Positions 1 to 64,000 of a stretch of 64,000 nucleotides of DNA are shown here, one piece after another. The notes under the pieces are model-generated. The model was not told the origin of the DNA, made no database searches, and saw only the letters and a program-made list of their open reading frames with translations. The DNA comes from Thermotogota bacterium (lineage in GTDB: Bacteria > Thermotogota > Thermotogae > Thermotogales > DSM-5069), in contig JAKPGA010000017.1 of the NCBI GenBank assembly GCA_029551145.1, positions 60,448 to 124,447 on the forward strand, in the 5' to 3' direction. The position numbers and the translations under genes were made by a program. Position 1 is the stretch's first letter; each line of letters starts with the position of its first letter.

Positions 1-400
1 TTTGCTTTATCTTCTGTTCATATTCGATCAATATCTCCCGCAAGATTCTTTGCAGACTCAATCTCTGAACGTGGGGAACGTATTCCTGTTGCTCCAGCTT
101 TGAGAGCAGAACCAGTTGTTCGATGATTCTCTGCATCTTCTTGAGATGTTTTTCAATCTTGGCAAGTGTTTCCTGCACATATTCGCCTTCCTTCGCTATT
201 TCCAAGAGCCCGAGCATCGCAGTAATTGGTGTGAAGAGTTCATGAGCTACCGCATTCACGAAGAAAGTCTTTGAGTCACTCAGTATCTGCTCCCTTGATG
301 AAACTTCTCCTTGATCAGGGTAGAAGATTATGCGATCTGGCTTGAAAACAATCAAAGGTCTGTATTTTTCAACCAGTTCATCCCAGTCTGTATCCGACAC
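1..400 (-). CDS. Sensor histidine kinase, PhoR-like (C-terminal part outside window)
   Basis: The 3' part runs off the left edge, so only about 133 residues are visible. Translation from a GTG at 400 gives a short N-terminal region and then a HisKA dimerisation/phosphoacceptor helix: FFVNAVAHELFTPITAM has the H-E-x-x-x-P core with the phosphoacceptor His. A coiled helix (KIEKHLKKMQRIIEQLVLLSK) follows. The ATPase domain is not in view. The GTG start overlaps the end of the upstream response regulator gene by 23 nt, which indicates translational coupling. No membrane segment precedes the HisKA helix, so it may be a cytoplasmic kinase. Placement beside pstSCAB-phoU suggests phosphate sensing, which is inference. 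The start codon is tentative. Confidence 0.75.
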   Translation of the reverse strand, partial: MSDTDWDELVEKYRPLIVFKPDRIIFYPDQGEVSSREQILSDSKTFFVNAVAHELFTPITAMLGLLEIAKEGEYVQETLAKIEKHLKKMQRIIEQLVLLSKLEQQEYVPHVQRLSLQRILREILIEYEQKIKQ

Positions 401-1031
401 CGTGAACAGTCACCAACCTTTCTTTACCCAGCTTTTTTCTTAGCATACTCATATACACATCGACAATCCTTTCGGTTCTGTCTTCTTGCTGCCAGACTGC
501 GTCAAGTATCTCGCTGCGTGTAAAAACCTTCTTTGGATTTTCGAACAATAAGAGCACGATCTCGAACTCCTTTGCCGAGAGTTTCACTTCCTCATCTTTT
601 ACTATCAAAGTTCTTTCATGCACCAGGAGTTTCATGTCTTTGTACACAATCTCACGTTCTGCAAACATATCCTTTCTTCGAAGCATTGCACGCACTCTGG
701 CAACAAGCTCTCTTGGATGAAACGGCTTTGTCACGTAATCATCGGCACCCATCTCAAGACCCAAAATTTTGTTTCGATCTTCTCTAAGCGCTGTTAGAAC
801 GATTATAAATGTCTTTGGGCAGGTTACACGAATCGTTGGTATCTCTTCCATAGCGTCTCCATCTGGAAGCATGAGATCAAGAATCATCAAATCAAAACAC
901 GATTTGTCCAGTTCATCGTACATCTGTTCAACACAAGAAGCCGTTTTCACCTGATGAGAATCCATCTTCAAGTACCTACAGATGACATCGCTTACATCTT
1001 GTTCGTCCTCAACAACCAGTATTGATGCCAT
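378..1031 (-). CDS. phoB: PhoB-like response regulator, OmpR family
   Basis: A 217-residue two-domain regulator. The receiver domain (about 1-120) has the acidic pair in VVEDEQD, phosphoacceptor Asp in MILDLMLPDG, Thr in IVLTAL and Lys in VTKPFHP. The C-terminal winged helix ends in the typical VTVHGVGYRLG. The chosen ATG at 1031 has GGAGGG seven bases upstream; a longer reading to 1091 lacks a ribosome site. It forms an operon with the following kinase and diverges from pstS across about 110 bp. It probably activates the pst genes under phosphate limitation, by context. I could not confirm a pho box. Confidence 0.88.
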   Translation of the reverse strand: MASILVVEDEQDVSDVICRYLKMDSHQVKTASCVEQMYDELDKSCFDLMILDLMLPDGDAMEEIPTIRVTCPKTFIIVLTALREDRNKILGLEMGADDYVTKPFHPRELVARVRAMLRRKDMFAEREIVYKDMKLLVHERTLIVKDEEVKLSAKEFEIVLLLFENPKKVFTRSEILDAVWQQEDRTERIVDVYMSMLRKKLGKERLVTVHGVGYRLG

Positions 1032-1140
1032 TAAATCCCTCCAATTCGAATCATGCCACAGAGATATTAAAAAATTTTGATATTTTTTCACGGTGTCTGA
1101 AAATCAAAGAAGCATAAACAAGACAGAAGGAGGTGTTGGT

Positions 1141-1977
1141 GTGAGAAAGTCACTGTTACTTTTAATCTTGGTAATTGCGACTCTCATCAACGCAGAAACA
1201 CTGGTGATCAAAGGATCAAACACCGTCTATCCAATCGCCCAACTGTGGGTTGAACAGTTTCAGAAAATGTATCCCAACGTCACAGCGACACTTGAAGGTG
1301 CCGGCTCAAGCACAGGAATATCGGCTCTGTTGAATGGAACATGTGATATCGCAAATTCAAGCAGATTTCTAAAAGCTGGAGAAGTTGAACAAATGCACAA
1401 AAACAGCAGATACTTTGTCCCATTAGTTATCGCCTACGATGGAATAGCCGTCATAGTGAATCCAAACCTTGGCATCGATTCGATATCCATAGAGACGCTC
1501 AACAAGATCTACACGGGTCAGATAACCGAATGGAGTCAGGTTGATCCGAAATTACCAAAGAAAACGATCGCAGCCTATTCGAGAAACACAGCTTCTGGGA
1601 CCTTTGAAGTGTGGCTCGAAAAGGTTCTGAAGGGAGAAAAACTCTCGCCGAGGATTCAGATGCTCGAATCTTCGCAAGCTGAAATAGAAAGCGTCGCGAA
1701 AAATCAATACGCAATCGCCTACACAGGCATGGGATATGTAACAAGCCAAGTGAAGGCCCTGAAAGTGGAAGGAATCGACCCAACGATCGAAAACGTTCTA
1801 AGCGGGAAGTATCCTCTCAGTAGACCATTGTTTGTGTTCTTCGATCTGAGTAGATTCAACAATATGTGGCCTGAAAACAATGTTATTGCCGACTATATCA
1901 GGTTCATACTCTCACCTGAGGGACAGAAACTGGTTGAAAAAGCTGGATATATACCAGCTTATGGCACTTCAAAGTGA
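1141..1977 (+). CDS. pstS: Phosphate ABC transporter substrate-binding protein PstS
   Basis: This 278-residue exported protein binds phosphate outside the membrane and delivers it to PstCA. A signal peptide occupies residues 1-18, with probable cleavage before ETLVIKGS. The phosphate-binding loop GAGSSTGIS (53-61) and SRNTASGTF are typical of PstS. There is no lipobox cysteine. The GTG start at 1141 is preceded by AAGGAGGTG; the open frame extends upstream to 1093 but without a ribosome site. It is the first gene of pstSCAB-phoU, and its stop overlaps the pstC start. Confidence 0.93.
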   Translation: MRKSLLLLILVIATLINAETLVIKGSNTVYPIAQLWVEQFQKMYPNVTATLEGAGSSTGISALLNGTCDIANSSRFLKAGEVEQMHKNSRYFVPLVIAYDGIAVIVNPNLGIDSISIETLNKIYTGQITEWSQVDPKLPKKTIAAYSRNTASGTFEVWLEKVLKGEKLSPRIQMLESSQAEIESVAKNQYAIAYTGMGYVTSQVKALKVEGIDPTIENVLSGKYPLSRPLFVFFDLSRFNNMWPENNVIADYIRFILSPEGQKLVEKAGYIPAYGTSK

Positions 1978-2843
1978 TGAAGAAAATAGGTGAAACCCTT
2001 TTCAAGTCTATTGTTTTCACAGCTGCCATCTTAGTGGCAGCTGCACTTTTCGGCATAATATTCTTTCTGTTCTCGGAGTCCCTCAGGGCTATGAAAGAAA
2101 TCGGGTGGGATCTTTTCTCAACAGAGTGGTTTCCGGTTTGGGAAAAACCGGATTTTGGAATAAGAACCATGCTGTTGAATTCAATCATTCTGACTCTTTG
2201 GACGAGTTTCGTCGTGTTCTCTATCGGCATCATCGTTGCCCTCTATCTGCACAGTTATGCAAACAAAAGGGAAAAAGAGCTCATGCTCCGAGTACTTGAA
2301 TATGTGAGTGGTATTCCATCCGTTGTTCTGGGCTTTTTCGGTATAGTGATCGTGGCACCAATATTGCTCAAAGCCGGTGCCTGGACAGGGCAAAACTTCT
2401 TCAACGCCTCTTTCATGCTTTCTGTCCTGACACTTCCATTCATGATAAGTTTGTCTTACCAGTCCTTAGAAAAAGTGCCAAAGGAGATCTCTGAGGCAGC
2501 TGTATCGATAGGGGCAAGGGATTTTGCCGTCATGATAGTTGAACTGAGGTACGCGATGCCCGGAATAGTGAATGCTATGATGAGTGTTTTCAACAGGATC
2601 TTTGGAGAGACGATGATTGTCCTGATGGTCGCTGGTGGAAGTAATCTGTTAGTTCGATCATTCTTTGACCCGATCAGACCCTTAACGGCGACATTAGGAA
2701 GTGAATTGGGCGAGGTTGAAGTAAAAAGTCTGCACTACAGTGCCTTGTTCTTCATAGGTTTTCTACTATTGGCTATTTCTCTGGCCATAACACTGTTGAC
2801 GAATTACATCGTCAGATGGCGCGAAAGATGGATAAGGGGTTGA
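1977..2843 (+). CDS. pstC: Phosphate ABC transporter permease PstC
   Basis: Inner-membrane permease of the Pst importer, about 288 residues with roughly six hydrophobic segments. The first membrane helix begins near residue 12 (SIVFTAAILVAAALFGIIFF). The EAA-type cytoplasmic loop is EISEAAVSIGARDFAVM, which contacts PstB. The start overlaps the pstS stop in an ATGA arrangement; an in-frame GTG three bases earlier is an alternative start. It lies 4 nt before pstA. It forms a heterodimeric channel with PstA. Confidence 0.92.
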   Translation: MKKIGETLFKSIVFTAAILVAAALFGIIFFLFSESLRAMKEIGWDLFSTEWFPVWEKPDFGIRTMLLNSIILTLWTSFVVFSIGIIVALYLHSYANKREKELMLRVLEYVSGIPSVVLGFFGIVIVAPILLKAGAWTGQNFFNASFMLSVLTLPFMISLSYQSLEKVPKEISEAAVSIGARDFAVMIVELRYAMPGIVNAMMSVFNRIFGETMIVLMVAGGSNLLVRSFFDPIRPLTATLGSELGEVEVKSLHYSALFFIGFLLLAISLAITLLTNYIVRWRERWIRG

Positions 2844-2847
2844 TCAC

Positions 2848-3651
2848 ATGAAATGGTTCTTTAGGCTAACAAGCTATGCAGTATTAATCCTAATGTTTTC
2901 AGTCATCGTCTTGATAATTCTACCAGGTGTGAGATACTTCTTTCGACCAGGTTTTTTCACCGATTTTCCAAGAGCTTCGATGACCGAAGGAGGAGTATTT
3001 CCATCCATCTTTGGCTCACTAATCCTGATTTCATTGGTTTTTGTAATCGTTATACCAGTTGGGTTACTCGGGTCTATCTTCATCGCCGAGTTTTCCAGTA
3101 AGAGACTTTCAGTTGTTTTGCAATCTCTCGCTGGGACGATGAACAGCATACCATCAATTGTATATGGACTTTTCGGCTTGAGTTTCTTCTGCGTCAACTT
3201 GGGTCTACGGACCTCTTTGATATCCGCTTCACTCACATTGTCGACAATGGCCATACCTTTTTTCATAAACAGTGCGGTTGAATTTCTCAGAAGCGTTCCA
3301 AAGGAACTTCGCGAAGGAGTAATAGCACTCGGTGCAAACAGATTCGAGACGACCTTGATGGTGATCAGATCAAGCAAAAACGGCCTGCTGACAACTCTGA
3401 TGTTAACCCTTGGCAGAGCCTTCAGCGAAACGGCGCCCATACTGATCACAGGCGCTGTTTTCTATGCAACGAAGCTTCCTTCTAAGTTAACCGACCCAAT
3501 CATGACTTTGCCAACCAGCATCTACGCGATCATTATGAACTTGGGAGAAACGGCTCGGTGGATGGCACAAGGAATGGCGAGCATGATGACTCTGGTGATG
3601 ATAGTTATCTATTCGATCGTACAAATCTTAAGGAGGCGTACAAATGGATGA
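2848..3651 (+). CDS. pstA: Phosphate ABC transporter permease PstA
   Basis: Second permease of the phosphate importer, 267 residues, with about six membrane helices. The EAA loop reads ELREGVIALGANRFETT. GRAFSETAPIL is a conserved PstA segment near the C terminus. AAGGGG precedes the ATG. The 3' end overlaps pstB by 8 nt. Confidence 0.92.
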   Translation: MKWFFRLTSYAVLILMFSVIVLIILPGVRYFFRPGFFTDFPRASMTEGGVFPSIFGSLILISLVFVIVIPVGLLGSIFIAEFSSKRLSVVLQSLAGTMNSIPSIVYGLFGLSFFCVNLGLRTSLISASLTLSTMAIPFFINSAVEFLRSVPKELREGVIALGANRFETTLMVIRSSKNGLLTTLMLTLGRAFSETAPILITGAVFYATKLPSKLTDPIMTLPTSIYAIIMNLGETARWMAQGMASMMTLVMIVIYSIVQILRRRTNG

Positions 3652-4399
3652 AGTCGTCTTCGAAATAAGGGATCTGTGTGCGAATTATGGGACTCACAGG
3701 GTACTCGATCACATAAACGTCAAAATAAAGTCAAAGAAGATAACCGCTATCATGGGACCATCTGGATGTGGCAAGAGCACATTCTTAAGAATCCTGAACA
3801 GGCTGAATGATTTGATTGAAGATTTCTCGATAACTGGCCAAATCCTGTACAAGGGGCAGGATATCTACAAAATCAAAGAACTCAATCTCTACAGACGTCA
3901 AGTAACGATGGTCTTTCAAAGACCCAATCCTTTCCCGATGTCAATCTTTGATAATGTGGCTTACGGGCTGAAGATAATGGGAATCAAAGATAAAGAACTT
4001 GTAAAACAAAGAGTCCAAGAGGCATTGAAAAAGGCAGCACTCTGGGACGAGGTCAAAGACAAACTGAAAAAACCCGCAGTACAGTTATCTGGGGGACAAC
4101 AGCAGAGATTGTGTATAGCAAGAGCATTAGCAATTGAACCAGAGGTGATATTACTCGATGAGCCAACATCTGCACTTGACCCGATCGCGACAACAAAGAT
4201 CGAACGACTGCTTGAAACACTGTCCGAACAATACACAGTTATCATAGTCACACACAGCATGGGACAGGCTTTGAGGATCAGCGATGAATTGATCTTTCTG
4301 TATCAGGGACGTCTGATAGAATACGGTATGACATCCGATGTGGTCAAGGCACCAAATCACGAGATGACCAGACAATTTCTGACAGGGAAAATTGGTTGA
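3644..4399 (+). CDS. pstB: Phosphate ABC transporter ATP-binding protein PstB
   Basis: The 251-residue ATPase that powers phosphate import. Walker A is GPSGCGKST (near residue 38), the Q-loop region is VFQRPNPFPMSIFDNVAYGL (a PstB hallmark), the signature is LSGGQQQRL, and Walker B is VILLDEPTSALDP with the H-loop in VTHSM. AGGAGG lies 7 nt before the ATG. The gene overlaps pstA upstream and is followed 13 nt later by phoU. Confidence 0.95.
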   Translation: MDEVVFEIRDLCANYGTHRVLDHINVKIKSKKITAIMGPSGCGKSTFLRILNRLNDLIEDFSITGQILYKGQDIYKIKELNLYRRQVTMVFQRPNPFPMSIFDNVAYGLKIMGIKDKELVKQRVQEALKKAALWDEVKDKLKKPAVQLSGGQQQRLCIARALAIEPEVILLDEPTSALDPIATTKIERLLETLSEQYTVIIVTHSMGQALRISDELIFLYQGRLIEYGMTSDVVKAPNHEMTRQFLTGKIG

Positions 4400-4412
4400 A
4401 GGAGAGGTGTGG

Positions 4413-5099
4413 ATGACCGAGAGAACTCTTCATTACGAAAAGGAGATGAATCTGCTAAACGAAAAGCTGAAAGAATTTCTCAACGGAGTTGATCATCTTT
4501 TTGAAAGAACACTGCTCGCAGTTCAGTCTGGCGATGAAAAACTCATCAGAGATATAGAACTCATGGATGATTATTTCGATAGACTTGATCTCGATATTCA
4601 AACGATGGCTTTTGATATCATTGGCAAATTCCAACCTCTGGCAGATGATTTGAGATTCGTGGTTGCGATGATAGGATTATCGATCGATCTTGAAAGAATC
4701 GCGGACGAGTGTGTCAACATAGCACAGTTGAGCAGACATGTTCAGAGAGGTGTTGAAAGCTTCACTTCCTGGAAAACACTGAACGAGATGATCAAGATAA
4801 TTCTTACGATGTTCAAGCAAACGATCGAAGCTGTGGAACACAAGGACCTCGATCTTGCAATCAAAGTTTGGAAGAGAGACGACGATGTCGATTTGCTTCA
4901 CAACAGTGGTCATGAGAATCTAATAGATCTTGCGTGCCAAGAGTCAAACCCAAAGATGATGAGATTGTACTTAGAAGAAGCCTTTCTCATAAGGCATCTG
5001 GAGCGAATAGCTGATCATTTGACAAACGTCTGTGAAAAACTCTATTTCATCAGTACAGGTAAACAGTTAAAGGAACTTTTGAAGAACCAGGAGAGATGA
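4413..5099 (+). CDS. phoU: Phosphate signalling protein PhoU
   Basis: An all-helical cytoplasmic protein of 228 residues made of two PhoU repeats. Metal-binding-type E/DxxxD motifs are seen at DLERIADECVNIA in the first half and HLERIADHLTNVCE in the second. The family couples Pst activity to the PhoR/PhoB pair. The ATG at 4413 has AAGGAGAGG upstream, so the 7-residue longer reading is rejected. It is the last gene of the pst operon. About 230 bp follow before the next coding start, with no strong terminator hairpin. Confidence 0.92.
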   Translation: MTERTLHYEKEMNLLNEKLKEFLNGVDHLFERTLLAVQSGDEKLIRDIELMDDYFDRLDLDIQTMAFDIIGKFQPLADDLRFVVAMIGLSIDLERIADECVNIAQLSRHVQRGVESFTSWKTLNEMIKIILTMFKQTIEAVEHKDLDLAIKVWKRDDDVDLLHNSGHENLIDLACQESNPKMMRLYLEEAFLIRHLERIADHLTNVCEKLYFISTGKQLKELLKNQER

Positions 5100-5256
5100 C
5101 CAAAACCCGACTTCTTTTCAAGATCTTCTACACCGCGATCAGTCCAAAACTTTAATCACCAAGCTTTGAGGCAGTTTTTTGCCGTGGCACAGATCTCAAT
5201 TGAAGTGCTGAAGCAAAAACTCACCTTTTGCGTAGATAGCACATTTTAGAACATTC

Positions 5257-5285
5257 TTGTCATGTTTCATTGACTGTGACATAAT
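5257..5285 (+). promoter_or_regulatory. Probable sigma-A promoter for the peptide ABC operon
   Basis: TTGTCA (5257-5262), a 17-nt spacer and CATAAT (5280-5285) lie about 40 nt before the ribosome site of the binding-protein gene. Confidence 0.5.
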
Positions 5286-5326
5286 ACTGCTCAAGAAAAA
5301 CCTTAATTAATTAGGGAGGGGAGCTT

Positions 5327-6836
5327 ATGAGACGGTATTTCGTTTTGCTGTTTGCATTGTTTAATTGTCGCCGCGTTTTCTGCTGACTTCATTGTAGTTG
5401 GTACCACCGACAAAATCCGCACGCTTGATCCTGCCAATTGCTATGACTATTTTTCCAGCAACATTCTTCAAAATATCCTGGCTGGCCCTGTAGACTACAA
5501 ATTGGGAACGGCCGAAATCATACCGTGGTTGTTTGAAAAGTGGAGTGTTTCTGATGATGGACTTACTTACACTTTCTCCATCAGAAAAGGAGCAATGTTC
5601 GAGGATGGTACCCCAATTGACGCAGAGGTTTTTAGATGGTCATGGGAACGCGTACTCAGATTGAATGGAGATCCGGCATTTTTGCTGAGCGATGTTATCG
5701 ACAAAATCGAAGTTGCCGATCAGTACACGTTGAAAGTGAAACTCAAATACAAATTCTCTGCCTTTGTGTCGGTACTTGGTTATACCGTTGCATTCCCAGT
5801 CAATCCAAAGGCAACCCCTGAGAATCAATTCCTCGATGGAGCTCCATTGGCTTCAGGTCCCTACAGAATTACAGAATGGCAAAGAGATGTTAGAATTGTT
5901 CTGGAAGCCAATCCAAAATACTTCGGTCCTGCTCCGAAGGTCCCAAAAATAGTCATTCAATTCTTCGAAAATTCTGCACAATTGAGGATGGCTCTTGAGA
6001 CAGGTCAAATAGATATTGCATACAGACACATGGATCCAAGGGATATTTTGGATCTCAAGAAAATGGAATCACAGCTTGGAATAAAAGTCTATTTAGGAAC
6101 AAGTCCACAGATTCGGTACCTGGTCGTGAATGTCAAACAGCCACCTTTCGACAATGTTTATGTAAGACAAGTGCTGTCTTACGCTGTGGATAGAGATGTG
6201 ATCACCAAGACGGTCTTCTCAGATCTGGCAAAACCCTTGTATTCTATGATCCCAATGGGATGGTGGAGCCACATCGATGCAATGCCACAACACGATGTGA
6301 AAACGGCAGTTGAGATTTTGAAAAAAGCCGGTTATTCTTCCTCAAATCCTCTGCAAATTGATCTGTGGTACACGCCTTCGCACTATGGTTCTACCGAGGC
6401 AGATGTTGCACAACTCCTGAAAAGATCGCTCGAGGAAACAAAAGCAATAAAAGTCAACATCAAATACGCTGAATGGTCAACTTACGTTGAATATTTCCTG
6501 AATGGTACGATGGGACTGTTCTTGCTTGGATGGTATCCGGACTATCTTGATCCAGATGACTACGTCTGGCCATTCTTGAGCGAGAGTGGGGCCAAATCGC
6601 TCGGTAGCTTTTACAGCAATATGGAAGTTGAGAATTTGATGATGCAAGCACGCGGTGTTGAATCGATTGAGGAAAGAACAAAACTTTACGAACAAGTTCA
6701 GAAATTCTTGGCTCAAGATGTCCCATACATACCTCTTTGGCAAGGCTTTGCAGACTGCGAGGCAAAGGCAAACATATCTGGTATAATTCTTGAGCCAACG
6801 CAGATATTCAGATATTATGTACTTGAGAAAAAGTGA
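5327..6836 (+). pseudogene. Family-5 ABC transporter substrate-binding protein, frameshifted in the signal peptide
   Basis: The product is a solute-binding protein of the DppA/OppA/SBP_bac_5 family (about 500 residues). Family features include GLTYTFSIRKGAMFEDGTP and APLASGPYRITEW. The properly placed ATG at 5327 (GGGAGGGG eight bases before) reads 19 codons, MRRYFVLLFALFNC and so on, then hits TGA. Removing one T from the TTT at 5360-5362 joins MRRYFVLLFAL directly to LIVAAFSADFIVV, a textbook signal peptide running into the mature protein. As given, translation would need a TTG at 5352, giving 494 residues without a full signal peptide and with no ribosome site. The cause is either a sequencing error or a real one-base insertion. 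The rest is intact, so the substrate (oligopeptide or oligosaccharide) is likely still bound if the frame is correct. Confidence 0.8.
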
Positions 6837-6854
6837 TCGATTCTTTCATCTATA

Positions 6855-6881
6855 AAGCCCGCCTGCGCGCGGGCTTTTTTG
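6855..6881 (+). terminator. Hairpin between binding-protein and permease genes
   Basis: AAAGCCCGC, a 6-nt loop, GCGGGCTTT and a T run form an intrinsic-terminator-like hairpin. It sits before the first permease gene, so it probably acts as an attenuator that keeps binding protein in excess over permease. Confidence 0.75.
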
Positions 6882-6903
6882 CAGAACCGCGAGGTGATGC
6901 ACA

Positions 6904-7911
6904 TTGTCCTTAAGAAGCTATATAATTACAAGAATAATCCTTGCGCTTCCGATGATCTTTATCTTGCTTGCAGTTATATTTTTCATTCTCCGCATTATAC
7001 CAGGAGATCCTGTGCTTGCTATTCTTGGGGGAAAAGCTCCAATAGAAGTTATTCAGCAAAAACGCCACGAATTGGGCTTGGACAAACCTGTGATCGTTCA
7101 GTTCTTCGATTACATAAGGGGAGTCATCACAGGTAATCTTGGGACGTCCACACTTACAAATAGATCTGTTTTTGAAGAACTCAAAGATCGTTTCCCGGCG
7201 ACCTTGGAGCTCACAATCTTTTCTTTTTTGATAGTTCTTGTGATCGGATTGTTTTGGGGTGCAGAAAGTGCATGGAGAAAAGATGAAGGATTAGACATTG
7301 TGGCAAGGGTTTACTCCCTGTTGCTGTACGCAATCCCTGTTTTCTGGTTTGGCCTAATTCTGCAGTTGATATTTGCTTCATATCTGCGTTGGCTCCCCGT
7401 TGGGGGGAGAATTTCAGCTGTCACCAACTTCAAAATTGTTACGGGTTTGTATGTGTTGGACGCACTTCTCTCAAAAGATTGGCGTGGCTTACTTGATGTT
7501 CTTCGTTACCTAACGCTTCCAAGCATAACGCTTGGCTTAGTTATTTCGAGTGTCTTTTTGCGAATGGTCCGCAACAACACTGTTTTGATGCTCTCCAAGG
7601 ATTTTGTAAAAGCAGCCAGGGCAAGAGGCTTGAGAAAAAAGATAGTTCTGTATGGTCATGCTGTGAGAAATGCATTTGTCCCCATATTCACTATCATGGG
7701 AATGGAATTCGCTGCATTGCTTGCAGGTGCCATTCTGACAGAGACAACATTCTCCTGGCCGGGAATAGGCAGTTACCTGGTCATGAAAATACGTTACAGA
7801 GATTTTCCAGCAATTCAGGGCACCATAGTTTTCTTTGCATTGTTCATAGTGGTGATAAGCATCATTATAGACATAGTGAATGCTTTGGTTGACCCAAGAG
7901 TTAGGTACTGA
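6904..7911 (+). CDS. Peptide-type ABC transporter permease (DppB/OppB family)
   Basis: A 335-residue inner-membrane permease with an N-terminal helix (IILALPMIFILLAVIFFIL) followed by PGDPV, typical of DppB. The EAA loop is DFVKAARARGLRKKIVLYGHAVRNAFVP. Five more hydrophobic segments follow. The start is TTG at 6904, with GAGGTG seven bases upstream. The gene follows the binding protein across a hairpin and is 11 nt before the partner permease gene. Confidence 0.9.
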   Translation: MSLRSYIITRIILALPMIFILLAVIFFILRIIPGDPVLAILGGKAPIEVIQQKRHELGLDKPVIVQFFDYIRGVITGNLGTSTLTNRSVFEELKDRFPATLELTIFSFLIVLVIGLFWGAESAWRKDEGLDIVARVYSLLLYAIPVFWFGLILQLIFASYLRWLPVGGRISAVTNFKIVTGLYVLDALLSKDWRGLLDVLRYLTLPSITLGLVISSVFLRMVRNNTVLMLSKDFVKAARARGLRKKIVLYGHAVRNAFVPIFTIMGMEFAALLAGAILTETTFSWPGIGSYLVMKIRYRDFPAIQGTIVFFALFIVVISIIIDIVNALVDPRVRY

Positions 7912-7922
7912 GGAGTGATCGA

Positions 7923-8801
7923 GTGGTCAAGAATAAGAGCTTTTTGAGTGAAAGAATAGGTGAATTTGTCAGAGATCTGACTGGTTCGGGGACCGGCAGA
8001 TTGACAATCGTTGGTTCTTCAATCCTAATCTTCTTCATCGTCTTGGCCATCTTCGCGCCATACATAGCACCATACGATCCAACAGAAAAAGTTGGTTTGT
8101 CGCTTGAACCACCTTCCAGACAATTCTGGTTTGGAACCGATAACTTGGGAAGAGACATACTAAGCCGAGTCATATACGGATCGAGAATAGCTTTGAGCAT
8201 CTCCTTTATGGGAGTTGCGATAGCATTTCTGATCGGTGTACCTTTGGGATTGTTTTCCGGTTATTTGGGTGGATGGGTTGATCGAATTCTAACCTTGATC
8301 ATGGATGCAATGTATATTTTTCCTGGTTTGGTGCTTGCTATAGCCATCGCGGCAGTCTTAGGTCCCGGTGTGATAAACATATCACTATCGATTGCCGTTG
8401 TCTATGCACCAACATATTTCAGAATCATCAGAAACCAAGTAGCATCGGTAAAAAGTGAGCTGTATGTTGAAGCGGCCAGAGCACTCGGTGCTAAGAATTG
8501 GGAAATACTTTTGAAATACATTTTCCCAAATGTCTTACCGTCTGTTGTTGTTGTCCTGTCGATGAATCTTGCAGATGCACTCATGACAGAAGCGGGTTTA
8601 TCCTTCTTGGGACTTGGTATAGCTCCTCCGACTCCAGATTGGGGATTTGATTTGAGCAGCGGACAGAGGTTTGTCCTGAGCAGGGCATGGTGGGGAATAC
8701 TATTCCCTGGGCTTGCGATCGTTTTCGCTGCTCTTGGTTTCTCGATGTTCAGCGAAGGAATAAACGAGCTGCTGAATCCAACCATTCGCGAGAGAAGGTG
8801 A
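7923..8801 (+). CDS. Peptide-type ABC transporter permease (DppC/OppC family)
   Basis: A 292-residue permease. An N-terminal cytoplasmic stretch is followed by a helix (IVGSSILIFFIVLAIFAPYI). HPFGTDNLGRDI-type family wording appears here as FWFGTDNLGRDILSRVIYGS, diagnostic for DppC. The EAA loop is LYVEAARALGAKNWEI. The start is GTG with AGGAG upstream. It pairs with the upstream DppB-like protein. Confidence 0.9.
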   Translation: MVKNKSFLSERIGEFVRDLTGSGTGRLTIVGSSILIFFIVLAIFAPYIAPYDPTEKVGLSLEPPSRQFWFGTDNLGRDILSRVIYGSRIALSISFMGVAIAFLIGVPLGLFSGYLGGWVDRILTLIMDAMYIFPGLVLAIAIAAVLGPGVINISLSIAVVYAPTYFRIIRNQVASVKSELYVEAARALGAKNWEILLKYIFPNVLPSVVVVLSMNLADALMTEAGLSFLGLGIAPPTPDWGFDLSSGQRFVLSRAWWGILFPGLAIVFAALGFSMFSEGINELLNPTIRERR

Positions 8802-8807
8802 CAAACC

Positions 8808-9761
8808 GTGAGCTATGCCAAAGATGAAATAGTCTTGAAGGCACAAGGTCTGAAAATACATTATCACACTCAGAAAGGGTACGTCAGGGCCGTTGACGGC
8901 ATAGACCTTTTTGTAAGAAAAGGGGAAACGATAGGTGTCGTTGGGGAATCCGGCTGTGGAAAATCAACTTTTGGCCAGGGTATACTGAAACTACTACCTG
9001 CGAAAACAAAGTATGAAGGTGAACTATTAGTTGGTACGACCAACGTAATACCATTGGATGAGAAAGAAATGAAAAAAGTGCGTGGAAAAATCGTAGGAAT
9101 GATCTTCCAAGACCCTATGACATCGCTCAATCCAATAGTAAAAGTGGAAAAACTGTTCCATGAGACTCTCAAAGAACACGAGCCAAATATATCCATGGAG
9201 ATCTCTCGAGAAAGAACTGCTCGAATCTTAGAAAAAGTTGGTATCGAACCAGAAAGAATGAGAGAGTATCCTTTCCAATTCAGTGGCGGAATGAGGCAGA
9301 GGGTGATGATAGCGCTCGCGCTTGTTCTAAACCCAGACATAGTAATTGCCGACGAGCCAACGACATCGCTTGACGTGATTGTCCAGGCACAAATTTTGGA
9401 ACTCTTGGACGAACTCAGGCGAAGCTATAACACCTCTGTCATACTGATCACACATGATCTCGGCGTAGTTGCACAAATGGCTGACAGAATAGCTGTTATG
9501 TACGCCGGGCAAATAGTTGAGCAGAACATCAAGAACAAGATTTACTATCAACCAAAGCACCCATATACGAAATTGCTCCTGAAGAGTATTCCAAACACTA
9601 ATCCAAAAGATCTACAGCTCAATTTCATCCCCGGCTCACCACCTTCGTTGCTCGATGTGCCACCGGGATGTCGATTTGCCAGTAGGTGCCCGTTCAAGAT
9701 GACCGTTTGTGAAAAAGAACCACCCGTCTTTGAAATTGACGAAGGGCAAGTCAAGTGTTGA
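8808..9761 (+). CDS. Peptide-type ABC transporter ATPase (DppD/OppD family)
   Basis: A 317-residue ATPase. Walker A is GESGCGKST, the signature is FSGGMRQRV, and Walker B is IVIADEPTTSLDV. It ends with the oligopeptide-transporter C-terminal domain containing CRFASRCPFKM, whose cysteines resemble the Fe-S-type motif seen in OppD/DppD. It starts with GTG, 6 nt after the permease gene, and is followed 28 nt later by the second ATPase. Confidence 0.9.
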   Translation: MSYAKDEIVLKAQGLKIHYHTQKGYVRAVDGIDLFVRKGETIGVVGESGCGKSTFGQGILKLLPAKTKYEGELLVGTTNVIPLDEKEMKKVRGKIVGMIFQDPMTSLNPIVKVEKLFHETLKEHEPNISMEISRERTARILEKVGIEPERMREYPFQFSGGMRQRVMIALALVLNPDIVIADEPTTSLDVIVQAQILELLDELRRSYNTSVILITHDLGVVAQMADRIAVMYAGQIVEQNIKNKIYYQPKHPYTKLLLKSIPNTNPKDLQLNFIPGSPPSLLDVPPGCRFASRCPFKMTVCEKEPPVFEIDEGQVKC

Positions 9762-9789
9762 TTGTATAGTTCTTGAAGGAGTGAGAAAA

Positions 9790-10779
9790 GTGAGCTTGTT
9801 ACGTGTTTCGAAATTGAAGAAGTACTTTGCGGTTAAGAGAAGCGCAGGAGAGATACTCCTGAGAGTTCCCCAAAGATACGTCAAGGCTGTGGATGGAATT
9901 TCCTTTGAAATAAATGAAGGAGAAACCTTCGGATTGGTGGGGGAATCAGGAAGCGGAAAAACTACGACAGGCAGACTTGTTCTCAGACTGATAGAGCCAA
10001 CCGAAGGAACAATAGAGTTTGACGGAATTGATATCACCAGATTGAGCAATCGGGATATGAGGTTACTCAGAAACAAAATGCAGGTGATCTTTCAAGACCC
10101 AATGGCAGCACTGAACCCCTACATGAAAATCGGAGATGCGGTGAAGCATGGTTTGGAAATACACAACATCGGTAAGAACGAGCAGGAAAGAAAGAAAATC
10201 GTCCTCGAAATGCTTGAGAAAGTCAACCTACAGCCTGAGATCTACTCACGTTATCCTCATGAACTCTCCGGTGGTCAAAGACAGCGCGTAGTAATAGCCA
10301 GGGCACTGATACTCAAACCGAGATTTGTTGTTGCCGATGAGGCGTTGGCAATGCTCGATGTCTCTGTGAGATCCCAACTGTTAAAACTGCTACTCGACTT
10401 GAAAAGAGAAATGAATCTAACTTTTCTGTTTATAACTCACGATCTTGCGACTACCAAGTACATGTGCAACAGAATAGGGGTAATGTATCTTGGCAAATTT
10501 GTTGAAATAGGCACATACAAGCATATCTACGAGTCTCCAATGCATCCATACACGAAAGCTTTGATTTCGGCCATTCCAGAACCTGATCCGAACATCATGA
10601 ATTCAAAAAAAAGATTCATTCCCCATGGTGAAGTCCCAAACCCAATCAATCCACCTAAGGGGTGCCGTTTCCATCCAAGATGCCCTTTTTCAATGGACAT
10701 TTGTACTTCGCTTGAACCTCAGCTTATCAATATGCAAGATGGTAGAACAATTGCATGCCATCTGTACAATTCCCATTAG
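9790..10779 (+). CDS. Peptide-type ABC transporter ATPase (DppF/OppF family)
   Basis: A 329-residue ATPase. Walker A is GESGSGKTT, the signature is LSGGQRQRV, and the C-terminal domain includes CRFHPRCPFSMDIC. Walker B reads VVADEALAMLDVS: the usual Pro after the catalytic Glu is Ala, while Glu and the D-loop Asp are kept. GAAGGAG lies eight bases before the GTG at 9790; the open frame to 9709 overlaps the previous gene and lacks a ribosome site. It completes a five-gene importer. Confidence 0.88.
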   Translation: MSLLRVSKLKKYFAVKRSAGEILLRVPQRYVKAVDGISFEINEGETFGLVGESGSGKTTTGRLVLRLIEPTEGTIEFDGIDITRLSNRDMRLLRNKMQVIFQDPMAALNPYMKIGDAVKHGLEIHNIGKNEQERKKIVLEMLEKVNLQPEIYSRYPHELSGGQRQRVVIARALILKPRFVVADEALAMLDVSVRSQLLKLLLDLKREMNLTFLFITHDLATTKYMCNRIGVMYLGKFVEIGTYKHIYESPMHPYTKALISAIPEPDPNIMNSKKRFIPHGEVPNPINPPKGCRFHPRCPFSMDICTSLEPQLINMQDGRTIACHLYNSH

Positions 10780-10927
10780 TGAAAAACAATGTCACCAATC
10801 TCAAGCAAAATCCAATCACCATCTTGCGTGTAGTCGACCATTCACATACCATCTATGCCAAAACACTCCAAGATTTTCAAAACATCATCACATCTTGCTT
10901 AGAAATCTCAAACAGTACATCAAATAA

Positions 10928-10955
10928 AAAGAGGCTGCCTTTGGCAGCCTCTTTA
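10928..10955 (-). terminator. rRNA operon terminator
   Basis: A ten-base stem AGAGGCTGCC/GGCAGCCTCT with a 3-nt loop lies just past the 5S gene. It is followed on the minus strand by TTTTT. It may also stop plus-strand transcription from the ABC operon. Confidence 0.85.
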
Positions 10956-10958
10956 AAT

Positions 10959-11078
10959 CCCCGGGCACTACCTACTCTCACATGGAGTCGCCTCCATACT
11001 ACCATCGGCCCAGAGCGGCTTAACGGCCGGGTTCGGAATGGGACCGGGTGTTTCCCGCTCTGGTATCGGCACCCGAGG
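10959..11078 (-). rRNA. rrf: 5S ribosomal RNA
   Basis: About 120 nt with the 5S core (CCGATACCAGAGCGGG near the 5' end and GTAGTATGGAGGCGACTCC). The ends were set by the terminal helix CCTCGGGT with its GU-tolerant complement GCCCGGGG. It is the last gene of the rRNA operon; about 40 nt separate it from 23S. Confidence 0.93.
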
Positions 11079-11250
11079 AAACCTCGAAGAATCACTGGAA
11101 ACTGCATAGGAAGCTACAAGGTCAAGGCCTCGGCCTATTAGTACCGGTTGGCTCAACACCTTACGGTGCTTACACCACCAGCCTATCAAGGTCCTGTTCT
11201 CGGACCGGCCTTACTCCCTTAACGGGATGGGAGGTCTAATCTTGGGACGT

Positions 11251-11281
<31 letters not shown>

Positions 11282-11749
11282 ACTCATGGGCGTAGCTACC
11301 CGGCGTATGCCCCTGGCAGGACAGCCGGTACACCAGAGGCCCACTCTCCCCGGTCCTCTCGTACAAGGGGAGACCTCCCGCAAACCTCCTACGCCTGCGG
11401 CCGATAGGGACCGACCTGTCTTACGACGGTCTGAACCCAGCTCACGTACCCCTTTAATAGGCGGACAGCCTAACCCTTGGGACCTGCTTCAGCCCCAGGA
11501 TGGGATGAGCCGACATCGAGGTGCCGATCCTCGCCGTCGATGTGAACTCTCGGGCGAGACTAGCCTGTTATCCCCGGGGTAACTTTTGTCCGTTGTCGAC
11601 GACCCTTCCACTCGGAAGTCGTCGGGTCACTAGGACCGACTTTCGTCTCTGCTCGACCCGTCGGTCTCACAGTCAGGCCGGCTTATGCCCTTGCACTCAT
11701 CGGTGGATTTCCAACCCACCTGAGCCGACCTTCGCGCGCCTCCGTTACA

Positions 11750-11794
<45 letters not shown>

Positions 11795-12103
11795 TCCCAA
11801 CCTGCTCTTCACAGGTTCAGGTTAGAATTCCGACACACCGAGGGTGGTATCCCACCGTCGGCTCCCCCGACCCTGACGAGCCGGGTTCACAGCCTCCCAC
11901 CTATCCTGTACACGATGTGTCAGAATCCAATACCAGGCTACAGTAAAGCTCCACGGGGTCTCTCCGTCTAGCCGCAGGTTGAGGGCATCTTCACCCCCGT
12001 TGAAATTTCACCGGGTCCCCCGCCGAGACAGTGCCCCAGTCGTTACGCCATTCATGCAGGCCAGAACTTACCTGGCAAGGTATTTCGCTACCTTAGGACC
12101 GTT

Positions 12104-12908
<805 letters not shown>

Positions 12909-12932
12909 GTTTGGAGCTACGCCTTGCGGCCT

Positions 12933-12974
<42 letters not shown>

Positions 12975-14332
12975 CCTATACATCCTCTTTACGAGTTTGC
13001 AGAGGCCTGTGTTTTTGGTAAACAGTCGCTAGGGCCTTGTCACTGCGACCGCTTCGGGCTCCCTCAGTTTCCAGGTTGCCCCTTCCTCTGAGTTCACCCT
13101 ACTGCGGCACCCCTTCTCCCGAAGTTACGGGGTTAATTTGCCGAGTTCCTTGGCGAGGGTTGTCCCGCTCCCCTTAGCTTTCTCAGCTTGCCCACCTGTG
13201 TCGGTTTACGGAACGGGCACCTACAATCTCAGCGGTACGCGAGGTTTTTCTTGGCAGCATGGGGTCGGTGCCGTTGGACCCTCACGGGCCCTTCCCATCA
13301 CGGCTCAAGCTCCGGGTGCGGATTTGCCTACACCCATCAACGCCCTAACCGCTTGGAAGGGAATGCCACTTACCCTCGGCACTTACCCTTCTGCGTCACC
13401 CCTCGTACCTCGATTGCAGATGGTGCTGGAATATTAACCAGCTTCCCTTCGGCTATCCCTTTCGGGTTCGCCTTAGGGTACCGACTAACCCTGGGAGGAC
13501 GACCCTTCCCCAGGTACCCTTGGGCATTCGGGGGGAGAGATTCTCACTCTCCTCTCGCATACTCATGTCCGCATTCTCACTTCCGCCTCGTCCAGTAGCC
13601 CTCGCGGGTCTACCTTCGCCCTACAGCGGAAAGCTCCCCTACCGCCTGTACCAAATGGTACAGACCCATGGCTTCGGGGGATGGCTTCAGCCCCGTTACA
13701 TCTTTGGCGCAGTACACCTCGACTGGTGAGCTGTTACGCACTCTTTAAAGGATGGCTGCTTCTAAGCCAACCTCCCAGTTGTCTGAGGTGCACCACATCC
13801 TTTCCCACTTAGCCATCTCTCCGGGCCCTTAGCCGATGGTCTGGGCTGTTTCCCTTTTGTCCATGGAGCTTATCCCCCACAGACTTCCTCCCGAGCTTTA
13901 TGTGCAGGGATTCGGAGTTTGACAGGGTTCGGAGGTTACCCCCCTAGCCCTATCAGTGCTCTACCCCCTACACAGACCACTCGAGGCCGCACCTCAATGC
14001 GTTTCGGGGAGAACCAGCTATCACCGAGTTCGGTTAGCTTTTCACTCCTACCCCCAGGTCATCCGAGGATTTTTCACTATCCATCGGTTCGGACCTCCAG
14101 TGGGTTTTAACCCACCTTCATCCTGCCCAGGGGTAGCTCACCCGGCTTCGGGTCTGCCGCCAGTGACTAACGCCCTATTCGGACTCGCTTTCGCTGCGGC
14201 TACGCCTCTATCGGCTTAACCTTGCCACTGACGGCAACTCGCGGACTCATTAATCAAAAGGCACGCCGTCACCCTTGCGGGCTCCGACTTAGTGTAGGCA
14301 TGCGGTTTCAGGTTCTATTTCACTCCCCTCCC

Positions 14333-14363
<31 letters not shown>

Positions 14364-14919
14364 CGTGCACTATCGGACGATGGAGAGTATTTAGCCTTGG
14401 AGGGTGGTCCCCCCAGATTCCCGCAGGATTCCACGGGTCCCGCGGTACTCGGGAACACAGTAAGAAGTCTTCTCCCTTTCGCCTACGGGGCTTTCACCCT
14501 CTATGGCGTGCCATCCCAAGCACTTCGACTAAGGAGAAGATTTGTAACTTCTCGGCGTGTCCGTAGCCACACCCCACTGTGTCCCACAACCCCAGTGCAA
14601 CAACGCCCACGGGCTTGAACATCGCACTGGTTTAGGCTCTTCCCCTTTCGATCGCCTCTACTCAGGGAATCTCGTTTGATTTCTTTTCCTCGGGGTACTG
14701 AGATGTTTCACTTCCCCCGGTTCGCACCTTACGGCAACCGGTCTTGCGACCGTTAGGTTTCCCCATTCGGGAATCCCCGGATCAACACCTGTTTGCGGCT
14801 CCCCGGGGCTTATCGCAGCTTGCCGCGCCCTTCATCGCCTTCCATCGCCAAGGCATTCACCGCATGCCCTTAGTACCTTGACCTTTTGCTTCCTATGCAG
14901 TTTTCAATGACCCTTCCAT

Positions 14920-14995
14920 TGGTGGAGACGAGGGGATTCGAACCCCTGACTTCCTGCTTGCAAAGCAGGCGCTCTCCCAGCTGAGCTACGTCCCC
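14920..14995 (-). tRNA. tRNA-Ala (TGC)
   Basis: A 76-nt cloverleaf starting GGGGACGTAGCTCAGCTGG. The anticodon arm is CCTGCTTTGCAAGCAGG with anticodon TGC, the T-arm is CAGGGGTTCGAATCCCCT, and CCA is encoded. It sits in the 16S-23S spacer. Confidence 0.96.
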
Positions 14996-15000
14996 GCCCA

Positions 15001-15077
15001 TGGTGGGCTCGGGAGGAGTCGAACCTCCGACCTCACGCTTATCAGGCGTGCGCTCTCACCAACTGAGCTACGAGCCC
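15001..15077 (-). tRNA. tRNA-Ile (GAT)
   Basis: A 77-nt cloverleaf starting GGGCTCGTAGCTCAGTTGG. The anticodon arm is CACGCCTGATAAGCGTG with anticodon GAT, and CCA is encoded. It lies 5 nt upstream of tRNA-Ala in the spacer, the common Ile-Ala order. Confidence 0.96.
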
Positions 15078-15122
15078 GCTCAAGTCATTCAAAGATGGAT
15101 AGCAGTCCCGACTTACTCCCTA

Positions 15123-16671
<1,549 letters not shown>

Positions 16672-16839
16672 ACTTTTAAGAAGGTTTTGAATCCTGACTT
16701 TAGAATTTGCGGGACTGCTATCCATATTTCAATGACCTGAGGACAAAATACCCCGAGCCTTGTTCAGACTCTAATCCTTTTTATTTATTTTCTAAGACCC
16801 TTCATCTTTTAATTGCTCTCTCACGAGCGACCAGGTATC

Positions 16840-16868
16840 ATAGTACCACCTGTAAATCACCGTGTCAA
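16840..16868 (-). promoter_or_regulatory. rRNA operon promoter
   Basis: TTGACA (16863-16868), a 17-nt spacer and TACTAT (16840-16845) on the minus strand, about 165 nt upstream of the 16S start. This is a near-consensus sigma-A promoter. Confidence 0.8.
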
Positions 16869-16937
16869 GTTACGAAAAAGTAAACTTCACTGGATCGCTC
16901 TGAAAAGATAAAACCTCACATATCCTGTGATATTCTG

Positions 16938-17121
16938 CTTGACCTCACCCAATCCCCTGAAGAGGGGGGATCCTTCGCGCGGTGTGCTCATCTTACAAAC
17001 TTTAACCGCATCGGGTTAGCCAAAGCCACTGCTCCTACCATTAGTGGATTAAGAGTTACTTTTAATGGTCCATCAATACTATTCCACATACAGTTTTTGA
17101 GAAAACAGTGCCGTTCATCTC
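16938..17121 (-). pseudogene. Decayed TnpB (IS605/IS1341-family) 3' end with right-end hairpin
   Basis: On the minus strand a short frame reads GTVFSKTVCGIVLMDH, resembling the TnpB zinc-ribbon tail (CG, then two residues, then the DRDHNA region). In another frame it continues as NPLMVGAVALANPMRLKFVR and a stop at 16988-16990. Just after the stop, GAAGGATCCCCCCTCTTCAGGGG contains the hairpin CCCCT-CTTC-AGGGG (16954-16967), ending in GAGGTCAAG. This is the layout of a TnpB element right end and guide-RNA scaffold. The nuclease domain is missing. The call is by pattern and needs a search. Confidence 0.5.
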
Positions 17122-17284
17122 AATCACACAAATAGAATACGCTTTCTGGCTTTCATTCTGTAAGTGTTTTTGCGAATAAAACCAGATAATAGCAAGGTGA
17201 TGGGATTTCACTGTTCAATGTTGGTTCATGCGGAGCATATATGACAAAGACCTTGGATTCTTATCCAAGCATTAGCATCACAAT
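17122..17284. other. Intergenic stretch upstream of the TnpB remnant
   Basis: Together with 16672-17121, this fills the gap between the 16S gene and the C69 peptidase gene. I see no further gene here. It may hold more decayed insertion-element sequence. Confidence 0.4.
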
Positions 17285-17299
17285 CTGTGAAATCAATAA

Positions 17300-17325
17300 A
17301 CGGCGGGATGCAGCCCGCCCTACGA
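17300..17325 (-). terminator. Terminator of the peptidase/permease cluster
   Basis: The stem GGCGGG/CCCGCC with a 6-nt loop lies about 20-40 nt past the peptidase stop. On the minus strand it is followed by GTTTATT. Confidence 0.55.
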
Positions 17326-17341
17326 AGATTCAGAGATCTTC

Positions 17342-18949
17342 TTATTTGTTCTTCATGGTATCTCCAAAGCCGACTTCCTCAAGCCACCACGTTGGATATC
17401 CTACGGATTTCCCACCAACATAACCGTCGTAATACTTGAAGACAAGTTCATCTCCAAGTTTCCACCATCTGTCAACAACTGCCATAGCCATTGTATTTGA
17501 ATATGTAGTGAGAAAATCAGCTGCGAGTTTTGGATCTTTGTTGTAAAGTTCCAGCGCAGTTTTTTCTACTGCTGGTTGATTCGCAAAAAACTGATCTTCA
17601 AACTCCTTTTGAACCTTCTTTATGTCTTCGATCATGTATGAATACTTCAGATCCGCCCAGTTCGAAACGAAATTGAACGCCCACCAGGCATAGTTTTTAT
17701 CGAAGAACTCTCGTGAACCTTCGCTAAACGACTTAGGAGTGTGGGTAATGCCCGCGTAGAATGGTACATAGACAGTCGAGTGAGGGGCGTCTTCACCAAA
17801 CCAGATGATACCACCTATTGGATCTGGTAACCAGCTTCTTGCCTGCCCGACAAAGCTGTAAGAACATCTGAAAATGGAAATTGCTCTTTCCCAGTCAAGG
17901 CTTTCCGTACCAGCAGGCTTTACCGAACGTGGAGTTGGATATCTGTTGGGGTTTCCAAATGGTCCAGCTGCCATACCCTTTGTCAAGTCAAATTGAGTTC
18001 CCTCATAGTGATCTCTGTTTATAGCCATCAAATCGCGCGGCGACACTTTTTTGTCTGGTTTTATAGAGAATGGGAACCATTCGGTGTAAGGATCGAAATT
18101 CATTGATGGTGCAAGAAGGCTGAAAACGCGCCATTCACGTCTTTGCTGGTAATGAGGAGACCCATAAGGAACGGGATTGTACACCTTGTGAAATACAAAA
18201 GGACCATCTTCAGGTTTCCAGAATCCCATTTCTTGAGCCTTCGAGAAAACATTCGGTGAAGCCATGAAATAGTCAGAGTTGTTCAGGTCTATTTCCCCTA
18301 TTCTGCTGCGGTTAGCAACGACAAACACATGATCGTCAGGTACTCTTTGAGCAGCCCAAACCGCTCCTGGTTCACCACAGTCTCGGGTCCACAGTGGTCC
18401 AGGGCCAACGATTTCAAACACCCATGCCTCATTTGGATCTATAACCGTCAGCGTCTCTCCCCAGTCGGCGTACCCGTATTTTTCAGCAAGTTCTCCCATG
18501 ATCTTGATTGCTTCTCGTGCCGTCTTTGCTCTTTGAAGTGCGAAAGCTTCGAGTTCTTCAATGAAGAAGAGACCTTGATCGTTTACCATTTCACTTCTCC
18601 CATTGAATGTTGCTTCACCTATTAGAACTTGGTGCTCGTTCATGAAAGGGTACGCGATTTGAAAATAGGTGTAAGTTCTGCTTACCTGAGGTATTTCCCC
18701 CATCTTTGTTGCTTTGCGACCAGGCAGAGTCTCGTAAAGTCGATCCTTGTAAACAGCTGCAGTAGTCCCTTCAGGAAATGTCTGTCCAGGTACCACTCTT
18801 ATTCTGGAATCATAGCTTCCGTCACAGGTGTGTGTCACCATGACAGATCCATCAACCGATGCATTCTTACCAACGATGATCGATGTACAAGCCATAACAC
18901 CAACCCCTGCAAGAACAAGAATAAGAACCGTAAGAAACAGCTTTCTCAT
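17342..18949 (-). CDS. C69-family dipeptidase, exported
   Basis: A 535-residue member of the PepD/U34-C69 family of N-terminal-nucleophile dipeptidases. A signal-type helix (FLTVLILVLAGVGVMA) is directly followed by CTSIIVGKNAS; the Cys would become the N-terminal nucleophile after removal of the preceding residues. Other family wording includes YDSRIRVVPGQ, WVFEIVGPGPLW and VVANRSRIGEIDL. The ATG at 18949 has GGGAGGGG eight bases before it; a GTG three codons earlier sits inside that site. It lies about 110 nt after the carboxypeptidase-like gene in the same direction, suggesting outside-the-cytoplasm peptide breakdown linked to uptake by the neighbouring permease. Confidence 0.85.
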   Translation of the reverse strand: MRKLFLTVLILVLAGVGVMACTSIIVGKNASVDGSVMVTHTCDGSYDSRIRVVPGQTFPEGTTAAVYKDRLYETLPGRKATKMGEIPQVSRTYTYFQIAYPFMNEHQVLIGEATFNGRSEMVNDQGLFFIEELEAFALQRAKTAREAIKIMGELAEKYGYADWGETLTVIDPNEAWVFEIVGPGPLWTRDCGEPGAVWAAQRVPDDHVFVVANRSRIGEIDLNNSDYFMASPNVFSKAQEMGFWKPEDGPFVFHKVYNPVPYGSPHYQQRREWRVFSLLAPSMNFDPYTEWFPFSIKPDKKVSPRDLMAINRDHYEGTQFDLTKGMAAGPFGNPNRYPTPRSVKPAGTESLDWERAISIFRCSYSFVGQARSWLPDPIGGIIWFGEDAPHSTVYVPFYAGITHTPKSFSEGSREFFDKNYAWWAFNFVSNWADLKYSYMIEDIKKVQKEFEDQFFANQPAVEKTALELYNKDPKLAADFLTTYSNTMAMAVVDRWWKLGDELVFKYYDGYVGGKSVGYPTWWLEEVGFGDTMKNK

Positions 18950-19056
18950 ATTTATCACCCCTCCCTGAGTAAAGTGTTATCCATTTTTTCAATTAGTGAA
19001 TCTTTATGAAGAGATTATCAAAAGACTTTTCACCAAACAGGCTTGAACTCAAAGAA

Positions 19057-20226
19057 TCACTCATCAAAAACTCTGTTCTTAGGCACCTCAGAAGGATTTC
19101 TGAAATAATAACCAACGCCTTTAGTGATCACTTCTTTATATCTCGGAACACCTTCAACATCAATAGTAAGATCAGGGTAAAACTCGTTCCACATTTCCAA
19201 CGTCGTTAGAAATGTAGAAACATGTCTTCCAACCCTGACATCGATTGGCCAACCATTTTCATCGATCTTCTCATAGAGAAGACCAAACTGGCCAGCTTTC
19301 ATGACAAATGGGTCTTTTCCAGTAAGAAGTAATTTCTCATCGGTAATACCCCGCACACGATCTAAGAATGGCTCGGGTGATTCATAAAGAAGTGATATGG
19401 CTCTACTGTGATCTCCAACTTCTCTATGAGACAATCCATGCAATTCTTTTGGCGAATATTCCATACCGATTTTGAATTCAGTAGAAGAAAGAATCATGGA
19501 TGTCATAGCTGCAATATCAACGCCTCTTTGATGAGATACGATTGTACTGATGACGGGGTACTCAAGCTCCGCCTCGTGAAGATCGATAAAAAGATCGACC
19601 TTTTCTTTTTCTATGAGTTGCATGAAGGCATAGTTGGTTTTTTCAGTGATTGTCCCGTCCTTCTTTCCAGGCCATGTGCGGTTGAAATTTCTTATATCCA
19701 TATACGCGAGCAACTGCCCACTGGGGTAGTGGACATAAACCTCGGGATCTGGCCAGGAATCCAAGGGATTTGACCACCTGTCTCCCATACGAAATTTTTT
19801 CACTCCCCATGGAGTTTCTATGTGATAAAACTGCGGATAGGCGTCACCTGGCCTGGTAACCGTAGAGGCACTTCGATTTGCTCTGATGGCAATTATCACT
19901 TTGCCCTTTTTCACCCTTAGATTTTCAACGATCAACTCTGCCGTTAGATTTGCTCCAGGTTCCTCTGGATGAGTTCCACCTATCAAGAGAACAGTTCCTC
20001 CCGGTTCCGATCCTTCAAATATGTATATGTTGCAATCGTTGATCGTATCTTTGAGATCGGCAAAGTAATCGCTCAGTTTTCTCACCTGAGTTACGTATTC
20101 ACTCACGACTACGGGTTCTTTGTAGTTCCTATGTTTATAGAAATCAATCCCTGATAGTGCCATAACAATCACAGACAAACATATCGAGACCATTTTGATC
20201 GCTACCAGTGTTTTCTTGTTCAACAT
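19057..20226 (-). CDS. Zinc carboxypeptidase / aspartoacylase-like hydrolase, membrane-anchored
   Basis: A 389-residue protein with one N-terminal membrane helix (VSICLSVIVMALSGIDFY), so the catalytic domain is probably outside the cytoplasm. M14/succinylglutamate desuccinylase-type zinc ligands are visible: GGTHPEEPGANL (His and Glu) and the downstream His in LFIDLHEAE. NFNRTWPG resembles the substrate-binding Asn-Arg motif. A likely catalytic Glu is in LLYESPEPF. GAGG precedes the ATG at 20226; the 20-residue longer reading runs through the adjacent small gene. It follows the 53-residue membrane protein by 11 nt. The substrate is unknown. Confidence 0.75.
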   Translation of the reverse strand: MLNKKTLVAIKMVSICLSVIVMALSGIDFYKHRNYKEPVVVSEYVTQVRKLSDYFADLKDTINDCNIYIFEGSEPGGTVLLIGGTHPEEPGANLTAELIVENLRVKKGKVIIAIRANRSASTVTRPGDAYPQFYHIETPWGVKKFRMGDRWSNPLDSWPDPEVYVHYPSGQLLAYMDIRNFNRTWPGKKDGTITEKTNYAFMQLIEKEKVDLFIDLHEAELEYPVISTIVSHQRGVDIAAMTSMILSSTEFKIGMEYSPKELHGLSHREVGDHSRAISLLYESPEPFLDRVRGITDEKLLLTGKDPFVMKAGQFGLLYEKIDENGWPIDVRVGRHVSTFLTTLEMWNEFYPDLTIDVEGVPRYKEVITKGVGYYFRNPSEVPKNRVFDE

Positions 20227-20237
20227 TCTCCACCTCA

Positions 20238-20399
20238 CTATTTGAGCCGAAGAACCCGCAAAACAAATGGAATAATCATAATACAATAGAGCACAGCTTC
20301 CTGAGCGCTCTTAGTCTTTATGATATTTCTCAGAATTATGAAAGCTATGAAAGCACTCAATACATAATAAAGAAATGTAATCACCGTGTTGAGAAACAT
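20238..20399 (-). CDS. Small membrane protein, 53 residues, in permease operon
   Basis: Reading from ATG at 20399 gives MFLNTVITFLYYVLSAFIAF and so on, ending in a basic VLRVLRLK tail. There are two hydrophobic segments (about 3-24 and 36-48) separated by a charged turn RNIIKTKSAQE. AGGAG lies eight bases before the ATG. It is only 12 nt after the DctM-like gene and 11 nt before the hydrolase gene, so it is almost certainly translated in this operon. A role as a small subunit of the permease, like TRAP DctQ but much shorter, is inference. I do not recognise a family. Confidence 0.65.
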   Translation of the reverse strand: MFLNTVITFLYYVLSAFIAFIILRNIIKTKSAQEAVLYCIMIIPFVLRVLRLK

Positions 20400-20411
20400 T
20401 TTTATCACTCC

Positions 20412-21704
20412 TCATCCAGCGACCAGAAAAGAAAGCTTGTTACTGAATATTAAGAACAAAGTGCACAGCAGAAGAATGAAAAGCGAGGGTACTAAACACG
20501 CTCTTAGAAATTTCGTGTAACGTCCTTTGAATTTCAGTTCCATAACCGTAGCCTTCCCAACGACAGCAGTTGGAGGCAAAGAATCACCAACAGGCCACAT
20601 GACAGCCATCGCTGAAAGTGCGATTATAGGATTCATGGCCTTCATGTTGAAAAGGAGCACCAGCGGAACTCCAAGAAGAGGGGCAACTGCGTATTGCAAC
20701 AAACCTTCAGAAAAAGGTAGGATGATCCACAAAGTTCCAAAAAGTACCCATAGAGGAAGCGTAACTACGCCGAGAGATATCAACCCACGAGCTCCACTCA
20801 AAGCCATAGATTGTATCAAGATACCAACAACAATCATTATCCCCACCAACGGTATCAATGAATGAATCGTTTCTTCTGCAATTTCAAGGATTTTGAGTTT
20901 CTTTGGGCTCACCAGAATTCCCACGCCAGCAGATATCACGAACATGAGAGGTAAACCCAGTATGGGCATGTCAAAGGGCCAAAGTCGGCCTGCTATTATC
21001 AAGAAAAAAAGTACAGCGAAAGGAAGCATTACTCTGAACCAGTTCATGCCTTCAATTGGCTGAGGCAATTCATGCAGTGCTTTTTCGATATCGACAGCCT
21101 TACCCTTTCCTCCAAGATAGAACATGCTGAACAGTGCTCCTGCCAATGACAGTATCAACAGAGGACCCATAAATCCAACGTAAGGCATGTTGGAACCAGC
21201 CGCAGCCATCATTGCCCATAAATTAATTGGAGGAGCCGCAGCACTCATTGCTGCACATAGAAATATGATAGCCGCTGTTTTTTCTTCAGATATACCCATG
21301 TAGGTCAAAACCGTTCCAACCAGTGTCCCAACCGTTAGTACCGTAACCGTTCCGGAACCCGTTAGGGCCCCCGGTATCAAGAGCACAACTGTCAAAAGAA
21401 GCAAGCACAGTAGTCTGTGCCTGTGAAAGGTTTTCACGATCGATCTGATCATGTACGCAATTGCACCAGACTCTTTCAATATGTTCATGAAGAATGTTGC
21501 CGTTATGAATATCAGGCAGACATCGTAATAGGTGAACGCTCCTTCGACAATATGCCTTATCGGCAAGGTTCTTGTGTGAACCACGAATGCCGCTATCGCC
21601 GCACTGAACATTGAAAGTTCGACACTCAGCTTGAAAAGCCTTGCGACAGTGAATGTTGCAATTACTATGACTAAGATGAGAGTAGCGTAGACATACATAT
21701 TCAT
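20412..21704 (-). CDS. DctM-like (TRAP/ion-transporter superfamily) permease
   Basis: A 430-residue integral membrane protein with about 11 hydrophobic helices. The overall plan resembles TRAP large permeases: re-entrant-type glycine/proline segments PGALTGSGTVTVL in the first half and MWPVGDSLPPTAVVG in the second. No classic TRAP periplasmic binding protein or DctQ lies beside it. The neighbours are a DUF6305-like exported protein (14 nt upstream) and a 53-residue membrane protein (12 nt downstream). The ATG at 21704 has GGGGG seven bases before it; a second ATG two codons in is possible. The substrate is unknown; amino acids or peptide products are likely given the two peptidases in the cluster. 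Confidence 0.75.
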   Translation of the reverse strand: MNMYVYATLILVIVIATFTVARLFKLSVELSMFSAAIAAFVVHTRTLPIRHIVEGAFTYYDVCLIFITATFFMNILKESGAIAYMIRSIVKTFHRHRLLCLLLLTVVLLIPGALTGSGTVTVLTVGTLVGTVLTYMGISEEKTAAIIFLCAAMSAAAPPINLWAMMAAAGSNMPYVGFMGPLLILSLAGALFSMFYLGGKGKAVDIEKALHELPQPIEGMNWFRVMLPFAVLFFLIIAGRLWPFDMPILGLPLMFVISAGVGILVSPKKLKILEIAEETIHSLIPLVGIMIVVGILIQSMALSGARGLISLGVVTLPLWVLFGTLWIILPFSEGLLQYAVAPLLGVPLVLLFNMKAMNPIIALSAMAVMWPVGDSLPPTAVVGKATVMELKFKGRYTKFLRACLVPSLFILLLCTLFLIFSNKLSFLVAG

Positions 21705-21718
21705 CGGAACCCCCGCTA

Positions 21719-22306
21719 CTATTGCTGGATGAGGGCTTTTATAGCTGGCCCAATATCGAAAACATCTTTCACCTCAAGAATCGGTATCTGTTTCTCTTGA
21801 GATATTTTCGTGAAAAATCCATCGGAGTTACTTTCCTGAATCACCAGAATCAGATCACAATTTGGAATGACGGTCTCGATAGATTTGGCGTCGGTTTCGT
21901 CCACTCTTCGTGCCATTCCTTCGATGTGAGCACCTATAATCAAGATTCCCTGTTTTCGGGCTTCCTCCATTATTTCTTTTATGCGTTTAATCTCAGAATT
22001 GATATCGACACCGGCAGCGCCCATACCCTTGAGACTTGTCCCTGTTGTGATCACAAGTGTTTTGTAGCCTTCACCCGATGCTGCTTTTTTCCTAAGAACC
22101 TCGGCAGTCAGGAGATCTTGTTGATCACACTGAATTGTTGATCTCTGACAAATGAGCCTGAACTTTAAAGCCCCAGGACTTTGTCCGCAGGTAGTCACGA
22201 CCATCGGTAATTTGATGTTTGGTAAAGCAAGTTGCTCAGAAAAAGCCATAGTGCAAAGAATTATCAAGCAGATAGGGATGAAAAGACGTCTCAGGAAAGA
22301 GATCAT
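21719..22306 (-). CDS. DUF6305-like exported protein
   Basis: A 195-residue protein with a signal peptide (FIPICLIILCTMAFS) and a compact alpha/beta domain. Recognisable wording: VVTTCGQSPGAL, LVITTGTSLKGMGAAGVD, IIGAHIEGMARR, IPNCDLILVI and DGFFTKIS. This matches my recollection of DUF6305 proteins, but I cannot run the search. The ATG at 22306 follows GAGGAGGTG by eight bases. As the first gene of the cluster and the only exported non-enzyme, it is a candidate substrate-binding component for the DctM-like permease. Confidence 0.65.
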   Translation of the reverse strand: MISFLRRLFIPICLIILCTMAFSEQLALPNIKLPMVVTTCGQSPGALKFRLICQRSTIQCDQQDLLTAEVLRKKAASGEGYKTLVITTGTSLKGMGAAGVDINSEIKRIKEIMEEARKQGILIIGAHIEGMARRVDETDAKSIETVIPNCDLILVIQESNSDGFFTKISQEKQIPILEVKDVFDIGPAIKALIQQ

Positions 22307-22647
22307 GAGAGTAACACCTCCTCGCTGGTTAGGAATCATGACCAGATCAACTGTATCAAAATGAATAACTCAAACAAAATACCGGTTCGAGTTGTTAGAC
22401 GTTGTAGAAGTATGAAAACAGTCAATAAACGGAATTTTAGGGTCGCTAATCGCAACTGTTACATTCACAGAAGGCAAATACATAAAATTCTTGGAAGTTT
22501 ATAGTTCGATAGACGAACAAGAACATAGAGTAATCACAGACCAATTGTGAGATATCACGTCATTGACACTGAATCAAATGTCCTTTGAAGTCGTTCCTAT
22601 GTTCCATTATCAAAACCAAATGATCACACAACTCAAAGTCATGTGAA
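22307..22647. other. Intergenic region between livF and the DUF6305 cluster
   Basis: About 340 bp between the end of livF and the start of the DUF6305 cluster. It must hold the promoter for that cluster, but I see no consensus pair I would defend, no clear terminator for livF and no open frame with a ribosome site. Confidence 0.5.
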
Positions 22648-23352
22648 CTATCCACCCAGATAAGCTTGCTTCACCCTTTCATTGCCAAGCAATTGTTTGC
22701 CAGGTCCATGTAGAGCTATCTGACCTGTTTCAAGAACATACCCATAGTCAGCTATATTAAGTGCTGCGTAGGCATTTTGCTCTATCAGAAGAATCGTCTT
22801 ACCTTCTTGATGAATCTTTTCGATGACCATGAAGAGTTCCTCAACGATTATTGGTGCAAGCCCTAAGGATGGCTCGTCGAGCATCAGCAGATCTGGTCTG
22901 CTCATAAGTGCCCTTGCAATGGCAAGCATTTGCTGTTCCCCACCAGAGAGCGTACCGCCCTTTTGGTTAATTCTTTCTTTCAATCGTGGAAAAAGTGAAA
23001 AAGCCCATTCCATATCCTGTTTTATGCCTTCTTTGTCCTTTCTCTGATATGCTCCAACCAAGAGATTTTCATAAACAGTCAGGTTCGGGAAAATTCTTCT
23101 TCCTTCTGGCACCATCGTGATCTTTCTTGAGACGATCTCATTGGTTGGCTTGTTTGTTATATCATCACCATCTAATGTGATTTGTCCCGATTTCACTTTC
23201 ACAAGACCACAAATTGCCTTTAAAGTTGTGGTCTTTCCAGCTCCATTTGAACCTATCAGTGTAACGATAGATCCTTTTTCGACTCTGAAGGAGATCCCTT
23301 TCAATGCTTTTATTGCGCCATAACTAACATGCAAATCTTTAACTTCGAGCAT
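22648..23352 (-). CDS. livF: Branched-chain amino acid ABC transporter ATPase LivF
   Basis: A 234-residue ATPase starting [12 protein letters not shown]. Walker A is GSNGAGKTT, the signature is LSGGEQQML, and Walker B is LLMLDEPSLGLAP, the last being typical of LivF. The start overlaps the livG 3' end by 14 nt. It is the last gene of livJHMGF. Confidence 0.9.
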   Translation of the reverse strand: MLEVKDLHVSYGAIKALKGISFRVEKGSIVTLIGSNGAGKTTTLKAICGLVKVKSGQITLDGDDITNKPTNEIVSRKITMVPEGRRIFPNLTVYENLLVGAYQRKDKEGIKQDMEWAFSLFPRLKERINQKGGTLSGGEQQMLAIARALMSRPDLLMLDEPSLGLAPIIVEELFMVIEKIHQEGKTILLIEQNAYAALNIADYGYVLETGQIALHGPGKQLLGNERVKQAYLGG

Positions 23353-24115
23353 ATGCACCACTTCCCAAGTACGCCTTAATAACCTCTGGATTGCTCTGGA
23401 TCTCACCAGGTGAGCCGCGGGCAATTACACAACCATGATCCAGAACGGTTATTCTCTCACAAATTCCCATAACCACTTTCATATCATGTTCGATCAACAG
23501 AATTGTCAAATTGAACTCATCTCTAATCCGTCTTATGAACTTCATCAATTCCGAGGTTTCCTCTGGATTCATCCCGGCTGCAGGTTCATCAAGTAACAAA
23601 ATCTTTGGTTTAGTTGCAAGAGCCCTTGCTATCTCGAGTTTTCTCTGATGACCATATGGAAGTGAACTTGCTCTATCATTTTTCAGCTTGTACAAGCCAA
23701 CTGCTTCAAGCAGACGCAGAGATTCTCTGGTGAGTTCCTCATCTTGTTTGACATAGTTTGGAAGGCTGAAAACAGCAGAGAAAACAGATGCTCTGAGTCG
23801 ATAGTGACACGCGACACGTACGTTATCAAGAACACTCATCTTACCAAAGAGTTTTATGTTCTGAAAAGTTCTTGCTATACCAAGCGCGGCTGTCTCATGT
23901 GGTCTCTTTCTGGTGATATCTTGGTTCATGAACAGTATCTTCCCCGAGTCCACAGGGTAAACACCTGTTATCACGTTGAAAATCGTCGTTTTGCCAGCAC
24001 CGTTTGGCCCAATGAGTCCTGAAAGCTCACCTTCCTCAAGCTCCAAAGAAACATTGTTCACGGCTATCAATCCACCGAACCGCTTAGTCACACCATCAAG
24101 TTTCAGGATAGCCAC
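23339..24115 (-). CDS. livG: Branched-chain amino acid ABC transporter ATPase LivG
   Basis: A 258-residue ATPase. Walker A is GPNGAGKTT, LivG-type wording includes [12 protein letters not shown], the signature region is [15 protein letters not shown] (a LivG variant of LSGGQ), and Walker B is [15 protein letters not shown]. The start is GTG at 24115 with GGAG eight bases upstream, and it begins 4 nt after the livM stop. Confidence 0.92.
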
Positions 24116-24118
24116 AAT

Positions 24119-25168
24119 TCATTCTCCTTCCGTCGAATGTCGTTTCTTGAAGGCGGAAAAAAGGGCCTCCCATGAAAACTCCCTGTCGCCGAGTATGCCA
24201 TGCCTGAAAAAGAGCACAGCCACCATCAGTATCAGTGAGAAAATCAGCATTCTCATGCCAGATATACCGGGAATAGTTATCCCAAAGATCTTCATTGGTG
24301 TTTCAACAATTCTCAGCCACTCCATCAAAAAGGCTATCATTACACCAGAAATGACCGTTCCTGTTATACTCCCAAGACCTCCAAGCAACACTATCAGTAC
24401 TATCTGAAAGGTCAGCATGATGTTGAAAGCATTTGGATCTATTGTCATCACCAAACTTCCCAATAAGCCCCCTGCAATCCCAGCAAAGAAAGCACCAACT
24501 ACAAATGCCAGAGTCTTGTGATAGAACAGGTTCACGCCCATCGCTTCTGCCGCTTCCTCATTATCTCTGATAGCCTTCAGTGCTCTGCCATAACTTGAAT
24601 CGATCAACCTTTTTATGAAGAACACTGTGAAAACCGCCCAACCCCAACTCCACCATAGATTGGTGTAGGTAGGTAATCCTTTCAGTCCCAATGGTCCGTT
24701 GGTAATACTCTGCAGATTGTTAAAAAGCACTCTTATTATCTCCGAAAAGCCGTACGTGACTATTGCGAGATAATCACCTTTGACTCGCATGCATGGTGCA
24801 CCAACTAAAAAACCTGCACACGCAGCAAGTAGTCCTCCTGCAAGCAACGCGGACAAGAATGGTATTTGAATTTCATTCAAAGGCCATATCAGTGGCTTTA
24901 TGAAAAAATTCATCGCTTTCAGTTCAGGTGACATATAGAGCAAAGCCGATGTGTATGCACCTATTGCCATGAATCCCGCATGACCCAACGAAAACTGCCC
25001 CGTGAATCCATTTATCAGATTCAAACTTACACCCAAAATCACATATATCGCTGCAACATTCATAATCCTTATAATGTACGCGTCAAAATGAGTTTGTGCG
25101 TACTGAATGAACAAGAAAAACAGAACAAGCGAAAACACAGTGAGCCAAAAGGATCGTTTCTTGTACAC
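24119..25168 (-). CDS. livM: Branched-chain amino acid ABC transporter permease LivM
   Basis: A 349-residue permease with about nine hydrophobic helices. LivM hallmarks are [35 protein letters not shown] and [18 protein letters not shown]. The start is GTG with AGGAGG seven bases upstream. Its C-terminal tail is charged. It lies 11 nt after livH. Confidence 0.92.
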
Positions 25169-25179
25169 ATCTATACCTC

Positions 25180-26058
25180 CTATGCCTCACCAAACAGACC
25201 TGTAGGTTTGAAAAGCAAGACGAGAACCAACATCATGAAAATGAATGCATCACGGTATCCTGCCAAATCAGGAAGAAAAGCGACGAGCATAATGGAAATC
25301 ATCCCGATTAGAAATCCACCTGTCATGGCACCCTTGATACTACCGATGCCACCTATTATCGCCGCCGTGAATGCACGCCATCCTGGAAAAACACCCATAA
25401 ATGGCCAAATCTGTGGATAACGCAGGGCCCAGAAGATAGCACTTATTGCCGCCAAGCTCGAGCCAACCGCAAATGTGAAGGTAATAGTCCTGTCCACATT
25501 TATACCCATCAGCCTTGCCGTGTCAAAATCATGTGCAAGAGCTCTCATTGCGAGCCCCATTCTCGTTCTGTAAACGAGGTAGTTCAGAAACAAAAGGGCT
25601 GCAACTGAAACAAGAATCGTCACGACAGTTACAAGTTGTATTCTCACTCCACCAATATCCAGTGTTTTGCTCAAGATTTGTGGTTGATAGAAAGGCTTTT
25701 GTCTTCCTCCGAAAACGACTGTCGCAAAATTCTCAAGTAAGAAAGACATACCTATAGCAGAACAAAGAGAAGAAATTCTTGGAGCATCTCTCAAGGGTTT
25801 GTAAGCAACTTTTTCGATTGAAATTCCAAGCAAAGCTGTCAGAAATATCGCACACACGAACGAAAACCACCACGGAAAAGAAAACAGTACTATTCCATAA
25901 TAGACGAAGAAAGAAGCCATCATGAATATATCACCGTGGGCAAAATTGACGAGCTTCACAACGCCGTAGACAAGAGTGTAACCAATGGCAACAAGGCCGA
26001 AGACAAAGCCAAGTGCAACACCATTAGCAAGATGCTGTAACAGGAGCGTCCAGGTCAT
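25180..26058 (-). CDS. livH: Branched-chain amino acid ABC transporter permease LivH
   Basis: A 292-residue permease. Hallmarks are GVALGFVFGLVAIGYTLVYG, VKLVNFAHGDIFM and RTRMGLAMRALAHDFDTARLMG. The ATG at 26058 has GGAGGTG five bases upstream; the longer open frame runs into the upstream hairpin. It pairs with LivM. Confidence 0.92.
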   Translation of the reverse strand: MTWTLLLQHLANGVALGFVFGLVAIGYTLVYGVVKLVNFAHGDIFMMASFFVYYGIVLFSFPWWFSFVCAIFLTALLGISIEKVAYKPLRDAPRISSLCSAIGMSFLLENFATVVFGGRQKPFYQPQILSKTLDIGGVRIQLVTVVTILVSVAALLFLNYLVYRTRMGLAMRALAHDFDTARLMGINVDRTITFTFAVGSSLAAISAIFWALRYPQIWPFMGVFPGWRAFTAAIIGGIGSIKGAMTGGFLIGMISIMLVAFLPDLAGYRDAFIFMMLVLVLLFKPTGLFGEA

Positions 26059-26075
26059 CAATGCACCTCCAGAAA

Positions 26076-26100
26076 ATGCGCAGGCGTGATGCCTGCGCAT
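26076..26100 (-). terminator. Attenuator hairpin between livJ and livH
   Basis: A ten-base stem ATGCGCAGGC/GCCTGCGCAT with a 5-nt loop, followed on the minus strand by TTTT. It lies just after the livJ stop and just before livH, so partial termination would favour binding protein over membrane components. Confidence 0.75.
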
Positions 26101-26103
26101 CGT

Positions 26104-27222
26104 TTACTCGCTTGGCCTTACCGTCGTCACATAGACGAACTTGCCGTCTTTGACAACTCTTATGACCGCGTCCTTTATGGCGTCACCATTCTGATCAAGT
26201 GTGATATAGCCAGTTGCACCTTCGAAGTTCTTTGTTGATGCGAGTGCTTCTTTGATCGCTTTTGGATCGGCGGACCCTGCCCTCTGGATGGCATCCACTA
26301 CCAGCAAGTACGCGTCGTACCCAAGCGCGGCAAATGCACTTGGGTCTTTCCCGTATTTTGCCCTGAAAGATTTTATGAACTCTGCCGCCCTTGGAGTCGT
26401 TGTGGCTTCGGTGTCAAAATGGGTGCTGAAATAACTGCCCTCGACCGCCTTACCACCAACTTGAAGGAACTCAGGAGCCTCCCAAGTGTCGCCACCCAAG
26501 AATACTTGTTTCATTCCAAGTTCACGAGCCTGTTTTATTATGAGGGCAGCCTCGCCGTATGCTGCGGCAGGTATAAAAATAACATCCGGATTCTTACTGT
26601 TTGCAAAAGTAAGCTGTGCTGTGAAATCCTGGTCCCCGGTCTGGTAAGAAATCACTCCCAAGACAGACTTGTTGTTTTTCGTCAGTTTCTTGAAAGCTTC
26701 TTGGAAATAGTGTGACAAACCAACGGAGTAATCCGATGCAATATCCTGAATCACAACAGCAGTTTTGGCACCGAGTTTTTCAACGGCAAACTGTGCCATC
26801 ACGGTCCCTTGGAACGGATCGATGAAGCATACCCTGAAGGCATATGGCTTACCAAGAGTCACCAACGGATTTGTTGGTGAACATCCAACCATCGGTACAC
26901 CGAGTTTGTTTGCCACTTCACTTCCAGGTATTGCGACGGCACTTCCGTAACTACCTATGATCGCCACTGCTTTGTGATATTCGATCAATCGAGCGACTGC
27001 GTTGGAGGCTTCCACTTTGTCACTCTTGTTATCGACAAGTACAAGCTCGATGGGTCTCCCGAGAACCTCTTTTACTTGTTCGTGTGCAAGATAAACACCT
27101 TCCATGGTCATCTGACCACCTGCAGCATAAGGACCGGTCATGGGTTCATACACGCCTATCACAATTGGTTCCGCAGCAAGAACTAAAGATGTGACAAGTA
27201 GCAGAGGAATAACCCACTTCAT
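26104..27222 (-). CDS. livJ: Branched-chain amino acid-binding protein LivJ-type
   Basis: A 372-residue exported solute-binding protein. The signal peptide is WVIPLLLVTSLVLAA, followed by EPIVIGVYEPMTGPYA. Family landmarks are AIIGSYGSAVAIPGSEVANKLGVPMVG (Ser/Ala ligand loop) and FAALGYDAYLLV. The ATG at 27222 follows GGGGGTG by five bases. It is the first gene of the liv operon. A palindrome upstream may be an operator. Confidence 0.9.
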   Translation of the reverse strand: MKWVIPLLLVTSLVLAAEPIVIGVYEPMTGPYAAGGQMTMEGVYLAHEQVKEVLGRPIELVLVDNKSDKVEASNAVARLIEYHKAVAIIGSYGSAVAIPGSEVANKLGVPMVGCSPTNPLVTLGKPYAFRVCFIDPFQGTVMAQFAVEKLGAKTAVVIQDIASDYSVGLSHYFQEAFKKLTKNNKSVLGVISYQTGDQDFTAQLTFANSKNPDVIFIPAAAYGEAALIIKQARELGMKQVFLGGDTWEAPEFLQVGGKAVEGSYFSTHFDTEATTTPRAAEFIKSFRAKYGKDPSAFAALGYDAYLLVVDAIQRAGSADPKAIKEALASTKNFEGATGYITLDQNGDAIKDAVIRVVKDGKFVYVTTVRPSE

Positions 27223-27257
27223 AAAAACACCCCCTTCGTGTGAAAAAAGTATCACAA

Positions 27258-27292
27258 TTGTTAACAACGTTACCCAACCGACAGAAATTATA
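27258..27292 (-). promoter_or_regulatory. livJ -10 element and downstream palindrome
   Basis: On the minus strand TATAAT occupies 27287-27292; the -35 is weak. The perfect palindrome TTGTTAACAA at 27258-27267 lies about 15 nt past the expected transcription start, a position where a repressor would act. Confidence 0.45.
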
Positions 27293-27326
27293 ACACATCT
27301 CTTTCACTTCCCATTATCACCTTTTG

Positions 27327-27355
27327 TTGGCAGAAATGCTCTGTGGTGTTAGAAT
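27327..27355 (+). promoter_or_regulatory. Promoter of threonine aldolase gene
   Basis: TTGGCA (27327-27332), a 17-nt spacer and TAGAAT (27350-27355), about 20 nt before the start codon. Confidence 0.6.
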
Positions 27356-27376
27356 TTCCAAAAAGGGGGAATGACC

Positions 27377-28405
27377 ATGAGGTTCATAGATGTTCGAAGC
27401 GACACTGTCACGACTCCTACTGAAAGAATGAGAGAAGCCATGTTCAATGCGGAAGTCGGCGACGATGTCTACCAAGACGATCCAACCGTCAACAAACTCG
27501 AAGAAATGGCAGCAGAGATAATCGGCAAGGAAGCCGCTCTCTTTGTACCCTCAGGCACCTTTGGAAATCAACTTGCGATATTCACTCACACTCTCAGAGG
27601 TGATGAGGTAATAATACCTTCATCCAATCACATCTTTGTTCACGAAGCTGGTGCACCCGCGGTGATATCAAATGTCCAATTGCACATCCTGGAGGATCCC
27701 TTTGGGATGCCTCCTATAGAAAAGATTAAAAACGCTATCAGAGAAGAAGATATTCACTACCCAAGGACAGGTCTTATCTGCATGGAAAACGCTCATTCAA
27801 GCGGTAAGGTCATAAGCGTTGATTATCTCAGGAAGGTTCACAACTTGGCTAGCGAACATCAGATACCAGTTCATTTAGACGGCGCAAGGATTTTCAACGC
27901 CGCAATAGCTTTGAAGGTCGATGTTAAGGAGATTTCTGCAACTGCAGATTCTGTTATGTTCTGTCTGTCAAAAGGACTTGCAGCGCCTGTTGGCTCGATT
28001 CTGGCTGGAACAAGAGATTTCATAGAAAGGGCTCGTAGAGGAAGGAAATTAATGGGCGGGGGAATGAGACAAGTGGGTATTTTAGCCGCCGCTGGCATCG
28101 TTGCACTGACTGAGATGATTGATAGACTCCCAGAAGATCACGAAAATGCAAGAACACTCGCACATCTTTTGAGTAAAATACCACATGTGAAAGTCTTTGA
28201 AGATCAGCTTGACATAAACATGGTTTTCTTCAAATTCGATTTGATTTCACCAGAGGTTTTTGTAACTGAGATGTTCAAAAGAGGCGTAAAGATAAACCCA
28301 CCATCTGATGGCATCTATCGCTTTGTAACGCACAAAGATATCTCAAAGCAAGATGTGTATACCGTTGCCAGTACTTTTGAAGAAATAGTCAAGTCACACA
28401 TCTAA
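27377..28405 (+). CDS. ltaE: Low-specificity L-threonine aldolase
   Basis: A 342-residue fold-type I PLP enzyme that cleaves L-threonine or allo-threonine to glycine and acetaldehyde. It opens with FIDVRSDTVTTPTERMR, typical of LtaE. FVPSGTFGNQLA binds the phosphate, HLDGARIFNAA holds the PLP Asp, and the PLP Lys is in FCLSKGLAAPVGS. The ATG at 27377 has AGGGGG seven bases upstream; the ATG two codons earlier is too close. It is a single-gene unit with its own promoter and terminator. Confidence 0.93.
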   Translation: MRFIDVRSDTVTTPTERMREAMFNAEVGDDVYQDDPTVNKLEEMAAEIIGKEAALFVPSGTFGNQLAIFTHTLRGDEVIIPSSNHIFVHEAGAPAVISNVQLHILEDPFGMPPIEKIKNAIREEDIHYPRTGLICMENAHSSGKVISVDYLRKVHNLASEHQIPVHLDGARIFNAAIALKVDVKEISATADSVMFCLSKGLAAPVGSILAGTRDFIERARRGRKLMGGGMRQVGILAAAGIVALTEMIDRLPEDHENARTLAHLLSKIPHVKVFEDQLDINMVFFKFDLISPEVFVTEMFKRGVKINPPSDGIYRFVTHKDISKQDVYTVASTFEEIVKSHI

Positions 28406-28411
28406 ACAGAA

Positions 28412-28435
28412 AGAGGGGCGAAAGCCCCTCTTTTC
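28412..28435. terminator. Bidirectional terminator between ltaE and rny
   Basis: AGAGGGGC-GAAA-GCCCCTCT followed by TTTC on the plus strand and preceded by an A-rich run. It serves converging ltaE and rny transcripts. Confidence 0.85.
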
Positions 28436-29966
28436 ATTTCGCGTATGCAACTGAACGTTTTTCTCTTATCACAACAACCTTCAAGACGCCTGGATATTCA
28501 ACCTCTTCTTCGATCTTCTTGGCGATTTCATATGCTATTCTATCTGCTTCTGCATCGTCTATTTTTTCAGGTTCGACAATCACTCTGACCTCTCTTCCTG
28601 CTTGTATTGCATAGGCCTTTTCGACATTCTTGAAGCCCATTGCGATTTTCTCCATTTTGACAAGTCTTCTTATATATGTTTCAAGGCTCTCTCTTCTTGC
28701 CCCAGGTCTCGCAGCAGAGAGCGCATCGGCAGCCGCAATTAGAACCGATTCTGGGCAAATTGGCTCCTGCTCTCCATGGTGACTCATTATCATGTTTATT
28801 ATGTAATCAGATTCTCCATAACGCTTTGCTATTTCTGCCCCGATTTCCGTGTGGGAACCTTCAACCTCGTGATCAAGTGCTTTACCTATGTCGTGCAATA
28901 GCCCACCACGCCTTGCCCTGTCAACGTCAAGTCCAAGTTCCTCAGCCATTAAGCCAGCAAGCTGGGCGACCTCTATGGAATGATCAAGCACATTCTGCCC
29001 ATAACTCGTTCTGAACTTCAGCTTTCCTAACAGTTTCACAAGCTCTGGATGAAGCCCAGTTACACCCGTCGCAAAGGTGGCCTGCTGTCCAGCTTCTCTG
29101 ATTGTTTTTTCAATTTCCTGCTTTGATTTTTCATACATCTCCTCGATTCTTGCTGGATGAATCCTACCATCGGCTACGAGTTTCTCGAGTGTGAGTCTCG
29201 CTATTTCACGTCTTATCGGGCTGAAAGTCGATAGCACGACAACCTCAGGTGTGTCATCGATTATGAGATCAACTCCTGTTATTTTCTCAAAGGTCCTTAT
29301 ATTTCTACCTTCTCTTCCTATGATTCTTCCTTTCATATCGTCTGATGGCAAGCTCACAGTCGACACAGTAATCTCACCTATATATTCAGGCGCATATCTC
29401 TGAACAGCTATAGCTATAATTCTTTTTGCTTCCTTCTCAGCCTCTTCTTCATATCTGTCTTTGATCTGCTTGTAGAGTATAGCTAAATCGTGCTCGTACT
29501 TCTGCCTTGCCTCTTCCAGAACAATCTCCCTGGCTTCTTCGACGGTCATACCGGCCAATTTGTTGAACCTTTCGTCCAACTCTTTTTCACGCTGCTCGAT
29601 CTTCTTCTTTGATGCCTCAAGTTGTACTCTGAGCTGTTCTATGGCCACCTCTTTCTTATCAACTATCTCTTCACGTTTTGAAATTATCTCCTCGCGCTTT
29701 AGAAGCCTTTCTTCAAGTAACCTCAGTTCCGACTCACGTCTTTTTCTGTCACTCTCGAATTCTTCTTTGATTCTGTGTGCTTCTTCCCTGGCCTCGATTA
29801 TTGCCTTTCTTTTTATCTCCTGCGCTTCCTGCTCAGCCTTTTTCACAATCGATTCAGCATCTTTTTGAGCTTCTCTATTTTGCCTTTCTATTTTTGATTT
29901 GCTCAAAAAATATCCCAGACCAAAACCAACCAAAGCTGTGGCAATTGATACTATTGCAACTATCAT
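28434..29966 (-). CDS. rny: Ribonuclease Y
   Basis: A 510-residue membrane-anchored endoribonuclease. An N-terminal helix ([19 protein letters not shown]) is followed by a long charged coiled coil (about 25-190). A KH domain has [19 protein letters not shown], and the HD domain has [12 protein letters not shown] and [11 protein letters not shown]. The length is standard. GGAGGTG precedes the ATG by seven bases. It overlaps the recX stop by 4 nt and is the final gene of a long minus-strand run. Confidence 0.95.
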
Positions 29967-30415
29967 TCGTCAGCACCTCCTTCTATGTCAAGCGCTTGCG
30001 TATATTCACTTGAAAATCCCCTTCTGTAGAGGAACTCCCTTAATTCCCCACGATCGACCTTGTGCAGCTGAACGATTCTCTTCACCAGCGACTCAAGATC
30101 GACTTCCCTCAGAACCTTGTCAAGTGCATCATCGATAAACTCTTCAGGAACTCCGAGTTGCTTCAATTTCGCCTTTATTCTATATGGTCCATAGCCTTGC
30201 ACTGTCAACATATCATATGCAAAGAGATATGCGAATTTTTCGTCGTTGATCAACCCGGATTTTTCAAGTTCCTCCACAGTGCTTTGTACTATCTGTTGCA
30301 AGAAACCCTTTTGCATTAATCTCTCTTCCAATTCTTTTTTCGATCTTGCTCTGAATTTGAGCAACCTCTTTGCATAGTTCAAAGCTTGTTGAAGATCATT
30401 GCTGTTGTTTTTCAT
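29963..30415 (-). CDS. recX: Regulatory protein RecX
   Basis: A 150-residue protein of helical repeats, typical RecX length. Wording such as [30 protein letters not shown] and [14 protein letters not shown] matches the family. RecX modulates RecA filaments. Its start lies inside the recA 3' end (20-nt overlap), and its stop overlaps the rny start, so it is translationally coupled on both sides. Confidence 0.9.
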
Positions 30416-31445
30416 CGACTACCTCCGTCGGAAGGTTGTATTTCTGCCTTATTTTCATTTCAATCTCCTTTGCCATTGCCGGATTTTCGACGAAATAACT
30501 CACAACATTGCCTTTACCCTGCCCAAGCGAGTATTCTTTACCATCATCTGCGACGTAGAAGAACCAGCTCCCCTTTCGTTGAATGAATCCTTCGGCGACT
30601 CCTACGTTGAACAGTTCATTTTCCTTAACTATGCCTTTTCCATAGATGATGTCGAACTCGGCCTTTTTGAATGGCGGCGCCACTTTGTTCTTAACTATCT
30701 TCGCGGTTACGGTGTTACCTATGATGTCATTTCCTTCTTTAATAGCCTCACCTCTTCTGACCTCTATTCTCATCGTTGCATAGAACTTGAGTGCGAGCCC
30801 ACCAGTTGTGGTCTCGGGACTTCCATACATAGTACCTATTTTCATTCTTATCTGATTGGTGAATATGACTATTGCCTTTGACCTATTCACATTACCTGCG
30901 ATCTTTCTCAGAGCCTGTGACATGAGCCTTGCTTGGAGACCTACCTGCATATCGCCCATACTTCCTTCGATCTCAACCCTCGGAACCAAAGCAGCAACAG
31001 AATCGATAATCACAAGATCGACCGCGTTGCTTCTGACCAATTCGTCGACTATCTCCAGAGCCTGTTCACCGTAATCGGGCTGGGATATCAGAAGCGTCTT
31101 CAAGTCAATACCCAATGCCCTTGCGTAGATGGGATCAAGTGAATGTTCTGCGTCGATGATGGCAGCTACACCTCCTCGTCTCTGTACTTCGGCAATGGCA
31201 TGGAGTGCGATGGTAGTTTTACCACTGGATTCTGGTCCGTAGATCTCTACAATCCTGCCTCTGGGATATCCACCAACACCTGTGGCTATATCCAAAGACA
31301 ATGAACCAGTTGGCATCACTTCAACGGGTGTAACTTGACCTTCCTCACCCAGGATCATTATTGAACCTTTGCCAAAACTACTCTCGATTTTCTTAATAGC
31401 TTTTTCGAGTACATCGGCCTTTGCTTTCTGTTCTTTCTCATTCAT
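30396..31445 (-). CDS. recA: Recombinase RecA
   Basis: A 349-residue strand-exchange ATPase. Walker A is GPESSGKTT, catalytic Glu is in IDAEHSLDP, Walker B is [10 protein letters not shown], loop L1 is [21 protein letters not shown], and loop L2 contains [21 protein letters not shown]. It overlaps thpR upstream by 8 nt and recX downstream. No SOS box was seen directly upstream, consistent with its interior operon place. Confidence 0.97.
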
Positions 31446-32001
31446 TTTTGATCAGTCCTCCTTCAAATCTGCACTCATAAATCTGTTTGTAGATTGGTCC
31501 AGTTGGTGTCAGTTGAGATGAATAGATACTGAAATGATCAACTGCGACGATTATCGGCTCGAAGACAATGTCTTCAACCAAAGCCTGCCATGCGTTTGGA
31601 AAATCCTTGATTCTACCTATAGTGATGTGAGGCGAAAATCTTTCTTCGAAAGAAAAGTTGTGTTTTACAAGTTCCGCCTTCATCTCCTCGTAGAGTTTTT
31701 GAAGACTCTGGCTTGATTTCACACCAAGCCATATCACTCTTGGTTGATTACCCTTGGAGAAATAGCCGATTCTGTCAACCGTGTAAGAAAAAGATGGAAA
31801 ACCTCTGACTCTGTGGCACAGATGTTCCGCCACCTCGTCGATTTCCCGACGAGAGACTTCGCCAAGGAAGAATAAAGTGAGATGAACATTTTCCCTGCTC
31901 ACCCAATTTGCCTTGAACCCTCTTTTCATAAGTTTTTCAACAGATTGTTGTGCCACATTTCGAACAGCGTCGTTCACATCAATCGCGATGAATGTCCTCA
32001 A
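31438..32001 (-). CDS. thpR: RNA 2',3'-cyclic phosphodiesterase (ThpR/LigT)
   Basis: A 187-residue 2H phosphoesterase with both H-x-T/S-x motifs: HLTLFFLG (about residue 40) and HITIGRIK (about 125). It opens with MRTFIAIDV, common in ThpR. The family hydrolyses 2',3'-cyclic RNA ends. It lies 3 nt after pgsA and overlaps recA. Confidence 0.9.
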
Positions 32002-32004
32002 AGT

Positions 32005-32523
32005 TCATCCCCCCAGTACCTTTCTGTTTTGCAGAACATAGATTAAAGCAGAGACAAAGGTAAAAAAGGCACAAAGATAAACAAGCAGTGCTTCGATAAA
32101 CTGTGCTCTCACAGCAAAGGCGTTCTCAAAAAAGAGAAGGGTTATCAAAGACATCTGTAGAACTGTCTTCACCTTACCCCACATGTTCGCTTGAATGACA
32201 ATGCCACCGCTGGCAGCCAGAATTCTTATAGCGCTTACGACACCGTCTCTTGAAACCACAAGTGCTACCAACCACGCAGGTATCTGCGGTATAAGTGCAA
32301 TCATCACAGAACTCACAAAGACTTTGTCGGCAATTTGATCAAGCACTTTACCGCTCTTAGTAACCTGATTCAGTTTTCTTGCAAAAAAACCATCCAAGTA
32401 ATCCGTCAAAGCTCCTATCAAGAATACCAACAAGGCCCACCGCCATTGATCAAGAGCTGCAAAAACAAACACAGGAATCGTCAAAAAGATTCTCGCGACC
32501 GTCAAGGTGTTCGGCAGATTCAT
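32005..32523 (-). CDS. pgsA: CDP-diacylglycerol-glycerol-3-phosphate phosphatidyltransferase
   Basis: A 172-residue membrane enzyme that makes phosphatidylglycerol phosphate. The CDP-alcohol phosphotransferase motif D-x2-D-G-x2-A-R-x8-G-x3-D-x3-D is complete in DYLDGFFARKLNQVTKSGKV followed by LDQIAD. There are about four to five membrane helices. It overlaps rimO by 4 nt. Confidence 0.93.
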   Translation of the reverse strand: MNLPNTLTVARIFLTIPVFVFAALDQWRWALLVFLIGALTDYLDGFFARKLNQVTKSGKVLDQIADKVFVSSVMIALIPQIPAWLVALVVSRDGVVSAIRILAASGGIVIQANMWGKVKTVLQMSLITLLFFENAFAVRAQFIEALLVYLCAFFTFVSALIYVLQNRKVLGG

Positions 32524-33812
32524 ACAAGTACTCCCTCCATGTCATATTCAGACACGTCTGTTATTCTAACGTTGTAATAGCCTGGGATTTTCATCTTAAC
32601 ACTTCTGTTCACAAATACGTTCCCATCGATTTCAGGGGCATCGAGATGACTCCGCCCAACATACTTCTGTTTCTGTCGTTCTTCAACAAGAACTGTTAAT
32701 GTTCGTCCAATGAACCTTCTGAGTCTTTCATAAGAGATTTGGCTCTGAAAAACCAACAGTTGCTCGTATCTTTCTTGTGCGATGTGAAGTGGTACCTTCT
32801 CTTGGATTAGGCTTGCAGGAGTACCCTCTTCGTCGGAGTAGATAAAAGCACCCAGTCTGTCGAACTTGGCTTTTCCAAGGAACTGCAACAGATCTTCAAA
32901 GTCATCATCTGCCTCGGTGGGAAAACCCACGATAATACTTGTTCTTATTGCTGAGTCTGGATTTGCACTTCTTATCTTTTCTACTATTTCAAGTAATTCG
33001 CTGCTTGTCCTGAATCTTCCCATTTTCTTCAGGATCCTGTCACTGCCGTGCTGAACCGGCATATCAAAATATGGGATCAATTTCTCAAGCGATGAAATCG
33101 CTTCAATGATCTTTTCATCAATATGATCTGGATGCAAATACAGAACCCTAATCTTGAATTCACCATCAACAGAATTAAGCCTTTTCAACAACACATCAAG
33201 TGAAGGTTTTCCATACAAATCGATGCCATATGCAGTTGTATCTTGTGCCACCAATATGATCTCTCTCACACCGTTTTTAACCAAGTTCTTTACCTCTGTC
33301 TCGATGGTTTCAATATTTCTGCTTCTGAAATCTCCCTTGAAATAAGGTATCGCGCAGAAACTGCAGTTTCTGTTACATCCATCGGCGATTTTAACGTAGG
33401 CAAATGACCCGTGGCACACCCTGGCAGTCTCATCGTAAGTGACCTGTGGCTGAGTTACAACAAAGGGCAGTTTTCTCTCAAGTGCATCAGCAATCTTGGA
33501 GGGAGGAAGCACACCATACCAAGCATCTACCTCAGGTATTTGCGAACGCAACTGCTCAGGATATCTCTGAACGAGACATCCTTTTACACAAAGGAAGAAC
33601 TTATGATTTTTCTTGTAGTTGACAAAATCCAAAATCTCTTCTATCGATTCTCTCTTTGCCGACTCTATGAACCCACATGTATCTATGATTACTACCTGTG
33701 CTTCATCAACACTCTTGACGATTTGATGACCTCTACTCTTTAAGATCCCCTCCAGCACGTCGCAGTCGGCTTCGTTCTTCGGACAACCCAGTATCTTCAA
33801 ACCTATTTTCAT
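32520..33812 (-). CDS. rimO: Ribosomal protein S12 methylthiotransferase RimO
   Basis: A 430-residue radical SAM enzyme that adds a methylthio group to an Asp of S12. The N-terminal UPF0004 domain opens with KIGLKILGCPKNEADCDV and has further Cys in IIDTCGFIE and VKGCLVQRY. The radical SAM motif is CNRNCSFCAIP, and a C-terminal TRAM domain follows. The ATG at 33812 with GGGTG upstream was chosen; the GTG four codons earlier lacks a site. The gene starts about 80 nt inside the 3' end of the upstream DUF4416 gene. Confidence 0.94.
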   Translation of the reverse strand: MKIGLKILGCPKNEADCDVLEGILKSRGHQIVKSVDEAQVVIIDTCGFIESAKRESIEEILDFVNYKKNHKFFLCVKGCLVQRYPEQLRSQIPEVDAWYGVLPPSKIADALERKLPFVVTQPQVTYDETARVCHGSFAYVKIADGCNRNCSFCAIPYFKGDFRSRNIETIETEVKNLVKNGVREIILVAQDTTAYGIDLYGKPSLDVLLKRLNSVDGEFKIRVLYLHPDHIDEKIIEAISSLEKLIPYFDMPVQHGSDRILKKMGRFRTSSELLEIVEKIRSANPDSAIRTSIIVGFPTEADDDFEDLLQFLGKAKFDRLGAFIYSDEEGTPASLIQEKVPLHIAQERYEQLLVFQSQISYERLRRFIGRTLTVLVEERQKQKYVGRSHLDAPEIDGNVFVNRSVKMKIPGYYNVRITDVSEYDMEGVLV

Positions 33813-34362
33813 CGATTTTCTCACCCTTTAGAAATTTTCTTCTCTTACTCAGATACAGTTCCCGTACATGTTCCAGTTCCTTTTTATAATCATCGTTTCT
33901 GTAATTGGGATATGTGAACTCCCAGTGTCTGAACTCTCCAGACAGATAAAGCAAGGTCACTTCAGCATAGATCCCATTTTTCAAATAAACACGATTTCCC
34001 CAGGACTTTGTCGAAGCCAAAACAAAATTCGAATGATGGACATATCCCGGATCCATGTTGAACCGTCTCTTTCCTTCGACGGCATATTTCTCTTCCAAAC
34101 GATTCGTCAATATCTTTGCATCAGCCAACAAAGAAGGATGAATCAATCTGTCAAAACTCACCAGTTTGCCTCTCAGATCAGAACCCATTTCACGATCATA
34201 ATAAGCCGTGTATAAGCTGAACGGCAGCTCTTTTGACACATAATCTACTTTTCCGAAAAAACCTTCTAACTCGGGCATGAGTTCAGAAAGCCAATAATCG
34301 AGGTGTTGCGAGAAGATAAAGATAACCAAATTCACGGGCTCAACCTTTTTTATTTCTCCCAC
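33733..34362 (-). CDS. DUF4416 family protein
   Basis: A 209-residue protein whose wording (VDYVSKELPFSLYTAYYDREMG, GKLVSFDRLIHPSLLADAK, RRFNMDPGYV) matches DUF4416 as I know it. The function is unknown. The conserved part ends near residue 175 (LYLSKRRKFLKG); the remaining tail is charged and overlaps rimO by 80 nt in another frame. This could be a genuine overlap or a lost stop codon. It overlaps the rodZ-like gene by 13 nt. Confidence 0.8.
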   Translation of the reverse strand: MGEIKKVEPVNLVIFIFSQHLDYWLSELMPELEGFFGKVDYVSKELPFSLYTAYYDREMGSDLRGKLVSFDRLIHPSLLADAKILTNRLEEKYAVEGKRRFNMDPGYVHHSNFVLASTKSWGNRVYLKNGIYAEVTLLYLSGEFRHWEFTYPNYRNDDYKKELEHVRELYLSKRRKFLKGEKIDENRFEDTGLSEERSRLRRAGGDLKE

Positions 34363-34922
34363 ACAACCACCTCGAAGTTCTCAACACGGACCTTCCATTC
34401 TTTGCCCGTCGACAAAACAGAACAGACACCCACATTCCCACTGACCCTGTAGCGCTGACCAACCTGCAAAGTCACACTCTCACCTGGTGCGAGAGGTCTC
34501 TCATTGAAATAAACAGGCTTGTCTGACCTGTTAACAAGCTGAATCTTCGGTGCTCTGAGAACGGTGAAGAATTTGAAAGCCGAGTAAGTGAAAAAAATAG
34601 CGGATGCCACAAAAATGACCAGAAGCAGAAGTGATATGAGACCACCATTTATAGTAACTTTCCTTGCCTTGCGTTGAGTTTCCACAGGTTTTGGCTCGAA
34701 CTGACCCAACAGCTCCGCTGGGTTCAAACCGAGGAACTCTGCACAGATTTTTATGTAATATTTCACATAAAATGGTGCATCTACTCTATCAAACTGACCT
34801 TCTTCGATTAATCTGATCTTCCATTCCGGAATTCCTGTCTGCTGGGCAAGCTCATTTATACTCATTTGCTTTGATTCCCTTGCCTGTTTCAATGCCTCTC
34901 CAATTTTTATCCACTTTTCCAT
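34350..34922 (-). CDS. RodZ-like membrane-anchored helix-turn-helix protein
   Basis: A 190-residue protein with the RodZ plan. An N-terminal HTH (about 5-70) contains MSINELAQQTGIPEWKIRLIEEG, then comes a basic linker and one membrane helix (GGLISLLLLVIFVASAIFFTY). The last 70 residues form an extracytoplasmic beta domain with ERPLAPGESVTLQVG. RodZ links MreB to the cell-wall machinery; function here is by similarity. The ATG at 34922 has AAGGTG eight bases upstream. Confidence 0.8.
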   Translation of the reverse strand: MEKWIKIGEALKQARESKQMSINELAQQTGIPEWKIRLIEEGQFDRVDAPFYVKYYIKICAEFLGLNPAELLGQFEPKPVETQRKARKVTINGGLISLLLLVIFVASAIFFTYSAFKFFTVLRAPKIQLVNRSDKPVYFNERPLAPGESVTLQVGQRYRVSGNVGVCSVLSTGKEWKVRVENFEVVVWEK

Positions 34923-34946
34923 ACAGATCACACCTTGTTAAGGAAT

Positions 34947-35621
34947 CTACACATTATTATACCAGTTTACCCCACATCTCAGACCGCTTTCATCAAGAAA
35001 GTGCACACCATGAGAATTGATACATCTGTCGATAGCATTCAACACCAAAGACTTGTGTGATTCTTTCTCAACAAAATCGATTTGATCTCCATCTATGACC
35101 AAAAGGTTGCCATTTGAACCATCAAGAAAGGTACTGTCGTAGTAACAACACAGTTTCTCCCAGTAAGACCTTTCCACGCCGATCTCGTAATTTCTTCCTC
35201 TCTTTTCAATTCGCTGAAGAGCTGTATCGACGGAGCACTTTATGTAAACCAGTAGCCTCGGCGAGGGTGATATCTCAACCATTGTTTTGAAGAAGTTCTC
35301 ATAAACAGAATACTCAATAGATTGCAATAAACCAAGTTCTCTCTGCATTTTGACAAAAACGAAATCACCAGCCATTGAACGATCCATCACTGCCTTCTCA
35401 GTCAAACTGGCTTGCCTTATCTGTAAAAACCGTTTGTGTAAGAAGTAAAGTTCCATGGCAAGACACCATCTATGTCTATCCTGATAATATTTCTCCAGAA
35501 TCTTGTCGGCAAGTTCATCGTTCATTTCATAAAAACCCCTCATCGATCTGTCTTTTTCAAGAATCTCTACCAAGGTTGTCTTACCCGCACCAACGGTCCC
35601 TTCTACAACTATTTCAAGCAC
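34947..35621 (-). CDS. Deoxynucleoside kinase (dNK/dCK-dGK family), copy 2
   Basis: A 224-residue kinase that phosphorylates deoxynucleosides with ATP. The P-loop is VEGTVGAGKTT, the ERS-type motif is VMDRSMAGD, and the LID arginine region is RIEKRGRNYE. GTG at 35621 with GGAG eight bases upstream was chosen. It overlaps the related upstream kinase by 8 nt; the two share P-loop and DRS motifs and arose by duplication, possibly forming a heterodimer as in lactobacilli. Confidence 0.87.
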   Translation of the reverse strand: MLEIVVEGTVGAGKTTLVEILEKDRSMRGFYEMNDELADKILEKYYQDRHRWCLAMELYFLHKRFLQIRQASLTEKAVMDRSMAGDFVFVKMQRELGLLQSIEYSVYENFFKTMVEISPSPRLLVYIKCSVDTALQRIEKRGRNYEIGVERSYWEKLCCYYDSTFLDGSNGNLLVIDGDQIDFVEKESHKSLVLNAIDRCINSHGVHFLDESGLRCGVNWYNNV

Positions 35622-36273
35622 CTGCCACACTCCTTTTCAAAGACTTTCCGTCATACTCGTAAACGGATCTCCCTTGATCCTTCAAAACCTGCTCGATTAC
35701 GGAATCAATCTGTCCGAAATTCTCGTCAAACAAGTCGGTGTTGACTATCAACAGAGTGGAGAGATTATATTGTGAGAAAAAGCTTTCATATTCCTGATTG
35801 AGCGTCTCCCAGTATCCTCTGTCAATCTGTAGTTCCCACATCCGCCCACGCTTTTTGATTCTGTCTATAGCTGTTTGCGTTGAACATCTCAGATAGATCA
35901 TCAGCTGCGGTGGTGATGATAATCCAACTAATTGGTCATGCAGCTCCTTGTAAACTGAATACTCGAGTTCCGTCATTTCACCTCTTTTGAGCAATACCCT
36001 TGGAAAGATATGATCGCAAAAGATCGAACGATCCATTATGACATTCATCTTTTCACATCCGAGTTTCATCTGCTCGAATCTCTTGGTCAAGAAATAGATC
36101 TGTAGTTGAAACCCCCATTTGGTTGGATCGGCATAGAATTTCTCCAATATCTGCACCAACCTCTGGTCTGTCAGCTCGTACAAAGGTTCCAATGACAACC
36201 TCTGTGATAAACAGTTTATAAAAGTTGTCTTACCCGCACCAACCGTTCCCTCAACGATAATTTTGGGTCTCAC
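35614..36273 (-). CDS. Deoxynucleoside kinase (dNK/dCK-dGK family), copy 1
   Basis: A 219-residue kinase. The P-loop is VEGTVGAGKTT, then IMDRSIFCDHIF (DRS motif) and the LID region RIKKRGRMWELQIDRGYW. The start is GTG at 36273 with GAGG seven bases upstream, overlapping the inositol-phosphatase stop by 4 nt. Specificity between deoxyadenosine, deoxyguanosine and deoxycytidine cannot be read from sequence alone. Confidence 0.87.
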   Translation of the reverse strand: MRPKIIVEGTVGAGKTTFINCLSQRLSLEPLYELTDQRLVQILEKFYADPTKWGFQLQIYFLTKRFEQMKLGCEKMNVIMDRSIFCDHIFPRVLLKRGEMTELEYSVYKELHDQLVGLSSPPQLMIYLRCSTQTAIDRIKKRGRMWELQIDRGYWETLNQEYESFFSQYNLSTLLIVNTDLFDENFGQIDSVIEQVLKDQGRSVYEYDGKSLKRSVAGA

Positions 36274-37040
36274 GATCTTACCTCTTTCAAAATCTCCCTG
36301 AGTCTCTCATGTATTGAAGGAACCGCTGCAACGATTTCACCCGATCTAAGATCGTAATCTCCTGTCAGACCACTGATAACAACACCTGCTTCTCTCGCAA
36401 TCAAGACTCCACCTGCAGTATCCCACGGTTTAAGGCCTACTTCCCAGTAACCGTCAAGTTTACCACAAGCCAGATGACACAACTCGGCTGCCGAAGAACC
36501 CAATATCCTGATCTCCTGGGTAACTCTTGCAAGTTTTTCAATCGTTCTGAGTGTCCAATCAAACAACGATTCATCATATGGCCAACCTGTCACGAGAAAT
36601 GATCTCTCCAGTGTCGGGTTGTTCTTATTGACAATCTGAGTACCATTCAAGAAGGCACCCGAGCCCTTCTTCGCATAGAACATCTCATCGGTCATGGGAA
36701 GATAAACCGCTGCCTCCGTTATCTCGCCGTAATCAACTCTTGCGATGCTGACTGCAAAGTATGGAAGAGAATGTGTATAGTTCAAAGTACCATCAATTGG
36801 ATCAACCACGAAAATGCATTCGGCATTCGGTATCGTGGTGTCACCGTTACCCTCCTCAAGGACAAACTTCGCTTCGGGAAGGTGTTTGAGAATGGTATCT
36901 ACTATGATCTTTTGACATGCAAAATCAACCTCTGTGACCACGTCAGATACTCGCGTTTTTGTATCGATCGTGTGTTCCTTATCGAACCTCTCCTTTGCGA
37001 GAATTCCGGCTTTCTTAGCTGCTTCACAGATCAACTTCAT
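36270..37040 (-). CDS. Inositol monophosphatase family protein
   Basis: A 256-residue Mg-dependent phosphatase. Metal-binding motifs are LEEGNGD (Glu pair), [12 protein letters not shown] and [16 protein letters not shown]. The substrate could be inositol phosphate, fructose-1,6-bisphosphate or a nucleotide derivative. It overlaps uvrB upstream and the kinase gene downstream by 4 nt each. A second family member is at 59661. Confidence 0.9.
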
Positions 37041-38998
37041 TTTTTCAGCTCCTCTCTCAACCTGTAAATCTCATCCCTAAATCTGGCAGCATCTTCATAT
37101 CTCAATTCACTCGCTGCTCTGTACATCTCTTCCTCAAGAAGACTGATGTACTCCTCCTTTGTGAGATTCTTGGCAAGCTCAGTGTAGTCAACTTGTTGAG
37201 GTTGTTCCATGAATTTCTCGAATATCTCTATTTGAAGTGGCTTAACTATAGTCTTTGGTGTTATGCCGTGTTCTTGGTTGTAACTTATCTGTATTTTTCT
37301 CCTTCGATTTGTTTCGTCGATTGCCTTCTGCATTGCAGGGGTTACTCTGTCTGCGTACATGAGAACCTTGCCATTGAGGTTCCTGGCAACTCTTCCAATG
37401 ATCTGTATCAGAGTGGTTTCAGATCTCAAAAATCCCTCTTTGTCTGAATCAAGTATCGCTACCAAGGATACTTCGGGAAGATCAAGTCCTTCTCTGAGCA
37501 AGTTTATTCCCACAACCACATCGACATCGCCCCGACGAAGTTTTTTGAGTACTTCGATTCTTTCTATCGCATCGAGTTCTGAGTGAATATAAAGAGATCT
37601 TATGCCGAGTTCTGTGAGATACTCGCTCAATCTTTCAGCGGTCTTTTTCGTCAAGACAGTCACAAGCGCTCTTTCTTTCCTCTCGGTGATCTTCCTTATC
37701 TCGTTCACAAGATCATCGACTTGATATTTGGTCGGTCTCACCTCAACCTCTGGGTCAACAAGTCCTGTGGGACGTATTATCTGCTCAACGATTTGCTCAC
37801 TCACCTGATACTCAAAAGGACCTGGTGTTGCGGAAACGAATATTATCTGTGGCACCTTTTTCAGAAACTCTTCGAAGGTCAGAGGTCTGTTGTCGAAAGC
37901 AGAAGGAAGCCTGAAACCATAGTCAACGAGATTTTTCTTTCTGGAATAGTCACCCCGCCACATTGCCCTCAGTTGTGGAACAGCGATATGAGACTCGTCA
38001 ATGAAGACGACCAGATCTTTATCAAAGTAGTCCAGAAGGGTGTAAGGAGGCTCACCTGGAGCTCTTCCGTCGAAGTGCCTGGAATAGTTTTCTATACCCG
38101 GGCAGTAACCGAGAGTTGACAGTAGTTCAATGTCGTGCATTGTCCTTTGCTCAAGCCTCTGCACTTCAAGCAATTTACCCTGTTCCCGCAATTCATTTAG
38201 CCTTTGTTCCAGTTCAATCTTTATAGATTCAGTTGCCCTTTTGAGCTTCTCCTCCGTTGTTATGAATTCTATGGCAGGATAGATAATCAGCTTTGATAGA
38301 CTTTCAATAGAAGATCTGTTCAATTTGTCAAAGGATTCTATCTTTTCTATCGTAGAGCCAAAGAACTCTATTCTTATTCCTTCGTCTTGGTAAGTGGGGT
38401 ATATTTCCAGCACATCTCCACTCAGTCTGAAACATCCCTTCACCGTTATCTCGCTGCTTCTTGTGTATCCAATTCTCGCAAGTTGCTGAGCAATCGTGTG
38501 GGGTGCTATTTTCTGATCCACATAGACTTGAATGTTCATTCTATCAAAATCAGCTGGATCACCTGAAGCATATATGCTCGATACACTTGCGACCACGACA
38601 ACATCGCGTCTTGTTCTAACGGATTTCAATGTTGACATTCTCATGCGAACAAGAACATCGTTTATATCTGCGTTTTTTTCTATATACAGATCCCTGGTTG
38701 GTATATAGGCTTCTGGTTGATAGTAATCGTAATAACTGATGAAATATTCGACTCTGTTTTCAGGAAAGAATCCCTTGAACTCGCCGTACAATTGCGCAGC
38801 AAGAGTTTTGTTAGGAGAAATAACAAGAGCAGGCCTGTTCAGAGATGATATCACATTCGCCATCGTGAAAGTCTTACCGCTACCAGTCACACCAACCAAT
38901 GTCTGAAATCTGTACCCTTTCACAATGCCATCAACGAGTTTCTCTATTGCCTGTGGTTGATCTCCAGTCGGTTGATACTCACTGACAAGTTTGAACAC
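37037..38998 (-). CDS. uvrB: Excinuclease ABC subunit B
   Basis: A 653-residue DNA repair helicase-like protein. It opens with [17 protein letters not shown], the Walker A is [10 protein letters not shown], and the DNA-wedging beta-hairpin lies in [15 protein letters not shown]. The DEAD-like motif is FIDESHI, and motif VI is [11 protein letters not shown]-terminal UVR domain ([21 protein letters not shown]) binds UvrC. The GTG at 38998 has GGGGG eight bases upstream. It is the first gene of a twelve-gene minus-strand run. Confidence 0.95.
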
Positions 38999-39088
38999 GA
39001 CAAATGCCCCCAGCAAATTCCATAGTGGGTTTCAAGATCGGTATTGATGAAAATAACCTCTGGTCAAATCACAAAAATCGTTCGAAAC

Positions 39089-39760
39089 CTAAATATTCGG
39101 TTGTAAATAAATCAAATTGTTCAGATAATTTATCAGATCAATTGCTTCTTTCGTCTTCGGTTCAGCCTTCAAAAGATCGGACGCTGAAACCACCGAACCG
39201 TAGAACTGTTTGTTTGCATCTTCATCCACTTGGACAACAGAGCCCTGCAGTGACAACCCAGCAAAGAAACCTTTGCTCACCGAGTATGAATAAATCGATG
39301 CCTGGAGTTTGTAGTCTGTATCGGCTGAAAGCGATCTACCCATTGGGCCCGCCGCTACACTGATGTTGCCACCAAGTGTTACATTGCTTGATGTAAAACT
39401 CTTCACAGCGTCTTCGTTCATCAGTACAAGCACCAATCCAACATTCTGGACACCGATCTGTGCGCCGAGACTCAAGCCACTCAATTTCACAAACAGTGGC
39501 CCAAACCATTTGCCAGAATTCACATCTCTTTTGAAGACCAATCCTTCACCGTACTGACCACCAATCACAAGGCCTACTTTGATCAACGACGGATAGATGG
39601 CGATACCCTCAGACTGGCGAAGAAGATCGACAAAGGCACCGGAATCAGGTATGTTGGAAAGCTCTTTGAGAATCGATAGAGCACTTGTTAGCCGTTCTGC
39701 GGGTGTTGCCGCAAAGACGAACAACGGAACAGAGAGTAGAACAAAGATCAACTTTTTCAT
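39089..39760 (-). CDS. Exported SYLF-domain (Ysc84-type) protein
   Basis: A 223-residue protein with a signal peptide (LIFVLLSVPLFVFA) and a SYLF lipid-binding domain: GIAIYPSLIKVGLVIGGQYGEG, GPLFVKLSGLSLGAQIG, VLVLMNEDAVKSF and SYSVSKGFFAGLSLQGSVV. Bacterial members are periplasmic and of unclear role. GGAGGTG precedes the ATG. It is divergent from the ferredoxin gene. Confidence 0.85.
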   Translation of the reverse strand: MKKLIFVLLSVPLFVFAATPAERLTSALSILKELSNIPDSGAFVDLLRQSEGIAIYPSLIKVGLVIGGQYGEGLVFKRDVNSGKWFGPLFVKLSGLSLGAQIGVQNVGLVLVLMNEDAVKSFTSSNVTLGGNISVAAGPMGRSLSADTDYKLQASIYSYSVSKGFFAGLSLQGSVVQVDEDANKQFYGSVVSASDLLKAEPKTKEAIDLINYLNNLIYLQPNI

Positions 39761-39825
39761 TCTTACACCTCCGATCTATTTATTTTACCATGATCTTACA
39801 CTGAGCAGACATTCATTGAACCTGA

Positions 39826-40095
<270 letters not shown>

Positions 40096-40098
40096 AAA

Positions 40099-40123
40099 AG
40101 GAGGCGGATGACCGCCTCTTTTT
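40099..40123 (+). terminator. Ferredoxin gene terminator
   Basis: GAGGCGG-ATGA-CCGCCTC flanked by A and T runs, directly after the ferredoxin stop. Confidence 0.85.
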
Positions 40124-40186
40124 CTTATCTCATTTGATGATTCTCACCGAATAGGAAAGTTCTTAGAAGATAAACAATTCTGTTCC

Positions 40187-40215
40187 TTGAAGTTACCATC
40201 TGACTGGTTCATAAT
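40187..40215 (+). promoter_or_regulatory. Probable dnaA promoter
   Basis: TTGAAG (40187-40192), a 17-nt spacer and CATAAT (40210-40215), about 60 nt before the dnaA start. No DnaA-box cluster was recognised beside it. Confidence 0.4.
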
Positions 40216-40273
40216 AATACATGTACCTACCTTATGTTATCTTGTGATTCGTTCCTGTGGGGAGCATATCTTT

Positions 40274-41602
40274 ATGAGAGAGAAAATAATCGAATCTTTA
40301 AAATCAAAGCTGAATCGAAGAGTGTGGGAAAGTTGGTTTGGAACATTTGATGTTAAGGAGATCGGTGCAGACTACGTGGTTTTTCAAGTTGGAAATCTCT
40401 TCATCAGAGATTGGCTTGAAAAAAAATACGGTGCTCTGATATCTAAGACGTTACGTGAACTTTTTGGGAAACAGATGAATTTTCAAATAGATTACGCTCC
40501 AGCTCAGTCCCAGGAAGAATCGGAGCAAGATGAGCCATTGGTGAAGAAAAGGCCACTTGTCCTAACACCTTTGAATCCCATCCTGACCTTCGAGAACTTT
40601 GTCGTTGGCCCAAGCAATATGTTTGCCTACAGCACATCCATCGAGGTCGCAAAAAACCCAGGAAAATACAACCCCCTGTTCCTGCACGGGGGTGTCGGTC
40701 TTGGTAAAACACATTTAGTACAAGCGATCGGACATTACTTGTTCAAAAATGAGCCAGATCTGAGGGTGATATATCTCACAAGTGAAAGATTCTTGAACGA
40801 ACTTGTTGATTCGATAAAGAAAAACAAAGTACAGGAATTCAGAGAAAGATTTAGGAACAAGGTAGACGTGTTATTACTCGACGACGTTCAATTCCTAATA
40901 GGCAAATCCGGAATCCAGACGGAGCTGTTCCACACCTTCAACGAGTTGTACAATGCCGGCAAACAGATCGTAGTCTGTTCCGATCGTGATCCACAACAAC
41001 TTGAAAAGTTTCAAGACAGACTTGTGTCCAGATTTCAAATGGGTGTGGTCGCCAAGATAGACAAGCCAGATGAAGAGACTTGTTTTAAGATCGCCAACAG
41101 AATGGTACAACTCGAAGGCGGAAGATTGCAGGAAGATGTGCTAAGGCTGGTAGCGACCCACTTTTCAGACAACCTGAGAAGACTGCGCGGTGCACTCGTA
41201 AAACTCATAATGTACCAGCAGATTTCAAACGAGACGGTCGATCTTCAGAAAGCAGCAGAACTACTCTCTGTGGCATCCTTTGAAACGAAAAAGGTTTTGC
41301 CAGAAGAAAAGCTAATCGATGCACTTTGCAAGGTCTTCGGTGTAACTCAACAAGAGATTCTTGGTAAAGGCAGAAAACAGATCGTCATCAACGCAAGACA
41401 AATTGGAATGTTCGTCGCAAAAAATCACTTCGGTCTCTCACTTAGACAGGTGGCAGAACTCTTTGGAAGGTCCCACCCAACCGTTTCACACACAATACAA
41501 AAGGTGGAAGAATTGCTCAGCAGTGGGAATATTGTTGTAAAAAATCAGATTGACCAACTGATGAAATATATGACCGATAGAGTCTCGAATCAATCAATTT
41601 GA
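40274..41602 (+). CDS. dnaA: Chromosomal replication initiator DnaA
   Basis: A 442-residue initiator. Domain I covers about 1-75 with the typical W-x-x-W region (RRVWESWF). The AAA+ domain has HGGVGLGKTHL (Walker A) and VLLLDDVQFL (Walker B). The C-terminal DNA-binding domain carries the DnaA signature GRSHPTVSHTI. The ATG at 40274 with GGGGAG upstream was chosen over a longer open frame that runs through the promoter. The gene is followed by an HD-GYP gene rather than dnaN. Confidence 0.95.
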   Translation: MREKIIESLKSKLNRRVWESWFGTFDVKEIGADYVVFQVGNLFIRDWLEKKYGALISKTLRELFGKQMNFQIDYAPAQSQEESEQDEPLVKKRPLVLTPLNPILTFENFVVGPSNMFAYSTSIEVAKNPGKYNPLFLHGGVGLGKTHLVQAIGHYLFKNEPDLRVIYLTSERFLNELVDSIKKNKVQEFRERFRNKVDVLLLDDVQFLIGKSGIQTELFHTFNELYNAGKQIVVCSDRDPQQLEKFQDRLVSRFQMGVVAKIDKPDEETCFKIANRMVQLEGGRLQEDVLRLVATHFSDNLRRLRGALVKLIMYQQISNETVDLQKAAELLSVASFETKKVLPEEKLIDALCKVFGVTQQEILGKGRKQIVINARQIGMFVAKNHFGLSLRQVAELFGRSHPTVSHTIQKVEELLSSGNIVVKNQIDQLMKYMTDRVSNQSI

Positions 41603-41704
41603 GTTTGCTGTTAATTCTTAATGCTAACTAACAAGAAATACCCGTCCAAAATATCAACTTTCGTTTTCCATGAACTGTCAGCACAGAAACAGTTTTTCAT
41701 GTGA

Positions 41705-41710
41705 TATAAT
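41705..41710 (+). promoter_or_regulatory. Extended -10 promoter of HD-GYP gene
   Basis: TGATATAAT, an extended -10, lies about 40 nt before the HD-GYP start. Confidence 0.45.
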
Positions 41711-41748
41711 CTTGCCAAAGAGAATCCATGAAGCAGTCGAGGTGAGAT

Positions 41749-43059
41749 ATGGAACTAACCTTTGATGTGAAGCTCACATCATTCACAACGCTTTTCAGCC
41801 AGATGAATGTCGCTGAGTACAGGAATTTCGTGAAGCATTCTTTGCAGGTCGCCAAGATTACCCGTGAGATTACTAAGTTACTTTCATCCTTTGTGGATCC
41901 TGACTGTGCTTATCTTGCTGGGATGTTACACGATGTGGGTTTGGTACTAAGGGCGTCAACCGAAAACTACGAGTCATTCATAGACATGTTCAAGCGGGTA
42001 CCAGACCTTGAGAAAATCGTCTTGAAATTCGACAAATCCGACAAACACCCAATCCTATCTTATATGATCGGGTCTTTGGTCAAACCTCTTTGCCCTCTCT
42101 GTGCCAAAGGCATAATCTATCATCACAAGTCTTACCAACAAATAGACGAAAGTGAAAAGAAAGTAGTATATCTTGCGAATTGCATCAAAGTCGCCGACAC
42201 CATAAGCTTGATCGATCTGAGACACAGTGCAGAAGAATTGACAGTCGGGATACTAAACGAGATGATCAATGCAGTTCAAAAAGACAGCGGTATAGTCGAA
42301 GATGTCAGAGAAGCCGCATTGGAAATCCTGCGTGACTACAGGGTTTTATGTGAGATGTTAGACGACGAAGATAGATTCTCATCAGAAAGGACCCTAACTC
42401 TTGAGGAATTCGAACATCCTGCAAGAGTACTTGCTGCACTCTTGGATTTGCGAAGCCCTTACACAAGAAACCACACCTTCATAGTAACTAAGATCTCCCA
42501 AGCAATAACAGAAGAAATTGCAACTAAGGAAGATGCCAGGTACATGCAGATAGCTTCTCTTTTGCACGACATCGGGAAATTGAAAACTCCGTTGAGTATC
42601 TTGCACAAAATGGGGACTTTAGACTCCGATGAATTCATTATTATGAAAAGGCATGTCGTAGATACTTACAGGATGCTTGAAAATGCTAACCTGACCAGTA
42701 TAGCAAGGATTTCCACAGCACACCACGAAAGATTAGATGGAAGCGGTTATCCAGTTGGTTTGAATTCCGATCGTACCAGTATCCATCAAAGAATCATACA
42801 AGTGTGCGATGTGTTCTCAGCACTCGTAGAGCGCAGACCATACAGAAATGCATTGAACACTTCAGAAGCACTTAGAATAATTGAAGGTGAAGTTTCGGCT
42901 GGTAAACTGGATTCAACAGTATTCGAGATACTCAAAGAACTGGTTAAAAACGGTATTTTCGATGAAGAAATAGTATTCCGAAATGTACTTGAGTCTCTGT
43001 TCGAAAAAAGTTTTGAAGAAATTCGTGAAGTTCTCGAACTAAACAATATCGGCGAGTAA
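41749..43059 (+). CDS. HD domain plus HD-GYP domain protein (putative c-di-GMP phosphodiesterase)
   Basis: A 436-residue cytoplasmic protein with two HD modules. The N-terminal one has H61-D62 ([10 protein letters not shown]) and YHH at 124-126. The C-terminal one is a full HD-GYP: H273-D274 (LLHDIGK), then [11 protein letters not shown] (325-335). HD-GYP domains hydrolyse cyclic di-GMP. GAGGTG precedes the ATG. It is followed 14 nt later by an H-NOX chemoreceptor, so both probably share a transcript and an oxygen-linked response. Confidence 0.87.
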
Positions 43060-43073
43060 AGGAGGGATCATCT

Positions 43074-44894
43074 GTGAAAGGCTTCATTGTCAACGCATGG
43101 TTTGAAACCTGGGGAAGACTGTTTGGAATAGAAACCATAAAGAAAATGAAGCAGAAGTACAACATAGATCCCGAGAAAATATTCAGTCCAATTGATGATG
43201 TGGCAGATCAGATTCCAATTGAAATTTCAAAAGAACTTGCTTCTATGAAAGGTTTGAGTCTTGATGATCTTTGGTATGAGACTGGCAAAGAGAATCTGAA
43301 CACCTTTTTTGGCCATTATCCAGAATTCTTCAAGAAGAGTGGGTTTCTCTCATTCATGGCGGCAATGGATGCGGTGCACAGAGTATTGACAAAAAGAATA
43401 AAAGGTGCAACCCCTCCGAGGGTATTCTTCAAACTCCTCAGCGATAAAAAGGCTCTTGTCAAATACCAATCGCGTCGCAACTTCAAGAAATACTTTCTTG
43501 GTCTAATGGATTCAGCATCCAAGTTTTTCAACGAACCGATCAGTTACAAAATAATCTCTGAAGGTACCACAGATGGGCAAAATTACATGGAGATAGAAGT
43601 TCAGGCAACGAAAAGCTACGGTACTTTTCAAAAGTTGAAAGCCATCACTGGCTTGAGTGTAGGTTTTATCAGATCTTTGATGCCATTTTATTCTGTGCTC
43701 TTACCTGTGTACACCTTTGTTATAACTTTTTTGTGCTTCACCTTTATTCCTTCAAGTATTTTAATCAAATCACTGATCAGTGCACTTGGAGTTTTCGCTC
43801 TCTCTATTTCAGGGATGCTTGATTTCAAAAATGGTATGAAAGCTATGGACGGCGCAATTGAATCTATGGCGAAAAAAGATCTTGATAGTCCTGTTTCAAT
43901 AGATGGAATGAAAGAATTTTCCAATCTTTCTTACAGCTTGTCAAATGCTGTGGACAAAATCAAAGAGGTCCTCTTGGGAATATCAGGAGATATCCAGGAG
44001 ATAAACTCTTACTCGGACAGAGTGATCAATGCTGTGAACGCGATGAAAGAACAACTTGATACAATGGGTTCATTGTCCAATGAGATCGCAAATACTGCGG
44101 TTCAAATAAGTAACGATACCGAGAGAATATCGAATGCAGTTAGTTCAAATGTCGAGACCATAACGTCAGCGATTTCAGAGCAAACACAGATAGTCAATTC
44201 GTTGAACGAAGCCGTTTCTTTGATAGTCAACTCTGCGAACAACGTTGAGAAATCAGCCGATGGGATTGTGAAGATGAGTGAAAGATTTGCTCGGCTCGTC
44301 GAAGAAGGCAAAAAACTCCAAGATCAAGCCAGTCTCATCATGGAAGTCGCATCCACTGTTACCAGTATAGCAGAGCAGACTAATCTGTTAGCCCTTAATG
44401 CAGCGATCGAGGCAGCAAGAAGTGGCGAGGCAGGTAGGGGATTTGCGGTTGTTGCAGATGAGATAAGAAAACTTGCCGAAGAGAGCAGATCTTCCGCCGC
44501 CAAGATTTCTGAATTTCTGGGATCGATTACATCTGGAATTGACGCTCTTGGCAAAGCAATCCAGTCAGAATTCAATGAAATGAAGGAACAGTCCAAGAAG
44601 TTGCTCGATAGTTCTGAAAGAAACAAGGAGTCAAGTGGTGTTATATCAGCGATTTCCTCGAAACTCAGCTCTTTGATACAAACATTGAACAATGAGTCAG
44701 CTAAGTTGAGCAGCGTGACAAACAGCATACAGAATCTTCTTGCGATTTCAGAAGAAAGTTCTGCAACTGCTGAAGAGATAAGTTCATCCATTCAAAATTT
44801 CTTTTCCCAGTTGAAGGTTGTCTTCGACAGTGTCAACGAAACCGTTAGACTGTTAAAGGTTATTCAGGAAAACTTCGAGGGGATGAAACTCTAA
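43074..44894 (+). CDS. H-NOX (heme NO/O2-binding) domain fused to methyl-accepting chemotaxis protein
   Basis: A 606-residue chemoreceptor. Residues 1-180 are an H-NOX heme domain: proximal His102 in [13 protein letters not shown] at 111-115, and the Y-x-S-x-R heme-carboxylate motif at 131-135. Trp9, Asn74 and Tyr140 fall at the same numbers as the oxygen-stabilising distal pocket of the Caldanaerobacter (T. tengcongensis) H-NOX. Two membrane helices (about 203-248) form a hairpin with no periplasmic domain, then a HAMP-like linker and the MCP signalling tip [23 protein letters not shown] start with GGAGGG seven bases upstream. Predicted to report O2 or NO to CheA. Confidence 0.92.
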
Positions 44895-44912
44895 TTGGAG
44901 GGGGATACTTGA

Positions 44913-45233
44913 ATGAATGTTCTGAAAGATATACCCTATTGTGATGAAAATATGGGTAGACGAAAGATCGTAGATCAGAAAGAAGTTTTGATAATGCAGA
45001 TCGCACTGAAACCTGGGCAAGTTGTACCCGAGCACAATGCCAACTCGAATGTGCATCTGTTGATCTTAAAAGGCAGCGTGGTTTTAACTGTAGATGGTAC
45101 AAGCAAAAGACTCCAAGAAGGTGATATACAACCCGTTCAATATCAAGCACTCATGTCAATCAAAAACGATGGGACTGAAAACTCAACTTTCTTGGTCATA
45201 AAGACACCGAATCCAAACCAGATACAAAACTGA
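44913..45233 (+). CDS. Small cupin-domain protein
   Basis: A 106-residue single cupin. KPGQVVPEHNANSNVHLLILKG is the first cupin motif with His ligands, and LQEGDIQPVQYQA the second, where a canonical His is replaced by Gln. Metal binding may therefore be weak. The function is unknown. GGAGGGGG precedes the ATG, and it lies 18 nt after the chemoreceptor gene, probably in the same operon. Confidence 0.75.
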   Translation: MNVLKDIPYCDENMGRRKIVDQKEVLIMQIALKPGQVVPEHNANSNVHLLILKGSVVLTVDGTSKRLQEGDIQPVQYQALMSIKNDGTENSTFLVIKTPNPNQIQN

Positions 45234-45272
45234 GCCTCTTTGCCATTCATTCAAAAAACTCTCGATATAATG

Positions 45273-45299
45273 AAAAAAGCGGGCTGATGCCCGCTTTTT
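45273..45299. terminator. Bidirectional terminator between cupin and ato operons
   Basis: AAAAAGCGGGC-TGAT-GCCCGCTTTTT with symmetric A and T runs, serving the cupin operon on plus and the CoA-transferase operon on minus. Confidence 0.88.
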
Positions 45300-45316
45300 G
45301 TTTCATATCCGAAGAT

Positions 45317-45991
45317 CTACAATGTTATTGGCATTACTGGGACATTGTCGGGTATTATTAAGCTCGCCTCGGTGAACTTGACAACCTCTTCTACTGTTGT
45401 CTGCGGTGCCACTTCTTTGAGCAGTAGACCTTTTTCAGTCACTTCGATGACTGCCATGTCTGTGACAATCAGATCAACTCGTCTGACTGAGGTGAGTGGT
45501 AGTGTACATTTTTTGATGACCTTTGGTGCATTTCCTTTTGCCACGTGCTGCATCGCGACTATAACCTTTTTTGCGCCCGTAACAAGGTCCATCGCTCCAC
45601 CCATACCTGGAACCATCTTTCCTGGTATCATCCAGTTTGCGAGATGGCCTTCTTCATCTACCTGCAAAGCACCCAGAACCGTTGCGTCTACATGTCCTCC
45701 TCTAATAAGGCCAAAGGAGACTGATGAATCAAATGCACAAGCACCAGGCAAAAAGGTTATTGGCGAGCCACCGGCGTTTGTCAGATTGGGATGCTCATAA
45801 CCTTTCATAGGGGCAGGTCCCATGCCGAGGATACCATTTTCGGACTGCAGAAAGATCTCCACTTTTGGAGGCAGGTAATTTGCCACCAAGGTGGGAATGC
45901 CTATGCCAAGGTTCACGATGTCTCCGTCTTTGAGTTCAAGCGCAACTCTTTTTGCAATAACAACTTTGGCAAGCTCTTGATCTTGTATCAT
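45317..45991 (-). CDS. atoA: Acetate/acetoacetate CoA-transferase beta subunit
   Basis: A 224-residue subunit of a family I 3-oxoacid CoA-transferase. The catalytic Glu lies in [11 protein letters not shown], with GVGGAMDL-type wording as [19 protein letters not shown]. It overlaps the alpha-subunit stop by 4 nt. It exchanges CoA between acyl-CoA and acetate or acetoacetate. Confidence 0.9.
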
Positions 45992-46647
45992 TTGGCATTC
46001 CCCCTTACAATGTAATCCACAACGGCGTGCGGAGTGTGAATCTCATTTGGAGAAAGACCTCCAACTGGAAGGAGTTCTTCAACTTGCACTATAGTTACCT
46101 TACCAGCAAAAGCCATCAGTGGATTGAAGTTTCTCGCAGTGAAATTGAAGAACAAATTTCCATAATAATCAGCCTTTTGCGCTTTTATCAAAGCAAAATC
46201 CGCTTTAAGAGCTGGTTCAACAAGGTACTCTTTACCGTCAATGGTGATTTTCTGTTTGCCATTCTCCACAACGGTTCCCACACCTGTGGGGGTGAGAATC
46301 CCGCCAAGTCCAAATCCACCAGCGCGGACTTTCTCAGCGAGCGTTCCTTGTGGTACAAGTTCCACCTCAAGAGTACCCTCAATCATTTGTTTTTGTGTCT
46401 CTGGATTTGTGCCAATGTGTGAAACAATGACCTTCTTAACCAACTTATTCACTATGAGTTTCCCTATGCCCTTATCTGGAAAAGCTGTGTCGTTCGCTAT
46501 GATGGTGAAATTCTTTTTTCCACTTCTCACAAGACCGTCCACAAGAAGTTCTGGCGTTCCATCACCGAGAAATCCACCGATCATCAGCGTGGCTCCATCT
46601 GGTATCATCTCTATGGCCTGTTCAACGGTTATGACTTTGTTTTTCAT
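45988..46647 (-). CDS. atoD: Acetate/acetoacetate CoA-transferase alpha subunit
   Basis: A 219-residue alpha subunit. [25 protein letters not shown] is the family opening, and [20 protein letters not shown] and [13 protein letters not shown] are typical. It lies 16 nt after the thiolase gene. Confidence 0.9.
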
Positions 46648-46663
46648 TCTTCTGGGACACCTC

Positions 46664-47869
46664 CTATTCTATATTCCTTATAATAAGCGCTGTGCCCATA
46701 CCTCCACCGATACAAAGGCTCGCAAGACCAAGTTCGAGTTTTCTTTTCTTCATCTCATACAAGAGCGTGACGGTGATTCTATTTCCACTTGCACCAATTG
46801 GATGCCCAAGGGCGATTGCACCACCATTCACGTTAACCCTTTCTTCGAGCCAATCATCTGTCACGCCATGTTCCTTCTTGAGATCCTTCAAAACGGCTAA
46901 ACTCTGCGCCGCAAAGGCTTCGTTGAGTTCTATCAGTTGAATATCCGTCAATTTGAGATTCGCAGCTTTCAGAGCCTTTGAAATAGCTCCAACCGGTCCG
47001 ATTCCCATAATGCTTGGGTCCACACCGTGTTGAGCAAATGCAACAATCTCCGCCAACGGCTTCAATCCATATTTCTTCACCGCATCTTCGCTGGCAAGAA
47101 CTGTTGCAGAAGCCCCGTCGTTTATTCCTGAAGCGTTTCCGGCTGTAACGGTACCATCTTTCTTGAAAGCTGGTCTGAGCTTTGCGAGTGCCTCGAGTGT
47201 TGTGTCAAATCTTGGGTGCTCGTCGGTGTCAAAGATTTTGTCGCCTTTCTTATCCTTTATCACAAATGGGACGATCTCGTCTTTGAACCTGCCTGTCTCA
47301 ATAGCCTTTTTTGCTTTCATCTGACTCTTGTAGGCAAACTGATCCTGTTCTTCCCTGCTGATACCATATTTTTCTACTAAGTTCTCTGCTGTAACGCCCA
47401 TGTGGTACATGTTGAAAACATCTGTTAAGCCATCGAAGACCATGTGATCGATTAGCTGTCCATCTCCAAGTCTGTAGCCAAATCTCGCTTTCGGCAGCAA
47501 ATAAGGTGCTGTGTCCATGCTCTCCATACCACCAGCCAGAACCACTTCAGCTTGATTTGCCATGATATCAACCGCGCCAATCATGATGGCTTTCATACCC
47601 GAACCACAAAGCATGTTCACCGTGTAACCAGGTTTCTCAGCGGGAACTCCTGCGTGAATACTGACCTGCCTGCCAGGACCCATACCTTGTCCAGCCATGA
47701 GTATATTACCAATGATAGTTTCATCGATCCACTCAGGTTTCACATTCGCTTGCTCCATAGCTGCCTTCGCCGCAGCTACACCGAGTTGCACCGCTGGGAC
47801 ATCTTTCAAAGTTCCTTGAAAAGTTCCTATCGCAGTTCTCTTTGCACCAACGATATAAACCTTTCTCAA
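46664..47869 (-). CDS. atoB: Acetyl-CoA C-acetyltransferase (thiolase)
   Basis: A 401-residue thiolase interconverting acetoacetyl-CoA and two acetyl-CoA. The nucleophile is in [11 protein letters not shown] (near Cys90). [17 protein letters not shown] carries the catalytic His, and [11 protein letters not shown] the C-terminal Cys. The start is TTG with GGAGG eight bases upstream. It lies between the fatty acid transporter and CoA-transferase genes. Confidence 0.92.
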
Positions 47870-47898
47870 CTCTTACACCTCCTCTAAAGATAATGAAC

Positions 47899-49230
47899 TC
47901 ACAGAACCAAAAAGAGCAGACTTGTCACGATACCACTCCACAAAAGTGCCATGACACAATATCCCATGATGTCTCTTATATCAAGTTTCGCAACTGATAA
48001 CAGCGGCAGTGCCCAGAAGGGCTGGATCATGTTTGTCCATGCATCTCCCCAGGCAACGCCCATGATCACTTTCGGCACGGATGCGCCTATCTTCATGGCC
48101 GCTTCGACCATGATCGGACCCTGAACCGACCACTGCCCACCACCGGATGGAATGAACAGGTTGATCAAGCCGGCGCTCCAGTAGGTGAACAAAGGAAGCG
48201 TCCTGGCGGTGGAGAAGGATGCGAACCAGTTCGCGATCGTCGCTGCAAGACCAGAGTTGATCATCATGCCCATGATCCCAGCGTAGAATGGGAACTGCAC
48301 CACGATTGCCCATACAGTTTTTCCAGCCTCGATCGCAGCATTTATGAAATTCTTTGGTGTACCGTGCAGTAAAATACCAAGCATGAGGAATATGAAGTTG
48401 ACTATGTTCAAGTCAAGAGAACCTTTTTTGACAATGAAATAATAGAAGATGTATATCAAACCGATGATACCGATGATCACAGACAAAACAGGGCTGTACT
48501 CCATCTTTTCTGCCGGTGTCATCTCTGACCAATTTTTCTTGACTGGTTTCTTTGCTTCTCCAAAGACTTCCGGATTGACCTCCACGATCTCTTCATCTTT
48601 CTTTGGATGCATACCAGCCATGATGAATGGCAGTGTGAAAAGCAATACCAAGACAGGCACATAACCTATAGGAGAGAAAATTGTCTGCGAGACAGGTATG
48701 AGACCTATTTGTTTCTCAAGAAAATGCCCCTTAGTGTTGACCAAAAGTGGCGCAGAAGCTGAAAGTCCTGCGTGCCATACCAAGAAGCCAGAATAAGCGG
48801 ATGCGACAAGCAAAGGATAGTGGAGCTTTTTACCTTTCATGTTCTTTGCGATTTCAATGGCAAGCAACGATGAGAATATCAAACCAAAACCCCAGTTCAA
48901 GTAACTTGTTACAATCATCACAACACAGGCGAGTGCAACTGCCTTAAAGGGCGTGTTCGCAGCTTTTGCGATTGTTTTCAATACAGCTGCCATTGGCTTT
49001 GTTGAAGCGAGTATGTGACCGGTCATCAAAACAAGACACATCTGCATTGCAAAAGACAGCAAGCTCCAGAAGCCATCTCCCATGTAGCGAATCATATCCA
49101 TGGGACTCTTTTGCTGTACGATCATACCCAGCACAAACGTAATCAAGGTTAGCAAAAATGCAAAAATCAGAGCATCTGGTAGGTATTTCTTTGCAAACTT
49201 TGAAAAAGCTGATCCTAAAACCCTAAGCAT
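47899..49230 (-). CDS. atoE: Short-chain fatty acid transporter (AtoE family)
   Basis: A 443-residue membrane protein with about 12 helices, resembling AtoE. Hallmarks: RYMGDGFWSLLSFAMQMCLVLMTGHI, LNWGFGLIFSSLLA, INLFIPSGGGQWSVQGPIM and GVAWGDAWTNMIQPFWALPLL. It is first in a transporter-thiolase-CoA-transferase operon, which together could import butyrate-like acids or acetoacetate and convert them to acetyl-CoA, or run in reverse to excrete them. Confidence 0.9.
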   Translation of the reverse strand: MLRVLGSAFSKFAKKYLPDALIFAFLLTLITFVLGMIVQQKSPMDMIRYMGDGFWSLLSFAMQMCLVLMTGHILASTKPMAAVLKTIAKAANTPFKAVALACVVMIVTSYLNWGFGLIFSSLLAIEIAKNMKGKKLHYPLLVASAYSGFLVWHAGLSASAPLLVNTKGHFLEKQIGLIPVSQTIFSPIGYVPVLVLLFTLPFIMAGMHPKKDEEIVEVNPEVFGEAKKPVKKNWSEMTPAEKMEYSPVLSVIIGIIGLIYIFYYFIVKKGSLDLNIVNFIFLMLGILLHGTPKNFINAAIEAGKTVWAIVVQFPFYAGIMGMMINSGLAATIANWFASFSTARTLPLFTYWSAGLINLFIPSGGGQWSVQGPIMVEAAMKIGASVPKVIMGVAWGDAWTNMIQPFWALPLLSVAKLDIRDIMGYCVMALLWSGIVTSLLFLVL

Positions 49231-49265
49231 TGCTTCACCCTCCTCCTTTGAGATATGGCTATTCG

Positions 49266-49295
49266 ATTATACAACATTGAACGAGCAAAGGACAA
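49266..49295 (-). promoter_or_regulatory. ato operon promoter
   Basis: On the minus strand TTGTCC (49290-49295), an 18-nt spacer and TATAAT (49266-49271), about 35 nt before atoE. Confidence 0.6.
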
Positions 49296-49689
49296 GGTAT
49301 TAACTTTTATCAGAGAGTTAGTGTAGAATAAGAAACTGAAGTGTGAAATGTGAATTTTTCCTCTATGTTATTTCTCTTGTTTGGCATACGAAGTAAGTGA
49401 TTTTTGCTCCGTGAATACCTTCATTCGTTGAATGTACGTTATTTTCTTAAAATGCCTTTGTGTTGGCAAAAGTCATTCCATCATCCAAGACAACTTCATA
49501 GATGATCTTAAGAGTTCTCATCCTTACTGACATAAGGTCAATATCCTTATCATGTTTTAACCATTCCACCGCATGAAATGATATATCTAGAAAGTGGTAA
49601 GGTAAAATATTACCAAGGGTTCGGTAGAAGTTTCGCAAAGACACAAGTCACAAACTATTTGGTCAATAAATATCAAAGGAGGAGTGAAT
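49296..49689. other. Intergenic region between ato operon and lipoprotein gene
   Basis: About 390 bp. A 65-codon minus-strand open frame (49447-49644) ends in EVVLDDGMTFANTKAF but has no ribosome site, so it is not called. An inverted repeat GGTAA-AATA-TTACC lies near 49600. No RNA gene is recognised. Confidence 0.4.
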
Positions 49690-50193
49690 GTGAAAAAGCT
49701 GTTTGTGATTATTGCAGTGTCATTGCTCCTGTTATTTGCCTGCGCAGAACCACAGGCACAAAAGCCGACGATCGAAAAACTTGCGAGCGATCTTGCCGGT
49801 GCTTTGGAAAATCTTATTACAAACTCAACAGCGATTGACAAATACGTAAAGACTCTTGCCTCAGGTACCGATGTCAATGCGAAAAAGGCAGATTTCATTT
49901 CTGATCTGCGTAACACGATAAGCACGCTCGGCAAGAAAGTCCAATATCTCGGCATTTACGAGACCAAAGCCGCAACGGTCATCTATTCTTTTGACCTTGG
50001 CATGAAACCAGATGATGTGGACAAGGTCTATCTTCTTTATCTTCTGCTGACAAACCCTGAAAATCAGCAAAAAAGCAATTACACTGTCCCGTTCTTAACG
50101 TTGAAGAACGATCCTGATAACATCTACATCGCGGTCGTTTTCAAGAGAGATGATATGGTTCTCACCTATCCAAAACCCATTGTTTCCCAATGA
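49690..50193 (+). CDS. Small exported, probably lipid-anchored protein
   Basis: A 167-residue protein with a hydrophobic leader ending in LLLLFACAEPQ, a likely lipobox with Cys at about residue 18. The mature part begins PQAQKPTIEKLASDLAGAL and has no domain I recognise. GGAGGAG lies five bases before the GTG at 49690. It is single and convergent with the EamA transporter gene. Confidence 0.65.
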   Translation: MKKLFVIIAVSLLLLFACAEPQAQKPTIEKLASDLAGALENLITNSTAIDKYVKTLASGTDVNAKKADFISDLRNTISTLGKKVQYLGIYETKAATVIYSFDLGMKPDDVDKVYLLYLLLTNPENQQKSNYTVPFLTLKNDPDNIYIAVVFKRDDMVLTYPKPIVSQ

Positions 50194-50216
50194 GAGTAAG
50201 ACTGTGCTTTGAGCCC

Positions 50217-51095
50217 TCACAATTGGGACTTGAGTTTTTTGAGTGTTCTACTCCTAAGTGTTATCCCAAAGAGCGAGAGCAAAATAGCTGTCATGCCTAT
50301 TATTTGTTGGAATTCAACGATTTCTTTTCTGAAAATCACACCAGCGATAACAGAGATGATAGTCGTCAAATTGGAGAAGGTAGTTGTCAAGATCGGCGAG
50401 GCGTTTTTCGCCATGTAGTTTACCAAAAAGAAGGCACCAGCTGAAGAAAATATCCCAAGGTACAGTGAACTTGTGATGGTCTGAACGTTGAGAACGATCT
50501 TCATTTGACCTGTGAACACATTGACCATAGTGAAAAACAAGAAACCGCTCATCATCATGAAGAATGTGATTTCTTGAGGGGTGAATTCTTTGGAAAGCTT
50601 CCTTGACATGATGTTGTATATAGCACCAGAAAGTACCGCAAGAATCATCAAGAGCTTTCCAAAAAAACTCCCCCATGATAAATTGAATCCTACGACCAAG
50701 ACTACTCCCACAAAACCACAGGTAACAAGAAGATAATGCACGAAATCCGCCTTTTCTTTCAAAAAGAACACCGCCAGTACATTCACAACGATAGGTATCA
50801 AGGCAATTATCATGCCTGCCTCGGAAGAATTTATCCTTTCAAGACCAAAGGTTTCAAAGATAAAATATGCCACTGGTTGCAACAAAACCAACTTCCAAAG
50901 CTTCCAGTAAGGTTTCCTCTCGATCTTAACTAATCCAGTCGCAATTAGCAAAAGAAAAAAGGTGAAAGCCACGCTGAATCGATAAGACAAGAAGACCAAA
51001 GGTGACACAAAGTCCAAGGCATTTTTGGTGAAAAGAAAGGAAAAACCAAAGATCATTGAAACAGCTATTCCAGAAAAAATGACCTTATAGCTCAT
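50217..51095 (-). CDS. EamA-family (DMT) transporter
   Basis: A 292-residue protein with about ten membrane helices in two EamA repeats. Wording includes ALDFVSPLVFLSYRF and ERINSSEAGMIIALIPIVVNVLA in the first repeat, and FSSAGAFFLVNYMAKNASPILTT in the second. The family exports amino acids or metabolites; the substrate is unknown. AAGGAG precedes the ATG, which lies inside the 3' end of the Imm-5-like gene. Confidence 0.88.
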   Translation of the reverse strand: MSYKVIFSGIAVSMIFGFSFLFTKNALDFVSPLVFLSYRFSVAFTFFLLLIATGLVKIERKPYWKLWKLVLLQPVAYFIFETFGLERINSSEAGMIIALIPIVVNVLAVFFLKEKADFVHYLLVTCGFVGVVLVVGFNLSWGSFFGKLLMILAVLSGAIYNIMSRKLSKEFTPQEITFFMMMSGFLFFTMVNVFTGQMKIVLNVQTITSSLYLGIFSSAGAFFLVNYMAKNASPILTTTFSNLTTIISVIAGVIFRKEIVEFQQIIGMTAILLSLFGITLRSRTLKKLKSQL

Positions 51096-51528
51096 TTTGT
51101 TCTCCTTTCTGCTGGATCAATCGCTTAAACTGCCAAGAAAGTTCCTTCTCTACCAGTTCAGGGTCTATCTGCTCAAATACCTTTAAAGCATATAACGCAG
51201 CACCAGCGGCATGAGTTATCACATGTGCTGTCGCCACAGCACGGGAACAAGATCGTGCAGCGTAAGATGCCTTAAGATCATTGACCTGTCTTGCAGCAGT
51301 GTGAGCATCAAGAGCAGATCTTCTTATCTGTTTGAAAGAGACTGTACCTTCAAGCCATTCTTTTGTTGTTTGCATGGCCGTTCTCGGTCTTAAGTCAAAT
51401 GGACAGGAGATCTCAAAATAGCACAACACCTTTTGAGCACAATCAAGCGCCCAAAATATCGCGACCTTTTTGTCCATAGCTCTTAAATGTTTTTTGAACC
51501 TCTCTGCGATAAGACGAATATCCTTCAT
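51085..51528 (-). CDS. Imm-5-like (putative immunity) family protein
   Basis: A 147-residue helical, alanine-rich protein. IFWALDCAQKVLCYFE, PRTAMQTTKEWLEG, ALDAHTAARQV and AVATAHVITHAAGAALYALKVFE match the family annotated as putative immunity protein. No toxin gene is adjacent, so that label may be misleading. The ATG at 51528 has a weak GGTGA; a start up to 19 codons earlier is possible. It overlaps the EamA gene by 11 nt. Confidence 0.65.
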   Translation of the reverse strand: MKDIRLIAERFKKHLRAMDKKVAIFWALDCAQKVLCYFEISCPFDLRPRTAMQTTKEWLEGTVSFKQIRRSALDAHTAARQVNDLKASYAARSCSRAVATAHVITHAAGAALYALKVFEQIDPELVEKELSWQFKRLIQQKGEQNEL

Positions 51529-51649
51529 GTTTTCACCAAAGTTCTCATTGATACTATATTCTACTAAACACATACCTCTTTGCACAAGGATCTTCTAAAG
51601 ATCTGTCAAGCGTGTGAATACCCTGACTTTGTTCTGAACAAAATCACTC

Positions 51650-51684
51650 TTGACATTCATACTGTAATATTGTAGTATTACAGT
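51650..51684 (+). promoter_or_regulatory. Promoter and palindromic operator of GntR/ABC operon
   Basis: TTGACA (51650-51655), a 17-nt spacer and TAGTAT (51673-51678). Over it lies a perfect inverted repeat ACTGTAATA (51661-51669), six bases, TATTACAGT (51676-51684), covering the -10 and start site. This is a typical autorepressor operator for the YtrA-type regulator encoded just downstream. Confidence 0.75.
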
Positions 51685-51700
51685 AGACGGAGGTAATGCC

Positions 51701-52081
51701 ATGTGGTTTGCAATAGATTTCAGTTCGCATGTACCTGTCTATCAACAAATAAAGGAAAGGATAAAAAGCTTAATCAAATCAGGAAAGCTGCAAAGAGGCC
51801 AGTTTGTTCCGTCAATACGGAGCCTGGCTGAGGATATCCAAGTAAACATAAACACCGTCGCCAGGGCATACAGGGAACTTGTAAATGAAGGTGTTCTTGA
51901 ACCGGTCAGAGGTGAGGGTTACATCGTTGGCAGATTGAATGAAGAAGATTTCATGAATCAGATGATCGATCAATTCGAACGCAGCATCTTGCAGTGTAAA
52001 AGAGTTGGAATAGATCTCGAAGTACTAAAAGAGAAGCTGGAAGAGGTCTATCGGAGGGATGAAAATGATACTGAAAGTTGA
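51701..52081 (+). CDS. GntR-family transcriptional regulator, YtrA subfamily
   Basis: A 126-residue regulator: a GntR winged helix (PVYQQIKERIKSLIKSGKL, then RSLAEDIQVNINTVARAYRELVNEGVL) plus a short helical C-terminal tail for dimerisation, without a large effector domain. This is the YtrA plan, usually autoregulating an adjacent ABC operon. GGAGG precedes the ATG. It overlaps the ATPase gene by 17 nt. Confidence 0.9.
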   Translation: MWFAIDFSSHVPVYQQIKERIKSLIKSGKLQRGQFVPSIRSLAEDIQVNINTVARAYRELVNEGVLEPVRGEGYIVGRLNEEDFMNQMIDQFERSILQCKRVGIDLEVLKEKLEEVYRRDENDTES

Positions 52082-52844
52082 AAATCTCAACAAATCTTAC
52101 AACGGCAGAAAGGCAGTCGACGATGTGAGTTTTGAAATTGACAGTGGCTGTGTTTTTGCGCTTCTTGGTCCGAATGGTGCTGGAAAAACAACAACGATCA
52201 AATGCATACTCGGCTTGAGAAAACCAGATTCAGGGCGAATAACTCTCAACGGTTCTTTTGCTTACCTACCTGAGACGAAAGAACTCTACAGGCATTTAAG
52301 TGTAGAAAAAATGCTCCGGGTGACTTCTATGATTGCCAAGAACTTTGACAGAAAAAGAGCAATTGAGCTCCTTGAAAGTTTTCAAATTCCTTTGAAGGAA
52401 AAAATCGCAAATCTATCTCACGGGATGCTCACACAAACCTATATGGCTCTTGTGCTTTCACAGAGAGCAGAGATCTATTTCATGGATGAGCCCACCTGGG
52501 GACTGGACCCGATAATGAGAACGAGGATACTCGAACTCATCAGAGAACTCTCTTACGATGGCAGGACAGTTTTCTACACAAGCCACATACTTGCGGAAGT
52601 TGAAAAGATAGCCGACATAGTCGCGATAATGGTCAAAGGGAAGATTGTTGAGAAAGATTATTTGGATGATCTCAAAGAAAAGTATGTACTGTGCATAGTG
52701 CCAAAAGGAGAGCTTGTGAATGGTTTTCACTACAAGAGTACAGATAAAGAAGATATCTATTTGGTGAAAAAGGAGCTGGCGAAAGGATCGGTTGAACCTG
52801 CAACCTTCGACATAATCTTTGAGGCAATAGTCAAGGGGGTGAAA
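52065..52844 (+). CDS. ABC transporter ATP-binding protein
   Basis: A 260-residue or so ATPase: Walker [10 protein letters not shown], Walker B IYFMDEPTWGLDP, H-loop YTSHIL. The signature is LSHGMLTQ in place of LSGGQ, with the second Gly kept. The ATG at 52065 has GGAGGG six bases upstream. It pairs with the downstream permease and the upstream YtrA regulator; related operons respond to cell-wall stress, but the substrate here is unknown. The stop codon occupies 52845-52847. Confidence 0.88.
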
Positions 52845-53611
52845 TGATGTTCAAAAAAGAGTTCTACGATATGAGGCTTAGGGCATTTGTCATTCTCGCA
52901 ATAGGTGTAGGGTTGTTCTTCGTTTTAGCCCCTTTTCAAGATGTGACGATCGAAATGCTCAAGCAGTACTCACAGATACAGAACATGCCAAAGTTTCTTG
53001 AGAAATTACTGCCAAAGAGTTTCATAGAGAATTTGAGCGACTGGAGTTTTTATATCTTCAGCCAATGGTTCGGCAAGAACCTGGGACAGATGGTACCAAT
53101 CCTTGCGATCATCATGGCTTTTCCACTGTTTGCGAGGGAAAACGAGAACGGAACGATAGAGTTTCTTTTGGCAAGACAAAGCAGAAAAAAGGTATTTCTC
53201 GCCAAATCGATCCTTGGTCTTTTGACAGTACTCGGGCAAATGTTGGTCTTCTCATTGTTGCCAGCCGTATATTCTTTTTTTGCAAATGAGAATCTGAAGT
53301 ATTCTTATCTGCTTGCGTTTCTTGTCCATACCGTTGTTGGTGCAATCTTCTGGTTCATGGTTGCATTGATACTTTCTGTCATGTCGGCCGATCAGGTGAA
53401 ACCTATTTTGATATCCTTCGGCCTTTTGGCGGCTACAACAGCCGTAGGAATGATCAAGTCTTTTAAATTTCTCAACACATACACCTATGTGCTTGGCAGC
53501 AAAATCTTTCAGACGGGAAGAATAGATTTGAATATGACAATTGCACTGTTCATTTCATCAATAATCTTATTTGGCTTGAGCTATATCGTGTTTCTGAAAA
53601 AAGAATTCTGA
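52844..53611 (+). CDS. ABC transporter permease (ABC-2 type)
   Basis: A 255-residue membrane protein with six helices in ABC-2 style: N-terminal charged MFKKEFYDMR, a helix, then a larger loop region, then NGTIEFLLARQSRKKVFLAKS and four more helices. The start ATG overlaps the ATPase stop. It is probably an exporter with the preceding ATPase. Confidence 0.85.
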   Translation: MMFKKEFYDMRLRAFVILAIGVGLFFVLAPFQDVTIEMLKQYSQIQNMPKFLEKLLPKSFIENLSDWSFYIFSQWFGKNLGQMVPILAIIMAFPLFARENENGTIEFLLARQSRKKVFLAKSILGLLTVLGQMLVFSLLPAVYSFFANENLKYSYLLAFLVHTVVGAIFWFMVALILSVMSADQVKPILISFGLLAATTAVGMIKSFKFLNTYTYVLGSKIFQTGRIDLNMTIALFISSIILFGLSYIVFLKKEF

Positions 53612-53626
53612 GAGGAGATGAAGGAC

Positions 53627-54952
53627 ATGAAAAGGTTCCTATTTGTTCTGCTGATCACCGGTTTAGGATCATCAATGGTTATTGCCTCAGGTGCTGAAGA
53701 CCAAGCTTTGAAGTTCATCCAGTCTCTGCTGACAGGGAAATTCACAGAAGCACAACTAATGACATCCCAGGAACTCAAAAATGCTTTGGATCAGTCCAAT
53801 CTCACGCTTGAATCTTTCTGGAATACTCTGACTCAACAGACTGGAAATCTGAAGCAGATCAAGAGAATCAAATCATCGACAGAACAGGGATATCAAGTGG
53901 TCTATGTCGGATGTGAGTTTGAAAAAACGACACTCGATGCAAGAATTGTTTTTGACAAAGATATGAAAATCGCTGGTCTGCAATTTGTACCATACTCAGA
54001 GGCAAGAACCTTCAAAATACCACTTTATGCAAAAACAGAGAACTTCCAAGAAGTCGAGTGCACCATCGAAAATGGACAATGGAAATTACCTGCCATCTTG
54101 ACGTTTCCCAAGGGCGATGGACCATTTGCTGCAGTTATCCTGGTACACGGTTCTGGTCCAAACGATAGAGATGAGACAGTCGGTTCAAACAAGCCCTTCA
54201 GAGATCTCGCGTGGGGGCTTGCCACCGAGGGCATAGCCGTGCTCAGATACGACAAGCGTACCAAAGTCTACCCACAGGAGTGCTCGGCAATGATGAGTAC
54301 TTTCACCGTGAACGATGAAACAATAGACGATGCCCTCGCTGCGATAGAACTTCTGAAAAGTTTTGAGAAGATTGACAAACAAAGAATATTCCTTCTTGGG
54401 CACAGCCTTGGAGCCACTCTTGCACCAAGAATTGCTACTCGATCAAATGAACTTGCAGGAATTATCTTACTTGCACCTGCTGCCAGAGGCTTGTACATCT
54501 TGAACGCGGTTGATCAAATCGAATACATATTTTCGCTGGATGGAAAACTTGATGATCAAGAGAGAAATCAAGTTGAACAAATGAAGCAGCAAATAGATCG
54601 AATACAGAACCATCAACTGCAAGAAACAGAGGTGGTGCTTGGTGCGTCAAAGGCTTACTGGGAGGACCTTTTGAACTACGATCCGATCCAGACGGCAAAG
54701 TCCTTGAACTTACCCATTCTCATAATGCAGGGAGCTCGAGACTATCAGGTCACTGCTCAGAAAGATTTTCAAATGTGGCAAAATGCTCTGAAAGAAAGGA
54801 AAAATGTTACTTTCAAACTCTACCCAGATTTGAACCACCTTTTCATATCAGGCTCAGGTCCGTCGACTCCTTACGAATACGAACAAGCTGGAAATGTTGA
54901 TCAGGGAGTAATAAGGGACATCGTAATGTGGGTTGGTTGTATGATAAGATGA
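53627..54952 (+). CDS. Exported alpha/beta hydrolase with N-terminal DUF3887-type domain
   Basis: A 441-residue protein: signal peptide (FLFVLLITGLGSSMVIASG), a DUF3887-like domain (about 20-120, DQALKFIQSLLTGKFTEA), then an alpha/beta hydrolase. The oxyanion region is VILVHGSGPNDRDE, the nucleophile lies in LLGHSLGATLAP, the acid in MQGARDYQV, and the His in PDLNHLF. The likely activity is esterase or peptidase; the substrate is unknown. It follows the ABC permease by 15 nt, so it is likely in the same operon. Confidence 0.87.
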   Translation: MKRFLFVLLITGLGSSMVIASGAEDQALKFIQSLLTGKFTEAQLMTSQELKNALDQSNLTLESFWNTLTQQTGNLKQIKRIKSSTEQGYQVVYVGCEFEKTTLDARIVFDKDMKIAGLQFVPYSEARTFKIPLYAKTENFQEVECTIENGQWKLPAILTFPKGDGPFAAVILVHGSGPNDRDETVGSNKPFRDLAWGLATEGIAVLRYDKRTKVYPQECSAMMSTFTVNDETIDDALAAIELLKSFEKIDKQRIFLLGHSLGATLAPRIATRSNELAGIILLAPAARGLYILNAVDQIEYIFSLDGKLDDQERNQVEQMKQQIDRIQNHQLQETEVVLGASKAYWEDLLNYDPIQTAKSLNLPILIMQGARDYQVTAQKDFQMWQNALKERKNVTFKLYPDLNHLFISGSGPSTPYEYEQAGNVDQGVIRDIVMWVGCMIR

Positions 54953-54981
54953 TGCATATTCAAATGGAAAGGGGAGATTTG

Positions 54982-55302
54982 ATGATCACTGTGACAACCG
55001 AGAAGATCGAAGGTTACGAGATCACCGAGACATTGGGCCTTGTGATGGGCAACACTGTTCACTCAAAACACCTGGGTAAAGACATTGCGGCTGCCTTCAA
55101 AACCCTCGCAGGCGGCGAAATAAAGTCATACACTGAACTTCTGACTGAAGCAAGAAACATAGCAATGCAAAGAATGATTGCGGAAGCCGAGAAACTCGGA
55201 GCCGATGCCATTGTCGGCGTTAGATTTGGCAGCTCTTCGATCATGCAGTCTGCGGCTGAAGTTCTTGCCTATGGCACGGCAGTGAAACTCAAGAAGATCT
55301 AA
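54982..55302 (+). CDS. YbjQ/UPF0145 family protein
   Basis: A 106-residue protein with the YbjQ pattern: TTEKIEGYEITETLGLVMGNTV, GGEIKSYTELLTEARNIA and GADAIVGVRFGSSS. Members form pentamers; the function is unknown. GGGGAG precedes the ATG at 54982. Its last 14 nt overlap the end of lysA, which runs the other way. Confidence 0.87.
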   Translation: MITVTTEKIEGYEITETLGLVMGNTVHSKHLGKDIAAAFKTLAGGEIKSYTELLTEARNIAMQRMIAEAEKLGADAIVGVRFGSSSIMQSAAEVLAYGTAVKLKKI

Positions 55303-56437
55303 ACAGTTTCTTGCCGTCCCAAATAACTTCTTTTGGTTTTGGTATCAAGTTGTAGTCAGATGCCATGGCATAGCCGTATGCTCCAACGTCACATATTGCA
55401 ACAAACTCACCTTCTTTCGGTTCTGCCATGGTGTATGATTTTCTGAACGTATCAGCGCTTTCGCAGATAGGTCCCACAACATCGGCTTTAATCTTTTTTC
55501 GCCCTTTTGTCTCGTAAAGCGGTATTATCTTGTGTTTTGCCCCATATAGGGCGGGTCTTATCAAATGAGTCATACCTGTATCAAGCATCACGAAAATCTT
55601 GCTGGCTGTTTTTTTCACATATTCGACCTTCGAAACCAAATACGCCGACGGTGCAACAATCCAACGTCCAAGTTCTAATACAATCGCTGAACCAAATTCC
55701 TTCAAAATAGGAAAGATCTTTTGCCTGTACTCTTCAAGATCCAGTGACTTACCATTTCCATAGTCTATACCCCATCCGCCACCAAGGTTGAAAACCTGCA
55801 CTCTTAGACCAACAGACCTTGCAAAATACTTGATGGAAACAACTGCTTCGAGATATGGTTCCACTTCTGTTATCTGTGAACCAATGTGACAGTGAAGGCC
55901 TATCAACTCAAGCATCTTGTTAGACCTTATTCGCTCGATCATCGCAGAGGCTGTATCAAAATCCACACCGAACTTGTTTTCCCTCAACCCAGTCGCGATA
56001 TGCCGATGAGTCTTTGCATCGACATCGGGGTTGACTCTGATCGATACTCTGGCTGGCCTCGAGAGGACCGTTTCAAGTCTGAGAAGTTCTTCATAACTGT
56101 CCAGATTTATAGAAAAAACACCATCCTGGACATACTTGTCTAACTCTTCCTTTTTCTTGCAGTTCCCATTGACTATTATTCTATCTGGTGTAAAACCTAC
56201 AGAACGAACTTGATTGTATTCACCAAAGGAGACGACGTCTACCATCGCACCTGATTTTTCAAGAGCACTCAAAATGTCTTTGTTGAAATTCGCCTTCACG
56301 GCAAAAGCAAGATGAAAGTCGAAGTCTTTGAACAGTTCAGTCACCACTGAGATTCTCTGCAGAACAAAAGGTAGGTCGTACACGTAAAGCGGTGTACCGA
56401 AAGACATTGCAGCGTCAACAAGTGTATGCGAGTCCAT
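55289..56437 (-). CDS. lysA: Diaminopimelate decarboxylase
   Basis: A 382-residue fold-type III PLP enzyme that makes lysine from meso-diaminopimelate. The PLP Lys is in LAFAVKANFNKD, IGLHCHIGSQI and FNLGGGWGIDYG bind PLP phosphate, and the C-terminal GPICESADTF provides the catalytic Cys. AGGGGTGG precedes the ATG at 56437. It starts 16 nt after the ABC ATPase gene, so it is likely co-transcribed with the aromatic-leader transporter operon. Confidence 0.93.
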   Translation of the reverse strand: MDSHTLVDAAMSFGTPLYVYDLPFVLQRISVVTELFKDFDFHLAFAVKANFNKDILSALEKSGAMVDVVSFGEYNQVRSVGFTPDRIIVNGNCKKKEELDKYVQDGVFSINLDSYEELLRLETVLSRPARVSIRVNPDVDAKTHRHIATGLRENKFGVDFDTASAMIERIRSNKMLELIGLHCHIGSQITEVEPYLEAVVSIKYFARSVGLRVQVFNLGGGWGIDYGNGKSLDLEEYRQKIFPILKEFGSAIVLELGRWIVAPSAYLVSKVEYVKKTASKIFVMLDTGMTHLIRPALYGAKHKIIPLYETKGRKKIKADVVGPICESADTFRKSYTMAEPKEGEFVAICDVGAYGYAMASDYNLIPKPKEVIWDGKKLFRSS

Positions 56438-56453
56438 CAAACCACCCCTCAAC

Positions 56454-57203
56454 TCAAGTAGTTGTGGTAAACACAGTTGATCTTATCATGGCCTTGAGTT
56501 GAGAAGCCATCACTTTTTGTTGCGATTTATCGATCTTTGTGCAAATTCTTCCATCTTCCATCACGATCACACTGCTGCCGAATTGTTCTGCAATTGTCAT
56601 GTCATGGGTGATCATCACGATGGTGGTGCCGAGCTCTTTGTTTATTCTTTGGGTCAATTCCATGATCTTCTCTGTGCTCTTTGGGTCAAGCGCCGCCGTA
56701 TGTTCGTCGAGCAGTAGCAATTTCGGGTTTGAAGAGACTGCCATCACTATTGCCAGGGCTTGCTTTTGGCCACCAGATAACTTCGCCGCTTTTCTTTTTA
56801 AGGTCTCTTCAAGACCCATTTCTGTCGACTTCAACAGCTCAACACTTTTTGGATCGATTTTTCCAAAACCAAGCCCTCTGATGCCCTTTCTGCGTGCGAG
56901 AATTAGATTCTCCTCCACTGTGAGATTTGGAAAAACTCCTTGGTTTGGGTCCTGACAGACTATGCTCGCATTTTTGAAAATCTTTTCAGAAATCACAGGT
57001 ATTCCAAAGATTTTGCAACTGCCTTCGGCCGGTTTCACATCGCCCACCAACAATTTCAAAAGTGTCGACTTTCCAGCACCATTTGATCCAACAATCACCA
57101 CGAATTCACCTTCATCAACCCTCAGAGAGACATTTCTCAGAGCTACCTTTTCGTCCAGTGTCCCCTTGTTGTAAATGACCGTCACATTTTCAATTTGAAT
57201 CAT
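56454..57203 (-). CDS. ABC transporter ATPase, TrpZ-like
   Basis: A 249-residue ATPase: Walker A GSNGAGKST, Q-loop CQDPNQGVFPNLTVEENL, signature LSGGQKQAL, Walker B LLLLDEHTAALDP. The DEHTAALDPKS wording, with His after Glu, is common in ATPases of TrpX/PF04392-type uptake systems. It overlaps the permease by 4 nt. Confidence 0.88.
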   Translation of the reverse strand: MIQIENVTVIYNKGTLDEKVALRNVSLRVDEGEFVVIVGSNGAGKSTLLKLLVGDVKPAEGSCKIFGIPVISEKIFKNASIVCQDPNQGVFPNLTVEENLILARRKGIRGLGFGKIDPKSVELLKSTEMGLEETLKRKAAKLSGGQKQALAIVMAVSSNPKLLLLDEHTAALDPKSTEKIMELTQRINKELGTTIVMITHDMTIAEQFGSSVIVMEDGRICTKIDKSQQKVMASQLKAMIRSTVFTTTT

Positions 57204-58159
57204 ACGGTCACCTCACTCTTCTTGAATCTTCTTGCTGCAATGACAGCTACGACAAAAAGTGCAGTGAGTAATTTCATGTCACTTGGCTTGAAGCCGATGC
57301 GGTACCCATACTTCATCGCAAAGGTCAAAAGAAATTGATAAAGCAAAGCTCCAACAATTGGGAAGATGGCACCGTATATTGGCTGACGAGAACCAAAGAC
57401 AATCTCTCCAAGTATCACGGCTGCAAGACAGACAACAACAGTTCCTATGCCCATGTTGACATCAGCGAAACCACTGTACATTGAGAATAATGCGCCAGAA
57501 AATCCCGCAAAAACATTGCCCATGATCAATCCAACATAGGCAAACAGATCAGGATTGACACCCAAAACCTTAACGGCAAACCGGTTTCTGCCATAGCCTC
57601 GTAGCATCGTGCCAAATTCGGTTTTGAGAAACAGCGAGAGAATCACAATCGATGCCAAAACAATCGCAGAGATTATCAAAAGATCATGTCCGTCACCCAA
57701 ATTAGTGAACGGGATCTTCACCGCCTTCAAACCACTGGCCTCGAAACTCGCCGGTACATCACCAAGCAGATCATCTAAGGGTGTTTTCCCAACTATCTGT
57801 TCATAGTTCATGATCTTTCCCGTATCGAATTTGGGTACCGGTAGATTAGGTGCATTCATGACTCTGATACTCAACGAGTAAAGACCAGTCATCACCATTA
57901 TGGAGGCAAGCAAAGAATTGATCTTAAACCTTGTCGTTATGAATGCAACAACTGCGCCGGCTGCACCAGCAGCAAGCACAGCTATAACGGTTGAAAAGAC
58001 CCACCCATGACCGGAATGAAGGAGGACGACCGCGACGGCTCCTCCAAGAACATAGGAGCCATCGGGCGTCAGATCGGGAAGATCAATGAGGCGGAATGAT
58101 ATATAAACACCCATGGCGGCCAAAGACAACAAAAGCCCTTGTTCAATTATTGGGATCAT
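57200..58159 (-). CDS. ABC transporter permease, TrpY-like (LivH/RbsC superfamily)
   Basis: A 319-residue membrane protein with about nine helices. SLAAMGVYISFRLIDLPDLTPDGSYVLGGA near the N terminus and GYGRNRFAVKVLGVNPDLFAYVGLIMGN are typical of this permease group. It overlaps both neighbours by 4 nt. Confidence 0.87.
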   Translation of the reverse strand: MIPIIEQGLLLSLAAMGVYISFRLIDLPDLTPDGSYVLGGAVAVVLLHSGHGWVFSTVIAVLAAGAAGAVVAFITTRFKINSLLASIMVMTGLYSLSIRVMNAPNLPVPKFDTGKIMNYEQIVGKTPLDDLLGDVPASFEASGLKAVKIPFTNLGDGHDLLIISAIVLASIVILSLFLKTEFGTMLRGYGRNRFAVKVLGVNPDLFAYVGLIMGNVFAGFSGALFSMYSGFADVNMGIGTVVVCLAAVILGEIVFGSRQPIYGAIFPIVGALLYQFLLTFAMKYGYRIGFKPSDMKLLTALFVVAVIAARRFKKSEVTV

Positions 58160-59127
58160 CTTGACACCTCTTTACCATCTTTGACAATTATGTTGGCTCT
58201 CTCAAGAAGATCTGATGGTACAGTTATGCCAAGTTGGTTAGCGATATCGAGGTTTATGTACAGAGTCAGTGAATCTGGACCAACCACATGAGATTCAAGA
58301 TCACTCGTTTTGGCACCTTTCAGCAGAGCGACAAGCAACTGTCCTGTCTCGACTCCAACCTGGAAATAGTTAAAACCAAAGCCTATGACACCTCCACCAC
58401 GTGCGATGTCTATGTCCGCTGCCACAATCGGTTTCTTCAATCTTAGAGCCGCGCTTCCTATAGACTCGATCGAGGATGCTGCGGTATTGTCAGTGCCGAT
58501 ATACAAAACATCCACATCTGGTCCTATGCTGTTCAAAGCAGTAATCATCTCACTTGGAGAAGTACCAGGAATGTCAACGATTGTCATTTCGAGAGATGGC
58601 GCCGCTGATTTAGCAATATTGGTCAATGTGACGGAGTTTGCCTCGCCTGGGTTGTAGATCACACCGATTTTCTTGGCATTTGGGAAAACCTTCCTTATGA
58701 GTTTCAGTTGTGTCGCAACTGGTACCATATCTGAAACTCCAACGACATTTGATGTGTTCTTGCCAAGTTGCTTGATCAACCCAGCTCCGACGGGATCCGT
58801 TACCGCTGAGAAGATGACGGGTCTGTCTGTGATCGCTTGAACACATGCCTGGGCTGATGGTGTCGCAATGGCTACAACAAAATCCACCTTTTCACTGGCA
58901 AACTTCTTGGCAATCGCCACAGCATTTTGCATACTCCCTTGCGCATTCTGCCTGTCAATGACCACATCCTGACCAACTTTGAAGCCGGCGTCTTCGATTG
59001 CCTTAACAATTCCGTCAAAGACCGCGTTCAAAGCTGGATGGTCCACAATTTGGGTAATACCAACCCTTACAGCAGAAAAACTCACAACACAAATCGCTAA
59101 GACTACGGCGGTTATGAACCTTTTCAT
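58156..59127 (-). CDS. ABC transporter substrate-binding protein, TrpX-like (PF04392)
   Basis: A 323-residue exported protein: signal peptide (FITAVVLAICVVSFSA), then VRVGITQIVDHPALNAVFDGI, characteristic of the TrpX/YtfQ-like ABC_sub_bind family. AITDRPVIFSAVTDPVGAGL and GVIYNPGEANSV are family landmarks. GGGGGTG precedes the ATG. The Tyr/Trp/Phe-rich leader upstream argues for an aromatic amino acid, most likely tryptophan, as ligand. Confidence 0.88.
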   Translation of the reverse strand: MKRFITAVVLAICVVSFSAVRVGITQIVDHPALNAVFDGIVKAIEDAGFKVGQDVVIDRQNAQGSMQNAVAIAKKFASEKVDFVVAIATPSAQACVQAITDRPVIFSAVTDPVGAGLIKQLGKNTSNVVGVSDMVPVATQLKLIRKVFPNAKKIGVIYNPGEANSVTLTNIAKSAAPSLEMTIVDIPGTSPSEMITALNSIGPDVDVLYIGTDNTAASSIESIGSAALRLKKPIVAADIDIARGGGVIGFGFNYFQVGVETGQLLVALLKGAKTSDLESHVVGPDSLTLYINLDIANQLGITVPSDLLERANIIVKDGKEVSR

Positions 59128-59152
59128 ACCAACACCCCCAAAAGTTAGTTTT

Positions 59153-59188
59153 AAAAAAAGAGGGCATCCTTTTTGGATGCCCTCTTCC
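59153..59188 (-). terminator. Leader terminator of the TrpX operon
   Basis: GAGGGCATCC-AAAAA-GGATGCCCTC followed by seven Ts on the minus strand, 26 nt before the binding-protein start. It sits between promoter and first structural gene, so it is an attenuator. Its 5' strand can instead pair with 59246-59257. Confidence 0.9.
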
Positions 59189-59323
59189 TTTACCTTTTTT
59201 CTTAGATTCCCCTATTTATGTACCAAGTGGTATTAGGGGAACCTTGGAAGAGGGCATTCCCCTAAACCACCAATAAGCGTATGAAAATTGAGCCACCTTT
59301 TGATTTGAAGCCATTCTATACTT
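59189..59323 (-). promoter_or_regulatory. Attenuator leader with alternative helices
   Basis: Segments in transcript order: A1 TTTAGGGGAAT (59256-59266), A2 ATGCCCTCTTCC (59246-59257), B GGTTCCCCTAA (59233-59243), C TAGGGGAATC (59205-59214), D GGAAGAGGGCATCC (59175-59188), E GGATGCCCTC (59160-59169). A2 pairs with D over 12 bases and excludes the D:E terminator. B can pair with A1 (9 bp) or C (10 bp). A1 lies immediately after the Trp-Trp codons. This is the logic of ribosome-mediated attenuation. Confidence 0.8.
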
Positions 59324-59326
59324 CAC
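59216..59326 (-). CDS. Leader peptide with Tyr-Ala-Tyr-Trp-Trp-Phe
   Basis: A 36-residue peptide from GTG at 59326 with GGGGG seven bases upstream: MKYRMASNQKVAQFSYAYWW then FRGMPSSKVPLIPLGT and TAA. Tandem Trp codons are at 59267-59272, flanked by two Tyr and one Phe. It begins about 25 nt after the expected transcription start and ends before the terminator. Stalling at Trp (or Tyr) codons would free the antiterminator. Not a stable product; it acts through its translation. Confidence 0.78.
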   Translation of the reverse strand: MKYRMASNQKVAQFSYAYWWFRGMPSSKVPLIPLGT

Positions 59327-59357
59327 AGAAAATCCCCCAGTAAATTTTATTGCCTAC

Positions 59358-59387
59358 ATTATACCAGAATGTACATTTCATTGTCAA
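59358..59387 (-). promoter_or_regulatory. Promoter of TrpX leader operon
   Basis: Consensus TTGACA (59382-59387), an 18-nt spacer and consensus TATAAT (59358-59363) on the minus strand. Confidence 0.85.
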
Positions 59388-59496
59388 GGGGGTAATACCG
59401 ATTGAATTCCAGCTCCCATAGTTTTATCACCAAGATACTCTGGATATAGATTCTTTATGAAAATCCTGTTCAACGTATTCATATTCTAAGAAACTC

Positions 59497-59525
59497 TTGA
59501 ATTTAGAAAGTTGGTATGGTAAAAT
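59497..59525 (+). promoter_or_regulatory. tRNA-Val promoter
   Basis: TTGAAT (59497-59502), a 17-nt spacer and TAAAAT (59520-59525), ending 11 nt before the tRNA. Confidence 0.65.
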
Positions 59526-59536
59526 TCACAATGAAA

Positions 59537-59611
59537 GGGTGCGTAGCTCAGTGGAAGAGCGCTTCCTTGACGAGGAAGAGGCCGTAGGTTCAATCCCTGC
59601 CGCACCCACCA
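59537..59611 (+). tRNA. tRNA-Val (GAC)
   Basis: A 75-nt cloverleaf: acceptor GGGTGCG/CGCACCC, anticodon arm CTTCCTTGACGAGGAAG with anticodon GAC, T-arm GTAGGTTCAATCCCTGC, encoded CCA. A terminator follows. Confidence 0.95.
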
Positions 59612-59615
59612 CAGA

Positions 59616-59645
59616 AAGGGGTCCTCGAGGGACCCCTTATTTTGT
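59616..59645 (+). terminator. tRNA-Val terminator
   Basis: AAGGGGTCC, a 5-nt loop and GGACCCCTT, then ATTTT, starting 5 nt after the tRNA. Confidence 0.85.
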
Positions 59646-59660
59646 CGGGAGGTCTAAACT

Positions 59661-60422
59661 ATGGACAGACTTGATTTTTCCGTAAAGTTGGCACGAAAGG
59701 TTGGATTGTATCTGATGCAATACTGGGGTCACGCATTGAATGTAACCGAGAAGAGTTCGTTTCAGGATCTTGTCAGCGACTGTGATAAGCAAGCACAGCA
59801 GATGATCGTTCGCGAAATAAGAGAGCATTTCCCCGGTGAAGCGATTTTGGCAGAAGAAGGGCTTTTTGAAAAAGGAGACAAGATATGGATTATAGATCCC
59901 ATAGATGGGACGATGAACTATGTCCATGGTCTACCTTCCTTTGCCGTGGGGATCGCTTATGCCGAGAAAAACCAAGTCATCATGGGGGTTGCACATGATC
60001 CTGTCATGTTTGAAACATACTACGCGGTAAAAGGTCAAGGGGCATATGTGAATGGGGAGAAAATACATGTGTCAACAAATGCCCTTTTGAAGGACAGCAT
60101 AGGGAATGTCGGCTTCTATGTGGGCTTCACAGGTCCATTCATAACCGCTGTTGAAAAGAAAGTGAGAAGAATGAGAATGACGGGTAGCGCTATATTAGCT
60201 GGGACGTACGTAGCATGTGGAAGATTTGACTTCTTTGTGGCAAGAAGGGCCAATTCTTGGGACGTAGCTCCGCTTTTTGTGATAGTCCCAGAATCTGGAG
60301 GAACAATAACCGATCTGTATGGAAGAAAAGCAACTCTTGAAAGTGGAAACTATCTTTTCAGCAACGGTCTACTCCATGACCAGCTGGTGGATATTTTGAG
60401 CAAAATCAAGGAAAATCAGTGA
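59661..60422 (+). CDS. Inositol monophosphatase / fructose-1,6-bisphosphatase family protein (TM1415-like)
   Basis: A 253-residue phosphatase closely matching my recollection of T. maritima TM1415 along its whole length (MDRLDFSVKLARKVG at the start, FSNGLLHDQLV at the end). Metal sites are AEEGLFEKGDKIWIIDPIDGT and SWDVAPLF. GGGAGG lies upstream. The enzyme in Thermotoga feeds di-myo-inositol phosphate synthesis, but the broad family is also FBPase-active. It overlaps tsaE by 4 nt. Confidence 0.9.
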   Translation: MDRLDFSVKLARKVGLYLMQYWGHALNVTEKSSFQDLVSDCDKQAQQMIVREIREHFPGEAILAEEGLFEKGDKIWIIDPIDGTMNYVHGLPSFAVGIAYAEKNQVIMGVAHDPVMFETYYAVKGQGAYVNGEKIHVSTNALLKDSIGNVGFYVGFTGPFITAVEKKVRRMRMTGSAILAGTYVACGRFDFFVARRANSWDVAPLFVIVPESGGTITDLYGRKATLESGNYLFSNGLLHDQLVDILSKIKENQ

Positions 60423-60424
60423 GT

Positions 60425-60898
60425 ATGAGGTACGACTTTGGTTGCGTTGCAAGACACGAGATGTCCAAATTGGCTTCAATAACTGCGAAGGAACTGAAAC
60501 CATCGCAGATAGTACTGCTTTACGGGCAACTCGGCTCTGGAAAAACCACCTTTGTAAGTGAGATGGCTGAGGATTTGGGGATAGAGAAAGGACGAGTCAG
60601 AAGCCCGAGTTTTTCGTTGATCAACATCTACAAAGGTCATTCTCTGGTCTACCACGTTGATCTCTACCGCTTGGAAGATTTTGACACGGAGATCATCATG
60701 GAACTTGAGGAGATCATCGAGAGAAAAGATGGAATATTGGTTGTCGAATGGGCTGACAGGTTCGAAGGTTTCTGGTCTAAAGACTGCCTGAAGATCTTTT
60801 TTGATTTCTGCGAAAATGGTAGAATCGTGCAAATGGAATCAAAAGATGACCTGGTTGAAAGAATAGTCTCGAGGTGGTTGAATGGAAAAAAGATTTGA
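60425..60898 (+). CDS. tsaE: tRNA threonylcarbamoyladenosine biosynthesis ATPase TsaE
   Basis: A P-loop protein of about 157 residues required with TsaD and TsaB for t6A on tRNA. Walker A is [14 protein letters not shown], and [25 protein letters not shown] and VVEWADRF are family landmarks. ATG at 60425 or the GTG at 60419 could start it. It overlaps lon by 17 nt. Confidence 0.92.
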
Positions 60899-63227
60899 AA
60901 AACTGGAGAAATTGGCGAAGGAATCTCTTCAAACCCCTGAGCTTCCAAAGACTCTACCTTTGATTCACTTGAGAAATGGCATGATCATCTTTCCTCAGAC
61001 GGTAATGCCAGTTCATGTTGCCAGAGAAAAAACGCTGTTGGCACTCGAACAATCGATAGATTCATACCAGCAACTGGTTTTTGTGACAAACCAGAAAGAT
61101 CCAGCTATTGAGGAGCCAACCTTTGAACAACTGTATCAAGTTGGTACTGTTTCGAAGGTTCTACAAGTGGCTCAACTTCCAGATGGAACTTTCAGGGTTT
61201 TGCTGGAGGGACTTGAAAGGGCAAGAGTCTATGAAATAGTTCAGCAAGAACCTTTGATCGCAAGGCTCGAGATTTTGAAAGTGAACTACAGAAAGACTAA
61301 GAAAATCGAGGCATTGATACGCAGCGTGAGGGAGAGTTTTTCCAAATACGCACTCTACACGCAGAGATACCCTCAAGAAACCTTGATCGCTGTTTCTGAA
61401 ACTGTTGAACCAAGTAGATTCGCAGATTTCATAGCCTCGCTGCTGCCCATCTCTTTGGAACAGCGGCAAATGCTGCTCGAGGAACTTCATCCAGGTAGAA
61501 GACTTGAAATACTGCTTCAAATCCTACTGCACGAAAACGAGATTCTTGAAATAGAAAGACAACTCGATTCAAAGGTGAAAAAGAGGATCGAGGAAACTCA
61601 GAAGGAGTTTTTCCTCAGAGAGAAACTCAAAGCAATCACTGAAGAACTCGGTGAAAAGGACTCTGAAACAGCGCAACTACGTGAAATTCTTGAGAATTCA
61701 CAATTACCAGAGTATGCCAAGAAAAAGGCCTCATCGGAGATAGAAAGACTGGAGAAAATGTCACCATACTCTGCCGAGGCGACGGTTATCAGAACATACG
61801 TAGACTGGCTGTTAAACTTGCCTTGGAGCAGTTCGACACAAGACCGAGAAGATATGAAGCAAGCCAAGAAAATTCTTGAAGAGAGTCACTATGGACTTGA
61901 TGAAGCAAAGGAAAGGATTCTCGAGTTTCTTGCAGTCAGAAAGAGAAGCAAGTCCGTGAGGGCTCCAATACTGTGTTTTGTTGGACCACCCGGCGTTGGA
62001 AAAACTTCTCTTGCGAAAGCTGTTGCACAATCATTGGACAGGAAATTCGCTCACATGTCGCTTGGTGGATTGAGAGATGAGGCAGAAATCAAGGGTCACA
62101 GAAGAACCTATATCGGTGCTATGCCAGGTAGAATTCTCCAACTGATTAGGACAGCACAGAGCAAAAATCCCGTGCTTTTGTTGGATGAGATCGACAAACT
62201 CGCGGTGAGTTTTCAAGGAGACCCAGCGGCAGCCTTGCTCGAAGTTCTTGATCCGGAACAGAACAAAGAATTCGTCGACCATTATCTTGAGATACCTTTT
62301 GATCTGTCGAATGTTTTGTTCATAACGACTGCAAATGTTACACACACAATTCCACCGGCTCTGCTCGATAGGATGGAAGTCATTTGGTTGGAAGGATACA
62401 CAGATCAGGAGAAGCTGGCGATAGCCAGGTATTACATCATACCAAAACTGATGACCGAATTCGCACTCGATGAAAAACAGTTCAAAATCTCTCGGGGTTC
62501 GGTGAGAAAGGTCATTCATTCTTACACAAGAGAAGCGGGAGTAAGACAATTAACCAGATCTCTTCAAAGGCTCATGAGGAAGGCTGTACTCAAGATAGAA
62601 GAAGGCGAAAAAACTGTATCCATACACAGTAAAGATGTGGAGCAGTATCTTGGACAAGAACTCGTTCAAAGCGACATGACACTGTCAAAGCCAGAGATTG
62701 GAGCAGTGCATGGTCTTGCCTGGACTGAGTATGGTGGAACTGTAATGATCGTTGAAACGCTGATGATGCCTGGTAAAGGAGAGTTGATTCTCACTGGGAG
62801 ATTAGGAGAAGTCATGAGAGAATCAGCGAGAATTGCATTGAGCGTTGCAAGATCATTTTGTGGACAGGAGTGCAAAGATCTATTCCAGCAAAGCGATCTT
62901 CACGTGAACCTCCCTGAGGGTGCTGTCCCTAAGGACGGTCCTTCTGCTGGTGTAACTATGACTGTGGCGATGATATCATCTGCCCTAAGGAAAAAAGTGA
63001 GAAACGACACCGCGATAACGGGTGAGATAACTTTGAGAGGTAAAGTTCTTGCGGTCGGTGGCATCAAAGAAAAGATCCTCGCCGCATACAGATATGGAAT
63101 AAACAGAGTGTTACTGCCAAAGAGTAACGAGAAAGATCTTTCAAAGATACCGCCTCAGATAAAAGAGAAGATGGAATTTGTGTTCATCGATCACATCGAT
63201 GAGGTGGTAAGAAACATATGTTTGTGA
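60882..63227 (+). CDS. lon: ATP-dependent protease Lon
   Basis: A 781-residue LonA. The N-terminal substrate domain (about 25-210) begins [21 protein letters not shown] helical linker is followed by an AAA+ module with [12 protein letters not shown] and LLLDEIDK. The Ser-Lys protease domain has [11 protein letters not shown] (catalytic Ser) and the catalytic Lys in [17 protein letters not shown] precedes the ATG. It overlaps both neighbours. Confidence 0.96.
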
Positions 63228-63790
63228 AGACAGTTGAATTTGTTGTCAGCGCTTACCGGGAAGATGATTTTCCTCAGGCTTTGCACGGTGAAGTGTGTTT
63301 TGTGGGCAGATCCAATGTAGGAAAGTCCACGTTGCTGAACGTATTATTCAACAGAAGACTGGCGAAGGTCAGTAAGCGGCCAGGCAAGACACGATCGATC
63401 AACTTTTATAAGGTGAACAACAGGTATTATTTTGTAGATTTACCCGGTTATGGATATGCTGAAGTATCTAAATCAGAGAGAGTACATTGGAAAAATCTGA
63501 TTGAAACATATTTTGAAAATAGAAATGATCAGATTAAACTGAGTGTTCTTTTGATTGATTGTAGACTATCCCCACAAGAAAATGATAAAATGTTTGTTGA
63601 GTGGAGCCAGTATTACCGGGTACCTGTTCTTGTTGTCTTGAGCAAAGTGGACAAGTTGGGTCATCAGGAAATCTCCAGAAAGATAGAGGTGGTCAGGCAG
63701 GAGCTTGGGACAGATGTGATCGCCTATTCAGCAATCACAAAGAGAGGTGTGAGTGATATAATAGAGAAAATTAACAGATGTTTAGTATAA
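63218..63790 (+). CDS. engB: Ribosome-assembly GTPase EngB/YsxC
   Basis: A 190-residue GTPase: G1 [13 protein letters not shown]2 region [12 protein letters not shown]3 [13 protein letters not shown]4 LSKVDKL and G5 YSAIT. It acts in large-subunit assembly. The start overlaps lon by 10 nt. Order tsaE-lon-engB suggests a housekeeping operon. Confidence 0.94.
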
Positions 63791-63794
63791 TTCT

Positions 63795-63987
63795 GCCGGG
63801 GTGCGATCTCAAAGGAGCGAAGCGGGGGAGCGGAGATTAAAAGCGGAGTCTCAATCTGAGACGTAGGGGGGATTGTTGTGAAAAAACTGTGGAAAATACT
63901 GATTCTCACTGGAAGCTTCCTCGCACTTTTGATTTCTGCAGTTGGAAATATTGAATGGTGGTGATTTAGTCAGTCTGGCGCCCCGGC
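63795..63987 (+). other. Structured element closed by a long-range helix
   Basis: GCCGGGGTGC (63795-63804) is complementary over ten bases to GCGCCCCGGC (63978-63987), enclosing 173 nt. Inside lie the hairpin GTCTCA-ATC-TGAGAC (63848-63862), purine-rich GGAGCGAAGCGGGGGAGCGG, and a 28-codon frame. A near repeat of ATTA(A)AAGCGGAGT recurs at 63836 and 63988. No known riboswitch or RNA family recognised. The window ends here. Confidence 0.4.
63878..63964 (+). CDS. 28-residue hydrophobic peptide ending in Trp-Trp
   Basis: GTG start with GGGGGG about eight bases upstream. The peptide is VKKLWKILILTGSFLALLIS then AVGNIEWW and TGA. It has a basic N terminus and one membrane-length hydrophobic stretch, like a type I toxin, a small membrane protein, or a truncated signal peptide. 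The tandem Trp codons sit right before the stop and inside the structured element, which also allows a leader-peptide reading. Confidence 0.4.
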   Translation: MKKLWKILILTGSFLALLISAVGNIEWW

Positions 63988-64000
63988 ATTAGAGCGGAGT

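What the first reader, a model, noticed from the sequence alone, without database searches (positions are those of the whole stretch)
59153..59387. Ribosome-mediated attenuator for an aromatic amino acid ABC transporter
A consensus promoter is followed by a 36-codon leader with a ribosome site, containing Tyr-Ala-Tyr-Trp-Trp-Phe. Immediately after the Trp codons begins a segment that either pairs with the 5' strand of the terminator (12 bp, 59246-59257 with 59177-59188) or leaves it free to form the 10-bp terminator with seven Ts. A second switch (59233-59243) pairs with either flank. A ribosome stalled at Trp would mask 59256-59266 and let 59205-59214 pair with 59233-59243, leaving 59246-59257 to trap the terminator strand. 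A ribosome reaching the stop codon at 59216 would cover the middle and allow termination. TrpXYZ systems in Firmicutes are typically T-box controlled; a peptide-based version in a thermophilic Thermotogales lineage would be new to me.
Basis: partly seen in the sequence, partly recalled or inferred. Interest (0 to 1): 0.88.

Follow-up and report, generated by a model that had tools for sequence, protein, structure and literature searches.

The report
Leader-peptide switch controlling aromatic amino-acid uptake
In front of a predicted aromatic amino-acid uptake operon, this Pseudothermotoga-like bacterium has a short reading frame with a Tyr-Ala-Tyr-Trp-Trp-Phe codon run and two predicted competing RNA folds; ribosomes stalling there for lack of those amino acids would likely switch uptake on, and all 47 related binding-protein genes found in 103 genomes of the phylum carry an aromatic-codon leader, whose codons likely match what each transporter carries.

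Summary
Confirmed, and larger than reported. The leader, antiterminator (59246-59257 with 59177-59188), terminator and second switch are all there, and the helix that could hide the antiterminator takes in both Trp codons. All 47 PF04392 binding-protein genes found in 103 Thermotogota genomes have an aromatic-codon leader before a terminator, with unrelated RNA sequences between families. A folding model with a ribosome edge puts the on/off point within three codons of the last aromatic codon in 45 of 46 leaders, exactly on it in 28. The signal is aromatic amino acids, not Trp alone: leaders of operons with a permease use two or three aromatic kinds (40 of 40); leaders of orphan binding proteins use one (7 of 7; window width chosen after seeing the data). 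Of the leaders found, aroF's are mostly mixed (19 of 23) and trpE's are Trp (10 of 10). The window's genome has no hit for aroF (at 1e-40), aroC or trpE, so is probably an aromatic auxotroph. The mechanism, classical ribosome-mediated attenuation, is inferred by comparison, untested in cells. New are the phylum, the transporter target and the partition of specificity among paralogues; one subscription survey (Lopatovskaya 2010) could not be read.

The parts
59382..59387 (-). -35 hexamer TTGACA
59358..59363 (-). -10 hexamer TATAAT, preceded by TG
59333..59338 (-). ribosome site GGGGGA of the leader
   Evidence: sequence; G-rich sites before the leader starts of orthologues
59216..59326 (-). leader ORF, GTG start, 36 codons plus TAA: MKYRMASNQKVAQFSYAYWWFRGMPSSKVPLIPLGT
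   Evidence: homologous leaders
59264..59281 (-). regulatory codons Tyr16 Ala17 Tyr18 Trp19 Trp20 Phe21
59257..59273 (-). segment 1 (contains both Trp codons); can pair with segment 3 to enclose segment 2
59246..59257 (-). segment 2, antiterminator 5' strand ATGCCCTCTTCC
59227..59243 (-). segment 3, can pair with segment 1 (off state) or segment 5 (on state)
59204..59214 (-). segment 5, pairs with segment 3
59175..59188 (-). segment 6, shared by antiterminator (with 2) and terminator (with 7)
59153..59169 (-). segment 7 and seven-T run of the intrinsic terminator
58156..59127 (-). TrpX-like substrate-binding protein, PF04392 (263.5 bits); NF041285 hit below its cut-off (244.7 of 390)
57200..58159 (-). 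permease, PF02653
56454..57203 (-). ATPase, PF00005

Best explanation
The 59153-59387 region has the sequence anatomy of a ribosome-mediated transcription attenuator, a leader ORF with an aromatic codon run followed by mutually exclusive antiterminator and terminator pairings, and it likely raises transcription of the downstream PF04392 uptake operon when charged Trp-, Phe- or Tyr-tRNA runs short. Shown by sequence and computation: the leader, the possible pairings, their conservation, and the register. Inferred: with enough aromatic amino acids the ribosome passes the codon run, segment 2 is covered and then held in the 1:3 hairpin, so 6:7 terminates. When a ribosome stalls on Tyr18-Phe21 it opens 1:3 and masks segment 1; segment 3 pairs with 5, and segment 2, just in front of the ribosome, captures segment 6 before segment 7 is made, so RNA polymerase reads through. 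In the phylum the codon run would be the specificity element: mixed runs head operons with the permease, one-amino-acid runs head extra binding proteins or, for Trp, trpE.
For: Homologues: 47 binding-protein genes in 40 of 103 phylum genomes at E 1e-30; all 47 have a leader with an aromatic run and a terminator (45 of 46 by script; L021 by hand; the 47th, L155). Antiterminator pairing lies in the 1% tail of shuffles in 37 of 46 and the 5% tail in 42 of 46. The 1:3-type helix is in the 5% tail for 17 of 20 genus/paralogue representatives. Register: antiterminator probability first halves within 3 codons of the last aromatic codon in 45 of 46 leaders, exactly there in 28; 150 of 184 codons just before the switch are aromatic against 41.8 at random places (0 of 20,000 as high), and 63 of 80 against 18.2 for one per genus/paralogue. 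For the 20 representatives 19 stay within 3 codons at every ribosome edge from 9 to 15 nt, and 20 at 70 C for the two edges tried there. Specificity: one aromatic kind in 7 of 7 orphan binding-protein leaders, two or three in 40 of 40 operon-head leaders, for 4-5-codon windows. In G090 two tandem copies share the leader start MIKDNNKNLINIFSF but have FYFYYW or FF as run. The same switch stands before DAHP synthase (aroF) and EPSP synthase in G002. Of the leaders found, aroF's are mixed in 19 of 23 and Tyr-only in 4; trpE's are Trp in 10 of 10, one with a Tyr. The three solved relatives bind Tyr, Phe and Trp. G000 has no aroF match at 1e-40, nor aroC or trpE at 0.001. No Rfam family covers the leader.
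Against: No expression data. The full RNA at equilibrium favours the terminator, and the free leader 59190-59290 favours 3:5 over the 1:3 hairpin, so both the off-state hairpin and antitermination must win by timing, which was not modelled. With no ribosome near, the model also forms the antiterminator (0.99 from the start codon), so the untranslated state is uncertain. The switch rule was tightened after a looser one gave 78 of 184 against 41.8. Codon changes inside the run give no sign of selection for the amino acids (changed codon types synonymous/nonsynonymous 2/4, 2/3 and 0/2 in three groups). L005 has one Trp codon and several homologues none. Pairing misses the 5% tail in L055, L061, L066, and in L059 where the script chose the wrong run. 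The 1:3 helix fails for L012, L018, L065. 7 of 30 aroF and 20 of 30 trpE loci gave no leader. Bipolaricaulota L112 does not fit the register (offset -7).
Confidence: 0.86

Rival explanations
1. Nascent-peptide arrest: a specific leader-peptide sequence stalls the ribosome when a free aromatic amino acid or another ligand is bound (TnaC- or Erm-leader-like), rather than by lack of charged tRNA.
For: Within the window's family the peptide is conserved beyond the aromatic codons (YAYWWFRGxPSS, with one W in L005).
Against: Across the phylum the shared property is a run of Phe, Tyr or Trp codons; kinds swap (WWW, FAFAF, YAYY, YYYWY, FYFWYW) and track the gene controlled. RGxPSS lies in segments 1 and 2, whose bases are constrained by pairing.
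Confidence: 0.05
2. A tRNA- or metabolite-binding RNA (T-box, riboswitch) or an RNA-binding protein (TRAP-like) works the terminator and the leader ORF is incidental.
For: trpXYZ of Streptococcus suis is under a Trp T-box (PMC9382623, passages read).
Against: No Rfam family at gathering score in the leader or in the nine other loci searched. A frame with an aromatic run is kept in 47 of 47 while the RNA sequence is replaced between families. The run sits at the model's switch point.
Confidence: 0.04
3. A constitutive terminator with chance ORF and chance complementarity.
For: Complementary copies of a terminator arm can arise by local duplication; the leader part alone folds no better than many shuffles (z -1.65).
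Against: 0 of 300 shuffles reach the 2:6 pairing; pairing and register recur with other sequences in most of 20 genus/paralogue groups.
Confidence: 0.01
4. The attenuator is real but reads Trp only; Tyr and Phe codons are passengers.
For: Trp19 and Trp20 lie in the best register, and Trp is present in all ten leaders of the window's own family. The trpE leaders found are Trp.
Against: Leaders without Trp in the run exist in the same gene family (L024 YYF; L055, L059 Tyr; L061, L064, L066 Phe). Phe21 is also in register. The window's binding protein has Asp and Tyr at the two pocket positions that are Ala and Gln in the Trp-binding relative SP1069.
Confidence: 0.12

Closest known systems
Ribosome-mediated attenuation of enterobacterial amino-acid operons such as trp (Rfam Trp_leader and others)
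   Same: Leader ORF with tandem codons for the controlled amino acid, antiterminator against intrinsic terminator, switch set by ribosome position (recalled textbook mechanism).
   Different: Target is an uptake operon; phylum Thermotogota; no Rfam match; the helix that could hide the antiterminator contains the regulatory codons, and a 3:5 helix nests inside the antiterminator; mixed aromatic codons; one gene family carries differently coded copies. PMC3766115 (passages read) says the attenuator motifs in Rfam were then restricted to His, Leu, Thr and Trp and may have originated in gamma-proteobacteria.
T-box control of trpXYZ in Streptococcus suis (PMC9382623, passages read)
   Same: Same transporter family; termination-based; expected induction on amino-acid limitation.
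   Different: No T-box found here; sensing would be through a translating ribosome.
T-box specifier codons used to predict transporter specificity (PMC2494555, passages read)
   Same: Idea that the regulatory codon tells the substrate of a paralogous transporter.
   Different: Different RNA mechanism; that survey reports no T-box in its 2 Fusobacteria/Thermotogae genomes.
uORFC-13-1 motif upstream of aroF in Acholeplasma (PMC8632094, passages read)
   Same: uORF with Phe-coding U run and a terminator before aroF, proposed attenuation.
   Different: Other phylum, Phe only, biosynthesis only.
Surveys of leader genes and attenuation: Lopatovskaya et al. 2010 (doi 10.1134/S0026893310010164) and Korolev et al. 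2016 (PMC4833913)
   Same: Large-scale searches for leader genes or classical attenuators; the 2016 paper includes Thermotogae among its groups, and from memory the 2010 list may too.
   Different: The 2010 paper is not held; of the 2016 paper I read passages only, and its tables are on an outside site. Whether either lists these leaders is unknown.

Membership tests
Ribosome-mediated transcription attenuator | Translatable leader ORF ahead of an intrinsic terminator | tested here: met
   47 of 47 homologues, of which L021 was completed by hand and L155 read separately
Ribosome-mediated transcription attenuator | Run of codons for the amino acid handled by the operon | tested here: met
   Aromatic run in all 47; solved relatives bind Tyr, Phe, Trp; this operon's own substrate not tested
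Ribosome-mediated transcription attenuator | Antiterminator that excludes the terminator | tested here: met
   Shared segment 6
Ribosome-mediated transcription attenuator | Ribosome position on the run decides between the folds | tested here: met
   By model only: 45 of 46 within 3 codons, robust to edge length
Ribosome-mediated transcription attenuator | Readthrough rises when the amino acid is limiting | not testable with these tools
   Needs cells or a coupled system
T-box | Match to the Rfam model (stem I with specifier loop, T-box sequence) | tested here: not met
   No hit at gathering score
Rfam Trp_leader | Match to the covariance model | tested here: not met
TrpX equivalog NF041285 | Score at or above the curated cut-off | tested here: not met
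   244.7 of 390 bits
PF04392 ABC_sub_bind | Score at or above gathering cut-off | tested here: met
   263.5 bits, cut-off 25.9

The most novel reading that the evidence does not exclude
Thermotogota run their aromatic amino-acid supply on a phylum-wide, translation-read 'address code'. Each binding-protein gene, and many aroF and some trpE genes, carries its own leader whose Phe, Tyr and Trp codons state which shortage should switch it on. After gene duplication the code is rewritten by changing the codon run (FYFYYW against FF in one tandem pair), so leaders can be used to read off the substrate of otherwise indistinguishable transporter paralogues.
Probability: 0.6. Interest if true: 0.76.

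Novelty: new variant of a known kind. Interest (0 to 1): 0.64.

Why it matters
Classical attenuation is usually told as a proteobacterial and actinobacterial device for biosynthetic operons. Here it appears to control uptake as well as synthesis across a whole phylum that includes many heat-loving bacteria. Natural series of leaders with one, two or three kinds of codon give a ready-made test of which codon positions a ribosome must stall on, and a possible way to assign substrates to PF04392 paralogues from DNA alone.

Tried and rejected
T-box, riboswitch and other Rfam elements: none at the site. Alkalibacillus relatives: upstreams of three of the six loci (L113, L115, L118) were scanned and showed no aromatic leader. 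A first switch definition (last codon at half maximum) caught late unrelated pairings and gave 78 of 184 against 41.8; it was replaced by the first drop; both are reported. The run of L059 and the terminator of L065 were set by hand, and L021 was added by hand; the run end of L028 was also set by hand. Pocket test: Glu263 of CD0873 is named as Tyr-selective (PMC6816091, passages). The aligned position is Asp in the window, in the 14 mixed-leader protein rows aligned and in both Tyr-leader proteins, and Phe in L061, L064 (Phe leaders) and L063 (Trp leader), but Asp again in L065 (Trp) and L066 (Phe), so it fits only partly. Codon-change counts within the run were uninformative. Covariation inside f10 alone is thin, one two-sided change in the 2:6 helix; the case rests on whole-helix replacement between families. 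No covariance model was built. trpE: of 30 loci fetched 9 gave a leader by script, none in the seven g13 genomes; L124's upstream was misplaced there and was read by eye as L051; most trpE matches, f10 included, score under the TIGR00564 cut-off. aroF: 30 of 61 matches were fetched and 23 carried into the model; L072, L088, L090, L093, L095, L096, L097 gave no leader call and were dropped. Confidence was lowered from 0.88 to 0.86 on re-reading (free RNA prefers 3:5 to 1:3).

Full report
Observation. The promoter is a 12-of-12 match with an 18-base spacer. The leader GTG at 59326 has GGGGGA six bases before it; its 36 codons include Tyr16-Ala-Tyr-Trp-Trp-Phe21. Segment 2 (59257-59246) can pair for 12 bases with segment 6 (59188-59177), which otherwise forms the terminator with 59169-59160, followed by seven Ts. 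The region with its terminator folds far better than 200 shuffles (z -6.2); the leader part alone does not (z -1.65). One thing was missed: segment 1 is longer. TTGGTGGTTTAGGGGAA can pair with TTCCCCTAATACCACTT (about 15 pairs, -22.1 kcal/mol, against -17.5 for 3:5, as bare duplexes), so the Trp codons themselves form one side of the hairpin that would enclose segment 2. In the free RNA, however, the minimum-energy fold is 3:5.

Gene context. The operon is a PF04392 binding protein, a PF02653 permease and an ABC ATPase, with lysA one base further on. The binding protein falls below the TrpX equivalog cut-off, so 'TrpX-like' is as far as the name goes. Its three solved relatives hold Phe (3LKV), Tyr (6HNI) and Trp (3LFT). 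The genome (94.6% complete) shows no match to the aroF query at 1e-40 and none to the aroC and trpE models at 0.001, while all 14 control genomes ring for aroC and for trpE. It is probably an aromatic auxotroph. Of the 11 genomes of its family only G002 has aroC.

Homologues. A phylum search found 47 binding-protein genes in 40 of 103 genomes at E 1e-30. All 47 upstreams have a short frame with a dense aromatic run, then an intrinsic terminator: 45 of 46 found by script, L021 by hand, L155 as the 47th. In most, the terminator's 5' arm can pair with bases just after the run: against shuffled leaders, 37 of 46 are in the 1% tail and 42 of 46 in the 5% tail. Sequences differ completely between families: ATGCCCTCTTCC, ACGTCCTTTCTT, GACACCCAATTTG and GGCATCCAC all serve as segment 2, each matched by its own segment 6. 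The hiding helix passes the 5% tail in 17 of 20 representatives.

Register. For each leader the RNA in front of a ribosome was folded for every A-site codon, taking the leading edge 12 bases ahead, up to the terminator loop. In the window the antiterminator has probability 1.00 with Trp19 in the A site, 0.86 with Trp20, 0.60 with Phe21, 0.24 with Arg22 and 0.00 from Gly23 on. Over 46 leaders the first fall below half lies within three codons of the last aromatic codon in 45 and exactly on it in 28. The four codons up to the fall are aromatic in 150 of 184 cases, against 41.8 for random places (0 of 20,000 as high); one per genus/paralogue gives 63 of 80 against 18.2. For the 20 representatives, edges of 9-15 bases keep 19 within three codons with 56-63 of 80 aromatic, and 70 C at edges 12 and 14 keeps all 20. 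A looser rule tried first gave 78 of 184 against 41.8. Covering segment 2 must abolish pairing; the informative point is that segment 2 starts close to the end of the run almost everywhere.

Specificity. Runs are not always Trp. L024 has Tyr-Tyr-Phe; L055 and L059 only Tyr; L061, L064 and L066 only Phe; L063 and L065 only Trp. Gene order explains this: the 40 leaders ahead of a binding protein followed by a permease (39 with the ATPase seen; L021's record ends first) have two or three aromatic kinds in the last 4-5 codons of the run, and the 7 leaders ahead of a binding protein without its own permease have one. The window width was chosen after seeing the data; at 6-7 codons L059 gains a Phe. 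The seven come from four genomes in three genera, each genome also having a mixed-leader operon. In G090 the two leaders of a tandem pair share MIKDNNKNLINIFSF and then differ: YFYYWRHTR before the operon with permease, FRGGTQ before the extra binding protein. Pocket residues agree only in part.

Wider regulon. In G002 a second copy of the same attenuator precedes a DAHP synthase (TIGR01361, above cut-off) and an EPSP synthase (PF00275). Of 30 aroF loci fetched (of 61 matches) 23 gave leaders, mixed in 19 and Tyr-only in 4, including YYYFWFNRGTCP in the g13 genomes; 22 of 23 fit the register. Of 30 trpE-type loci 10 have Trp leaders, one with an added Tyr; 9 of 10 fit, the tenth (L051) missing only because the script picked another run; 20 showed none, among them all seven g13 genomes. 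Common-pathway genes tend to read several amino acids and the Trp branch reads Trp, as expected if the codons are the sensor.

Mechanism and limits. The best reading is classical attenuation. Shown: anatomy, conservation, register. Inferred: stalling on uncharged tRNA, the 1:3 off state, capture of segment 6 before 7 is made, readthrough. Equilibrium folding favours the terminator once made and 3:5 over 1:3, so timing decides and was not modelled; the untranslated state is unclear. No expression data were available.

Novelty. In the listings of the ten paper searches I saw no report of aromatic leaders in Thermotogota; the library lacks most subscription journals, and the one survey most likely to contain them was not held. 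Passages read in PMC3766115, PMC2494555, PMC8632094, PMC4833913, PMC6816091 and PMC9382623 describe neighbouring cases but not this one; PMC2965389 held none of my terms. I file it as a new variant of a known kind.

Noticed in passing
window 11118-14883, ORF 12180-12728 (-): The 23S rRNA gene spans 3766 bases against a 2925-position model and holds a 182-codon LAGLIDADG endonuclease ORF (PF00961, 81.8 bits): probably an intron with a homing endonuclease.
   Followed up: partly
L042 / L154 (G046 C43): A Trp leader (SAWWWHRS) with the same kind of terminator switch precedes a TIGR04076/4Fe-4S protein, a second 4Fe-4S protein and an aldehyde ferredoxin oxidoreductase: a possible Trp-linked operon outside transport and synthesis.
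   Followed up: partly
L012 / L040 (G063, family f9): Binding protein 73% identical to the window's and attenuator 84% identical in DNA, while the other f9 best matches are 52-56%: transfer of the operon together with its switch is likely.
   Followed up: no
L112 (Bipolaricaulota record): A 36%-identical homologue outside the phylum has a leader ending HYAYSYWYPRF and a terminator, but the ribosome model does not place its switch at the run.
   Followed up: partly
window 55289-56452 (-): lysA (diaminopimelate decarboxylase) starts directly after the transporter ATPase gene and may share the attenuated transcript.
   Followed up: no
window 59537-59611 (+): tRNA-Val (GAC) lies upstream on the other strand.
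   Followed up: no
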